NCBI GenBank assembly: GCA_029262035.1
Contig: JAJDAE010000122.1
Coordinates: 1-48,777 of the forward strand
Reading direction: 5' to 3'
Source: Candidatus Zhuqueibacterota bacterium
GTDB lineage: Bacteria > Zhuqueibacterota > Zhuqueibacteria > Oceanimicrobiales > Oceanimicrobiaceae
DNA: 48,777 bases
The position numbers were made by a program, and so were the translations under genes. The notes beneath the pieces are model-generated. The model saw nothing but the letters and a program-made list of their open reading frames with translations. It did no database searches and was not told the origin of the DNA. Shown here piece after piece: positions 1 to 48,777 of this stretch (positions within the stretch are counted from its first letter, which is position 1; each line of letters begins with the position of its first letter).

Positions 1-63
1 AGAGTCAAACTCTAGTCTTCTAGATCCAAAAAAGACTTTCCAGTCTCAACGTTGGGTCCAACT

Positions 64-1239
64 CTATTTTACGAATAACATTTTTCTTGTTCTAACAGAG
101 TTGCTTGTAAATAACCTATAGAAATATACTCCAGAAGCCAGCTGAGAGGCATCAAAAGCTATGGAATAATTACCTGGAAGCTTAACCTCATCAAAAAGTG
201 TAGAAATAAGTGTTCCTCTCACATCAAATATCTGTAAACTTGCATGGCTGTTTGAAGTTATATCAAACGAAATATTCGTAGTAGGATTAAATGGATTTGG
301 GTAATTTTGCCTTAACTGAATTTGTTCAGGGTACAACGGTTTTTTATCCAAAACAGCTGTAGGTGCAAAGGATATTTTTCTTAGGGTGTTAGACGCTATG
401 TAAGCCTTTTTGACATAGAATTCATTTGTCGACCTATTTACTGCAAATCCATTGGGATTGATGAATCGTGCGTTTTCACCCATACCATCATCAGTCCCCT
501 GTACACCAAGTCGACCGGCAAGAATAGAGAAATTACCGTCCAGTGAAATTTTGTAAACTACATGATTTCCTAAATCTGTTGCCCACAAAAAATCGTCGTG
601 AAAAACGAGTTTTCCCAAACTGCGCGGTCCCGATGGCGTTGGTGCTTTTCCTAAAACCAATATGGAGTCATCCCTGGTAACTTTGATCAACTCGCCACTA
701 AATAATTCGCTTAAGTACATATTGCCAGCGTCATCAAAAGCGATTCCGGATGGGTTGAAAATTTTATTGTCAAAATAGGTTTTTAGCAAACCACCGTCTT
801 TCGAATATTTTCTTAATGTTGAGCGTCCTGACGAAAACGGCCGAATATTAACAAATATCTCCCCATCCTTGTTAATTCCCAATGCACCGGCGCGTGCACT
901 GGAGCTTGCGAAAGTAGAGATTGTGCCATCAGGTGTTATTTTTTTGACCTGTCCTGAAATCCACTCTGTAACAAAAATATTCCCTTCGGAATCCTCTACC
1001 ATGTTTATGGGCCCGGATAATCCATTTACAAAAAGAGTAACCCTGCCAAGACTATTAATTTTGTACATCGAGTTTCCGTTCCAGCCATCAGTTGCATAGA
1101 TAAAGCCGTCATTGTGCACCAACAAGCCGTCAAATTTTTTATTTGTGTCAAGCGTGATTGTTTCTATAACTTGTGCATTACCTTCTGACATTTTAAGTGC
1201 CAGAAGGCAGGTGAGAAAAAGTATAGTCAATTTATTCAT
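64..1239 (-). CDS. Secreted NHL-repeat beta-propeller protein with T9SS sorting domain (paralogue A)
   Basis: The 391-residue product starts with a signal peptide (about residues 1-23, cleavage near GNAQ). Residues 25-295 hold repeats of the NHL/SMP-30 type, with recurring units such as GPINMVEDSEGNIFVTEW and PSGIAFDDAGNMYLSE that form blades of a beta-propeller. Residues 308-391 are a T9SS type A sorting domain opening with QNYPNPFNP and ending KMLFVK. That domain family directs export across the outer membrane by the T9SS and is then usually removed or used for anchoring. The gene lies 66 bases downstream of a same-length paralogue with the same architecture, so the pair is probably one transcript. 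Ligand and function are unknown; NHL propellers act as binding scaffolds or lactonases. I see no clear catalytic site. Confidence 0.85.
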   Translation of the reverse strand: MNKLTILFLTCLLALKMSEGNAQVIETITLDTNKKFDGLLVHNDGFIYATDGWNGNSMYKINSLGRVTLFVNGLSGPINMVEDSEGNIFVTEWISGQVKKITPDGTISTFASSSARAGALGINKDGEIFVNIRPFSSGRSTLRKYSKDGGLLKTYFDNKIFNPSGIAFDDAGNMYLSELFSGELIKVTRDDSILVLGKAPTPSGPRSLGKLVFHDDFLWATDLGNHVVYKISLDGNFSILAGRLGVQGTDDGMGENARFINPNGFAVNRSTNEFYVKKAYIASNTLRKISFAPTAVLDKKPLYPEQIQLRQNYPNPFNPTTNISFDITSNSHASLQIFDVRGTLISTLFDEVKLPGNYSIAFDASQLASGVYFYRLFTSNSVRTRKMLFVK

Positions 1240-1305
1240 GTTTTATGCTCTTATTTATAAGATTTTTGTAATCGACTTGTAGTGAATTTCTTTGCACCAT
1301 CTAAA

Positions 1306-2481
1306 CTACTTGCTCAAAATCATCTTGCTGATTTGTTGCAAAGAGCCCGATTGTAATTTTGAGTAATATACTCCGGACGGCAAAGTTTCTGCATTAAAAA
1401 TAACTTCATGATTTCCAGCGGGTGTTATGCCATCTACCAGAATGCGTACTAATTGACCGGATATATTGTAAATCTGCAAATGAGTATGGCCGGTTACAGG
1501 GAGATTGAAACTTATCCTTGTATTTGGATTAAACGGGTTTGGGTAGTTTTGATGTAATTCAAATCCTTCAGGAGATTCTGGTTTATCATTTACAGAAGTT
1601 GTTCCGTCCTCAAAAATAATCATGCGTATTAAAGAAGTGTTATTTAATTCTGTAATAAAAAGTGTATCTCCTGTTGCCGAAGCAGCAATGCCATTGGGCG
1701 CGTTAAATGTGGCTTCAAGGGCAAGACCGTCTTTTTGGCCGGCAGCTCCGGTGCCGGCGAGCACTCTTTGCTCACCTTCCAACGTAACTTCATAAACATA
1801 GTGTTTACCTGAATTTCCGGTTATGTACAATTTGTTGTTGGCAAAAGCGATATGCCCAAGATTGTTCATGGCGCTGGATTTTGGCAAGGTCGCCAACACG
1901 GTTAATTCACCATTTGGCGTAACTTTGAATAGCCCTGCATCGCTGATATTTATTGGATAGAGATTTTCACTGTTATCCATGGCGATTCCCACCGGAGATT
2001 GCAGTCGATTGTCGGTAACAAACAATGAAACGGTACCAGAAGAATCCACTTTATTTATATGTCGACTTCTATTAAATCTTGTCCCAAATTGTGTGACGAA
2101 AATATCCCGTGTCGTTCTGTTGAGAACAAGCCCGGAAGGTCCTTGACTCACAGTTGCTAACTTGGACTTTGTGCCGTCTGGTAAAAACTTATAAACTCCC
2201 CAATCTCTCCAGGTTGTAGTATACAAATTGCCGTCATTGTCAAAGTCCATATCTATTGGTCCTTGCAGACCTGAAGCGAATATTTCGGTTGACCCATCCA
2301 GGTTTATCTTGTAGATGTTACTGCCATTCCAACCATCTGCGCCGTAAAGTGTGCCATCATCGGCTACTACGATTCCGTCTAAACTCAAGGCTGCATCCAT
2401 TTGAATGGTTTTTACCGTTTGCGCCGAAACTGTTAAAGTTGTCAAAACCAGGCTGAAAAGTAGCTTAAGTATGTTATACAT
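1306..2481 (-). CDS. Secreted NHL-repeat beta-propeller protein with T9SS sorting domain (paralogue B)
   Basis: This 391-residue protein has a signal peptide (cleavage near VSAQ at about residue 21), NHL-type propeller repeats over residues 25-295 (units such as GPIDMDFDNDGNLYTTTW and SPVGIAMDNSENLYPI), and a C-terminal T9SS type A sorting domain (QNYPNPFNP near residue 311, ending KMILSK). It matches its downstream neighbour blade by blade at clearly less than full identity, which indicates an old tandem duplication. It is the promoter-proximal gene of the pair and is transcribed away from a winged-helix regulator across a gap of roughly 290 bases. A structural or binding role at the cell surface is inferred. 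An enzymatic role is possible but no motif supports it. Confidence 0.85.
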   Translation of the reverse strand: MYNILKLLFSLVLTTLTVSAQTVKTIQMDAALSLDGIVVADDGTLYGADGWNGSNIYKINLDGSTEIFASGLQGPIDMDFDNDGNLYTTTWRDWGVYKFLPDGTKSKLATVSQGPSGLVLNRTTRDIFVTQFGTRFNRSRHINKVDSSGTVSLFVTDNRLQSPVGIAMDNSENLYPINISDAGLFKVTPNGELTVLATLPKSSAMNNLGHIAFANNKLYITGNSGKHYVYEVTLEGEQRVLAGTGAAGQKDGLALEATFNAPNGIAASATGDTLFITELNNTSLIRMIIFEDGTTSVNDKPESPEGFELHQNYPNPFNPNTRISFNLPVTGHTHLQIYNISGQLVRILVDGITPAGNHEVIFNAETLPSGVYYSKLQSGSLQQISKMILSK

Positions 2482-2768
2482 AATAATTCCCCTAATATTT
2501 TAAAAATAAAATTTATGTGAATTTATCATCCACTATGAACATTACTCGTTCAAGCTAAGATTTTAGACTAAAAAAGCTTGATGTAACATTAAAGAAAAAG
2601 TTAAGATTTTCTTATGGCTGGAATTTGATGCCCCTTTCATTTATATTTAATTTAGCTATTTAGTGTTTGAAGCGATGTTCAAAAACCCTTTATAGATGTG
2701 CGGTCACGGATTGCTGCTTACTTGGCAATCATAGTGAGCAAGTACTTAAGATAACACAAGAGGTCTAT
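2482..2768. promoter_or_regulatory. Divergent intergenic region, probable promoters of the NHL pair and the regulator
   Basis: This AT-rich non-coding gap separates the leftward NHL gene pair from the rightward membrane-bound regulator. It must hold promoters for both directions if the chosen TTG start of the regulator is right. I did not find a convincing -35/-10 pair or an obvious operator dyad by eye. The assignment rests on gene orientation only. Confidence 0.4.
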
Positions 2769-4886
2769 TTGAAAAAAAAATATCTTATTGATGGCTGGAT
2801 TGTAGATAGCGATCTAAACCGCCTAATTAAAAGCAGAGTAATCAAACTGGAACCCAAAGTGATGGAGGTCCTGATTTGTTTAATTGAACACCGTGGTGAA
2901 GTCGTTAGCAAAGACTATTTAATAAATACTATTTGGCCTGATGTAATAGTCGTTGAGCAATCTCTCAACAGAAGTGTTTCGATAATACGCAAAGCACTTG
3001 GAGATGCCCCTGCAAAACCGAAATTTATTGAAACCATCTCGAAGAAGGGGTACCGATTCATTTATCCGGTAGAAGAAGTTGAGCGCGCCTCGAAGTTGTC
3101 CAAAAAGCAAGAAGATGTATATTTTACTGAATCCGCAACCCAAAAGAACAATTTGTTAAAGGTAGGTGGTCTGAGTCTCCTAGTCCTATTTATTTTCCTG
3201 ATTGTGATGAAAATCGGGTTTGTGAACTCACCGGAAAAAGAGAATCCAGTTACATTTGCATCAAAACTGTACCCAATGACAACCTTCCCCGGTTTGGAGA
3301 GCCAGGTTGCGTTTTCACCGGACGACTCTGCAATAGTGTTTTCGCATCGGGATACGCTTACAAAGAGATGGAATATTTTTTTGAAAAAGGGTCATAAAAC
3401 TTCACAAATAACGAACACTTTGGATAGCGAGGTACATCCAAGATACTCTCCTGACGGCCGGAAGATCGCTTTTGCCAGAATCACCGATAACGGCGGTGCG
3501 ATTTATATCCTATCTCTGAAAGATCGTAAAGAACAGCAAATGCTTTGGCAGAACTCGAGACGGATCTACGGATTGGATTGGTCAGGAGATAACAATATTG
3601 TGTATACCGAACGAACAGCAACGGGAAAACCACCGGCAATTTTTCTGTATTCACTCAGCACCGAAAAGAAAACTCAATTGACGATACCTGAAAAAGAAAC
3701 ATTGGGTGACGTATGGCCAAAATTTTCAGCGGACGGAAAATCAGTGGCTTTTGTACGCACCGGGCGTAATGGCGGATCGGATATTTATAAAATTTCAATA
3801 TCAGGAGAAAACCTAAAAAGAATCACTTTCGATAATGAAAAAATACATGGGATAGACTGGTCAAGTAAGTCAGGTGATATTTTTTATTGTGTAGTAATAT
3901 TCGAGCAGCTCGAATTGCGCAGGGTAAATCAAATGGGAGAAGTAAATTCCATACAAATTACAACTCCTCTTTTCTCAAGACTCGGGTACTTCCCATCTTT
4001 ATCGAATAAGGAAGATAAACTTGCATTTCAAAGATGGCAGGTAAACGCAGATTTGTTCGCCTCTGAAATGAATTTGGCTGATAAAAAAGTATCGGACGGT
4101 AAAGGTATTTTTGAAACCTCGCTTTACTCAGATTGGAATGCGGAAATTTCTCCAGATGGAAACAAGATATGTTTCGTTTCTAATCGTTCGGGCAATAGTT
4201 CAATTTGGGTTTCAGATATAGATGGGAAAAACCTTAAGAAGTTTACCAACATGGAGCTATACGCATTTTGTCGTCCCAAGTGGTCGCCTGATAACAAAAA
4301 ACTCACATTTGAAACTTATCAGAACGGTTCATATAATGCGTACATAATTGATTTGGCGTCAAATAAAGTCAGGCCTTTTGAAGAAAATGCCCTCGACCCA
4401 TCATTTTCAGGCAACGGTAAGTACATATATTTTTCTGCCCGGCACGATGGTGAGTGGAATGTGTGGAAAAAAGATCTCAACGATGGTGTGGCAGAACAAA
4501 TCACTTTTAATCTTGGGAATACTCCGAAAGAATCTAAGACGGGGGAAGCGCTTTTCTATACAAAGGAGAGGCAACCAGGAGTGTGGAGGTTGGATTTATT
4601 GACAAAAGCTGAGGAATTAATAATCCCTGAGTTACGACTTGTCGATCGATTAAATTGGGAGATCGTTGATAAAGGCATTTTCTATATCAAACGAACTGAA
4701 ATTGGACCTACAATCGTATTCTTGAGTTTTGAAAATAATCATTCAAAAGTTATGAATACTCCTCTTGTTTCGCGAAAAACGCCGCATATCAATGGCCTTT
4801 CAGTTTCCCATGATAAAACAAAAGTTGTGTTTACGAGGAGAACACAGCTTGAAAGCGATATCGTTTATATTGAACTGACAAACTAA
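2769..4886 (+). CDS. Membrane-anchored winged-helix transcriptional regulator with TolB-like beta-propeller (CadC/ToxR-like)
   Basis: From the chosen start the product has 705 residues. Residues 5-100 form an OmpR/PhoB-type winged helix (LEPKVMEVLICLIEHRGEVV, then TIWPDV, then FIETISKKGYRFIYPV). One transmembrane helix follows at about 130-150 (LLVLFIFLIVMKIGF), and the remaining 530 residues are WD40-like/PD40 (TolB) repeats with units such as FSPDDSAIVFS, YSPDGRKIAFAR and ISPDGNKICFVSNRSGNS. Such proteins bind DNA from the membrane and sense a periplasmic signal. A longer frame opens at a TTG at 2667, but the TTG at 2769 has an AAGAGG ribosome binding site five bases upstream and begins right at the winged-helix domain, so I chose it. 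The product is divergent from the NHL pair, which is its most likely target (inference). Confidence 0.85.
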   Translation: MKKKYLIDGWIVDSDLNRLIKSRVIKLEPKVMEVLICLIEHRGEVVSKDYLINTIWPDVIVVEQSLNRSVSIIRKALGDAPAKPKFIETISKKGYRFIYPVEEVERASKLSKKQEDVYFTESATQKNNLLKVGGLSLLVLFIFLIVMKIGFVNSPEKENPVTFASKLYPMTTFPGLESQVAFSPDDSAIVFSHRDTLTKRWNIFLKKGHKTSQITNTLDSEVHPRYSPDGRKIAFARITDNGGAIYILSLKDRKEQQMLWQNSRRIYGLDWSGDNNIVYTERTATGKPPAIFLYSLSTEKKTQLTIPEKETLGDVWPKFSADGKSVAFVRTGRNGGSDIYKISISGENLKRITFDNEKIHGIDWSSKSGDIFYCVVIFEQLELRRVNQMGEVNSIQITTPLFSRLGYFPSLSNKEDKLAFQRWQVNADLFASEMNLADKKVSDGKGIFETSLYSDWNAEISPDGNKICFVSNRSGNSSIWVSDIDGKNLKKFTNMELYAFCRPKWSPDNKKLTFETYQNGSYNAYIIDLASNKVRPFEENALDPSFSGNGKYIYFSARHDGEWNVWKKDLNDGVAEQITFNLGNTPKESKTGEALFYTKERQPGVWRLDLLTKAEELIIPELRLVDRLNWEIVDKGIFYIKRTEIGPTIVFLSFENNHSKVMNTPLVSRKTPHINGLSVSHDKTKVVFTRRTQLESDIVYIELTN

Positions 4887-5151
4887 TCTAATTGACCAAA
4901 AGTTGAGTAACTTCCGGTTTCATGCGCGATATAAAGAAACTAACATAACATCAAAGGAAGCTCTCACGCACAAGTATCTTTAATTTGATAATTATTTCGC
5001 TAGGCGCAACTATACGTAACATGGATTTATCAAAAATATAATCTCCGCCAGTTCACATTTTCAAATCATCCCTCTCATTTTCTCAATAAATATAAATAAC
5101 AAAATCCCTCACTTTGATTATCACCTCTTATTTAAGTTCTGGAGAGTGAAA

Positions 5152-5304
5152 TCACACGCCATCAAACAGCGTAAAACGATAAACCAAGAACTCGTTTACT
5201 TCCCCAAACACGGGCTTTTCATTTTCTGACGGATTTCTTATTGTTAAACACCAATTATAAAAAATGGGACTCTGCTCTACCGGACTTATTTTTACATTTT
5301 TTGC
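5152..5304 (-). pseudogene. Possible decayed coding remnant, about 50 residues, no start codon
   Basis: On the minus strand between stops at 5305-5307 and 5152-5154 lies a 50-codon open frame whose translation looks protein-like, including EQSPIFYNWCLTIRN and KPVFGEVNEFLVYRF. It has no ATG, GTG or TTG start and no ribosome binding site. It occupies the otherwise empty gap between the regulator and the acetyltransferase. I read it as the C-terminal scrap of a lost gene but do not recognise the family. It could be chance. Confidence 0.3.
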
Positions 5305-5320
5305 TTAACTGGAAAAATAT

Positions 5321-5743
5321 ATGAATTATAAATTCCAGATCGAAAATAATCCGAGCCAGGAAGATTTGGCTCTAATTTCAAATGGCCTCACTGAGCACTC
5401 TGCCCCCTTCACAAATAATTCTGAAGCTTTCGTTAAAATCACCCTGATGATGCGGGATGAAAATGATAAAGTCTTTGGTGGAGCCGCAGGTCTTATTGCC
5501 TGGAACTGGTTTTACGTTTCACACCTATGGGTCGATTCAAGCGTACGCGGTAATGGTCTCGGAAAAGAAATTATGACCCGCTTTGAAGATGCCGCTCGTA
5601 AAAGAGGCTGCGAAAAAGCGCATCTCGATACATTCAGTTTCCAGGCAAAACCGTTTTATGAATCTCTCGGTTACAAAGTTTTTGCTGAATTAGATGACTA
5701 TCCTAAAGGGCATAAGAAATTTTTCATGTGCAAGGATTTATAG
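5321..5743 (+). CDS. GNAT family N-acetyltransferase
   Basis: The 140-residue protein has the length and layout of a single-domain GNAT acetyltransferase, which transfers acetyl from acetyl-CoA to an amine. The acetyl-CoA motif A is visible as LWVDSSVRGNGLGKEIM (the R-G-N-G-L-G loop that binds pyrophosphate). Motif B follows, with AKPFYESLGYKVF near the C-terminus and a final beta strand KKFFMCKDL. The substrate cannot be told from sequence; small-molecule or antibiotic acetylation is as likely as protein acetylation. The gene is monocistronic: a perfect hairpin terminator follows within 30 bases, and the next gene faces it. Confidence 0.88.
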   Translation: MNYKFQIENNPSQEDLALISNGLTEHSAPFTNNSEAFVKITLMMRDENDKVFGGAAGLIAWNWFYVSHLWVDSSVRGNGLGKEIMTRFEDAARKRGCEKAHLDTFSFQAKPFYESLGYKVFAELDDYPKGHKKFFMCKDL

Positions 5744-5770
5744 GAATGTCAGTGGCTATTTTTTAATAAA

Positions 5771-5798
5771 AAAACCCCGTCTGGTGAGACGGGGTTTT
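5771..5798. terminator. Bidirectional intrinsic terminator
   Basis: A perfect 12-bp stem (AAAACCCCGTCT pairing with AGACGGGGTTTT) closes a GGTG tetraloop. A-rich and T-rich flanks make it work in both directions. It sits between the convergent acetyltransferase and symporter genes. Confidence 0.93.
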
Positions 5799-5821
5799 AA
5801 ATAGAAACTAAATACTTCAGC

Positions 5822-7546
5822 TTACTCTGTCTCCTCGACTTTATAATTGTGCACCTTCTCAGCAAGGAATTTTTTTATCTCCAGCGGTGTGTCTTCTTTC
5901 GACAGTTTAGAAACGATGATATTGGCGGCAATAGCAAGAGGCGCGCCAAAAATTGCAAAATACCAGGCATTTAAATAATATGTAACAAATTCCATCGCTG
6001 GCAACGTGCCCCCGAATTTACTTGCAACAAAATAAACCAATGCAATTATTGAAACAGTTGAACCGGCAATCAGTCCGCCCCACGCGCCTGCACGGTTTGA
6101 GCCGCTCCACCAGATACCCAGCAAAAACAATGGGAAGATGGTACAACCTGCGAGTGAAAAAGCAACTGCGACCAATTGTGCAATCAGACCCAAATTAGCC
6201 AACGCCACGATAGCAACTCCAGCGGCCATCAAAATAGTACCGATTCTAGCCATAAGCATCTGAGTACGCTCGTCGGCTTTGGGGTTAATGACGCGGTAGT
6301 ACAAATCATGAGAAAATGCCGATGCACCCGCAACAAGTAATCCCGAAACCGTTGAGAAGGCCGCCGAAACAGCGCCAGCCGCCAGGAACCCGACGATCAG
6401 CGGATAGACACTCCCCAATTGTGCGGTGTAAACCACAATTGCATCTTTTGCGAGCTTACCCACTTCAGGATTTGCTGAAAGCACTTTGCCGAAGGCAGAA
6501 TAAACCGGAGCACTCCAGTAAAGGATACAAATAAAAAACAATCCCCAAACCACTGACCAGCGTGCGTCATTGGCCCTGGGAACAACGTAGAATCTTTGAA
6601 TCACGTGAGGTAATCCGGCAGTACCAATCATCAATGAAAAACAAATAGCTATCCATTGAAAAGCCGTCTGTCCTGTTGCAGGGTCCCACGGCATGGCAAA
6701 TTCCGGGGAGGGAAGGATACCGAAACTATGCCCCATGGCAGTAATACCTTTGCCGGGCGCAATACCGTTTATAATATCCGTAACCACCTTGCCATACCCA
6801 ATCTGGGGCAGCATATAAAAATACCCAAATTTATACCCCAGAATAAAGAGCGGAATCAGGAAGGAAATAATAATAATGACGTACTGGATCTGCATGTTTT
6901 TTGTAACGCCCAACATGCCTGAAATTAATGTGTAAGTCAGTACTACTGAAGCGCCAATGATTACTGCCCAGGTGTAGTCAATTCCCAAAATCCATTTAAA
7001 CATCAAACCAATGCCTGCAAACTGGCCGACGCAGTATGAAAAAGAAATAAAAATAGCCAGTCCTGCGCCATAAGCGCGTAGCCCTTGTGAATAATAGCGG
7101 TCTCCAATGAAATCAGCCGCCGTATATTTTCCGTAACGCCTGATTTGACCAGCCATCAGGATAAGTAATAAAACATAACCGCCGGTCCAGCCAACAACGT
7201 ATGCTAAGCCGTGATAACCGGCACCGTACATAATCGCAGCCATACCCAAAAATGAGGCGGCACTCATCCAGTTTGACGCGATGGCCATACCCGCACCAAT
7301 CGGGGAAATTTTTCTTCCTGCTGCCCAGTAAGTAGATGTGTCCTTCGCGCGGTTGAATATACCAACCAGAATAAATGTTACAAGCAGGCAAATAAGTATA
7401 ATTGCAGGTCCGGTTTTAAACTCACCTTCAAGTGATGTCGCTTCCTGCGCAAATAAATTCCCGGAACAAATTGTCAAAAATAAGCAGGTGTATAAAAAAT
7501 TTATTAATCTGTTCACAATATTCTCCACCATGTTAGTAGTTTTCAT
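5822..7546 (-). CDS. Sodium:solute symporter, ActP/VC_2705-like large subunit
   Basis: This 574-residue polytopic membrane protein of the SSS family carries about 13 hydrophobic segments. An N-terminal helix (LINFLYTCLFLTICSGNLFA) resembles a signal peptide and also occurs in acetate permease ActP. Family-typical stretches are visible: YWAAGRKISPIGAGMAIASNW, then SAASFLGMAAIMYGAGYHG, then the GLPHVIQRFYVV region, and SAAFSTVSGLLVAGASAFSHD, which contains residues of the second Na+ site in the LeuT fold. It lies 20 bases downstream of a DUF4212-type small subunit, the arrangement of the VC_2705/TIGR03648 subfamily. That points to Na+-coupled uptake of a small organic acid such as acetate. The true substrate is not shown by sequence. 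Confidence 0.92.
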   Translation of the reverse strand: MKTTNMVENIVNRLINFLYTCLFLTICSGNLFAQEATSLEGEFKTGPAIILICLLVTFILVGIFNRAKDTSTYWAAGRKISPIGAGMAIASNWMSAASFLGMAAIMYGAGYHGLAYVVGWTGGYVLLLILMAGQIRRYGKYTAADFIGDRYYSQGLRAYGAGLAIFISFSYCVGQFAGIGLMFKWILGIDYTWAVIIGASVVLTYTLISGMLGVTKNMQIQYVIIIISFLIPLFILGYKFGYFYMLPQIGYGKVVTDIINGIAPGKGITAMGHSFGILPSPEFAMPWDPATGQTAFQWIAICFSLMIGTAGLPHVIQRFYVVPRANDARWSVVWGLFFICILYWSAPVYSAFGKVLSANPEVGKLAKDAIVVYTAQLGSVYPLIVGFLAAGAVSAAFSTVSGLLVAGASAFSHDLYYRVINPKADERTQMLMARIGTILMAAGVAIVALANLGLIAQLVAVAFSLAGCTIFPLFLLGIWWSGSNRAGAWGGLIAGSTVSIIALVYFVASKFGGTLPAMEFVTYYLNAWYFAIFGAPLAIAANIIVSKLSKEDTPLEIKKFLAEKVHNYKVEETE

Positions 7547-7566
7547 TCACCGATTTATGTTATACT

Positions 7567-8274
7567 CTAAATCTCTTCAACGAAATCATGCTTAACATTC
7601 ATTTTATCAATGACTTTGGCATAAACCAGGCACAGCAAAACAAACATGATCAAAAGAAATTGTGCTGTATACCAATAATGGAACGGAAATCCAAGGAACC
7701 TGAATTTCGTGAGACCGCTCTGATTGTGTACAAGGTATAATTTCATTATTTCCGGGATGGAAGTCGTGCATTTGCTGCACATACCCTCGTGCTCGATTTT
7801 GGTTAATGAGAACGGAAGCAGGTCGAGCATCAGTTTATCAATGCCCTCCGTTGCCAAACCTATGCTGGCTGCGGCAATTTTTACTGATTCATTATTTGGC
7901 TCATTTAGAAAAATTGTTTTTGTTGAATCATCTTGCATGCTGTAAACAGCCCAACTCAGTGCTTTTTTTAAGGTGGCTTTATGGCCATCCTTAACAGCGA
8001 TATTTTTACCGAGCACAGCCAGTATAACTCTGGCAAAATCTTGTTTTAACTCAATTGCCGCAGATGAATCTTCCACAACAGTTGGCCATACTGCTTCAAA
8101 TTTTGTATAATTTTCTTCAGGTGTTGGTTGATTGAATACCATCAACAATATTTGAAAGCCGAAAACACCAACAGCCCAAATAACTGCAAGTGATATTATT
8201 AACCTCTTGTTTGCACGGGCATGAGGGGTAAGCGGTTTAAAAAAGTTCACCTCATATTGGTCTTTTTGAGACAT
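7567..8274 (-). CDS. DUF4212-like symporter small subunit with a large extramembrane insertion
   Basis: The 235-residue protein starts and ends like a DUF4212/TIGR03647 small subunit. TM1 is at about residues 25-47, and the second half reads FRFLGFPFHYWYTAQFLLIM (191-210) and continues into TM2. That family is normally about 80-100 residues. Here about 140 residues (roughly 50-188) are inserted between the two helices, containing a CxxC (Cys166, Cys169) close to TM2. With the usual topology the insert would be periplasmic. The gene lies between the porin (48-base gap) and the large symporter subunit (20-base gap), so the three are one operon. The insert resembles no domain I recognise. Confidence 0.8.
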   Translation of the reverse strand: MSQKDQYEVNFFKPLTPHARANKRLIISLAVIWAVGVFGFQILLMVFNQPTPEENYTKFEAVWPTVVEDSSAAIELKQDFARVILAVLGKNIAVKDGHKATLKKALSWAVYSMQDDSTKTIFLNEPNNESVKIAAASIGLATEGIDKLMLDLLPFSLTKIEHEGMCSKCTTSIPEIMKLYLVHNQSGLTKFRFLGFPFHYWYTAQFLLIMFVLLCLVYAKVIDKMNVKHDFVEEI

Positions 8275-8322
8275 AATTCCTCCATTCTATGGTTGCTCTT
8301 TTTTAATATTAACTTCCACTAT

Positions 8323-9555
8323 CTAAAAGAAAATGTAGGTACTTACCAATACCCGAAGGTTACCCACTGTATTGGTACCCTCAACCTCTCCTTTGTTATT
8401 TGGCGTACCGTAAGCAGCAGATGTATATTCTATTTCACCAGCTAATTGGGTACTGCCGAAACGGTATTGCATTCGTGGCGCAATTCTCATAACATTCTTA
8501 ACATCACTACCACGCGAATAATAAGCACCGATTATGTTATCTTCTGCCCCGAGATTTTTAGTGTACCCTGCAAAGAGGCCAAATTTCAATGTTTTCCCAT
8601 AAATTACTTCCCCCCAGGAAGAGGCCGTTTTAATATTTGTGTATTCTTCAATTCCGGTTCCTGTTTCAACGGCTGACACAGCATAACCTCCCAACATAAT
8701 CATGTCAGTTAGGTTATTGCCATAAATCCCCTCCAGCTTAACGGTTAGAGCATTTTTTACAATTTTAGCAAAAGCCATTCCCGAAAAACTAGTAATTGTA
8801 TTGTCAGTTCTGAAATTTTGGGCAGTAATGATGCGTGGTGTGAGCGATTTCACATTTGCCCCAATACCTGCTACTAAATCAGATGATTTGTATTTTATAT
8901 TCAAATCAAAAATTGGTATTGCGGAGTTTCTTAAATAAACTGAACTTCCACCATCAGGACCGGTATTGGTAAAATCTCTTTGAGAAACGGCAGATAAAGC
9001 AATCTCAACTTTTGCCATTTTTTGTGTAAATCGAATCTGAGGATTTCTTGAAAATGGTTGAAACGGCATACCTGTATTGAATGATACGACGCCGGGAAAA
9101 ACGTCTGTTATAAACATCGGGTGCCAGTATTGTCCGACAAGTAAGGAGGATTTATCCCAACTTAATTTGAGAAATGCATGACGAAGCCTTAAACCATTAA
9201 CATCGGAATCTGAATGGCCAAAGAATGCGGCTTCTATATACCCGCTGGATTTTGCACCCAGAAATGATGGCGCTGAAATCACCCCGGCAACGCGTGTTTG
9301 AACAGAAAGCATATTAAAATTTGCCTTAGCATTACAATCCTTGCCCGCATTATCCATATGTTCAGCTTTAGGATAAAGCAACAGATGTCCTTCCCGCACT
9401 GCAACCGTTTGTCGTGAATCGTACATGACATCGGTTTTTGCATAACCTTTAATTTTAATACCAAACTTACTTTCATCCCCACTTTCTGCTTTTCTTTGAG
9501 CGAACAAATTGTAAGTCAGAAGTAGAATAGATATTATAATCGTGATTTTTTTCAT
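8323..9555 (-). CDS. Outer membrane porin-like beta-barrel protein
   Basis: This 410-residue protein has a signal peptide (IIISILLLTYNLFA, cleavage near residue 20) followed by beta-rich sequence with alternating hydrophobic residues and a C-terminal aromatic end (STYIFF), as expected of an outer membrane barrel. The stretch GLRLRHAFLKLSWDKSSLLV followed by GQYWHPMF is typical of DcaP-like and related porins. A ribosome binding site AGAGG sits seven bases before the ATG. It is the first gene of the operon with the DUF4212-like subunit and the sodium symporter, so it probably lets the same solute through the outer membrane (inference from context). Confidence 0.78.
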   Translation of the reverse strand: MKKITIIISILLLTYNLFAQRKAESGDESKFGIKIKGYAKTDVMYDSRQTVAVREGHLLLYPKAEHMDNAGKDCNAKANFNMLSVQTRVAGVISAPSFLGAKSSGYIEAAFFGHSDSDVNGLRLRHAFLKLSWDKSSLLVGQYWHPMFITDVFPGVVSFNTGMPFQPFSRNPQIRFTQKMAKVEIALSAVSQRDFTNTGPDGGSSVYLRNSAIPIFDLNIKYKSSDLVAGIGANVKSLTPRIITAQNFRTDNTITSFSGMAFAKIVKNALTVKLEGIYGNNLTDMIMLGGYAVSAVETGTGIEEYTNIKTASSWGEVIYGKTLKFGLFAGYTKNLGAEDNIIGAYYSRGSDVKNVMRIAPRMQYRFGSTQLAGEIEYTSAAYGTPNNKGEVEGTNTVGNLRVLVSTYIFF

Positions 9556-10281
9556 AATTCAACCTCTTTCGTATCTGTTAAAAACTTGCAGTACTTGGCT
9601 CTCGCACCAACATCTGCAGTAAATTGCTGTTTGGTTTATCTTAGGCCGGTAAAGAGTAAAGTCTAATTGGCCAGATGCTTTCAAAGAGCAAAAATTAATC
9701 TATAATAGAATTACAAAAAAGAAGTAGAGTGAAAATTGAGTGAGATATCATTCCACCAACAAAACAACAGTAAAACCTGGTTATACAACACTCACAAAAT
9801 CTATATAAATCCAAAGCGTTTGCTTTGAAAAAGCTATCTATACTCAGGGGGAGACAATTGCCCTGAATTCAAATTATGTCGTTGTCTTGACAACAACTAT
9901 GCCAGGGATAACGCTCAAAAAAAATGTAGGATAACCATCTGTTTTATTTAACCCTACAATTGTTTATGCATAAATTTAAATAGTCGGCTCTCCTGAGATT
10001 GGGAAAATAAAATAATGGTTTTCTTAGTTATGGCAATTTATGCGTAATCAACTCACAGATTACTTACCATTGAAACGACAGTGGCCCAGTTGGGCAGGAT
10101 AATATGTCAAAGTGGAGAGACTTTTTAGTAACGCACGCCAGGCTGGCAAAATATATCTTTGAAGCGGGTAATTAGCTAGCACACTTTACCTGTAAATAAC
10201 CGCTTCGATGAGAATAATTTCCAAGGGCCAATCCTTACTTTAGAATATTCTCACACGCAAATTATAATTGCACAATTTCTA
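9556..10281. other. Long intergenic region with no recognisable gene
   Basis: About 725 bases between the porin gene (transcribed away) and the cold-shock gene (transcribed toward it). No open frame of convincing length or composition was found. It contains short inverted repeats, such as GAAGCGG at 10161-10167 with CCGCTTC at 10200-10206, and GTTGTC/GACAAC near 9890. The porin promoter should lie at the left end. The rest may be decayed sequence or an unrecognised non-coding RNA. Confidence 0.5.
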
Positions 10282-10485
10282 CTAAGCAGAACGGACATTG
10301 ATCGCCTTATCCCCTTTCATCTCCTGCCGGATATCAAAACCCACCCGTTGGCCTTCTCTTAAACCCTTTTGTTGCAACGTAATGTGTAAATCACTTGCAT
10401 GAACAAAAAGCTCATCATCATCTTCCGAAACAATAAATCCAAATCCTTTGCCGCTGTTCCACATTTTTACCGTGCCATATTGCAT
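10282..10485 (-). CDS. Cold-shock domain protein (CspA family)
   Basis: This small OB-fold RNA-binding protein has both ribonucleoprotein motifs: KGFGFI (RNP1) and LFVHASD (RNP2). Its length of 67 residues matches the family. The ATG giving MQYGTVKMW is preceded by AAGGAG with a seven-base spacer. An upstream in-frame TTG lies inside that spacer and is not the start. Family members melt RNA secondary structure and act as RNA chaperones during cold adaptation or general growth. The gene is monocistronic. Confidence 0.95.
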   Translation of the reverse strand: MQYGTVKMWNSGKGFGFIVSEDDDELFVHASDLHITLQQKGLREGQRVGFDIRQEMKGDKAINVRSA

Positions 10486-10704
10486 CAACAAACTCCTTTA
10501 AAAGTGAATTACATATTAAAATACCTTTCCCGGAAAGTCAAGAAATTGTTATTTAATCCCGGGACGCAAAAGCGTAATATTCTTAGCCACAGATTCACAC
10601 GGATTAAACACAGATAAGGAACATGGATATATCTTTTGCAGTAAATGGAATTTGATTTTTATCACCTTTTAATTTAAATTAGTCAATAAAAAATCAGGAT
10701 ACCG

Positions 10705-12450
10705 ATGACAAATCAAATTCGCCTTGCCCTTGCACAAATCAATACAACCGTGGGTGATTTGGAGGGCAACACAAATAAAATCATGGAGTACATTCGCAAA
10801 GCTGAGGATGCCGGAGCCGATATCGTTCTCTTCCCCGAACTGACAATCACCGGTTATTTCCCGGAAGACTTGCTTCTCAAGAAAAAATTTATTGAAGTAA
10901 ATAAACTCTCTCTCAAAAAATTGGCGATACAAAACCAGAAGATTCTCTCAATAGTAGGTTTTGTTGATGAGGCACCGGATAAAAGTAAAATTTACAATGC
11001 TGCCGCCATTCTGCAAGCCGGAAAAGTTTCTGGAGTCTGCCACAAAATTTGTCTGCCAAATTACGGTGTCTTCGATGAAAAGCGCTACTTTACCTCCGGA
11101 ACGCAACCGTTGGTATTTGATTTTCAAGGTATAAAATTCGGTCTCAATATTTGTGAAGACATTTGGGTGCCGGATGGTGTGGCCGAAAGCCAGGGCATGT
11201 CGGGCGATGCCGAAATCATCTTAAGCATCTCTGCTTCGCCTTATTTTAAACAGAAAAGAAAAGAGCGGCTGGCAATTGCCTCAAAGCCCGCTAAATTCAC
11301 ACGTTCCATCGTCGCCTATTTAAACCTGGTTGGCGGCCAGGATGAATTGGTTTTTGATGGAAATAGTTTTGTAGTCGATCAGCGCGGCGAGGTGATGTTT
11401 GAATGCGCCCAATTCGACGAGCAGTTATTAATCGCCGACATAGATATTTCCCAGGTGCGCGCCTTTCGTAAAAATGACCCGGATTATACGCGTAACAAAT
11501 CAAATTACAAATCACACTACCAGCCGGTCTTTCTGAGCTTGCCCACTCTCACAAAAAATACCGAAAAAAAAGAAATACAGTATGTTGCACCGGCCATTTT
11601 TTCAGAATATGAAGAAATTTACCGGGCGCTGATTTTGGGTACAAGAGATTATGTTCGAAAAAATACTTTCAAAAAAGTGGTTATCGGCTTAAGCGGTGGT
11701 ATTGATTCTGCCCTGGTGGCTGCAATTGCAACCGAAGCGCTTGGCTCAGAAAATGTCATTGGTGTGCTGATGCCGAGCGAGATAACCTCAACCGCCAGCA
11801 ACCAGGACGCAATAGCGCTCGCAGACAATCTCGGCATCGAATATAAAATTATCGCAATAAAAGAACCATTCAACAATTACAAAAAACTTCTGGCCGAACA
11901 CTTTGCCGGCAAGCCGGAAGATATTACCGAGGAAAACCTTCAGGCGCGCATTCGCGGTAATATTTTAATGGCGCTGTCCAATAAACTTGGATGGATGGTT
12001 TTAACCACCGGCAACAAAAGCGAAACCAGTGTTGGGTATTGCACTTTGTATGGCGATATGGCCGGCGGCTTTGCCGTTATTAAAGATGTCAAAAAAACGA
12101 CGGTTTATAAAATCTGCGAAATGATCAATCAAACTGCTGGCAAAGAAATCATTCCCAATGAAATTTTGACCAAACCCCCAACCGCTGAACTGAGACCAGA
12201 CCAAAAAGACGAAGACTCCCTCCCGCCCTACGATCTATTGGACGCAATTTTAGAGGAGTTTGTGGAAAAGGATAAAACCATCGGCGAAATTATTGCGCTG
12301 GGCTACGATGAGGAAACCGTAAAAAAAATTGCGAATTTGGTAGACATAAATGAATATAAAAGAAGGCAGGCGGCACCCGGAGTAAAGATTACCGGCAAGG
12401 CTTTTGGAAAAGATCGCCGTATGCCGATCACGAATCGATTTCGAATTTGA
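10705..12450 (+). CDS. nadE: Glutamine-dependent NAD+ synthetase
   Basis: The 581-residue two-domain enzyme makes NAD+ from nicotinic acid adenine dinucleotide, ATP and glutamine. The N-terminal nitrilase-type glutaminase (about 1-270) shows the Glu-Lys-Cys triad: Glu45 in FPELTITGYFPEDLL, Lys114 in CHKICLPNYG and Cys150 in LNICEDIWVP. The C-terminal synthetase starts near 300 and carries the PP-loop SGGIDS (330-335), the STASNQDA region, and TTGNKSETSVGYCTLYGDMA. Length and order match the bacterial two-domain form. The gene is followed 11 bases after its stop by a hairpin terminator. Ammonia released in the first domain is channelled to the second in this family. Confidence 0.97.
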   Translation: MTNQIRLALAQINTTVGDLEGNTNKIMEYIRKAEDAGADIVLFPELTITGYFPEDLLLKKKFIEVNKLSLKKLAIQNQKILSIVGFVDEAPDKSKIYNAAAILQAGKVSGVCHKICLPNYGVFDEKRYFTSGTQPLVFDFQGIKFGLNICEDIWVPDGVAESQGMSGDAEIILSISASPYFKQKRKERLAIASKPAKFTRSIVAYLNLVGGQDELVFDGNSFVVDQRGEVMFECAQFDEQLLIADIDISQVRAFRKNDPDYTRNKSNYKSHYQPVFLSLPTLTKNTEKKEIQYVAPAIFSEYEEIYRALILGTRDYVRKNTFKKVVIGLSGGIDSALVAAIATEALGSENVIGVLMPSEITSTASNQDAIALADNLGIEYKIIAIKEPFNNYKKLLAEHFAGKPEDITEENLQARIRGNILMALSNKLGWMVLTTGNKSETSVGYCTLYGDMAGGFAVIKDVKKTTVYKICEMINQTAGKEIIPNEILTKPPTAELRPDQKDEDSLPPYDLLDAILEEFVEKDKTIGEIIALGYDEETVKKIANLVDINEYKRRQAAPGVKITGKAFGKDRRMPITNRFRI

Positions 12451-12461
12451 CTAACATAAAA

Positions 12462-12490
12462 AAGGTGACCTTTATTGAAAAGGCCACCTT
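12462..12490. terminator. Bidirectional hairpin terminator
   Basis: AAGGTG-A-CCTTT pairs with AAAGG-C-CACCTT around a five-base loop, giving an 11-bp stem with one mismatch. It sits between the convergent nadE and the gene ending at 12505, with an A-run on the left that serves leftward transcription as a U-tract. Confidence 0.8.
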
Positions 12491-12504
12491 CTGCTAAACT
12501 ATTT

Positions 12505-13572
12505 CTATGGAAATTTCAACTCAATACCAAACCGCAACCGAGGTCTAATTTTCAATTTAAACGGATTCACATCTTCAAGAACGCGGTCTCCGATAGCAAA
12601 CCCTGATTTCAATTTATTGGCAAACTCGACACTGAGCCCGCCAAAAACGTGTAGCCAAATCGGACTGGATGGCGGCAAACCAAATCCAATGCCAATTAGC
12701 GGCTCAATGTGATCTGTAAGCCTTAAACCGGCAAGTGCGTGAAAAGAACTAGCAACAGTCGGTTGCTTGGTATCCACCGGTTGAAAATGATAATTGAGCA
12801 CACCATACGTAGCAAGGTCGCCAAAAGGTTTTGGTTCAACCACGATAATGCCGCCCTTATTTATAAGGTTTACATCATCGATTGTGGTGATAGCCGTGGC
12901 AATGCCAAAACTCAACTGCTCTTTGGATGTGTTATCCAAAACAATGGTGCCAAGAAAATCTTCAGTGCTTAAATCCTTCTTGACAATAATCGAAATATCT
13001 GAATTCTTCTGAAATTTCTTTGGAATATCAAATTCACGAATATCAACCCAAACCTCGGAACTGGCGCGCTCCAGCGTTCCGGGAATTGCCGGTATGTCAA
13101 AAAATAGTGACAGAAAACTCGGCAGGCCTTGTTGGAACGGGGAATTTTTTGCAGTTAAAATAACAGACAAGTAAGAAGGGGCATTTTCCTCCTGAGAAAT
13201 AAAAACATAATAGAGCTTATCTTTCTTAAGTCCGTAGAGCCGCGTGTCATTAAATGCTGAGCCGCCGTGCAACATACCAATCGGCGTCAGGTTATCGTTG
13301 TAATTCGCTACAACAATATAATAGTTTTCCTCATTGTAGTCGAAGCCGGTCATTTGTATCAATTTTTTCAGGCTGTCACCCGCCCATTGGAATTCACCTT
13401 CATGAAACCAACGGTACGCCTTGCCGAATAAATCTTCAGAGTCGTTGACCTTGAAGGGTGCGCCATCAACTTTTTTAGGCACAGTAATGATTCTATCCTG
13501 CGCTGTGGCATTTATACAAAAAAGCAGCGAAAGAACAGAAACAATAAAAAAACGGTAGAATACTTTCCCCAT
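12505..13572 (-). CDS. Secreted or outer-membrane protein of unknown function
   Basis: From the chosen start the product has 355 residues. The ATG giving MGKVFYRFF has AAGGAG six bases upstream; an ATG two codons earlier directly abuts that site and is unlikely to be used. A signal peptide (FIVSVLSLLFCINATAQ) is clear. Residues 30-110 contain a helical, possibly TPR-like segment (AYRWFHEGEFQWAGDSLKKL). The C-terminal 130 residues look like antiparallel beta strands (VASSFHALAGLRLTDHIEPL, then RLRFGIELKFP), suggesting a small barrel or sheet facing the outer membrane. I do not recognise the family. It stands alone. Confidence 0.7.
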   Translation of the reverse strand: MGKVFYRFFIVSVLSLLFCINATAQDRIITVPKKVDGAPFKVNDSEDLFGKAYRWFHEGEFQWAGDSLKKLIQMTGFDYNEENYYIVVANYNDNLTPIGMLHGGSAFNDTRLYGLKKDKLYYVFISQEENAPSYLSVILTAKNSPFQQGLPSFLSLFFDIPAIPGTLERASSEVWVDIREFDIPKKFQKNSDISIIVKKDLSTEDFLGTIVLDNTSKEQLSFGIATAITTIDDVNLINKGGIIVVEPKPFGDLATYGVLNYHFQPVDTKQPTVASSFHALAGLRLTDHIEPLIGIGFGLPPSSPIWLHVFGGLSVEFANKLKSGFAIGDRVLEDVNPFKLKIRPRLRFGIELKFP

Positions 13573-13816
13573 GGACATCTCCTTATGTTATATATGAAAA
13601 AGAATTTAGGCAGGTAAATATTTTGAACATTTTAAAATTAATTGGGTAAAGATGCAAGGGAAATGTTAAATTATAATTATATATTACTTTTTTGACCGAA
13701 TATATCGACGGCTGCTGAAGGCTAAATTTTCCAAACAAATCATATCAAAAAATGAGTTGTAGGATAGTTTTTACTTTGTTTGAAATTATCAAATGAATAT
13801 CTTGGTTGATTATTAA

Positions 13817-15040
13817 ATGAATGAAAGAGACTTAAAAATGACGTTTTTAAAAAACTCTATCTGGCTGCTTCTGGTTTGTTCAATTTTGGCTAATTGCAGC
13901 GACACCAAGCCCTTTATGCGCGAAGGTGTAAACATGAAATTCGGTGTATTAAACGAAAGGCCAACTGATGAAACGGTGCTCACTTTTTATGCTTTGGGCG
14001 ATTGGGGAACCGGCAAAGCGAACCAAAAGGCAGTGGCCGCAGAACTGGAGAAAAATGTAAAATCGCTTCCTGCCAACAAAACCGTAGCACCTTTTGCAGT
14101 TGAGCTTGGTGACAATATTTATGAAGATGGCTTGCATGCCGGCTGGGGGAATCCTTTGGTTGAAGAGCGGCTGCACAAAAATTTTGGCGGGGTTTACGAT
14201 GAAGTAAAATATGATGGCGAGAATATTGATTTTCATATTATTCCCGGGAATCATGATTATGCCGGAATAGCAACCAATGAAGAAATCTCCATCGGCGATA
14301 TTGTTCATCAGGAAACCACTGCCGAAAAACTCTACCCAAATTGGAAATATTATCCCATCGATCCCGAAAAAAACTCCGACACCAACGACGAAGAAAATTA
14401 TCAACAACTCAAAGAAGCTGATATTTTTGAACTCACTACTCCTGAGAAAATTCCGGACACAGGGCCGGTAGATATTTTCGCTCTGGATACACAGGTTTTG
14501 CTCGATTTGTATAATGAAAAAAACAAGTCAGGGTTAAAGCTGCATTGGCAAAAATTACAAAACCTGGTCACAAACAGCACCGCGCCGTGGAAAGTGTTAA
14601 TCGGGCATCACCCGCTCAAAACACACGGAACACATGGTGGCTACCGCTCGGCTTTCTGGTATATTCCGCCAATGATTATCGGACTGGCAATTGACAAACT
14701 TTTCTTACGTCGTTTGCAGGATACTGACCATAGGGCTTATAAAGCCTTCCAAAAAGATATAACTAAATTTATGAAAAAAAATGCGGTGCAATTTTATTTA
14801 AGCGGGCACGAACACAACTTACAACTGCTCGGAATCGGCGATAATGCATTCCAGGTAGTGTCTGGCAGCGCGGGCAAACTCACACCGCTGACGCATAAAA
14901 GCGACACTTTTTTCTCGTTGCAAAAACACGGCTTCGTGCGCTTTGATGTAACTGAAGAAGAATTGTGGATGGAATTTCTAGCAGTGGAACCAGAGACAGG
15001 GACACATCATTCTGCGGGATTGTTCAGGTTGAAGAAATAA
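13817..15040 (+). CDS. Purple-acid-phosphatase-like metallophosphoesterase lipoprotein
   Basis: This calcineurin-like phosphoesterase has all metal-binding motifs in order: YALGDWGTG, VELGDNIYEDG, IPGNHDYAG, LIGHHPLKTHG and YLSGHEHNLQLL. The spacing and the D-W-G / G-D-N-x-Y motifs resemble tartrate-resistant purple acid phosphatase, a secreted dimetal phosphomonoesterase. The N-terminus is a lipoprotein signal (WLLLVCSILANC), so the enzyme is probably tethered facing the periplasm or cell surface. Translation may start at the ATG at 13838 (MTFLKNSIW), which makes a more usual signal peptide than the first ATG. A likely role is phosphate release from phosphoesters outside the cytoplasm. No phosphate-starvation operator was identified. 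Confidence 0.88.
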   Translation: MNERDLKMTFLKNSIWLLLVCSILANCSDTKPFMREGVNMKFGVLNERPTDETVLTFYALGDWGTGKANQKAVAAELEKNVKSLPANKTVAPFAVELGDNIYEDGLHAGWGNPLVEERLHKNFGGVYDEVKYDGENIDFHIIPGNHDYAGIATNEEISIGDIVHQETTAEKLYPNWKYYPIDPEKNSDTNDEENYQQLKEADIFELTTPEKIPDTGPVDIFALDTQVLLDLYNEKNKSGLKLHWQKLQNLVTNSTAPWKVLIGHHPLKTHGTHGGYRSAFWYIPPMIIGLAIDKLFLRRLQDTDHRAYKAFQKDITKFMKKNAVQFYLSGHEHNLQLLGIGDNAFQVVSGSAGKLTPLTHKSDTFFSLQKHGFVRFDVTEEELWMEFLAVEPETGTHHSAGLFRLKK

Positions 15041-15055
15041 GAACGTGCGCATTTG

Positions 15056-15475
15056 TCAGGCAGTCCGCAAAATTCTCTTATCAATAAACCGAAAAAGCGC
15101 AGGGAATTTTGCAAAAATAAAGAGACCGAATATAACGCCCAAAGAGTCTGCAGCCCAGTCGCTGATGGTGGCCATACGACCCGGGACAAACATTTGATGA
15201 AACTCATCGGAAGCACCATACAGCACACCGACAATTATCGCAACAACCATTTTCTTTCGTGAAAATTTCAAATCAGGGGCGAAAAAAGCCATTGCCAAAA
15301 AATATCCTAAAACCGAATAAGCCACGAAATGAACTCCCAAATCACTGAATTTGATCCCTAATTTTGGTAACTCCACAGACATTAAAGAAGACAAATAAAA
15401 CAATAGCGCTGCCCATAAGAACGCCGGCAAATAATATTTAAATGAAGTCAATTCCATCCTCATTTTTTTCATCAA
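15056..15475 (-). CDS. VanZ-like membrane protein
   Basis: This 139-residue protein has about four transmembrane helices and the VanZ signature: GVHFVAYSVLGYFLAMAFF followed by YGASDEFHQMFVPGR and then the conserved Asp of SDWAADSLG. VanZ-like proteins are small membrane proteins of unclear molecular function; VanZ itself gives low-level teicoplanin resistance. The reading frame starts inside the end of the NAD(P)H-hydrate repair gene, overlapping it by 38 bases, so the two are translationally coupled. Confidence 0.88.
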   Translation of the reverse strand: MMKKMRMELTSFKYYLPAFLWAALLFYLSSLMSVELPKLGIKFSDLGVHFVAYSVLGYFLAMAFFAPDLKFSRKKMVVAIIVGVLYGASDEFHQMFVPGRMATISDWAADSLGVIFGLFIFAKFPALFRFIDKRILRTA

Positions 15476-17027
15476 ATTCTTTTAAAACTCCAGGCAAACT
15501 TTTCAAGATATCTCCGGCGAGTAAAGCAGACTGCCCCAATTCCTGAGCGGCAGTATCGCCCGCAAAGCCATGCAGATAAACCCCTGCAATAGCACTTTCA
15601 ATCGGGCTCAAACTCTGCGCAGACAGCCCTGAAATCATGCCTGTAAGCACATCTCCCATTCCGGCTGTGGCCATGCCCGGATTACCGGTTGAATTAATAA
15701 ACACGCCGCCATCGGGTGAGGCAATTACAGTCGGAGCACCTTTTAAAACGATCACTGCGTTCAAATCCTTAGCCGCCTGTTTTGTCACCTCAATTGGATT
15801 TTTGGTGATATCACTTGTTTTCATTTTCATCAATCTCGAAAGCTCACCCACATGTGGGGTCAAAATTAATTCTGCCTTTGATTTCTTAACCACATCGGAA
15901 TCATTTTGCAGACAATTGAGTGCATCGGCATCAAGAATTATTGTTCTCTCATACGTCCACAGTAGCCATTTCACTAAATCTCGAACATCGGGGTGCGCGG
16001 TTAATCCCGGCCCGAGCGCTAAAACATGTGCCCATTCCAATCTTTCCGAGATTTGATTTTTCGCCTCGAAACTAACTGAACCTGTTTCCGTTTCAAGCAA
16101 CGGCAGCGTCATAACTTCGGTCAATTTGGCTTCGAGGATTGGATTCAAACTTTTTGGAATCCCCAGAATCGCAAGACCTGCTCCCACCCGTAAAACGGCC
16201 TCGGATGCAAGGCACGCAGCGCCTGTCATTCCCGGCGAACCAGCCAGCAAGAACACCTGCCCAACACGGTTTTTGAATGCATCCCGTGCACGCTGAGGAA
16301 AAATATTTTTGATAAACTCACGGTTTATTCGAAAGCAATTTATGTCGTCGTATTGGGAATTTATTTTTGGGAAACCAATGTCCGCCACATGCACATTTCT
16401 CGCGAACTCACGCCCTGGCGAAAACAGTAAACCGCGTTTCAAGTGCCCCATGGTGATGGTGTGTGCAGCCTGCACACAAGCGCCATGAATTGCCCCGGTA
16501 TCGGTTTCCATGCCGGTGGGTAAATCAACAGCAATAATTGGCGTGCCGGTTAAATTCATTTTTTCAACCAGGTTGGCGATTTCCGGCTTTAACTGACCGA
16601 TTACGCCGGTACCAAGCAGCGCATCAACAATTAAGTCGGCTTCAGCTAATGAAGCGGAAAAATCTTTGTGAGAAGCTGATTTAATTTCGACCTGCAATTT
16701 CTTTAAAGCAATAAGATTTGTTTTGGCATCGCCTTTAACAGCTTCAGGATCTCCCGCCAAATAAACATGCACATGGGCGCCCAAATTGTGAAGATCTCTC
16801 GCTATCACAAAGCCATCACCGCCATTGTTACCTTTTCCGCAAACCACAGTAATAATTTTGTTCGTAACCTGATATTTTTGCTGAATGAGCTCAACCACTT
16901 TTCGCCCGGCTGTTTCCATTAAAACCATTCCGGGGATGCCGATTTTATCGATGGCATTCCGGTCGATTTCCACCATTTCAGCCGCAGTTACAACAATATC
17001 CATCAATTTGAAATTTTGTTCTTTCAT
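15438..17027 (-). CDS. nnr: Bifunctional NAD(P)H-hydrate epimerase / ADP-dependent NAD(P)H-hydrate dehydratase
   Basis: This 529-residue enzyme repairs damaged NAD(P)HX. The N-terminal YjeF domain (about 1-215) interconverts the R and S epimers: GKGNNGGDGFVIARDL, DALLGTGVIGQLK and AVDLPTGMETDTG are visible. The C-terminal ribokinase-like domain (about 235-515) dehydrates the S form with ADP: LLAGSPGMTGAACLASEAVL, ALGPGL, LDADALN, LTPHVGELSRL and NPGMATAGMGDVLTG. Length and order match the fused bacterial form. The start could also be the ATG eight codons later (MDIVVTAAEM), since the ribosome binding site before the first ATG is weak. It overlaps the following vanZ-like gene. Confidence 0.96.
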   Translation of the reverse strand: MKEQNFKLMDIVVTAAEMVEIDRNAIDKIGIPGMVLMETAGRKVVELIQQKYQVTNKIITVVCGKGNNGGDGFVIARDLHNLGAHVHVYLAGDPEAVKGDAKTNLIALKKLQVEIKSASHKDFSASLAEADLIVDALLGTGVIGQLKPEIANLVEKMNLTGTPIIAVDLPTGMETDTGAIHGACVQAAHTITMGHLKRGLLFSPGREFARNVHVADIGFPKINSQYDDINCFRINREFIKNIFPQRARDAFKNRVGQVFLLAGSPGMTGAACLASEAVLRVGAGLAILGIPKSLNPILEAKLTEVMTLPLLETETGSVSFEAKNQISERLEWAHVLALGPGLTAHPDVRDLVKWLLWTYERTIILDADALNCLQNDSDVVKKSKAELILTPHVGELSRLMKMKTSDITKNPIEVTKQAAKDLNAVIVLKGAPTVIASPDGGVFINSTGNPGMATAGMGDVLTGMISGLSAQSLSPIESAIAGVYLHGFAGDTAAQELGQSALLAGDILKSLPGVLKEFDEKNEDGIDFI

Positions 17028-17240
17028 TGAATTGATTCTCTTTTATGGCCTACGAAAAAAATATGTTAGATTCCTGTATATTCTGAAACATTCGGACAGA
17101 AATAACTAAGTCGACCCATAAGCTTAAATATTAGAAATATCTCGAACCTTTGCAAATACTTTGAGCGGCGAATATTACTTGCAACTTTACATATTTTAAT
17201 GTAATTTTTGTATTATCACTTTTACAAATTGAGAAAAAGC

Positions 17241-17810
17241 GTGGGCAGCAATTCAGAGTTAATACACAAAGCTATCGCGGGAAATGAGGAAGCCTACAAA
17301 CAGCTTCTGGAAAACTATCGCGGCGCTATTTTTAACTTGCTGTTCAAAATGGTTCACAACAAGGAAGAAACCGAAGACCTTGTGCAGGAAGCTTTCATAA
17401 AGGCTTTCAAAGCGCTCCCATCATTTAATGAAGAATATGCTTTTTCAACCTGGCTGTACAAAATTGCGGTGAACAATTGCATTGATCACATGCGAAAAAA
17501 AAGGTTAAAAACCTACTCCATTAACAAACCTGTGCAATCAAAAGATGGCGAAATGGAACGTGAATTTCCGGACACTTCTATGAGCCCAGACAAAGAGATA
17601 CTGACCAAAGAACGGGCGGGCTTAATTTCAACCGCGATAGATGAATTACCTGAAAATTACAGAGTCGCCATCGTGCTGCGCCACAGCGATGAAAAATCAT
17701 ATGAAGAAATTGCAGAGATTCTTGAAATCCCGCTTGGGACTGTTAAGGCAAGAATTTTTAGGGCGCGGGAAATGTTGAAAAAGAAATTGAAGGGGAAGTT
17801 GGTGCGGTAA
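17241..17810 (+). CDS. ECF-type RNA polymerase sigma factor (sigma-70 family)
   Basis: A two-domain sigma factor. Region 2 covers the first half (EAYKQLLENYRGAIFNLLFK, ETEDLVQEAFIKAFKAL, then FSTWLYKIAVNNCIDHMRKK) and region 4 the C-terminus (AIDELPENYRVAIVLRHSDE, then SYEEIAEILEIPLGTVKARI and FRAREMLKKKLKG). These bind the -10 and -35 elements of target promoters. The longest frame begins at a TTG at 17208. I prefer the GTG at 17241, which has a purine-rich GAGAAAAAG upstream and leaves the usual short N-terminus before region 2 (189 residues). No anti-sigma gene follows; the next gene is on the other strand. Confidence 0.93.
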   Translation: MGSNSELIHKAIAGNEEAYKQLLENYRGAIFNLLFKMVHNKEETEDLVQEAFIKAFKALPSFNEEYAFSTWLYKIAVNNCIDHMRKKRLKTYSINKPVQSKDGEMEREFPDTSMSPDKEILTKERAGLISTAIDELPENYRVAIVLRHSDEKSYEEIAEILEIPLGTVKARIFRAREMLKKKLKGKLVR

Positions 17811-17949
17811 AAAACTCAATCGGGTTCCGGGAACAAACATTTAAATACCATTTACGATCAACCAACTTTACACCACTTTACCAACTAACCGTTGACAAGC
17901 TACCCATTCTTTTTTCAATTTTGGGACGGTTCTTGGACTTGCAACTATT

Positions 17950-18567
17950 CTATTCTTCTTCGCCAACCAATTTTTTCACCACCCTGGTAAACTTTTCACC
18001 CATCGTATCACGGTTATGCCAACCGATGTTAAAGGTAATCATTTTTTCCGGCTCATCTTCTTTTAGCCTCTTTATGGCATCCATTATCTCATGACCCATT
18101 CTAACCTTCTTGGCGAGTCTTTCCTTTGAGAGCGGGCCTCTGTTGGTCATGTTATGGATCAAATATTCCTCTTCTCCAAGAAGGCCAATCCAAGCCACCA
18201 TATTAATTTCGGGCGGAAATTCTTTTAAAATATGTGCTTGTTTGGCTGCATTCAGTTCCATAAATGCAAATTTCTCACCGTTTCCAAACGCGGCGACAAT
18301 GTCTCCTAAGCTGTATCCATACTGGTAGCCATTGTTTTCGTGCACACCAATAAGCTCGTTTGCCTCCAGCATTTGTTTAAATTCGTTGCTGTTCAGGCAA
18401 GTTTTATTTTCTACTTTCGGATCTCTCGGGGGTCTATTTGTGGTCATGAAAATAGACGGTATATGAAAATTAAAATTCTCCTTTGCCTTTTCCTGAAGGA
18501 AGTCTTTCCCTCCACCATCTGGACCCGTTACTCCTATCACTATTTTTTCATTTTTCATTAATTTCAT
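17950..18567 (-). CDS. Guanylate-kinase-like protein with altered P-loop
   Basis: At 205 residues this has the length of guanylate kinase and aligns by eye along all of it. The P-loop is GPDGGGKD (15-22), the GMP-binding segment starts MTTNRPPRDPKVENKT (41-56) and runs on to GVHENNGYQYGYS, and the tail has MTNRGPLSKERLAKKVRMGH, like the lid region. The P-loop differs from the consensus GPSGVGKS/T: the Ser/Thr after the lysine, which holds Mg2+, is Asp22, and the usual Tyr of the GMP site is replaced by Cys57. So it is a divergent NMP kinase-fold protein, perhaps with a changed substrate or no kinase activity. It starts 11 bases after the adenylate-kinase-like gene, in one operon. Confidence 0.72.
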   Translation of the reverse strand: MKLMKNEKIVIGVTGPDGGGKDFLQEKAKENFNFHIPSIFMTTNRPPRDPKVENKTCLNSNEFKQMLEANELIGVHENNGYQYGYSLGDIVAAFGNGEKFAFMELNAAKQAHILKEFPPEINMVAWIGLLGEEEYLIHNMTNRGPLSKERLAKKVRMGHEIMDAIKRLKEDEPEKMITFNIGWHNRDTMGEKFTRVVKKLVGEEE

Positions 18568-18578
18568 AATTAGAAAAC

Positions 18579-19994
18579 CTATTTGGACGTTCTTATTAAA
18601 TAAAGTTCCTTGGTAAAATCAAGCAAACTATTAAAAATATTGCTCTCAAAATTATAATTAGCGTCTACCATAGTTACTAAAGACTTAAGTGTTCCCTCAA
18701 TCGCATCGGAATAGCTGGTGTCAGGTTGCGATTCTGAATTGGAAGCTCCGGCATATATTATGTTAGAATGATTCAATATCGCAACGGGTGCTGTATCAGA
18801 ATAATAAACTGAAAGTCTCCGGAACAATTTTGTCAACGAAGCATCGTCCCTCCTACCCTGTGTTGAAAGCCTATTAGCCACTCTGTATAGCGTTGTGCCA
18901 GCTGAAGAGGACAAACCGACTCCGATGCGCCGCAAGTTTTTTTTCGCCTCATTCCCTGTCAAACTCCCAATTGTAGACTTTATTTTGGCAGCGGTCCCTC
19001 TCATTTTCTCGCTTCCCTCTACCATCAACCGCCTTTTTTCCTCATCATAGTTTTTGTCATCAATTCCAAACGCCTTCAATAGATTAAAATCCTCTTCCAC
19101 GAACCCGTGCATCTCGGGATTTTCGGATAACTCCAGAAATATTTCCCCCAGTTTCAGATATACTTTGAGAGCTCCTCTTGGGTCTTCAGTAATTAGTTCA
19201 GCCGTTATGCTATCAATTGGCTCAATATGAATAATCTTATGATTCAGGTTGATTCCCTTGGCTTTTAAATCTTTCATCAGACGTTTTTGTATATATGCAG
19301 CCTGATTCATAGTTCTCGGAAAAACATCAAGATCTATTGAGTTTGTTCCGTACATCAGAGACCGGGCTATTTCAATCGTCACTAGAAAACTAGTCCATTT
19401 TTCGTCTACCATAATCCCTTCTCTAACGATCGGTACGGTAGCAGCCTGTTGCGCAATATAAGGCATATATCTTTTTTCTGGTTTGTCTTTTCCTTGTGGA
19501 TAGAAAATTCCTCCGGTTCCCGTATAAATCGTGTCGGAATCGGGGTTCGCTACAATATCAAATACTTTATTCAACGATTCGTCCAAGGTTGCCGGCACTA
19601 AAGAGGCCTTTTCTTTTATTTCAATAATTTTACTTTTAGTTATATCATACTTCTCTGAAAAGATCTCATATAATTCATCCCCATTTCCATTGATTATATT
19701 CTGAACCCAGTGCATGGTTTCTGCGGTAGCCCCTTTGCCCACGCCTTGGGGTCCAATCCAGGTTTGAAGGTTAATAACATTGAAACCTCTCTCCCTGCAG
19801 ACCTCTACGATCAGAGCGATTGATCGTTCGATTTCCTTTTCTGCTAGCAGTCCTAACAAACTATTGAACTCCGCAACGCCGGCATTGCCGCTGCCTTCTA
19901 TCTCAAGCAATGGTTTTAGAGCATCGCGAATAACTTCTTCAAAGAAACTATCCACACTTTCTCTACTTTTCTCGTGAGGAAATTTAAACTCCAT
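18579..19994 (-). CDS. Enlarged adenylate-kinase-like NMP kinase with extra domains
   Basis: At 471 residues this is more than twice the length of adenylate kinase (about 215), yet the kinase landmarks appear in order: a canonical P-loop GPQGVGKG (81-88); a TG motif (158-159) and a VREGIMVDEKWTSFLVTIEI segment (190-209) like the NMP-binding helices; DLDVFPRTMNQA (221-232), matching the LDGFPRT motif; a short lid; GRRDDASLTKLFRRL (380-394), matching the RxDD motif; and VYYSDTAPV (396-404). The extra material is an N-terminal extension (1-74), an insert after the P-loop (about 92-150), a helical insert before the lid (about 270-352) and a C-terminal tail. The arginine that follows the TG motif in E. 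coli Adk (Arg36) is not evident. Function unknown. Confidence 0.72.
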   Translation of the reverse strand: MEFKFPHEKSRESVDSFFEEVIRDALKPLLEIEGSGNAGVAEFNSLLGLLAEKEIERSIALIVEVCRERGFNVINLQTWIGPQGVGKGATAETMHWVQNIINGNGDELYEIFSEKYDITKSKIIEIKEKASLVPATLDESLNKVFDIVANPDSDTIYTGTGGIFYPQGKDKPEKRYMPYIAQQAATVPIVREGIMVDEKWTSFLVTIEIARSLMYGTNSIDLDVFPRTMNQAAYIQKRLMKDLKAKGINLNHKIIHIEPIDSITAELITEDPRGALKVYLKLGEIFLELSENPEMHGFVEEDFNLLKAFGIDDKNYDEEKRRLMVEGSEKMRGTAAKIKSTIGSLTGNEAKKNLRRIGVGLSSSAGTTLYRVANRLSTQGRRDDASLTKLFRRLSVYYSDTAPVAILNHSNIIYAGASNSESQPDTSYSDAIEGTLKSLVTMVDANYNFESNIFNSLLDFTKELYLIRTSK

Positions 19995-20417
19995 ATTTTT
20001 TTCTTCCCGATCTAAATTCGAAATAGATAATTTAACCTGAATAATTCAAGAATCCGATGTCATTCAGGAGGAATCTTTTTTATAAACAGCAGATTGTACC
20101 CGAAAAAGACTCCTCCCGAGTGACAGCCTTATTTCTAATATTTGACTTCAAATTCCTGAATTTACGAATAATGCAGGTTAAAACAGCGAATGCTCACAGT
20201 GACGGGTGGAGAACGAAGTCCTGGGATGCTTCATTGTTACACCCTCTTAATCATCCCAGATTAAAAAGAAAAATTGAGGAATCCAAACCACTTTCTTCTC
20301 TTTTTTCCCATACCCAAGATCTTAAAAATAGCAATGCTTTTACTACGCTTTCTTTGAAGAAACGTAACATATTGATTTAATAATAATCACAACATTCTAA
20401 TCCGGTGGGTTCTTGGT
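19995..20417. other. Intergenic region holding a hairpin repeat
   Basis: This gap upstream of the adenylate-kinase-like gene and downstream of prmA contains a strong 24-base inverted repeat (listed separately) and a second dyad, CTGGGATG at 20221-20228 with CATCCCAG at 20252-20259. A 107-codon frame on the plus strand runs through both and looks non-coding. The kinase-pair promoter should lie at the left end. Confidence 0.6.
20058..20125. repeat. Imperfect palindromic (REP-like) hairpin element
   Basis: The left arm 20058-20081 begins TGTCATTCAGGAGG and the right arm 20102-20125 ends CCTCCCGAGTGACA. They pair over 24 positions with 20 Watson-Crick pairs, two G-U wobbles and two mismatches, around a 20-base loop. 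The TGTCATTC...GAATCTTTTT wording resembles interspersed palindromic repeats I have seen in many FCB-group genomes. That family link is from memory and not shown here. Confidence 0.65.
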
Positions 20418-21317
20418 CTAAGGTGTCGCCGCCGTATGTTGCTTACGCAGAAGCAAAGCAGCCCACTCTTTTTGAGTGCGCATTTCATCAATAGAAAAAA
20501 GGTTGTCTTGTTTTATTTTTTGTTTCACTTCTTCCAATTCCTCAACCAGAATTCCCGATAAAATCAAAAAGCCATCCCGGGTCAAAAAGTTGTTGAACTT
20601 TTCGAAATATTTGAAAATAATATTTTTCGTGATGTTTGCCAGCACGACGTCAAAACCGGTTCGTCGCAGTCCAATGGTATCCGGGTCGGCGACCTGCAAT
20701 CTTAAATTGGTGACACCGAGGTTACGGCTCACATTTTCCTCAGCCGCTTCAATCGCCACCGGGTCATTGTCGAAGGCTACAACTTCTTCTGCGCCCAGCT
20801 TGGTTGCGGCAATTGCCAGAATACCGGTGCCAGTGCCAACATCTAACACCCGACTGCCGGAGACAAAATTATCTTCGAGTAATTGTAAAATCAGTTGCGT
20901 CGTTTCATGGCTGCCGGTGCCAAATGCCTGTTTGGGATCAATTTCAATTACAAATTTATTTACGGGGAATTCCAATTTCTCCCAGGTCGGTTTCACCATA
21001 AATTGTTTAGAAACAACAATTGGTTTAAAGTGTTTTTTCCACTCAGCATTCCAATCCAGCTCCATAACATCATTGATTTTACAAGTGGCCGGCTCACTCA
21101 AAACACCAAGCTCCTTTAATTCTTTGAGGTAGCTATTGGTCTGCTCCGCAATAATTTCTTTTTCGACTCCAGAAAAATAAGCAACCACTTCCCCGTTTAC
21201 CTGCTGACAGCCCTCGCTACCCAACTCAAATAAAAAATTAAGGATGGCTTCTTCCGAAGCTTCCGTTATAGGAATTCTAACTTCATACCACTTTTTCGTT
21301 GTTGTATTATTTGTCAT
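20418..21317 (-). CDS. prmA: Ribosomal protein L11 methyltransferase
   Basis: This 299-residue SAM-dependent methyltransferase trimethylates ribosomal protein L11 at several lysines and its N-terminus. The N-terminal substrate-recognition domain (about 1-110) contains WNAEWKKHFKPIVVSKQFMV. The linker and catalytic domain show IDPKQAFGTGSHETTQL, the SAM-binding glycine motif VLDVGTGTGILAIAATKLGA, the acidic VVAFDNDPVAIEAA and the NPPF-like motif VVLANITKNI, all typical of PrmA. The start overlaps the end of the upstream M28-type peptidase by 11 bases. It uses SAM of the kind made by metK elsewhere in the window. Confidence 0.96.
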   Translation of the reverse strand: MTNNTTTKKWYEVRIPITEASEEAILNFLFELGSEGCQQVNGEVVAYFSGVEKEIIAEQTNSYLKELKELGVLSEPATCKINDVMELDWNAEWKKHFKPIVVSKQFMVKPTWEKLEFPVNKFVIEIDPKQAFGTGSHETTQLILQLLEDNFVSGSRVLDVGTGTGILAIAATKLGAEEVVAFDNDPVAIEAAEENVSRNLGVTNLRLQVADPDTIGLRRTGFDVVLANITKNIIFKYFEKFNNFLTRDGFLILSGILVEELEEVKQKIKQDNLFSIDEMRTQKEWAALLLRKQHTAATP

Positions 21318-22266
21318 AAATTATACTCAAAATTAACTGTCCTACCTGCTGCAAACTTTCCGCGCTGCATTTGTCCGGTGTATCCTGTGTTGTGTGCCAA
21401 TATCGGTAATCAAAATCGATAAGATCAATACACGGAATGCCGGCATTATTAAGAGGTACATGATCATCGGTGACTTCAAAGCGCGGCTCTGCATGAAAAG
21501 CCGACAAACCCAAATCGTTCGCACGACCCCATACTTTTTTAACAATTTGTGGTGCATATTTTAAAGAATTGATTTCCTGATAAATCTGCAAATCCTTATC
21601 CCCCACCATGTCCAGCAAAATGCCAAATTGCGGAAGATACCCACTATCTTTATTTTCGGCAAAATAGCTTGAACCTATTGCATAGGTTTCATTCTTTCCG
21701 TTTATCCCGGAGTCCTCAGCATCGAAAAAAACAATATCGATGCCATATGCCGGTTCGAATTGTTGCAAGTGACGCGCGACTTCAAGCAAAACTGCCACGC
21801 CGGAGGCGCCGTCGTTGGCTCCCATAACGTGAGACTCATGATTGGCTGCAAGCGAATCCTGATCCGCCCAGGGCCGCGAGTCCCAATGGGCACACAACAA
21901 CACCCTGTTGGTTTTTTCAGGGTAAAAACTACCGACGATATTTGTCAGCTCAACCGGTTGTTCGCCACGGGGAAGAACTTCCTTAAAACCTTGCAAAAAG
22001 GTCAGGCCGCCGTATTTTTTTAATTCATCAGCTAGAAATTTTTGGCATTGTTCATGTGCGCTGCTTCCGGGTATTCTCGCCCCAAACTCGCATTGTTTTT
22101 TGAGATATTCATAAGCACTATTTCCATCAAAAACAGGAACTTGTTTGCCGCCATCACAAGATACTAAAAAACAAAAAACAATAAGACCGCACAGCAATTT
22201 AAAATCTAAAAAGGGATAAACTTTAAACGGATTTATTGCTAAACAACTTTGTAAATAAACTCTCAT
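21307..22266 (-). CDS. M28-family peptidase, glutaminyl-peptide cyclotransferase-like lipoprotein
   Basis: The 319-residue protein has a lipoprotein signal (LIVFCFLVSC) and an M28/glutaminyl cyclase fold. Zinc-site motifs are visible: LLCAHWDSRPWAD, VMGANDGASGVAVLLEVARH, IVFFDAEDSGING and DFDYRYWHTTQDTPDKC. The HWDSRPWAD wording and one-zinc layout resemble glutaminyl cyclases, which convert N-terminal Gln to pyroglutamate, more than aminopeptidases. It is the middle gene of an operon, 33 bases after sprA and overlapping prmA. Glutaminyl cyclases are used in T9SS bacteria to protect N-termini of exported proteins, so a link with SprA is plausible (inference). A plain aminopeptidase role is the alternative. 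Confidence 0.85.
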   Translation of the reverse strand: MRVYLQSCLAINPFKVYPFLDFKLLCGLIVFCFLVSCDGGKQVPVFDGNSAYEYLKKQCEFGARIPGSSAHEQCQKFLADELKKYGGLTFLQGFKEVLPRGEQPVELTNIVGSFYPEKTNRVLLCAHWDSRPWADQDSLAANHESHVMGANDGASGVAVLLEVARHLQQFEPAYGIDIVFFDAEDSGINGKNETYAIGSSYFAENKDSGYLPQFGILLDMVGDKDLQIYQEINSLKYAPQIVKKVWGRANDLGLSAFHAEPRFEVTDDHVPLNNAGIPCIDLIDFDYRYWHTTQDTPDKCSAESLQQVGQLILSIIYDK

Positions 22267-22299
22267 TTTTTCTTGATTTGAAATTACTCAGGCGAGAAA

Positions 22300-25200
22300 T
22301 CAGTTTCCACGAATGGCGATATTCACATCAATACCAAATTCCTGAATACTGGTTGAACCGATTTTCTTGCTGTCGGTTTTCCCAATTTCAATAAATGCAC
22401 CACCGCGCACCGTGGTACTGAAGGAGTAGGTCATTCTTGGTTGAAACGACCAGCGCTTGGTTTCATTGGATACGACGAAATCACCGCTCTGGGTATTTTC
22501 CGCAGTAACTGTACTTGCGGTAAAAGAAAGGGAAAGGTCTACAGAATTCTTCAAACCACCTTTATTAAACGGCCAAAAAGGTAATGTAAAGCCCGACCGC
22601 TTTGAATAGTTCGCCGTTAGCGTGAAATCGTTATTTGTGTTGCGGTTAGCGCCAAGCGGGATGGTTTGTCCATTAGAAAAAGAAAATGTCTGCGTCAAAG
22701 TTCGAGATCGGTTAAACTGAATATTTCCGGTAAACCCATTTTTAAAAGATAAGTCCAGCTTGCCCAAAGGTCTGAAATTACTGGAAATACTTGCATTCGT
22801 TATATTGCTTTCGTTGCCACTCCAACTCTCCGTTTTTTGCCCTGAAAAACCATGACTGAATGTTACTGTTTTAAAGACCTTATTGAAGAGTGGCAGCTTA
22901 TTTAACCCGGATAGCCGAACCGTCCACTCGGGGAAAGGCATATCAAAATCACTTTCAGACAACCAACTTTTCGATGACGTTCCGCTAATTTGCTTGCTGT
23001 CGTTCAGTGTACTATTATCTTGAAACCTGAGGCCAATATCCAACAATCTTCCAAATGCAAAACCTGAATTAATGGAAACTGTCTCTGTGTGGTTTCTCGT
23101 TATGGGTGTGCCGCTTAAATTCGCGACTGAAGCCAGTCCGGTGGTATCGGATAGACCAAACTGATATCTCCAGGTTGGTTTGGCCTTAAGTTCTGCAATA
23201 CCAGCCTGGTTATGATTATCCTGTTCGCTATAATTCACTTGCAGATCTTTAAAAGCAGAGAAAAAGCTGCCTACTATTTTTAGCGGGTTGAAGGAAACTC
23301 CCCCGGCTTCCTTTTGCTGGAAAATACTCAATTGATTTTTGTCCTGAATGTCCCCCGACCTTTTAGGAGGAGGTGCATTTCTCCTGGAAGTTTTCCTCTT
23401 GTTACCTCCACCACCAAACAAAGATGATGACAACTGTTTCCATTGCAGGGTAAAGTTAGCGCTTTTGTTGGCGCTGTTCCTGGCACTTCTCCCTGTCTCC
23501 TGGTTTTGCAGGCTATTAGCATACTGAAAATTTGAAGAATATGTAAAATCGTTTCTCAACCAGTCAAACACCTTCGGGGAATAGGTGGTTTTAAATGATT
23601 GCGATTGATTAATATCGTTGAACTTGAAATTCAAAAAATCGTTAAATGTAGCACCATTCATCTGAGATTTGTATGACCGGTTTATATCCACAGATAAGCT
23701 TTCAAATATTTTCATGCTAGCCCGGGCGCTGCGGTCAACGGTAAAATTCTCAGTTACAGTTGCATCTGCGAGTTGGTTTGAATTCTGAATTCTATTTTGT
23801 CTTAAGGTATTAACTTTAGTACCATTCATTCTTAATGTTATGTTTTGCGGTGTGTAGTATAGCTTGGTATCCTTGGCTCTACGAATAAGCGGTAAATCCG
23901 GCAGCCAGCTCAGAAAAGAGACATAGTTATTGCGGCCAAAAGTTAGCTTATAATCGATGCTTCCCGTCCAGGAAGTATTCTTGGATTCGGCCAGAGTTGG
24001 ATTGGTCGACTTTGTTTCGGAACGGCCGATATTCAAAGACAAATTATCGACAGTATTCTTTACCAGGAAATTTTTGGATTTCGCACTTCTTTTGAAAGAG
24101 GCATTAAATCCGGTTTGCTCTGATGTAGTTTCGATTAAGCTGAGGGTTTCTGAATCATTCAAATCGGCATTGGTAACTTTCCGATCCCTTCCGGGGAAAT
24201 ATTTCGGGTGACTGCTATTTTCACGATAGGTTAAACTAACCGGGACTGCAATACCCAGGAACTGCGGCAGCATTTTATCCACATTCACACTTGCATTAAA
24301 ACTGCGGCTTAGACTGTTGTTTCCCGTACCAAATTGCGTGGCAACGTTGCGGAAATCGGCGTCCTTTTTTTCAATATTAACATTTATGTTGGCAAAGTCA
24401 CCTATTCGCATAGAGGCCTTGGCACGCATTGCCATACCTTTGTCCTGGTCAACGTCGGCAAGTCTCAGCTCGTTAAACCAAACCTCACCTGTAAACGGTA
24501 CGCCGTCGGGGTGAATATTTTTCAGACCCATCGTAAGGACACGAACGTTTGTAAACGACGGATTACCTTTTACCACAACTCTGGCCGTATTGGATATTCG
24601 TTTCACATAAACATCGTTGGCTTTGTCATAATAAGTACCACCGATTTCAACACTGTCCACCTGAGTTGTATCACTGCGATCGATGGTTGTAAAAGTCAAT
24701 AACTCCACATCCATTCCGTTACGCCCTTGCGCCAGATCCCAGCCCTGATGCACCGTTGACCTGTATTCATAGTAATTGTTATCATTGGCGCCAAAACGCA
24801 TAAAGTACTCGAGGTAACTTGAATCTCCTGCAACCGGAAAATGCATGCCGGTATTATCGATTCCATACACAAACATTTTAATGCGATCGTAATGAATGTA
24901 GCTTTCGTTTTGAAATAAACTTTTTTGTGCAACACCTGCATCATTTCCTAAAAGATTATTTGTTTTAAGCACTAAAGATTGTTCTCGGGCCCTGATGCCG
25001 GTGACCTTGTCTTCTTCACCTGAAACCTTTATTTCAACGATGGCTTCACCATAAGCCGGGTTTTCGTGATTATTAATCTGAGTTACCGCAAAAACATCAC
25101 CGAGTTGATCCGGAGGCGTTAATCCAATATCAAAATTATACTCATTTTGTGTGGTGCCTTTTTCTTTCCATTCGCTGCCAACCAGGTTTATATCAGCAAT

Positions 25201-28200
25201 ACTAACGCGGGCAATATTGGGAAAAATAGAATACCTGTTAATGGTGTACTCCAAAGAATCTACCCAAATTCGTACATTTTGAATTTGTGATGTAGTTGGT
25301 GAACCTACCAAAAAATCTGCATCGCCCACACTGAACGGAATCCTGTAAAGTTTCCAGGGACCGCCACGGCTCGCCGGATTATCAGGATTACCGCCAACAA
25401 TCAAGGAAGTATCCGGACTACTATCGGAAAGCGAAAATGAAAATGAAAAATACTGATTGGCTGCATCCAAAATGCTATTGCCATTAATGTCCTCAGTATC
25501 CGGAACGCGGCCGCCTTCATCATTTTGGTTACCTTCTGTTCCAACAACACTGCTTATGCCCGGAATTGCACCATCACCATTTGCAAAAATAAACTGTTCG
25601 GTGGAATTATAAAACCAATTATCATAACTCCACGGTTCATCAAAATTCTTAAATCCATCCCTGTTTACATCCCAGAAATCAAATTCTACCGCCGCCCGGG
25701 AACTATCCTGACCGACAATTTTTCGTGGGAAGTTCATTGTGGGTGGGTCTGCTCTTGTTTCTAAATCTAATCCCAAGTCCTCACCAGGATCCAGAACGCC
25801 ATTTCGTATGCCGCCTTGTTTTTTATCCTCAGTATCCAGCACGGTGTTTGGAATGATATCCTCTGAAATTGTTCCGAATTCAAGATGGACTCTACCCACA
25901 TCACCCTGCACCATAACTTCCACAAACTTGGTTTGCGACTGGTCGAAAAAACCGGGAGAAAGAGCACGCATTACACCAGCCCATCTCGTTGTATCCGCTT
26001 CGGGTTCCTCAGGGTCAAAAAATTCCATCGTCAAAACATGTTGCAACTGCGGTACATTGGCATTTAATTCACGGTCAGGGAAAATATCCTGAATAGCGAC
26101 TTGCCTAAATGGATTATACCAAATAAAATTGTTCAACTTATTTGCATAATTATGCAGTCCATCCGCCGGCTGGGAAGCCAGACTCCAGTTTCTACGGATA
26201 ACGCCAAGATTGATAGTTTTTTTGGCAGCCTCAAAATCATCGATGTAGGCCACACCTTTATCATCTCCGGTTTTGGGGCTGTTTAAGGTATTGGGCGTCG
26301 GTAAAACCTGCGCAATTTCACCCTCGAAGGTCATGTCCGTTTCACCTTTAGCCCGAATCATCGGCATAAAGTCAAATGCCTTGCCTATGAAATTTGGTTT
26401 AAATTTCAACCGCGTGTTAAAATCCCAAACCACGTTCCGCATCGGGCCTCGACCAACGCGCACTTTATTATCCAGGGTACTTTCATTCAAATAAAGAAGT
26501 GTGCCGCCAATAAATGAATTTTGCCCTAAATCATACTCCGCGCGCATACCGAGAATGGTCTTTTTTTCAAGCTGGAAGAGTTGATTTCTTTCATAAGTTA
26601 TATCAAGCTGGGCGCTGGGGCTGCTTGCTGCCGCGTTCAGCATGACAAGTTGGCCTGCAAAATAATCAATTGTGTAATCGCGCCCGCGCTGCATTGTTTG
26701 GCCGTTGAGAATAACCACCTCAGATTCTTCGATCACATTGAAACCAAGATTGTATTCGGTGCCACGGCTCTGTGTTGCAACTTCAAGGTAAAAATTGCTA
26801 TTGCGGCGAATAATACTTTGATCGGTTTCTTTATAAATAGCCGGAACAACAGAATCATCAGTCAGATCTGTTTCTACCAGAGCAGCACCCAAAAAGTATC
26901 CTATCGGATCAAACGGTTGCAAATCCCTAAAATGCAGTTCACCCTGCGGCAGGCTGAGCGTATTTAAATCGATATCAATCTTACCATCTGGAGTAGGGCT
27001 ACCATTTTGATCCTTGGTATCCAATCCGAAGACTTGCAGCCATGGCAATCCGGTTTCAGGATCTATTTCTTCGCCAAGACTGGAAGGGCCGCTAAAAAAC
27101 ATTTGAACTTCAAAACCGTCTTGATCGATGTTACGGCTTCCCAAAGAATAGACATGCTTCCATGATAGATCCCAAACTTCATGAGTTGGCAGCGGATTCT
27201 GGTCACGAATCAGCTTTAAATTGATAATTTGCGTACTGGTTATATCGCGGACAAAATTAATATCGCCATATTGCACACCACCTGCGGTTTTATAAGCAAC
27301 GGCTAAAATTTCACCTTCCGCCAAAGGTGAGTTCAGCCGAATCCAACCTTCATCTTCCTGCAAAGTATATTCCGTTCTTTCCATGGTAACAAAAGCACCT
27401 CCAGCGGCAGAACCTGGAAAAACAGCAAAGGTGTCTGTGTCAGCAAACCTACCACTAACAGTTGCTCGTCCCTGTATTACCTTGTCAGGAAACTTCTGTT
27501 CATTTGCCGCTGCAGCCTTATAAAGTATCAAAGAGTCCGGAATGACTGAAGAATCCCGGTTGGCAACATGATCGCCTTGTTCGGTAAATTGGCGGTATTG
27601 CTCTCTGTAAAACATATCCAGGAAAAAGTAAGTATCTTTTAAATAATTATAATCCAGTATCTTCTTTTTACCAGCGGATGAGCCACCGGTAAGACTTAAC
27701 TTTTGACTTTCGCCTTTTTCCTGGCTGGCAATTGCAATAAGATTTAAGTTTCCTAATTCCATTTCGGTTTTTAAACCAAACAAGCCGGAATTTTTCCCGC
27801 TAAATGTCACATATTGAGTTCCAGGCAACGATAAGGCAATATTACCGGCCTCGAATTTTTTAACAATTTCATCGTCGTAACCTTCATAAACCAGGCGGAC
27901 ATTGTTATCGAAATCAAATGCGCGCTCACTATCTTGATCCACATTTACTTTTACTTTATCACCAATTTTACCGGTTACTGAAAACCGTTGCGTTTGCTGC
28001 ATTTTGAAATTGGTGTTCGCACCCTGGGTCAGGGCGGTTCGAACCTCACTTCTGTCTTCACGGCGTATCCCTGCCTGGATGCGAATATCACCGGTTACCA
28101 CCAATCCTACTGTGCCGCTGCCAAATATTTTTTGGAATGTTTTATTTTTAATTTTTACGGGAATTTCAAGATTGATACCACCACCGTCTCTTTGGCCGAG

Positions 28201-28605
28201 TTCATTTTCAATGAAATTTTCCAGAGTGTATTCCTGCCAGTAGTTCACACTAACCTGGTTCTGCACTAAAAGAACAAACTCGTGAAAGGGCAGGGAAATT
28301 GGCGATCTTAGGACAACATCATCGAAAAGCGTCTGGCGAATGGTTACCGGCTCTTCTGTCGACTCCAGTTCAATCTCCCACTTAATATGGTCGAAGTAAT
28401 AAGACATGTCCCCCGGGACATAACCATCCACAGCAAACACAGGTTGACGCTTACGCGCGAATAACCCAAGATTATTATTGTACGATGATGAAACCTTAAG
28501 GCCAAGCGAGTTTCCGCTGCTTTGAGAATAGGCGGAACTAAGTGGGATAAAAAGACCTAAAAGTATGATGGATATTTTGATACTTTTTCTGAGTACTGCT
28601 TTCAT
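22300..28605 (-). CDS. sprA: SprA/Sov-type type IX secretion translocon protein
   Basis: A 2101-residue exported protein with a signal peptide (IIILLGLFIPLSSAYS region) that fits the SprA/Sov family, the giant outer-membrane barrel that is the T9SS translocation channel; Flavobacterium SprA is about 2400 residues. Recognisable family stretches are TVGLVVTGDIRIQAGIRRED near residue 180, VKVNVDQDSERAFDFDNNVR, AGNIALSLPGTQYVTFSG, RDYTIDYFAGQLVMLN, and the C-terminal SprA_N-like repeat LYYTPQNITLRMNG. The last third is strand-rich and ends IDVNIAIRGN. It heads the operon sprA, glutaminyl-cyclase-like peptidase, prmA. It explains how the two NHL proteins with T9SS domains leave the cell. Other T9SS parts (PorK-N, PorV, PorU) are not in the window. 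Confidence 0.95.
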   Translation of the reverse strand: MKAVLRKSIKISIILLGLFIPLSSAYSQSSGNSLGLKVSSSYNNNLGLFARKRQPVFAVDGYVPGDMSYYFDHIKWEIELESTEEPVTIRQTLFDDVVLRSPISLPFHEFVLLVQNQVSVNYWQEYTLENFIENELGQRDGGGINLEIPVKIKNKTFQKIFGSGTVGLVVTGDIRIQAGIRREDRSEVRTALTQGANTNFKMQQTQRFSVTGKIGDKVKVNVDQDSERAFDFDNNVRLVYEGYDDEIVKKFEAGNIALSLPGTQYVTFSGKNSGLFGLKTEMELGNLNLIAIASQEKGESQKLSLTGGSSAGKKKILDYNYLKDTYFFLDMFYREQYRQFTEQGDHVANRDSSVIPDSLILYKAAAANEQKFPDKVIQGRATVSGRFADTDTFAVFPGSAAGGAFVTMERTEYTLQEDEGWIRLNSPLAEGEILAVAYKTAGGVQYGDINFVRDITSTQIINLKLIRDQNPLPTHEVWDLSWKHVYSLGSRNIDQDGFEVQMFFSGPSSLGEEIDPETGLPWLQVFGLDTKDQNGSPTPDGKIDIDLNTLSLPQGELHFRDLQPFDPIGYFLGAALVETDLTDDSVVPAIYKETDQSIIRRNSNFYLEVATQSRGTEYNLGFNVIEESEVVILNGQTMQRGRDYTIDYFAGQLVMLNAAASSPSAQLDITYERNQLFQLEKKTILGMRAEYDLGQNSFIGGTLLYLNESTLDNKVRVGRGPMRNVVWDFNTRLKFKPNFIGKAFDFMPMIRAKGETDMTFEGEIAQVLPTPNTLNSPKTGDDKGVAYIDDFEAAKKTINLGVIRRNWSLASQPADGLHNYANKLNNFIWYNPFRQVAIQDIFPDRELNANVPQLQHVLTMEFFDPEEPEADTTRWAGVMRALSPGFFDQSQTKFVEVMVQGDVGRVHLEFGTISEDIIPNTVLDTEDKKQGGIRNGVLDPGEDLGLDLETRADPPTMNFPRKIVGQDSSRAAVEFDFWDVNRDGFKNFDEPWSYDNWFYNSTEQFIFANGDGAIPGISSVVGTEGNQNDEGGRVPDTEDINGNSILDAANQYFSFSFSLSDSSPDTSLIVGGNPDNPASRGGPWKLYRIPFSVGDADFLVGSPTTSQIQNVRIWVDSLEYTINRYSIFPNIARVSIADINLVGSEWKEKGTTQNEYNFDIGLTPPDQLGDVFAVTQINNHENPAYGEAIVEIKVSGEEDKVTGIRAREQSLVLKTNNLLGNDAGVAQKSLFQNESYIHYDRIKMFVYGIDNTGMHFPVAGDSSYLEYFMRFGANDNNYYEYRSTVHQGWDLAQGRNGMDVELLTFTTIDRSDTTQVDSVEIGGTYYDKANDVYVKRISNTARVVVKGNPSFTNVRVLTMGLKNIHPDGVPFTGEVWFNELRLADVDQDKGMAMRAKASMRIGDFANINVNIEKKDADFRNVATQFGTGNNSLSRSFNASVNVDKMLPQFLGIAVPVSLTYRENSSHPKYFPGRDRKVTNADLNDSETLSLIETTSEQTGFNASFKRSAKSKNFLVKNTVDNLSLNIGRSETKSTNPTLAESKNTSWTGSIDYKLTFGRNNYVSFLSWLPDLPLIRRAKDTKLYYTPQNITLRMNGTKVNTLRQNRIQNSNQLADATVTENFTVDRSARASMKIFESLSVDINRSYKSQMNGATFNDFLNFKFNDINQSQSFKTTYSPKVFDWLRNDFTYSSNFQYANSLQNQETGRSARNSANKSANFTLQWKQLSSSLFGGGGNKRKTSRRNAPPPKRSGDIQDKNQLSIFQQKEAGGVSFNPLKIVGSFFSAFKDLQVNYSEQDNHNQAGIAELKAKPTWRYQFGLSDTTGLASVANLSGTPITRNHTETVSINSGFAFGRLLDIGLRFQDNSTLNDSKQISGTSSKSWLSESDFDMPFPEWTVRLSGLNKLPLFNKVFKTVTFSHGFSGQKTESWSGNESNITNASISSNFRPLGKLDLSFKNGFTGNIQFNRSRTLTQTFSFSNGQTIPLGANRNTNNDFTLTANYSKRSGFTLPFWPFNKGGLKNSVDLSLSFTASTVTAENTQSGDFVVSNETKRWSFQPRMTYSFSTTVRGGAFIEIGKTDSKKIGSTSIQEFGIDVNIAIRGN

Positions 28606-28975
28606 TTCCTGAGTAGATTCTAAATTATTACGGGGATCAACTTCAGACTGACTAAACGAAACTGTTTTCCATTTTTTTCAATAAAACTCGTAACAAAACT
28701 ACTCTATAAAAACCTCCCGGAAAAAATAAGAGACACAGCAATAAAGACTTGTTATTTTAAGGTACGCGAAAATAAAGAAACAATTCTATAATTGCAAGCA
28801 AAAATCTTACTTAAGTGGAACGCATTCAAGCAAAGCTGGTTCCCAATTATAACTTAATTAACTTGATAAAAAAAATTGTATTCCCTATTTTTGATTATTC
28901 GGTTTTTGAAAAATATTCTATACCATATTACATTTTTAAATTACACGGCCAAACCGCTGAATTCGACAAATTACA
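28606..28975. promoter_or_regulatory. Divergent intergenic region between sprA and lptF
   Basis: About 370 AT-rich bases separate the leftward sprA operon from the rightward lptFG operon. Both promoters must lie here. I see no gene or strong dyad, and no confident -35/-10 pair. Confidence 0.4.
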
Positions 28976-30256
28976 ATGATAAAAATACTCCCCCGATATT
29001 TTATTAAAGAGCATATAGGACCGTTCTTTTTTGCACTCTCTATTATCAACTCTGTTTTTATTTTGAACTTGGTAATACAGCAGCTCAGTAAATTCTTGAG
29101 TAAAGGTATTTCTTTCCCCGTCATAATCGAATTTCTATTTTTAAATACCGCCTGGATGCTGGCCCTTTCCGTGCCCATGGCCGTTTTAGTTGGAACGATT
29201 ATGGCTTTCGGTCGCCTGTCCTCGGAAAATGAAATTACAGCCATGCGTGCAAGCGGCATAAGTCTCAGCAAAATTTTCACTTCAGTATTGCTGGTATCGG
29301 GAGCCTTGGCCATAGGACTGGTCTGGTTTAACAATAATGTTTTGCCAAACTTCAACCATCGTGCGCGGTTGCTCGCCCTGGACATTGCCCGGAAAAAACC
29401 CATGCTCAATCTGGAATCCGGCGTGTTGTATTCGGACATTCCGAACATAAGTATTTTAGTTCAGGAAATTGCTGAGCTGAACTCAATTTCCTATGTTAAA
29501 AAGGTCTTAATTGATGATGATAGTGAACCTAAAGTCACTAAAAATATTACCGCAGAAAAAGGTGAATTATTCCTGGATGATTCCGGGTTATTACACATTG
29601 CTCTTTTTGATGGTCAATTGCATGAGATTGATGTCTCAAATCCTGAGTCGTTTAAACGGATACAATTTGAAAAGCATGTTATAAAAATTTCAATGATAGA
29701 ATCCCTGCTGCGCCGACGGGCAAGAGGCAGCCGCGGTGATCGTGAAAAAAGCGCCCAGGCGTTAATGGAAACGGTGAATAAAAATATTGAGAAAATCGTT
29801 GAAAAAAAAGAAAAGATTCGGAAGATGATGCAAAAGCAAATAGACAAATTCAGTAAACCCCAACACACTCAAAAACTGAAAACAGTCATTCAGGAACACG
29901 AGCGACTCAAACGCCAAATTCAATCGGAAGTAAATTCAATTCAACATTACAAAAAAATTAACAAAAAATTTATTGTAGAAGTACATAAAAAATACTCTAT
30001 TCCGGCCGCATGTGTCGTGTTTATTCTCATCGGTGCGCCACTCGGCGTGCTGGTAAAAAAACAAGGATGGGCTGTCGGCGCTGCGCTCAGCATTGGTTTC
30101 TTTATAATTTACTGGGCATTTCTTGTTGGCGGTGAAAAACTCGCCGACCGCGAAATCATTTCTCCATTTTGGGCGATGTGGGGAGCAAACATATTTATTG
30201 GCGCTTTCGGCGTTTATCTGGTGACAAGAACTGTGCGAGAAACCAACTTTTTTTAA
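28976..30256 (+). CDS. lptF: LptF/LptG-family permease, with coiled-coil insertion
   Basis: This 426-residue inner-membrane protein of the YjgP/YjgQ family extracts lipopolysaccharide for transport to the outer membrane with LptB. Two N-terminal helices (FFFALSIINSVFILNLVIQ, then LNTAWMLALSVPMAVLVGTI), the conserved cytoplasmic loop FGRLSSENEITAMRASGISL that contacts LptB, the periplasmic jellyroll (about 120-240) and the last helices (IPAACVVFILIGAPLGVLVKK onward) are all present. Between the jellyroll and the last helices sits a charged, helical insert of roughly 80 residues (about 255-335) with heptad-like Leu/Ile/Met spacing. E. coli LptF and LptG lack it and are about 360 residues. The next gene starts one base after the stop. 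Confidence 0.9.
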   Translation: MIKILPRYFIKEHIGPFFFALSIINSVFILNLVIQQLSKFLSKGISFPVIIEFLFLNTAWMLALSVPMAVLVGTIMAFGRLSSENEITAMRASGISLSKIFTSVLLVSGALAIGLVWFNNNVLPNFNHRARLLALDIARKKPMLNLESGVLYSDIPNISILVQEIAELNSISYVKKVLIDDDSEPKVTKNITAEKGELFLDDSGLLHIALFDGQLHEIDVSNPESFKRIQFEKHVIKISMIESLLRRRARGSRGDREKSAQALMETVNKNIEKIVEKKEKIRKMMQKQIDKFSKPQHTQKLKTVIQEHERLKRQIQSEVNSIQHYKKINKKFIVEVHKKYSIPAACVVFILIGAPLGVLVKKQGWAVGAALSIGFFIIYWAFLVGGEKLADREIISPFWAMWGANIFIGAFGVYLVTRTVRETNFF

Positions 30257-30257
30257 T

Positions 30258-31334
30258 ATGAAAATTCTCGATAAGTATATTTTAAGCCGCTTTATCTTTG
30301 TACTGCTGTTTGCTATTCTCGGTTTTGTGTTCGTGGTTATTTTTGTGGACATGGTCGGCAATATCGGCAAATTTATCGATAAAGAAGTACCGACGCCCGT
30401 TATTGCAAAATATTATGTAATGTACATACCTTTTGTGGTTATTCTGGTACTCCCAATTGCCATGATGCTTGCCAGTATGTTCAGTATTGGCCATTTGGCT
30501 AAAACCAACGAACTCATTTCAATTAAATCAACGGGTATTTCTTTAAACAGAATATTGCTCCCGGTTTTCATTTTTTCAATTTTCATAAGTTTTTTTGCTT
30601 TATTTTTTGGTGAACGCATAACGCCCAAGGCAAATCAAAAAAAAGTAGAAATAGAAGATCAATATCTGGATCCGTTTCGAAAAGTTGGAAAAATTAGCTA
30701 CTCCAATTTATTTTTACGGGATCAGTTAAGCCGGTATATTTTTATTGGCCGATATGATACACGCACAAAAACAGCCCACAAAGTAACTATTCAATCCTAT
30801 ACAAATAACCGGATTATTGAACGCATGGATGCGGAAAAAATGGTTTGGCAGGACAGTTTATGGGTTTTAGAAAATGGTTACACACGCTCATTTACAGACA
30901 GCAACGAAGTAGCAATACCTTTCGAAAGTATTACTGACTCAACGGTACAATTCCAACCCGGCCAACTGGTTGAAGAAAAATTCGAACCGGAGAACCTTTC
31001 TTATTCCGAGCTTAAAAACTTTATTGCCGGCGTCATTGAAAATGGTGGCGACCCACAAAAATGGCAAGTGGACTTAAATTTTAAATTGTCCACACCGTTT
31101 GCGAGTTTTATTCTGGTCTTATTTGCCGCCCCTTTGGCTTCACACAAAAAGCGAAGTGGCGCAATTTTCGGATTGGTAATCAGCGTTGGGATATACCTGC
31201 TGTACTACGGAATTAACCAATTTATTCAAACACTCGGTCAGGTGGGTATCCTCACCCCTTTACTATCATCCTGGACAACCAACATAATCTTTTTTCTGCT
31301 TGGTCTTTTAACCTTGACGATGGTTCAAAAGTAG
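30258..31334 (+). CDS. lptG: LptF/LptG-family permease, normal length
   Basis: This 358-residue partner of the preceding permease has the same layout: helices FIFVLLFAILGFVFVVIF and YVMYIPFVVILVLPIAMMLA, the LptB-contacting loop SIGHLAKTNELISIKSTGIS, a periplasmic jellyroll domain (about 130-250), and C-terminal helices containing FASFILVLFAAPLASHKKRS. LptF and LptG form the heterodimeric membrane part of the Lpt ABC exporter that drives LPS across the periplasm. Which of the two genes is F and which G is set by position only. The gene has the usual length and is followed by a perfect-stem terminator. Confidence 0.92.
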   Translation: MKILDKYILSRFIFVLLFAILGFVFVVIFVDMVGNIGKFIDKEVPTPVIAKYYVMYIPFVVILVLPIAMMLASMFSIGHLAKTNELISIKSTGISLNRILLPVFIFSIFISFFALFFGERITPKANQKKVEIEDQYLDPFRKVGKISYSNLFLRDQLSRYIFIGRYDTRTKTAHKVTIQSYTNNRIIERMDAEKMVWQDSLWVLENGYTRSFTDSNEVAIPFESITDSTVQFQPGQLVEEKFEPENLSYSELKNFIAGVIENGGDPQKWQVDLNFKLSTPFASFILVLFAAPLASHKKRSGAIFGLVISVGIYLLYYGINQFIQTLGQVGILTPLLSSWTTNIIFFLLGLLTLTMVQK

Positions 31335-31360
31335 GAATGCCTAAATTGAGCTAAAATTAT

Positions 31361-31398
31361 AAAGTGCCTAAAATTAGTTTGAGAATTTTAGGCACTTT
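31361..31398. terminator. Bidirectional hairpin terminator
   Basis: A perfect 15-bp stem, AAAGTGCCTAAAATT with AATTTTAGGCACTTT, has an eight-base loop. The sequence around it (TTGAGCT on the left, AGCTCA on the right) can extend the pairing with a bulge. It lies between the convergent lptG and outer membrane barrel genes. Confidence 0.88.
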
Positions 31399-31421
31399 AG
31401 CTCACTTAGAAATTTTAAAAT

Positions 31422-32696
31422 TTAGAATCTAAACATCCAATCAAAGGCGAAATGTACGCCTTTACCTGAAAAAGCGCCGTCTCTGCTGGCGACTGCGAAA
31501 TTCCAGGAAAACAGCCCTAAGTCGAGGCCAAACCCTGCACCCGTAGAAACTCCATTATTTCCACCAAAGGCAATCCCTGCGCGCAATGGCAAAAAGCTCA
31601 GGTATTTAAGTTCCGAGCCAAAAGCCAATCTCGGCTTGGTTGAAACTCCCGGGCCTGCACTCAGGCCTTGCGTATAGTCAAAAGCAAGAGTAATTTTCTT
31701 GCTGGAGTGAGACAGCCCCAACCGCATCTGTCTTGGCAAATTTGTTGAAAATCCATCGATGTCAACTGTTTCTTCCTCATCAACAACAACTGAATCCAAA
31801 TCAGTATCAGCGATTCTTTGAACTGAAACCGAGTCTGCACTAAAAGTGTAAGTCGTACGCTCAGTTTCGTTGCTCCAGTTTATTTTACCAAACACATTTG
31901 AAATACCAAAGCTCGCTGTCAAATCTTTATTCAACTTGGCGGCTGCTCCTAAATCCAAACCAAAACCACTGCCGCCAAATGAGCGGTCAAGAACCAGGCG
32001 GCCTGTACCATGGACGCCATCAATATCTGTGGTAAAGGTTGATGTTGCTTCATTAACATTACCGTAGGCAAATCCCATTAAATATTTAGCTGAAAAACCT
32101 ACTGCAAATTGATCGAATGCTTTTAAAGGAAAAGAAAATGCTTTGGATAAAGCGAAACTTGAAATGCCGTAGCCTTCACCTGCCGAATTTCCTACATCAT
32201 AAGTACGATTGAAATCATTGCCATTTAACAAAATATCAGCAATATCTTTTGATAGTGAAAAATTAGATACTGCATATCCTGAGGAAGTAAAAGCAAAAGA
32301 ACCAAAACTCAGCCCAAATGCCTGGACTTCAGAGTTTATATCAAATGCCAGTCCGTTATCGGGGATTGTATTGAGGATATCAATCTTATCCTGCTCAGTA
32401 AGATAAGAGCCGTTATAGAGTTCATATTGCTTTTTGGAAAAGCTGTTATTGCGGATTCCCAAACCAAAAGAGAAAAGGTTTAAGCGATATACTTTATGCG
32501 CTTTCAATCCCAGGTTTGCAGGGTTCCAGGTCGCGGATTCAACGCCGCGCGCAAGTGCTGTATAAGCGCCTCCCATAGCAACACTTCTAGCGTTTGATAC
32601 GCCACGCTGTGCATGAGTTTCAGAGAGAAACCCCAGAGTGAGTAACAAAGTCAGTACATAAATACTTTTTTTACAATCGCGTTTCATCGGGTTCAC
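31422..32696 (-). CDS. Outer membrane beta-barrel protein, PorV/DUF5723-like
   Basis: The 424-residue protein has a signal peptide (VLTLLLTLGFLSETHAQ) and a barrel of alternating strands ending in Phe (FAFDWMFRF). The start of the mature part, SNARSVAMGGAYTALARGVE followed by SATWNPANLG, is the signature of FadL/PorV/DUF5723-type proteins, in which AMGGA...NPA forms the plug or first hairpin. It begins six bases after a 693-residue lipoprotein-like gene, so the two form one operon and may form one outer membrane complex. PorV is the T9SS shuttle, but this protein could equally be a transport channel; sequence alone does not decide. Confidence 0.78.
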   Translation of the reverse strand: MNPMKRDCKKSIYVLTLLLTLGFLSETHAQRGVSNARSVAMGGAYTALARGVESATWNPANLGLKAHKVYRLNLFSFGLGIRNNSFSKKQYELYNGSYLTEQDKIDILNTIPDNGLAFDINSEVQAFGLSFGSFAFTSSGYAVSNFSLSKDIADILLNGNDFNRTYDVGNSAGEGYGISSFALSKAFSFPLKAFDQFAVGFSAKYLMGFAYGNVNEATSTFTTDIDGVHGTGRLVLDRSFGGSGFGLDLGAAAKLNKDLTASFGISNVFGKINWSNETERTTYTFSADSVSVQRIADTDLDSVVVDEEETVDIDGFSTNLPRQMRLGLSHSSKKITLAFDYTQGLSAGPGVSTKPRLAFGSELKYLSFLPLRAGIAFGGNNGVSTGAGFGLDLGLFSWNFAVASRDGAFSGKGVHFAFDWMFRF

Positions 32697-32702
32697 TCCT
32701 CG

Positions 32703-34784
32703 TTAATCCTGGTTCACTTTCACTTTAATTCTTGTATAAGCTTTTATGTTGATATAATCCGTATTTCTGACTTTTACGAATTTTCCATTCGTACCATCAA
32801 TTAAAACCCGAACAGCCTGGTATAAACTGTCGCTTGTAAAAACCTTCATTTGCTCTTCAGTTAAGGAGAACGAAATATTTGTCATCTCGGACTCGGGCAC
32901 ATAACCATCGCTATCAGTCGCAGCTTCATCTGCACGTAAAGGTCCGATTGCCAAAAGCGGGTTAGTAAAAGTCGATGAGGAATCCGAACCAAATAAAATC
33001 TCAACTGACGCTCCTAAAGGCAGGTGATTTTCTAACTCACCGTTAAAGCTGCCGCTTGTTAAGTTATCGAGTATATCTTTTTTAACATCTTCATCAATAT
33101 CCATTTCAAGAGCCTTACCCTCGATTTCCTGGGAAGGCAATCTTAACGAGAACGGCGCGCTAATTTTCACCTGACCATCGACAAAATCTTCCTTTGATAT
33201 TGTACCAACCCAATTAGGATCGCCGAGTTTAACGTTCCCTTCAATTTTGATCAAATTTGGTAGAATGCTAATAAAGTCTTTGATATTACTATTGTTTTGA
33301 TTCAAAACAATAACAGTTTTCTTGGCTGTGCCAGGTTGATCAGCCGGAAGAATTGTTTCATCAATTGAAAGTAATGAAATGCTGCCCGCTTCATTTTCGC
33401 CTTCGATATTCATCGAAATTCTGGCCGGAAAATTAATCCCGTTATCAATTTCCAATTCCAATTGAGCCGTTTCGAAGAAAATACTATCGAGATCAGCGGG
33501 GATATCAAACTCAATATCCTCCTGCTCCAGATCAATATCCTGCGCACCAATTCTTCCGGTTATGGATTCAAACTTCAGATTAGTAAGTGAAAAGTCGGCG
33601 CCCATCACATCGTTACTGCGAACCAGCACCATATCTAATCCGGTATCCATTGTCCGGACAGTCCAATTAAATCTAATTTTTTGCTGGCTAAAATCAGCAG
33701 GCTCGGGACGCAAGGAAAGGTTTGCTAAATTGATATTATTAACAAAATCCGTCTTTCTCTCTACAAAAAATGAATCGACAAGAGACTCTCCCTGGAGCGT
33801 GACGAAATCGGGCAGACGATAAATTATCCAGGCATCCAGTGGTAAACTACCACCAAGATCTAATGCGATTGAACCACTTTCAACTGCGGCATCGGTTACA
33901 ACGAGGGAGTCAGTTATAGACATATTGTCTTCGCTGGACACAGTTTGTGCAGGAATTTTTGCCATAGCTTCCAGCACTTTTAAAGTGCTGATTTCACCAC
34001 CCATTTCAAACCGGCTGCTGGCATCAATCAAGACCGGAACGCCGCCGCTGCCGGGAGATGAAGCTTGCATAACAATGGATAGCTGGTTTGGCAACCTTCT
34101 GCCATCCAATGACATGGTTATTATGTCAGAGGACCCTGGTGCAATTTGAGTGGTGCTGGTCTCAGACATAATTAGGGTATCTGCTCCGGTATCCCAAATA
34201 TTGATAGTAATTGGGCTTCCTAGAGGGATAACTAAATCATTGTTTATAATAATATCAATTTGACCCGTTTCTATAACTACGTAGGCAAAGTCTTCAAATG
34301 CATCCAAATCCTTTTTATCTGTTTCAAAAACAAAACCCGGAACAATTGCGGTTTGTCCATTTAATAGGGTTGCCTCACTATATATTTCATTTAGCTGAAC
34401 ACTTGTAAACTCAGATCCTGGAGAATCAATATCAAAAGAGCCAAGCTCTAATGTAAAGCTGTCCTCAATGTTATCCATATCCAGTTGGTCGCCGACGCGG
34501 TATTCATCCAGTTCTGATGTTTCCTCAAAACTCAGAAGCCCTGTCGTACTATCTGCATTAATCGATTCTTGATCGTCTGCAATTTCTTCCATAGTATAAA
34601 CTTTACTTACCAGAGGAATTGTTACATCAACATCCCACGATGGTGCGCTGGGTTTTTGAAATGAACAATTAAATCCGGTCATTGTAAATACAATCAGGAA
34701 GAATGATACCCATATGAAATTCCATCTGGTTAAAAAGCTGCCAGCTAATCTTAACTTTTGACAAAAACTTTGTAGAGAATTCAC
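32703..34784 (-). CDS. Large exported protein, probable lipoprotein, unknown function
   Basis: The 693-residue product has a hydrophobic N-terminal segment (FIWVSFFLIVFTMTGFNC) ending in a cysteine. This is a non-canonical lipobox, followed by SFQKPSAPSWDVDVTIPLVS. The rest is strand-rich and acidic, with repeated motifs on fibrous-looking beta sheets (VQLNEIYSEATLLNGQTAIV, LELGSFDIDSPGSEFTSVQL). No enzyme motif is seen. It is translated immediately before the PorV/DUF5723-like barrel (six-base gap), so a surface or periplasmic partner of that barrel is the best guess. A leading methionine near residue 1 is supported only by reading-frame length. Confidence 0.65.
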   Translation of the reverse strand: MNSLQSFCQKLRLAGSFLTRWNFIWVSFFLIVFTMTGFNCSFQKPSAPSWDVDVTIPLVSKVYTMEEIADDQESINADSTTGLLSFEETSELDEYRVGDQLDMDNIEDSFTLELGSFDIDSPGSEFTSVQLNEIYSEATLLNGQTAIVPGFVFETDKKDLDAFEDFAYVVIETGQIDIIINNDLVIPLGSPITINIWDTGADTLIMSETSTTQIAPGSSDIITMSLDGRRLPNQLSIVMQASSPGSGGVPVLIDASSRFEMGGEISTLKVLEAMAKIPAQTVSSEDNMSITDSLVVTDAAVESGSIALDLGGSLPLDAWIIYRLPDFVTLQGESLVDSFFVERKTDFVNNINLANLSLRPEPADFSQQKIRFNWTVRTMDTGLDMVLVRSNDVMGADFSLTNLKFESITGRIGAQDIDLEQEDIEFDIPADLDSIFFETAQLELEIDNGINFPARISMNIEGENEAGSISLLSIDETILPADQPGTAKKTVIVLNQNNSNIKDFISILPNLIKIEGNVKLGDPNWVGTISKEDFVDGQVKISAPFSLRLPSQEIEGKALEMDIDEDVKKDILDNLTSGSFNGELENHLPLGASVEILFGSDSSSTFTNPLLAIGPLRADEAATDSDGYVPESEMTNISFSLTEEQMKVFTSDSLYQAVRVLIDGTNGKFVKVRNTDYINIKAYTRIKVKVNQD

Positions 34785-35086
34785 GCCAATAACCTCATGT
34801 TAAAATAATACTCGAACTACTTTTAACTTTTCGGTATACTTTGAGGTTACTTTAGAGAGTTTGTTACATTTAATTAATTGCCGTGAAATTATGAAAAGGA
34901 TATAACATGAACTAAACAGATACTGATAATCGGGAAAATTATTGCGCACTGGAATGAAAGATATTCTACATCTGAATTGTTTGATGGATGATTAGTGATA
35001 TTAAAGCTATATAGAGGGTGGTACCAATAAAAAACCCCGGTGAAAATTCGACCGGGGTTATTAAAAATAGTTTCGTGTTTACAAAA
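34785..35086. other. Intergenic region upstream of the lipoprotein operon
   Basis: About 300 bases containing the start-proximal promoter region of the lipoprotein/barrel operon at the left and the ahcY terminator at the right. I see no gene in it. Confidence 0.5.
35033..35059 (-). terminator. Intrinsic terminator after ahcY
   Basis: AACCCCGGT pairs perfectly with ACCGGGGTT (9 bp, nine-base loop). Read on the minus strand the stem is followed by a T-run, as expected of a rho-independent terminator ending the metK-ahcY transcript, about 30 bases after the ahcY stop. Confidence 0.88.
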
Positions 35087-37494
<2,408 letters not shown>

Positions 37495-37644
37495 AAAATA
37501 TTTCTCCTTCATTTAGTGTCAAAAATTAATTATCACAAGATAAATCAAAAAATAAATATCGGAATATTTACCCGCAAGTCTAAACAAGTGAAGATGAATT
37601 AACTTCGTTGAGGGAATTTATCTAGAACTTAATACTTTCAATGA

Positions 37645-39453
37645 TTAAAAATTCAACTCTTTAAACTTTTGTCGCATGACTTTCAGCATAAAACGCTCCA
37701 CATCCGAAGCTTTTTCAAACTCCATCGCTTTATCTGCAATCCTGACAGCTTCATGGTAATCCGTGGAACGAATAATTTCCTTTATTTCCGGGACTGAGTT
37801 CGGTGGTACACTAAATTCATCAAGATCCAATCCTAAAAGAATTAAAGTCGAGAATGGGTCGCTTGCCATTTCGCCGCACATTCCAACCCAAACTCCGGCG
37901 TTGTGACCATGCTGAATAACTTGTTTTATAATTCTTAAAACTGCCGGATTCAGATGTTTATAAAGGTAAGAAATTCGTTCATTGCCGCGATCTACAGCAA
38001 GCATATATTGAACGAGGTCGTTGGTACCAATACTGAGGAAGTCAACCTCTTTCGCAATTTCGTATGCCATAACTGCTGCAGAAGGCACTTCAATCATTAC
38101 ACCTGCATCCAAATTTTCATCGAATGAAATTCCTTCCTTGCGGAGTTCAGACTTAGCATTTTCCAAAGCTATGTTGCACTCACGCACTTCTTCCAGACTG
38201 GAAATCATAGGGTACAAAAGTTTAACGTTGCCTTTACTACTTGCTCTTAGAATTGCACGCAATTGTATTTTAAAAAGTTCAGGTCTTGCCAAAGAAATAC
38301 GAATGGCACGCCATCCCAAAAACGGATTTTCTTCAGGGGGAATCAAAAAAGATTTGGGTTGTTTATCACCGCCAAGATCCATCGTGCGAATAATCACAGA
38401 CTCAGGATAAATTTTTTCTGCAATTTTCTGATATTCTGTGAATTGTTCTTCTTCGGAAGGCAACTCTTCTCCGGCAAGATAAATATAATCTGTTCGATAT
38501 AAACCAATCCCTTTAGCCCCATAGGATTTTGTTGTGCCCACTTCATCGGAAAACTCCAAATTTGCAGACAGCTCGATCTCTTTACCATCTGTTGTAACAC
38601 ACGGCAAATCCCTAATGCCCGCAAGTTGTTTTCCTATATCGTAAAACCGCTCCTGTAATTCGCGGTAATATTTTATAGTGGCCTCTTCCGGATTAATTAG
38701 CACATAACCTAAATTACCGTCAACAATTATCCGGTCGTCATCCTTAATCACCCGGGAAAGAGTGCGCAAACCAACTACTGCAGGCACTCCCATGGATCGT
38801 GCCATGATGGCAACATGGGAAGTTCTTCCGCCTAAATCAGTAGCAAAACCAAACGCTTTATGTTTGCCTAATTTAACAGCATCGGATGGCGTTAAATCAG
38901 TAGAAACAATTATTGCTGAACCGGTAAATTTATCCAGGTACTCAGTTCTATCGCCCTGAATATGCCTGATGACACGTTTTTTTACATCCTCCAGGTCAGA
39001 GATCCGTCCTCTGAAAATTTCTACATCACTTTGGTACAATGTGTTTTTATACTTTTCCATGACCTGGTAAAAAGCATAATCCGCACCTTTCTGAGATTCT
39101 TTGATGTAGTTAATCGTCTCATCGATAATTACGCTATCTTCCAAAAACATTTTATGAACATCAAATATCTTCGCACTTTCTTCGCCAACTCGATGCAGCA
39201 CTTTATCTTGAAGGTGCCGTAGTTCGGTCTTGGCCTTGGTAACGGCCTTCTTAAATTTTTGAACTTCAGTGTCTATTTTTAGATCTTCAATTGCAATTTC
39301 ATCAATTTCGACTAAATCTCCTCTGAGTACAAAAGCCTTTGAAATCGCAATACCGGGAGACACCGGGACTCCCTTTAATAGATACTGACTCTTAATTTTA
39401 TTTTTATCGATTTCCACGAAATTAAAATCAATCCTCGTAAAACTTATCTTCAA
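37645..39453 (-). CDS. ptsI: PTS enzyme I (phosphoenolpyruvate-protein phosphotransferase)
   Basis: This transfers phosphate from PEP to HPr. Motifs in order: SPGIAISKAF (N-terminal domain), the phosphorylated His in LGGRTSHVAIMARSMGVPAV (His213 in the longest frame), DGNLGYVLINPEEATIKYY, and the PEP-binding C-terminal domain with RTMDLGGDKQPKSF, VMIEVPSAAVMAYEIAKEVD, FLSIGTNDLVQYMLAVDRGN and GVWVGMCGEMASD. The 602-residue frame begins at a TTG inside ptsH. The GTG at 39417, ten bases after the ptsH stop, gives a more usual N-terminus, so the exact start is uncertain. It is the last gene of the operon with EIIC, EIID and HPr. Confidence 0.95.
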   Translation of the reverse strand: MKISFTRIDFNFVEIDKNKIKSQYLLKGVPVSPGIAISKAFVLRGDLVEIDEIAIEDLKIDTEVQKFKKAVTKAKTELRHLQDKVLHRVGEESAKIFDVHKMFLEDSVIIDETINYIKESQKGADYAFYQVMEKYKNTLYQSDVEIFRGRISDLEDVKKRVIRHIQGDRTEYLDKFTGSAIIVSTDLTPSDAVKLGKHKAFGFATDLGGRTSHVAIMARSMGVPAVVGLRTLSRVIKDDDRIIVDGNLGYVLINPEEATIKYYRELQERFYDIGKQLAGIRDLPCVTTDGKEIELSANLEFSDEVGTTKSYGAKGIGLYRTDYIYLAGEELPSEEEQFTEYQKIAEKIYPESVIIRTMDLGGDKQPKSFLIPPEENPFLGWRAIRISLARPELFKIQLRAILRASSKGNVKLLYPMISSLEEVRECNIALENAKSELRKEGISFDENLDAGVMIEVPSAAVMAYEIAKEVDFLSIGTNDLVQYMLAVDRGNERISYLYKHLNPAVLRIIKQVIQHGHNAGVWVGMCGEMASDPFSTLILLGLDLDEFSVPPNSVPEIKEIIRSTDYHEAVRIADKAMEFEKASDVERFMLKVMRQKFKELNF

Positions 39454-39694
39454 TTAATTTGAGTAAAGCTGTAAGAGCTTCACTTTCATCATCACCTTTT
39501 ATTGTAAGCGTAAGTGTAGCGCCCAGTTCAGCAGCCAACATCATCACGCCCATAATACTTTTGCCATTCACTTCGTGCTCATCTCTTGCTAAAAATATAT
39601 CTGATTTATATTTGGATGATACTTGGACAAACAGCGCTGCAGGCCGCGCATGTAAACCTAATTTGTTTTTTATTTTAACTTGTTCTTGAATCAT
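39428..39694 (-). CDS. ptsH: Phosphocarrier protein HPr
   Basis: The 88-residue protein is phosphorylated by enzyme I at His15 in GLHARPAALF, and has Ser46 in NGKSIMGVMML, the residue that HPr kinase/phosphorylase (HprK) modifies in regulated systems. The rest fits the HPr fold (LAAELGATLTLTIKGDDESE). It lies between EIID (16-base gap) and ptsI (contiguous or overlapping), in one operon. Retention of Ser46 and its flanking sequence suggests regulation by HprK elsewhere in the genome, which is an inference. Confidence 0.96.
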   Translation of the reverse strand: MIQEQVKIKNKLGLHARPAALFVQVSSKYKSDIFLARDEHEVNGKSIMGVMMLAAELGATLTLTIKGDDESEALTALLKLIEDKFYED

Positions 39695-39710
39695 ACTTTT
39701 TCTGTAAAAA

Positions 39711-40463
39711 TTAATAAATTATTGCGCCGGTAAAAATTCCGGCAAAAATCAAAACAACCAAACTAACCGGCACGGTTATCTTTAATCGTAAAAAGAAAAA
39801 CATAACCACAGCGCTTAATGCAAAAACAATAAGCTCAGGCATGTTTTTATAAGACTGCGAAACAGGAATCATGACAAATACAAATCCCGATAAAAATGCG
39901 CCAAAACCAAATAAATATTCTGCTATTTTATTAAACTTTTTGAAGTCAAGTTTTCTAACGGCATTTTCACCTTCCCTGTACCCCAAAACGACACCTTTGA
40001 ACCGGACATAAATTTGTACAAAATTGAAAATCAAAAAGAATAAAACAGGACCTAATATTCCCCAAATAAATGAGACCGTGAAACCAATAAAAGCTGTTAG
40101 GGGGAGAATTCTTGCCCAAAGCAACTGATCCCCTATCACGGCTAAAGACTCACTCAATCTTCTCTTTAATCGCTCAAGTTTCTTAAAATCAACTCCCGTC
40201 TTCGAGTTAAAATTTTTCTCTTCAAAATTTAAAGAGACGCCAACCAAAAAACTCGATAGGTACGGATTTGAATTAAAGAACCGCATATTCCGAAGAACGA
40301 TTTTTTTTCTTCCTTCTTCATCAAGGGCAACCCGCTTAACAAATGGAAGCAAACAAAAGCAATACCCAAGATTCATCATCCTCTCATAATTCCAGGTACT
40401 CTGAAAGAAAAATGATCGATAGACAACGCGCCAAAAATCTAAACTACCCAGTTTTCCTATCAT
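39711..40463 (-). CDS. Mannose/sorbose-family PTS EIID membrane component
   Basis: The 250-residue protein matches EIID of the mannose-fructose-sorbose PTS class. The N-terminal part has the family hallmark WRVVYRSFFFQSTWNYERMM followed by NLGYCFCLLPFVKRVALDEE, with helical segments and membrane strands towards the C-terminus. EIID acts with EIIC as the sugar channel. It starts one base after the EIIC stop. EIIA and EIIB are not in the window. Confidence 0.92.
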   Translation of the reverse strand: MIGKLGSLDFWRVVYRSFFFQSTWNYERMMNLGYCFCLLPFVKRVALDEEGRKKIVLRNMRFFNSNPYLSSFLVGVSLNFEEKNFNSKTGVDFKKLERLKRRLSESLAVIGDQLLWARILPLTAFIGFTVSFIWGILGPVLFFLIFNFVQIYVRFKGVVLGYREGENAVRKLDFKKFNKIAEYLFGFGAFLSGFVFVMIPVSQSYKNMPELIVFALSAVVMFFFLRLKITVPVSLVVLIFAGIFTGAIIY

Positions 40464-40464
40464 A

Positions 40465-41163
40465 CTAAAAATATGACTTTAGTAAAAAAAAAGCTGCTCC
40501 GGCCACTACACCTATCCCTGCCAGAGTAAAGGATTTTTTATTGATGAAACCATACATCATCGCACCGATGCCAGCCCCCAAAAGAATAGGCTTAATTAAC
40601 ACCAGCTTGTTTTCCATTTGTGCCGGGATTTTGTACATCACATAGATTATAAATCTTTCTCCCCCTTCAAAAAATATCCAGCAATAAACCACGCCAAAAA
40701 TAAATGCCGCCATTACCCCGCAGTATTGGTATAATGAAATTTCACTTAACCGACCTCTTTTAACTGCCTGATCTGCTTTACGAACCAATACCAAGTTAAA
40801 ATTTCGACGGTATTTTAACAACGGGCTGGTAATATAACTGATGGCTGTTCCCCATAGAATTGCGGCGATCAAAATTATATTCTGACTTCCATTAATTTTT
40901 TCTGAGAAAAAAATGGCCAAGCCGCTTGCAACATAAGCGCCCAAATTTCCAAAAGACATATTTCTTCCGCCGACAGGAATTTCAGCCAGAAAAGGCAGTT
41001 GCATTAACATCCCCACAGTTAATCCAAGAGTAATATTATCAAATAACAACCCAACAAAAGTGCAGGCTATGAGAGGTTGCGATAACATCGATTGTAAAAA
41101 TGTGTCGGTATCGACGCAAACTACCCCACCAATCAGGCAAAAAAGTAAAAGATTCCACTCCAT
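40465..41163 (-). CDS. Mannose/sorbose-family PTS EIIC membrane component
   Basis: A 232-residue polytopic membrane protein of EIIC type: VDTDTFLQSMLSQPLIACTF and LTVGMLMQLPFLAEIPVGGR are typical of the mannose/sorbose EIIC fold, which forms the transport path with EIID. It starts six bases after the prenyl synthase gene, so that gene shares its transcript. The substrate cannot be told; in several bacteria such incomplete mannose-type systems have regulatory or unknown roles. Confidence 0.92.
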   Translation of the reverse strand: MEWNLLLFCLIGGVVCVDTDTFLQSMLSQPLIACTFVGLLFDNITLGLTVGMLMQLPFLAEIPVGGRNMSFGNLGAYVASGLAIFFSEKINGSQNIILIAAILWGTAISYITSPLLKYRRNFNLVLVRKADQAVKRGRLSEISLYQYCGVMAAFIFGVVYCWIFFEGGERFIIYVMYKIPAQMENKLVLIKPILLGAGIGAMMYGFINKKSFTLAGIGVVAGAAFFLLKSYF

Positions 41164-41169
41164 GTGTGT

Positions 41170-42153
41170 CTAAAAATTACGGTTGGAAATATAGTTCAAT
41201 AAATAGTTTAAGTGGCGGTTTTCCCCATTTCCATTCAGGCTTTCAAGATTTTTATTTGCGAGCGAGAGATAGTTATCAACAGATTCTTTTGCCGCGCTTA
41301 TCGCACCGGCCGATTCAAATATATCTCTAACCTGATAAATACTTTCATTGTCAATTTCAGACATTTGAAAAATATTGAGTAATGCTTGCTGAGATTGAGT
41401 GGAAGCATGAGTCAATGCGTAATTCAACAAAAAGGTGCGTTTTTTTTGCTTTACATCGCTGCCAAATGTTTTCCCAAGCGTATCTTCATCTACCGTAATA
41501 TCAAGCAAATCATCTTGAATTTGAAATGCGACACCAAGGTTTTGTGCGAACTCTCCGAGAGCGGTTACCTGCCTATCGGAGCCATTACCAATTATAGCCC
41601 CTATTTTAGCAGAAATATTTAATAGATAGGCTGTTTTTTTTGTTATCATTTCCAGGTATTGTTTGGGCTGAACATGTTCCCTCGACTCAAAATCCATGTC
41701 AAGCGCCTGCCCCTCACAAACGGCGACAATCCCATCAGTGTAAATTTCTAAAATTCGTTTTAGATGTTCGGAATCCGTACGCAAAAGGGCTCTGTAGGAA
41801 AGTGCCAGAATACCATCGCCGGCCAAAAGTGCGATATTCGGGGTCCATTTTTTATGAACCGTTTCCCGGCCACGTCGCGTATCATCATCATCCATGATGT
41901 CATCATGAACCAGAGTAAAATTATGCAAAAGTTCTATTGCGACTGCGGCATCCCAGGCAGCCTCAATATTGCCGCCAACCGCTTTGCAGGTTAGAAGTAA
42001 CAAGATTGGGCGAATTCTTTTACCCGAACCCTCAAAGACGTATTGCATGGGTTGGTATAGGGTGGCAGGGTCATCTTCTTCCAGAAAACTTGTTAACCGA
42101 AAGTTGAGTTTTGTTCTCCAATCCTCGAAAAGAAACTTTGTTTTTTCTTCCAC
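41170..42153 (-). CDS. Polyprenyl diphosphate synthase (trans-isoprenyl synthase)
   Basis: The 327-residue enzyme elongates allylic diphosphates with IPP. Motifs: GSGKRIRPILLLLTC near the start, the first aspartate-rich region LVHDDIMDDDDTRRGRETVH, GQALDMDFESREHV, and the second aspartate motif FQIQDDLLDITVDEDTLGK. The length fits farnesyl, geranylgeranyl or longer synthases; the product chain length is not decided by sequence without modelling the residues before the first motif. It is the first gene of the operon leading into the PTS genes, an unexpected pairing. Confidence 0.92.
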   Translation of the reverse strand: MEEKTKFLFEDWRTKLNFRLTSFLEEDDPATLYQPMQYVFEGSGKRIRPILLLLTCKAVGGNIEAAWDAAVAIELLHNFTLVHDDIMDDDDTRRGRETVHKKWTPNIALLAGDGILALSYRALLRTDSEHLKRILEIYTDGIVAVCEGQALDMDFESREHVQPKQYLEMITKKTAYLLNISAKIGAIIGNGSDRQVTALGEFAQNLGVAFQIQDDLLDITVDEDTLGKTFGSDVKQKKRTFLLNYALTHASTQSQQALLNIFQMSEIDNESIYQVRDIFESAGAISAAKESVDNYLSLANKNLESLNGNGENRHLNYLLNYISNRNF

Positions 42154-42261
42154 TGAAATAGCTTTTTTCTTATTGATAAATATAAATTTATATCAAATAT
42201 AAATTGGCATGGAAGATATATATTTCGGAAAAGAGAATCAAGGAAAAATTTATTAAAAAGA

Positions 42262-42534
42262 TTGTTCGGATTGCCTCATAAAAAAAGTTACCGGGGCGAT
42301 TTAGACATAACATCGTTGCCTTATAATTTATGTTACCGGAAAAGGAGGAGACATAAATCTATCAGGACTTTTACCAAAGATGAATACATACTGCAATTCA
42401 GAGACCGATATTGCCACGCGACGAGAGCCGAACGACAGATGATTTTGAACGAAGTATGCGGCATGTTCGGCTACCATTGCAAGTACGCTAAAAGGCTCAA
42501 AGCCATCTTGCCATTGTGGCTGTCCCTTTTATGA
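42262..42534 (+). pseudogene. Transposase N-terminal fragment (remnant)
   Basis: A 90-codon frame includes FRDRYCHATRAERQMILNEV and CGMFGYHCKYAKRLKAIL, which resemble the N-terminal helix-turn-helix region of integrase-core transposases, where a pattern of the type RYxxAxxxEKxxILDEFCxxxGYxRKYAIRLL is common. No catalytic domain follows; sequence diverges after about 42510. It overlaps the 3' end of a truncated sensor gene on the other strand. I read it as a remnant, not an active element. Confidence 0.5.
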
Positions 42535-42847
42535 CAAGTTCATTGTCGGAGATGATTCTTTTGTCATACCCGGTAAAGGCAATGAAGAATAATATTAACC
42601 CTGTTGGAACGAGAAAGCCTGATGTAAAAGTAAGCCTCATCCAGGTATCGATACTTTCTATACTTCCAAACTGGGACCACATAAAAAAAGCAACACTGTC
42701 AATTGCCAGAGTCAGGGTAAAAAAAGAGAAGACGCGGTTAATATTTTCGCGTCTGCGAAACAACCAGATTTTGACTGAAAGCAAGGTACATAGAATACCC
42801 GAAATCAGCATAGGGACGATATAAATATTCATTGAAAGAATATCCAA
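42497..42847 (-). pseudogene. Truncated 7TM sensor gene (histidine-kinase N-terminal part)
   Basis: The 116-residue frame resembles the first three helices of the HisKA_7TM input domain: MLISGILCTLLSVKIWLFRR, INRVFSFFTLTLAIDSVAFF and TSGFLVPTGLILFFIAFTGYD. No kinase domain follows; the frame ends abruptly in VIKGTATMARWL, where it meets the transposase remnant on the other strand. It is therefore probably a gene broken by an insertion, with the rest lost. A small intact membrane protein is less likely. Confidence 0.55.
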
Positions 42848-43090
42848 ATATAAAAATATAATTTATTTTCTAAACTGAACTGGCGTAAAATCCAACGTTA
42901 ATAATTCAGTATTTTATCTCAGAAGAATCCCGCTATATTCGTTGGCATCACCAAATTCAAAAATAGCAGAATGATAAAAAAAGTCAACTACATCGCACGA
43001 TATAGATTGAAATTTGGTCATTTCTTTTTTAAAATCGAAAAGCACGGATATAATCAATCACCATTTAACCAATAGCAAGGAATCCTGAAC

Positions 43091-44431
43091 ATGAAACAAA
43101 TAAAGCTATGTTTAATCTTTGTTCTTTTGACCATCAGTCCGGCAATTGCCGGAGACAACAACTGGCCCTCCTTTCGTGGGAACCATGCCTCAGGAGTGGC
43201 AGATGGCCAAAACTTGCCCGACACTTGGAATGTCGAAACCGGCAAAAACATCAAATGGAAAGCGAAAGTGCCTGGTCTGTCACATGCCAGTCCCATAGTT
43301 TGGGGTGAAAAATTATTTATCACCACCGCTATCAGCAGTCAGGGCGATGATTCTTTCAAACACGGACTTTACGGCGACGGAGCAGCTTCCGATGACAGTT
43401 CAATGCAAAAATGGGTGGTCTATTGCTTCAACAAAAAAACGGGTGAGCTTTTATGGGAAGAAACCGTAGTGGAAGCAACCCCCATCGATAAACGCCACAT
43501 CAAAGCCACTTACAACAATTCGACCCCTGCCACAAATGGCGAAATTGTTGTTGCCTTTTTCGGTTCGCAAGGTGTCTACGCCTACACGGTCGAGGGCAAT
43601 TTTTTGTGGAAAAAAGATTTAGGCCGCCTGGATGTTGGCGCCTACGACGCACCTGACTATGAATGGGGCTCAGCAAGTTCACCGATTATTTACAAAGAAA
43701 TGGTTATCCTGCAATGCGACACTCAGCAAGAATCTTTCGTCATCGCCTGTGATATAAAATCGGGCAAAACCATTTGGCGAACTGATCGCGATGAACTGCC
43801 ATCCTGGGGTACACCAACCATTTTCCCGGGCAAAAACAGAGCTGAGTTGATTACCAATTCTTCCAATTTCATTTATGGCTATAATCCGGAAACCGGCAAA
43901 GAGTTGTGGCGATTGGGCGGCAGCTCGCAAATCACAGCGCCAACCCCAATCTTCAAAGATGACATCATTATTATCACCAACGGCCGCAGACCGGAAAAAC
44001 CAATTTTCGCACTGAGGCCGGGCGCAACCGGGGATATCACCCTAAAAAATGGCGAGACCTCAAACGAATTTGTAATCTGGAGTAAACTCAAACGCGGCAC
44101 CTACATGCCCACGCCTGTTATCTACGGCGATTACCTTTACACGCTAAACAACAACGGTGTTTTTGATTGCTACAAATTAGCGACCGGTAAAGAAATTTAC
44201 AGGCAGCGGATTTTGCACCATGGCGGCGGCTTCAGCGCCTCTCCCGTGGTTGCGGATAAAAAGCTTTACTTGCCTGCGGAAGACGGCCAGATTTTTGTAG
44301 TAAAATGCGGCGCAGAATATCAACTTCTATCTAGCAATGAAACGGGAGAATTATTGATGGCAACACCTGCCATCTCTGACGGCATGTTATATATTCGCGG
44401 GCAGAACCATCTTTTTGCAATTGGGAGATAG
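43091..44431 (+). CDS. Exported PQQ-like beta-propeller protein
   Basis: The 446-residue protein has a signal peptide (LCLIFVLLTISPAIAG) and beta-propeller blades of the PQQ/BamB type, each with a GxxxW-like closing (GELLWEETVVEATP, GKTIWRTDRDELPSWGTP, GKELWRLGGSSQ). The N-terminal block NWPSFRGNHASGVADGQNLP is common in a family of exported PQQ-like proteins in Planctomycetes and related bacteria. It is not BamB: it lacks the lipobox and the BAM context. No PQQ-binding cysteines or enzyme site are evident, so a binding or scaffold role is likely. It is monocistronic. Confidence 0.88.
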   Translation: MKQIKLCLIFVLLTISPAIAGDNNWPSFRGNHASGVADGQNLPDTWNVETGKNIKWKAKVPGLSHASPIVWGEKLFITTAISSQGDDSFKHGLYGDGAASDDSSMQKWVVYCFNKKTGELLWEETVVEATPIDKRHIKATYNNSTPATNGEIVVAFFGSQGVYAYTVEGNFLWKKDLGRLDVGAYDAPDYEWGSASSPIIYKEMVILQCDTQQESFVIACDIKSGKTIWRTDRDELPSWGTPTIFPGKNRAELITNSSNFIYGYNPETGKELWRLGGSSQITAPTPIFKDDIIIITNGRRPEKPIFALRPGATGDITLKNGETSNEFVIWSKLKRGTYMPTPVIYGDYLYTLNNNGVFDCYKLATGKEIYRQRILHHGGGFSASPVVADKKLYLPAEDGQIFVVKCGAEYQLLSSNETGELLMATPAISDGMLYIRGQNHLFAIGR

Positions 44432-44456
44432 AAATCTATCGGGGAAATTGTAAAGA

Positions 44457-44627
44457 CTAATTACTTACTTCCAGAAACACCATTGCTGCTGCATAGCCAA
44501 CTGTGTAGGTAACCAGAAATCCTTTGGCTCGGTCTTCATCGAAAAGGAAAAACATAATTACGGTTAGCGCTAAACCAATAGCAAGGTAAGGTATAAACAT
44601 TTCGCGTATTTTCATCTTAAATTCCAT
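44457..44627 (-). CDS. Small two-helix membrane protein (56 residues)
   Basis: A minus-strand frame of 56 codons reads MEFKMKIREMFIPYLAIGLA at the start, with a first hydrophobic segment (YLAIGLALTVIMFFLF), a charged DEDRAKG loop and a second hydrophobic segment (FLVTYTVGYAAAMVFLEV). An internal ATG at codon 5 would give 52 residues. The ribosome binding site is weak (A-rich upstream). The two-helix hairpin looks genuine but I do not recognise the family. It was missed by a 60-codon length filter. Confidence 0.5.
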   Translation of the reverse strand: MEFKMKIREMFIPYLAIGLALTVIMFFLFDEDRAKGFLVTYTVGYAAAMVFLEVSN

Positions 44628-44911
44628 TTTAAGATTTTAAAGGATATGCAACATTATCGTCTTGATCCAACTGAAACTGAAACGGTTTCCAAAACACTTT
44701 TCAGCTACATCAGTTTTGTTATACAAATAGGGAATTCAGTCAAAACTGCTGCTTTTTATTTAAATTTCCCTGTACAATCTTTCCAGAGTATTTGCAGGAA
44801 ATTTTAGCCAAACTGCTCAAACTTGTTGACATTCTGTTACCTAATTGTTACATTTCGCTATCATACCATTTAATTCACTTCTCACAACTAACTATAATTA
44901 GGAGGGTTAGG

Positions 44912-45082
44912 ATGAAACTGAATGCACCTACTCAAAACGTATGGCTGATTGCGGTCATAGTTGGAATTCTTGGCGTTATTAGTACGTTTGTTGCCATCCC
45001 ATTTGTTACGGGCTATGCATTTTGGTTCGTTACGGTTGGATTCGCTGTATTGGCTTTAGCCTCTGTACTAAAGGGTATGTAG
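44912..45082 (+). CDS. Small two-helix membrane protein (56 residues)
   Basis: This 56-codon gene starts at an ATG with a textbook ribosome binding site (AGGAGG, six bases upstream). The protein has two hydrophobic helices (VWLIAVIVGILGVISTFVAI and FWFVTVGFAVLALASVLKG) with a short polar N-terminus MKLNAPTQN. A longer frame from 44792 begins upstream of that ribosome binding site and is unlikely. A clean terminator follows 23 bases after the stop. The strong translation signal implies real expression. Function unknown. Confidence 0.75.
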   Translation: MKLNAPTQNVWLIAVIVGILGVISTFVAIPFVTGYAFWFVTVGFAVLALASVLKGM

Positions 45083-45104
45083 TAACTCCCGAAATATAAC
45101 ATTG

Positions 45105-45127
45105 AAGGCCTCTGTCATGGAGGCCTT
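45105..45127 (+). terminator. Intrinsic terminator of the small membrane protein gene
   Basis: AAGGCCTC pairs with GAGGCCTT around a seven-base loop and is followed by TTAATTT. It ends the short plus-strand transcript; the gene on the right converges on it. Confidence 0.88.
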
Positions 45128-45202
45128 TTAATTTCAACCTTCTCCCACCATCTAAATCAAAATATCTTCTAAACTAAACTTACAACCGCTTCTTTCACAC
45201 AC

Positions 45203-46453
45203 TCATTTTCCGGCCGCAATGCTTAGTCGAAAGAGAACTTTTTCTGTGCTCAATTGAATATTGTCAATTTCAATATGATAGGGTTCCGGTCGAATGGGAG
45301 TCTGCCGCCCTCTCCTTGCTGGAGTCAGATCATATGAAAAAACATCAGTCTCCACGCTGCCCCAAAAATCTGTGGACTTACCGGTTAAATCCTGCCGGGC
45401 AATTTTCACAGACTTCTTATTTGATTGAGTTGAACCCGCCCGAATCAAAAATGGCACACGGCCTTTGCGCCAAATAAGCAGGCCTCTACCGGGATAAACA
45501 CCATCATACAAATTACTTTGATTGTGGTAACTGACGTAGATTTTTTCTTTGGCTCCGGGCATATCAATTTTCAGCAAAACCAGGCCTTTCGTGTTACGAA
45601 TTTCCATCAGCCCGACGAGGCGTTTTGCAAAGGGTTTGTTCAAGATCTTAACGCGAATACCATCATTTTCGTTTAACCACCCGAGTTTAATAATTTCAAA
45701 AATATCCAATGGAGGCGGGCCGTAATCCGGCATACGGGCATTACCATATAACTCCGGAGTTAACAGGCTATAAATCCCCAATCTTTTCGGGCGATGCCTT
45801 AGCCCCAGCCAGTGACCATACTCATGCGCCAGCGTCCAATGGATTTGCTGCAATGATAAAAACTGGTCATCTTCCGGCTCTGGAGTCCCATAATCCGAAC
45901 CGAGTTCGACCGTAAAACCACCACTGCCTGGCCGTCGATGAAACGTTTTCTGCGCAGCACCGAAGGTAACACCTAATGCGCCATAGCCAGTAGCATTCAC
46001 ACGGTTAATATACCAGTCCCGGCCACCGTCCGTGCCGAACATGATAATGATATCAGTTTCAGCAAAAACCTTATTGCCAAACTTTCTTCTAACTTGCTCA
46101 AGGATTTCTTCATTAAACATTGCGAATCCGTGATCATGCCTGGCCTTGTCGTATCTCTTTTTGTAATAACTGGCCGGATGTTTTGAGACGAAAAAACCGT
46201 CGTCATTTATAGCTTCGCGAACGCGAATAATATGTTGGCCGTAAGACATAATTTTATAAAAACCACTCAGGCGTTCATACAAAGATTGACGCATTGAGTC
46301 GGATGGGAAAGGATAATGGTCGTTACTGTCGCAGGCATAAACTGCCAAAACACTGACGGTTTTCACTTCAGGTTGGGCTAACGCCAAAAAGGGGATAAAA
46401 ACGAAAATATATAATATACCGGATTTCAATTTATTGGGTCTCCTAAAGGACAA
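45203..46453 (-). CDS. Secreted M6-like zinc metalloprotease
   Basis: The 416-residue protein has a signal peptide (LYIFVFIPFLALAQ) and the extended zinc motif HEYGHWLGLRH (210-220) of metzincin/M6 type. The downstream layout, YGPPPLDIFEIIKLGWLNEN, matches the region after the zinc site in M6 (immune inhibitor A) peptidases, where the fold continues as LSAWEKIKLGWL. The third zinc ligand is the last His of that motif. A C-terminal beta domain (about 265-416) follows. No T9SS sorting domain is present, so it is likely periplasmic or secreted by another route. It converges with the small membrane protein gene and lies 35 bases after the FAD/Fe-S oxidase. Confidence 0.85.
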   Translation of the reverse strand: MSFRRPNKLKSGILYIFVFIPFLALAQPEVKTVSVLAVYACDSNDHYPFPSDSMRQSLYERLSGFYKIMSYGQHIIRVREAINDDGFFVSKHPASYYKKRYDKARHDHGFAMFNEEILEQVRRKFGNKVFAETDIIIMFGTDGGRDWYINRVNATGYGALGVTFGAAQKTFHRRPGSGGFTVELGSDYGTPEPEDDQFLSLQQIHWTLAHEYGHWLGLRHRPKRLGIYSLLTPELYGNARMPDYGPPPLDIFEIIKLGWLNENDGIRVKILNKPFAKRLVGLMEIRNTKGLVLLKIDMPGAKEKIYVSYHNQSNLYDGVYPGRGLLIWRKGRVPFLIRAGSTQSNKKSVKIARQDLTGKSTDFWGSVETDVFSYDLTPARRGRQTPIRPEPYHIEIDNIQLSTEKVLFRLSIAAGK

Positions 46454-46488
46454 TCTTGCGAAGGTTTAAAACCTTCGCAAGATTCTTT

Positions 46489-48777
46489 TTAAACCAAATG
46501 CTCTGCCAAAATTTCAACGGGATGTTTGGCAATTTCCCCGGTGCCATGTGCAATTTGCTGGCGGCAGGAAACGCCGGGCGCGACAATCTGAACCTTTTTG
46601 TCAACTGCCTCTATTGCTTCAAATAATTTCCGCTCTCCCATTGCCAGGGAAATATTATAATGTTCTTTTTCAAATCCGAAGGAACCCGCCATGCCGCAGC
46701 AACCGGAGTCAACAACTGTCACTTCTGCGTCCGGTATCATTTTTAAAAAATCCACGGATGGTTTTACGCCAAGTAGCGCCTTCGCATGGCAATGGCCGTG
46801 CAGTAAAAATTCTGTCTGTGCTGGTTTTAAGTTCAGTCTCTTATCATGATGCCTTGTAAAAAATTCTTCCATAATAAAAGAATTCTCAGCAATGGCTTTG
46901 CTGCGTTCATCCCGAACAAACTCAGGGTATTCTTCCCGAAAAGTCAGGATACAGCTTGGTTCACAGCCAACGATGGGATAGCCCTTTTCAACATAAGGAT
47001 AGAGTTGCGCGATGTTATACTCGGCATTGGCCTTTGCTTCTTCCAGCATGCCTTTTGAAATAAACGGGCGTCCGCAGCATTTTTTTTGGGGTAGAATCAC
47101 ATCGTAACCAGCGGCTTCCAACAGCCTAATGCTGGCAATACCTACTTGTGGATAATTATAAGTTAAGAAGGTATCGTTGAAAAAAACGACCTTGGGTCTT
47201 TCGGATGAAAAGTCTTGCGCGCCCCGTTTACCATACCATTTAAGAAAAGTTTCACTTGCAAAAGGCGGTAGGCTGCGTTGACGTTCAATGCCGGCAAACT
47301 GGTGTAGGAACCACCTTACGGGTGGTGCGTTCATAAGCCAATTCGAAACCGGCGAAGTGGCACAGCCCAGCTTGCTCAGTAACTCAATGTTTCCAAACAA
47401 ACGGTCGCGCAATGGTGTACCGTGTTTCTTGTGATATTGGTACAAAAATTCATATTTGATTTTTGCCATATCAACATTGGTCGGACATTCTCCCTTGCAA
47501 CCTTTGCAGGCGACACACAAATCCATCACTTCACGCATTTGCTCGCTGGTAAATTCCTGCAAATCCAACCGCCCGGAAAGTGCCGCCCGCAGTGCGTTTG
47601 CCCGGCCTCGGGTGGTGTGTTTTTCTTCCGATGTTACCATATACGAAGGGCACATGGTGCCGGTATCTTTCTTACGGCAGACGCCGTTACCGTTGCACAT
47701 TTCAATGGAATTATAAAATCCACCCTCTACCGAAAAATCCAGGAAAGTTGAGATTTCCTGTGTGCGCGTTTGGGGATCGTAACGCAGATTTTCGGTCAGT
47801 CCCTGATTAGCAATAATATTTCCGGGGTTTAGAATATTTTTCGGATCGAAAGCAGCTTTTACTTTTTTGAATGCATCGTACAATTGCGGGCCAAACATTT
47901 TTTCGTTGAAACAGCTACGCGCCAGGCCGTCGCCATGTTCGCCACTGAAAGCGCCGCCATATTTCAATACCAGGTCGCTTACCGCATCGGCGATGGACTG
48001 CATATCGTCCAACTCATTTCTATCTTTCAAATTCAGCATCGGGCGAATATGCAACAGGCCGACGCTGGCGTGAGCGTAGTAACAAGCTTCAGTTTTATGG
48101 TACTTTATGATTTTATCGAACTCGCGAATGTACTCGGCGAGGTGCTCCACCGGTACTGCGGAATCTTCCACAAAACCATGCGGCTTGCGTGCACCACGAG
48201 TGCCCATTACCAAACCAAGCCCGGCCTTGCGGATAAACCAGACATCCTCCTGCTCGCTTTTTTCGATACATTGTACGTGGGAATAACCAACTTTAGATTT
48301 TTTGAGATGGGTTAGCAAATCATTAATTTGCAGCTCCAGTTCTCTCTTTTTTGGTCCTTGAAACTCAACGATTAGGGAAGCCCCGGGATGTCCATCCACG
48401 AAGGTCATGCGGCGGGCGTACTCCATGGTGTTGCTTGCCGGATCAAGTATTTTGTTATCAACCAATTCAACGGCGGATGGATTAAACTCGAGGATCGGGC
48501 AGACAGCATCCAACGCCTCAAACAGAGTCTTGAAATGGATGACGCCCAACACACTTTCTTTTTCTTTTGGAACGAGATTAACCTTCGCCTCTGTCACCAC
48601 AGCTAGCGTGCCTTCACTGCCGACTATCATTTTTGTCAGATTAAAAGGGTCTTTTTTGATGAATTCGTCGAGATTATAACCGGCAACCCGACGCAATATT
48701 TTTGGATAGCGCTTTTCAATTTCATCCTTATTTTCAAAAGCAATTTGTTTTACTTGCGCATAAATTGAATTGAGAAA
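46489..48777 (-). CDS. FAD-linked and Fe-S oxidoreductase (GlcD-GlcF fusion, D-2-hydroxyacid dehydrogenase type), partial
   Basis: The 5' end lies beyond the right edge. The frame is open through 48777 and encodes 762 residues in the window, although an internal TTG could be mistaken for a start. The visible part begins inside the FAD-binding domain (GSEGTLAVVTEAKVNLVP), continues with the FAD-oxidase C domain (YYAHASVGLLHIRPMLNL and GGAFSGEHGDGLARS), then two iron-sulphur Cys clusters (CVACKGCKGECPTN, with CNGNGVCRKKD before it) and two CCG domains (PQKKCCGRPFISKG and VVDSGCCGMAGSFGFE). This is the D-lactate/glycolate dehydrogenase-type fusion that passes electrons from a 2-hydroxy acid to the quinone pool. 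The substrate is not decided by sequence. Confidence 0.92.
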   Translation of the reverse strand, partial: FLNSIYAQVKQIAFENKDEIEKRYPKILRRVAGYNLDEFIKKDPFNLTKMIVGSEGTLAVVTEAKVNLVPKEKESVLGVIHFKTLFEALDAVCPILEFNPSAVELVDNKILDPASNTMEYARRMTFVDGHPGASLIVEFQGPKKRELELQINDLLTHLKKSKVGYSHVQCIEKSEQEDVWFIRKAGLGLVMGTRGARKPHGFVEDSAVPVEHLAEYIREFDKIIKYHKTEACYYAHASVGLLHIRPMLNLKDRNELDDMQSIADAVSDLVLKYGGAFSGEHGDGLARSCFNEKMFGPQLYDAFKKVKAAFDPKNILNPGNIIANQGLTENLRYDPQTRTQEISTFLDFSVEGGFYNSIEMCNGNGVCRKKDTGTMCPSYMVTSEEKHTTRGRANALRAALSGRLDLQEFTSEQMREVMDLCVACKGCKGECPTNVDMAKIKYEFLYQYHKKHGTPLRDRLFGNIELLSKLGCATSPVSNWLMNAPPVRWFLHQFAGIERQRSLPPFASETFLKWYGKRGAQDFSSERPKVVFFNDTFLTYNYPQVGIASIRLLEAAGYDVILPQKKCCGRPFISKGMLEEAKANAEYNIAQLYPYVEKGYPIVGCEPSCILTFREEYPEFVRDERSKAIAENSFIMEEFFTRHHDKRLNLKPAQTEFLLHGHCHAKALLGVKPSVDFLKMIPDAEVTVVDSGCCGMAGSFGFEKEHYNISLAMGERKLFEAIEAVDKKVQIVAPGVSCRQQIAHGTGEIAKHPVEILAEHLV

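Follow-up and report, generated by a model that had tools for sequence, protein, structure and literature searches.

A pair of divergent NMP-kinase-like genes at a variable gene junction in Candidatus Zhuqueibacterota

Known nucleotide kinases and their likeness to the two proteins

NMP kinases belong to the most constrained enzymes known, and changes of acceptor specificity at the level of a family are rare. In adenylate kinase (Adk), Arg88 positions AMP, and the adenine N6 is read by Gln92 together with the main-chain oxygen of Gly85 (PMC3369945); Arg36 is one of the conserved active-site arginines of the enzyme (PMC4325324). In yeast guanylate kinase, Tyr51, Tyr79, Arg39 and Arg42 hold the phosphate of GMP, and the guanine is coordinated by Ser35, Glu70 and Asp101 (PMC4325336).

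Here we describe two adjacent genes, encoding an ADK-like and a GUK-like protein, in a 48,777-nucleotide window that comprises all of contig C27 in a Candidatus Zhuqueibacterota genome (5.3 Mb; 96% complete). An open frame of 471 codons at the local base composition has a chance probability of 7.5e-16, and one of 205 codons of 2.6e-7; both frames are therefore taken as genes, that of the ADK-like protein starting with ATG. Their features are collected in Table 1.

The ADK-like protein shares with adenylate kinase (PF00406, TIGR01351, NF001381) a P-loop, a D-x-FPRT-xx-Q-A segment and an R-x-DD...R...T-A-P segment, in the same order. It differs in its length (471 residues instead of about 215, with an N-terminal extension, two inserts and a C-terminal tail), in the lack of Arg36, in a P-loop that reads GKG-A, and in scores under both the Pfam and the NCBIfam cut-offs. 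Two kinds of over-long Adk invite comparison. Tandem Adk-Adk proteins, found in this genome (contig C104) and others of the class, also have adenylate kinase homology in frames of about 390–570 aa, but consist of two complete Adk domains, whereas the ADK-like protein is one domain with inserts. The 'adenylate kinase' of the Bacteroidota jumbo phage pT24, from Tenacibaculum, is likewise over-long (389 aa), but is a canonical short-LID Adk with a C-terminal exonuclease-like segment, and does not match the inserts of the ADK-like protein; it was rejected as a relative of those inserts and regarded as an unrelated fusion. That segment of the phage protein (L065:21589–22758) starts MLDIETLG, like a DEDD-type 3'-5' exonuclease.

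The GUK-like protein aligns with guanylate kinases (PF00625, TIGR03263, PHROG 1815) over its whole length, scoring 57.3 bits over 160 residues against at most 17.7 bits for shuffled sequences (n=2000, P-loop kept). Its PDB matches are guanylate kinases, with E 7e-5 for entry 4f4j and E 7e-5 to 2e-4 for the yeast enzyme, and it matches the phage family PHROG 1815 with E 1.4e-9. Scores against the curated models lie under their cut-offs (19.2 versus 25.2 bits for Pfam PF00625; 29.6 versus 160.45 for TIGR03263). Of the residues that hold the GMP phosphate, Arg39, Arg42 and Tyr79 correspond to R45, R48 and Y83, while Tyr51 falls in a two-residue deletion; a LID arginine is kept. All three guanine contacts are changed, Ser35, Glu70 and Asp101 being replaced by M41, G74 and N106, so the acceptor of this protein is unlikely to be GMP. 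MAGUK guanylate-kinase-like domains show the same combination of altered guanine-reading and retained phosphate-reading residues, but the present protein is bacterial, largely keeps its P-loop and has no PDZ or SH3 partners. Its P-loop ends in GKDF instead of GK(S/T). Phosphomevalonate kinase and the dNMP kinase of T4 also have an Asp at this position. As curated cut-offs are not reached and specific acceptor residues are missing or changed, we do not grant either protein membership as Adk or Gmk proper.

Table 1. Coordinates of the gene pair, its sequence features and its surroundings in the window
Feature	Position	Strand	Residues	Remarks
Lineage-specific segment between sigma-factor gene and prmA	17811..20417	.		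Pair absent here in six family members
GUK-like protein gene	17950..18567	-	205 aa	Starts 11 bp past the stop codon of the ADK-like gene
R45..R48	18424..18435	-	45–48	Counterparts of GMP-phosphate arginines R39, R42
GUK-like P-loop GPDGGGKD	18502..18525	-	15–22	Asp for usual Ser/Thr after Lys
ADK-like protein gene	18579..19994	-	471 aa	ATG start
C-terminal tail	18582..18707	-	430–471	
GRRDD...RR...YYSDTAP	18786..18857	-	380–403	Counterparts of R156, D158, D159, R167, T175
LID-position insert, about 100 residues	18867..19172	-	275–376	Net positive charge; no family match
DVFPRTMNQ	19302..19328	-	223–231	D223, R227, Q231 = D84, R88, Q92
TG	19518..19523	-	158–159	Motif of the original prediction; probably within insert
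LVP	19593..19601	-	132–134	Counterpart of canonical LVP/LVT
NGNGDEL	19671..19691	-	102–108	Preferred STGDMLR counterpart; Arg36 position = Y109
ADK-like P-loop GPQGVGKG	19731..19754	-	81–88	K87 = Lys13 of E. coli Adk
N-terminal extension	19767..19994	-	1–76	Predicted to be helical; matches no family
REP-like palindrome, about 22-bp stem	20057..20127	.		Upstream of ADK-like gene; z -3.8

Homology, anatomy and active site of the ADK-like protein

The original prediction had placed adenylate kinase landmarks, in order, across the 471 residues, and the core-block homology bears this out in part. A profile built from 30 adenylate kinases (28 from other genomes of the phylum and the genome's own two) matches the protein in three ordered core blocks at 19.3 bits, against a maximum of 11.3 bits for 2000 shuffled versions with the P-loop fixed in position. 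The NCBIfam adenylate kinase model NF001381 gives 37.9 bits (E 1.5e-9), under its curated cut-off of 187 bits. The proposed search with Pfam ADK (PF00406) gives a match from about residues 189–191 on, at 17.5 bits and thus under the cut-off of 26.8. In the aligned core, about 25% of the residues are identical to those of the phylum's Adks. Judged by these comparisons, the relationship to adenylate kinase is genuine but distant.

AlphaFold models are of low confidence when the protein is given alone, without an alignment (pLDDT 35.4), and reach 50.9 when 24 canonical Adks are supplied as the alignment, with about 55–70 over the greater part of the core and with inserts that are modelled as rich in helices. 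The best Foldseek matches are adenylate kinases (E 1.5e-4; TM 0.26 by query length), a result biased by the Adk input alignment and to that extent circular.

The landmarks listed earlier stand for the P-loop, DVFPRT (223–228), GRRDD (380–384) and YYSDTAP (397–403); the exception is the TG that had been taken as equivalent to STGD. MAFFT, HMMER and hhalign align STGD...LVP with N104-G105-D106 and L132-V-P134, a register that has the canonical spacing from the P-loop. When the competing segment was deleted in turn, the 104–106 register scored 26.9 bits and the 158–159 register 17.7. Pfam ADK and TIGR01351 match the protein only from 189–191 on, which is compatible with the 158–159 register too. 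N104-G105-D106 is thus the preferred counterpart, and T158-G159 is probably not the STGD motif. The choice of register decides where the first insert lies, either at about 140–205 (preferred) or at about 100–152. It is some 55–65 residues long and lies in or after the NMP-binding region; in the preferred register it adds about 65 residues before the FPRT strand. In that register the N-terminal extension, two inserts and C-terminal tail described earlier are all present, with the first insert shifted in place. Searched against Pfam and, where tried, as segments alone against the PDB, these inserts and extensions gave no convincing match.

Counterparts are given here by E. coli Adk residue numbers. 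Lys13, Asp84, Arg88 and Gln92 all have identical counterparts (Table 1), Arg156, Asp158 and Asp159 correspond to R381, D383 and D384, and Arg167 to R392 or R393, a shift of one residue being possible. An arginine after STGDM had been described as not evident, and there is indeed no counterpart of Arg36 in either register, the position being occupied by Y109 in the preferred one and by I163 in the other. Thr15 of the P-loop is replaced by Ala (GKG-A instead of GKG-T). For the LID arginines Arg119 and Arg123, counterparts are not confidently identifiable; only R274 lies nearby, where the LID-position insert begins. The reading of GFPR as VFPR is also correct as an observation. It is weak as a sign of re-tooling, since the Arg88 and Gln92 positions are kept and Gly85 contacts adenine through its main-chain oxygen, so that the substitution need not abolish AMP reading. 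Residue retention is read from a single sequence of each kinase, no homologue of either having been found.

Genomic setting and distribution of the pair

Within the family, the order nnrE/D, sigma factor, prmA, SprA forms a conserved block, which in several members also includes an M28 peptidase gene. In three relatives (G003, G005 and G006) prmA adjoins the sigma-factor gene without an intervening gene; in three others (G001, G002 and G004) a Ppx/GppA gene occupies the interval. The kinase pair is found there only in the present genome among the seven family members compared. The junction is a variable slot across the family (window 17811–20417; L013–L018 and L027–L030). The window also carries SprA, T9SS sorting tails and LptF/G genes, which suggest a place in the Fibrobacterota-Chlorobiota-Bacteroidota group. 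Elsewhere the genome encodes an Adk of canonical type (211 aa), a tandem Adk of 389 aa and a Gmk that is likewise canonical.

Between the pair and prmA lies the strong REP-like palindrome TGTCATTCAGGAGGAATCTTTTT...AAAAAGACTCCTCCCGAGTGACA. A candidate pair of flanking direct repeats (17928–17939 and 20408–20419) was rejected, its match of 11/12 being no better than that of other chance pairs.

Whole-genome searches found neither kinase gene in 82 genomes of the phylum, nor in 388 genomes that include about 300 spread over Bacteria; genome searches of two further phyla likewise lacked the ADK-like gene. With tblastn, phage (50,697 records) and plasmid records gave no relative beyond weak Gmk similarity. 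Peptide-pattern scans covering the genomes of 85,000 species, and IMG/VR as well, gave no match; this kind of search needs exact identity over 7 or 8 residues and so misses distant relatives. Weak matches of the GUK-like protein in G449, G062 and G111 proved to be canonical Gmk genes, two of which adjoin yicC-like genes. The pair is an orphan within the limits of the genomes, phage and plasmid records and pattern scans covered. The conserved neighbourhood hoped for from a survey of homologues did not emerge, since no second instance of the pair was found. No described family matching the ADK-like protein was found in the literature, and the earlier statement to that effect is supported within the Pfam, NCBIfam, PHROG and PADLOC libraries.

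Codon usage is mildly atypical in the ADK-like gene and ordinary in the GUK-like gene; being so close to ordinary, it leaves the case for transfer to be made from distribution and not from composition. On that basis the pair was probably gained in the present lineage, most likely by transfer.

Possible function and rival explanations

We tentatively favour, at just short of even confidence, a reading of the pair as a lineage-specific, probably horizontally acquired cassette whose two products are divergent P-loop phosphotransferases that have the NMP-kinase fold and act on altered acceptors. Their mechanism, as far as the retained residues indicate, is most likely like that of an NMP kinase. 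The ADK-like protein would bind ATP through its normal P-loop and the LID and core arginines and would move the gamma-phosphate onto an adenine-type or modified nucleotide, seated where the acceptor and LID parts are altered and enlarged. Its neighbour, the GUK-like protein, would still grip the phosphate of its acceptor (R45, R48, Y83) but would no longer read guanine. As the two genes are adjacent and co-oriented, both kinases probably belong to a single pathway that acts on a non-standard (deoxy)nucleotide. We infer that the pair is catalytically active, shares a pathway and was acquired by transfer; activity is not assured, given the uncertain Arg119 and Arg123, the change of Thr15 to Ala, and the Asp in place of Ser/Thr in the GUK-like P-loop. 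The earlier suggestion that an NMP kinase has been re-tooled, with a different nucleotide or partner, agrees with the retention of catalytic and ATP-side residues alongside the absence of Arg36, and gains from the housekeeping Adk and Gmk encoded elsewhere and the loss of three guanine-reading residues in the neighbour. A signalling or new-system role, also raised by the original prediction, drew no support, and no second instance of the pair was found that would show conserved linkage. It is quite unlikely, though conceivable, that the pair is the first example seen of a two-enzyme pathway in which an enlarged Adk derivative and a GUK derivative, in succession or together, phosphorylate some nucleotide outside the canonical set, be it a modified base, a signalling nucleotide or a cofactor.

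The changed specificity residues could instead mean that catalysis has been given up altogether, both proteins serving as phospho-ligand-binding or scaffold domains like those of MAGUK proteins. The residue pattern of the GUK-like protein does resemble the change from GK enzyme to GK domain (PMC4325336), and large segments of the ADK-like protein have no family match. We nevertheless consider this unlikely: the invariant P-loop lysine is kept in both proteins, the ADK-like core retains D223, R227, Q231, R381, D383 and D384, and no partner gene is visible. Retention of the Arg88, Gln92 and Asp84 counterparts would equally suit an ordinary AMP kinase isoform that has drifted and gained insertions, accompanied by a GMP kinase isoform, and tandem and extra Adks do occur in the same class. 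Such an origin is doubtful in view of the missing Arg36 in either register, the change of all three guanine contacts in the neighbour, the housekeeping copies in the genome and the low identity, about a quarter, that it shares with Adks from the phylum.

Two further explanations look to mobile elements or conflict. The match of the GUK-like protein to PHROG 1815, the variation of the sigma factor–prmA slot between species and the REP-like palindrome upstream of the pair would be expected of a remnant phage or mobile module for the metabolism of (possibly modified) deoxynucleotides, now passive chromosomal cargo. This is distinctly unlikely, as no phage or mobility genes lie close by, those genes of the window that were tested having housekeeping or surface roles, neither the 50,697 phage records nor the IMG/VR pattern scans gave a relative, and both frames are intact. 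A nucleotide-based defence or toxin–antitoxin pair would account for two small co-oriented genes of patchy distribution, but is very improbable: PADLOC gives no match at E up to 5, neither protein has an effector or nuclease domain, and the locus is not in a defence island.

Under the favoured reading of two phosphotransferases with altered acceptors, the presence of two divergent NMP kinases side by side, in a genome with the full housekeeping set, suggests a nucleotide substrate outside standard metabolism. Should that substrate come to light, the ADK-like protein would reveal how much the acceptor and LID domains can enlarge while the phosphoryl-transfer site is kept.

A separate observation concerns the genome's own tandem Adk-Adk protein (G000:C104; L003:820–1989, minus strand; 389 aa), in which the P-loop of the second half is changed, to GYPGAGRGTQ. 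Frames with two Adk domains, of about 396–572 aa, are also present in G012, G024, G033, G048 and G050, which makes the arrangement a recurrent feature of the class.
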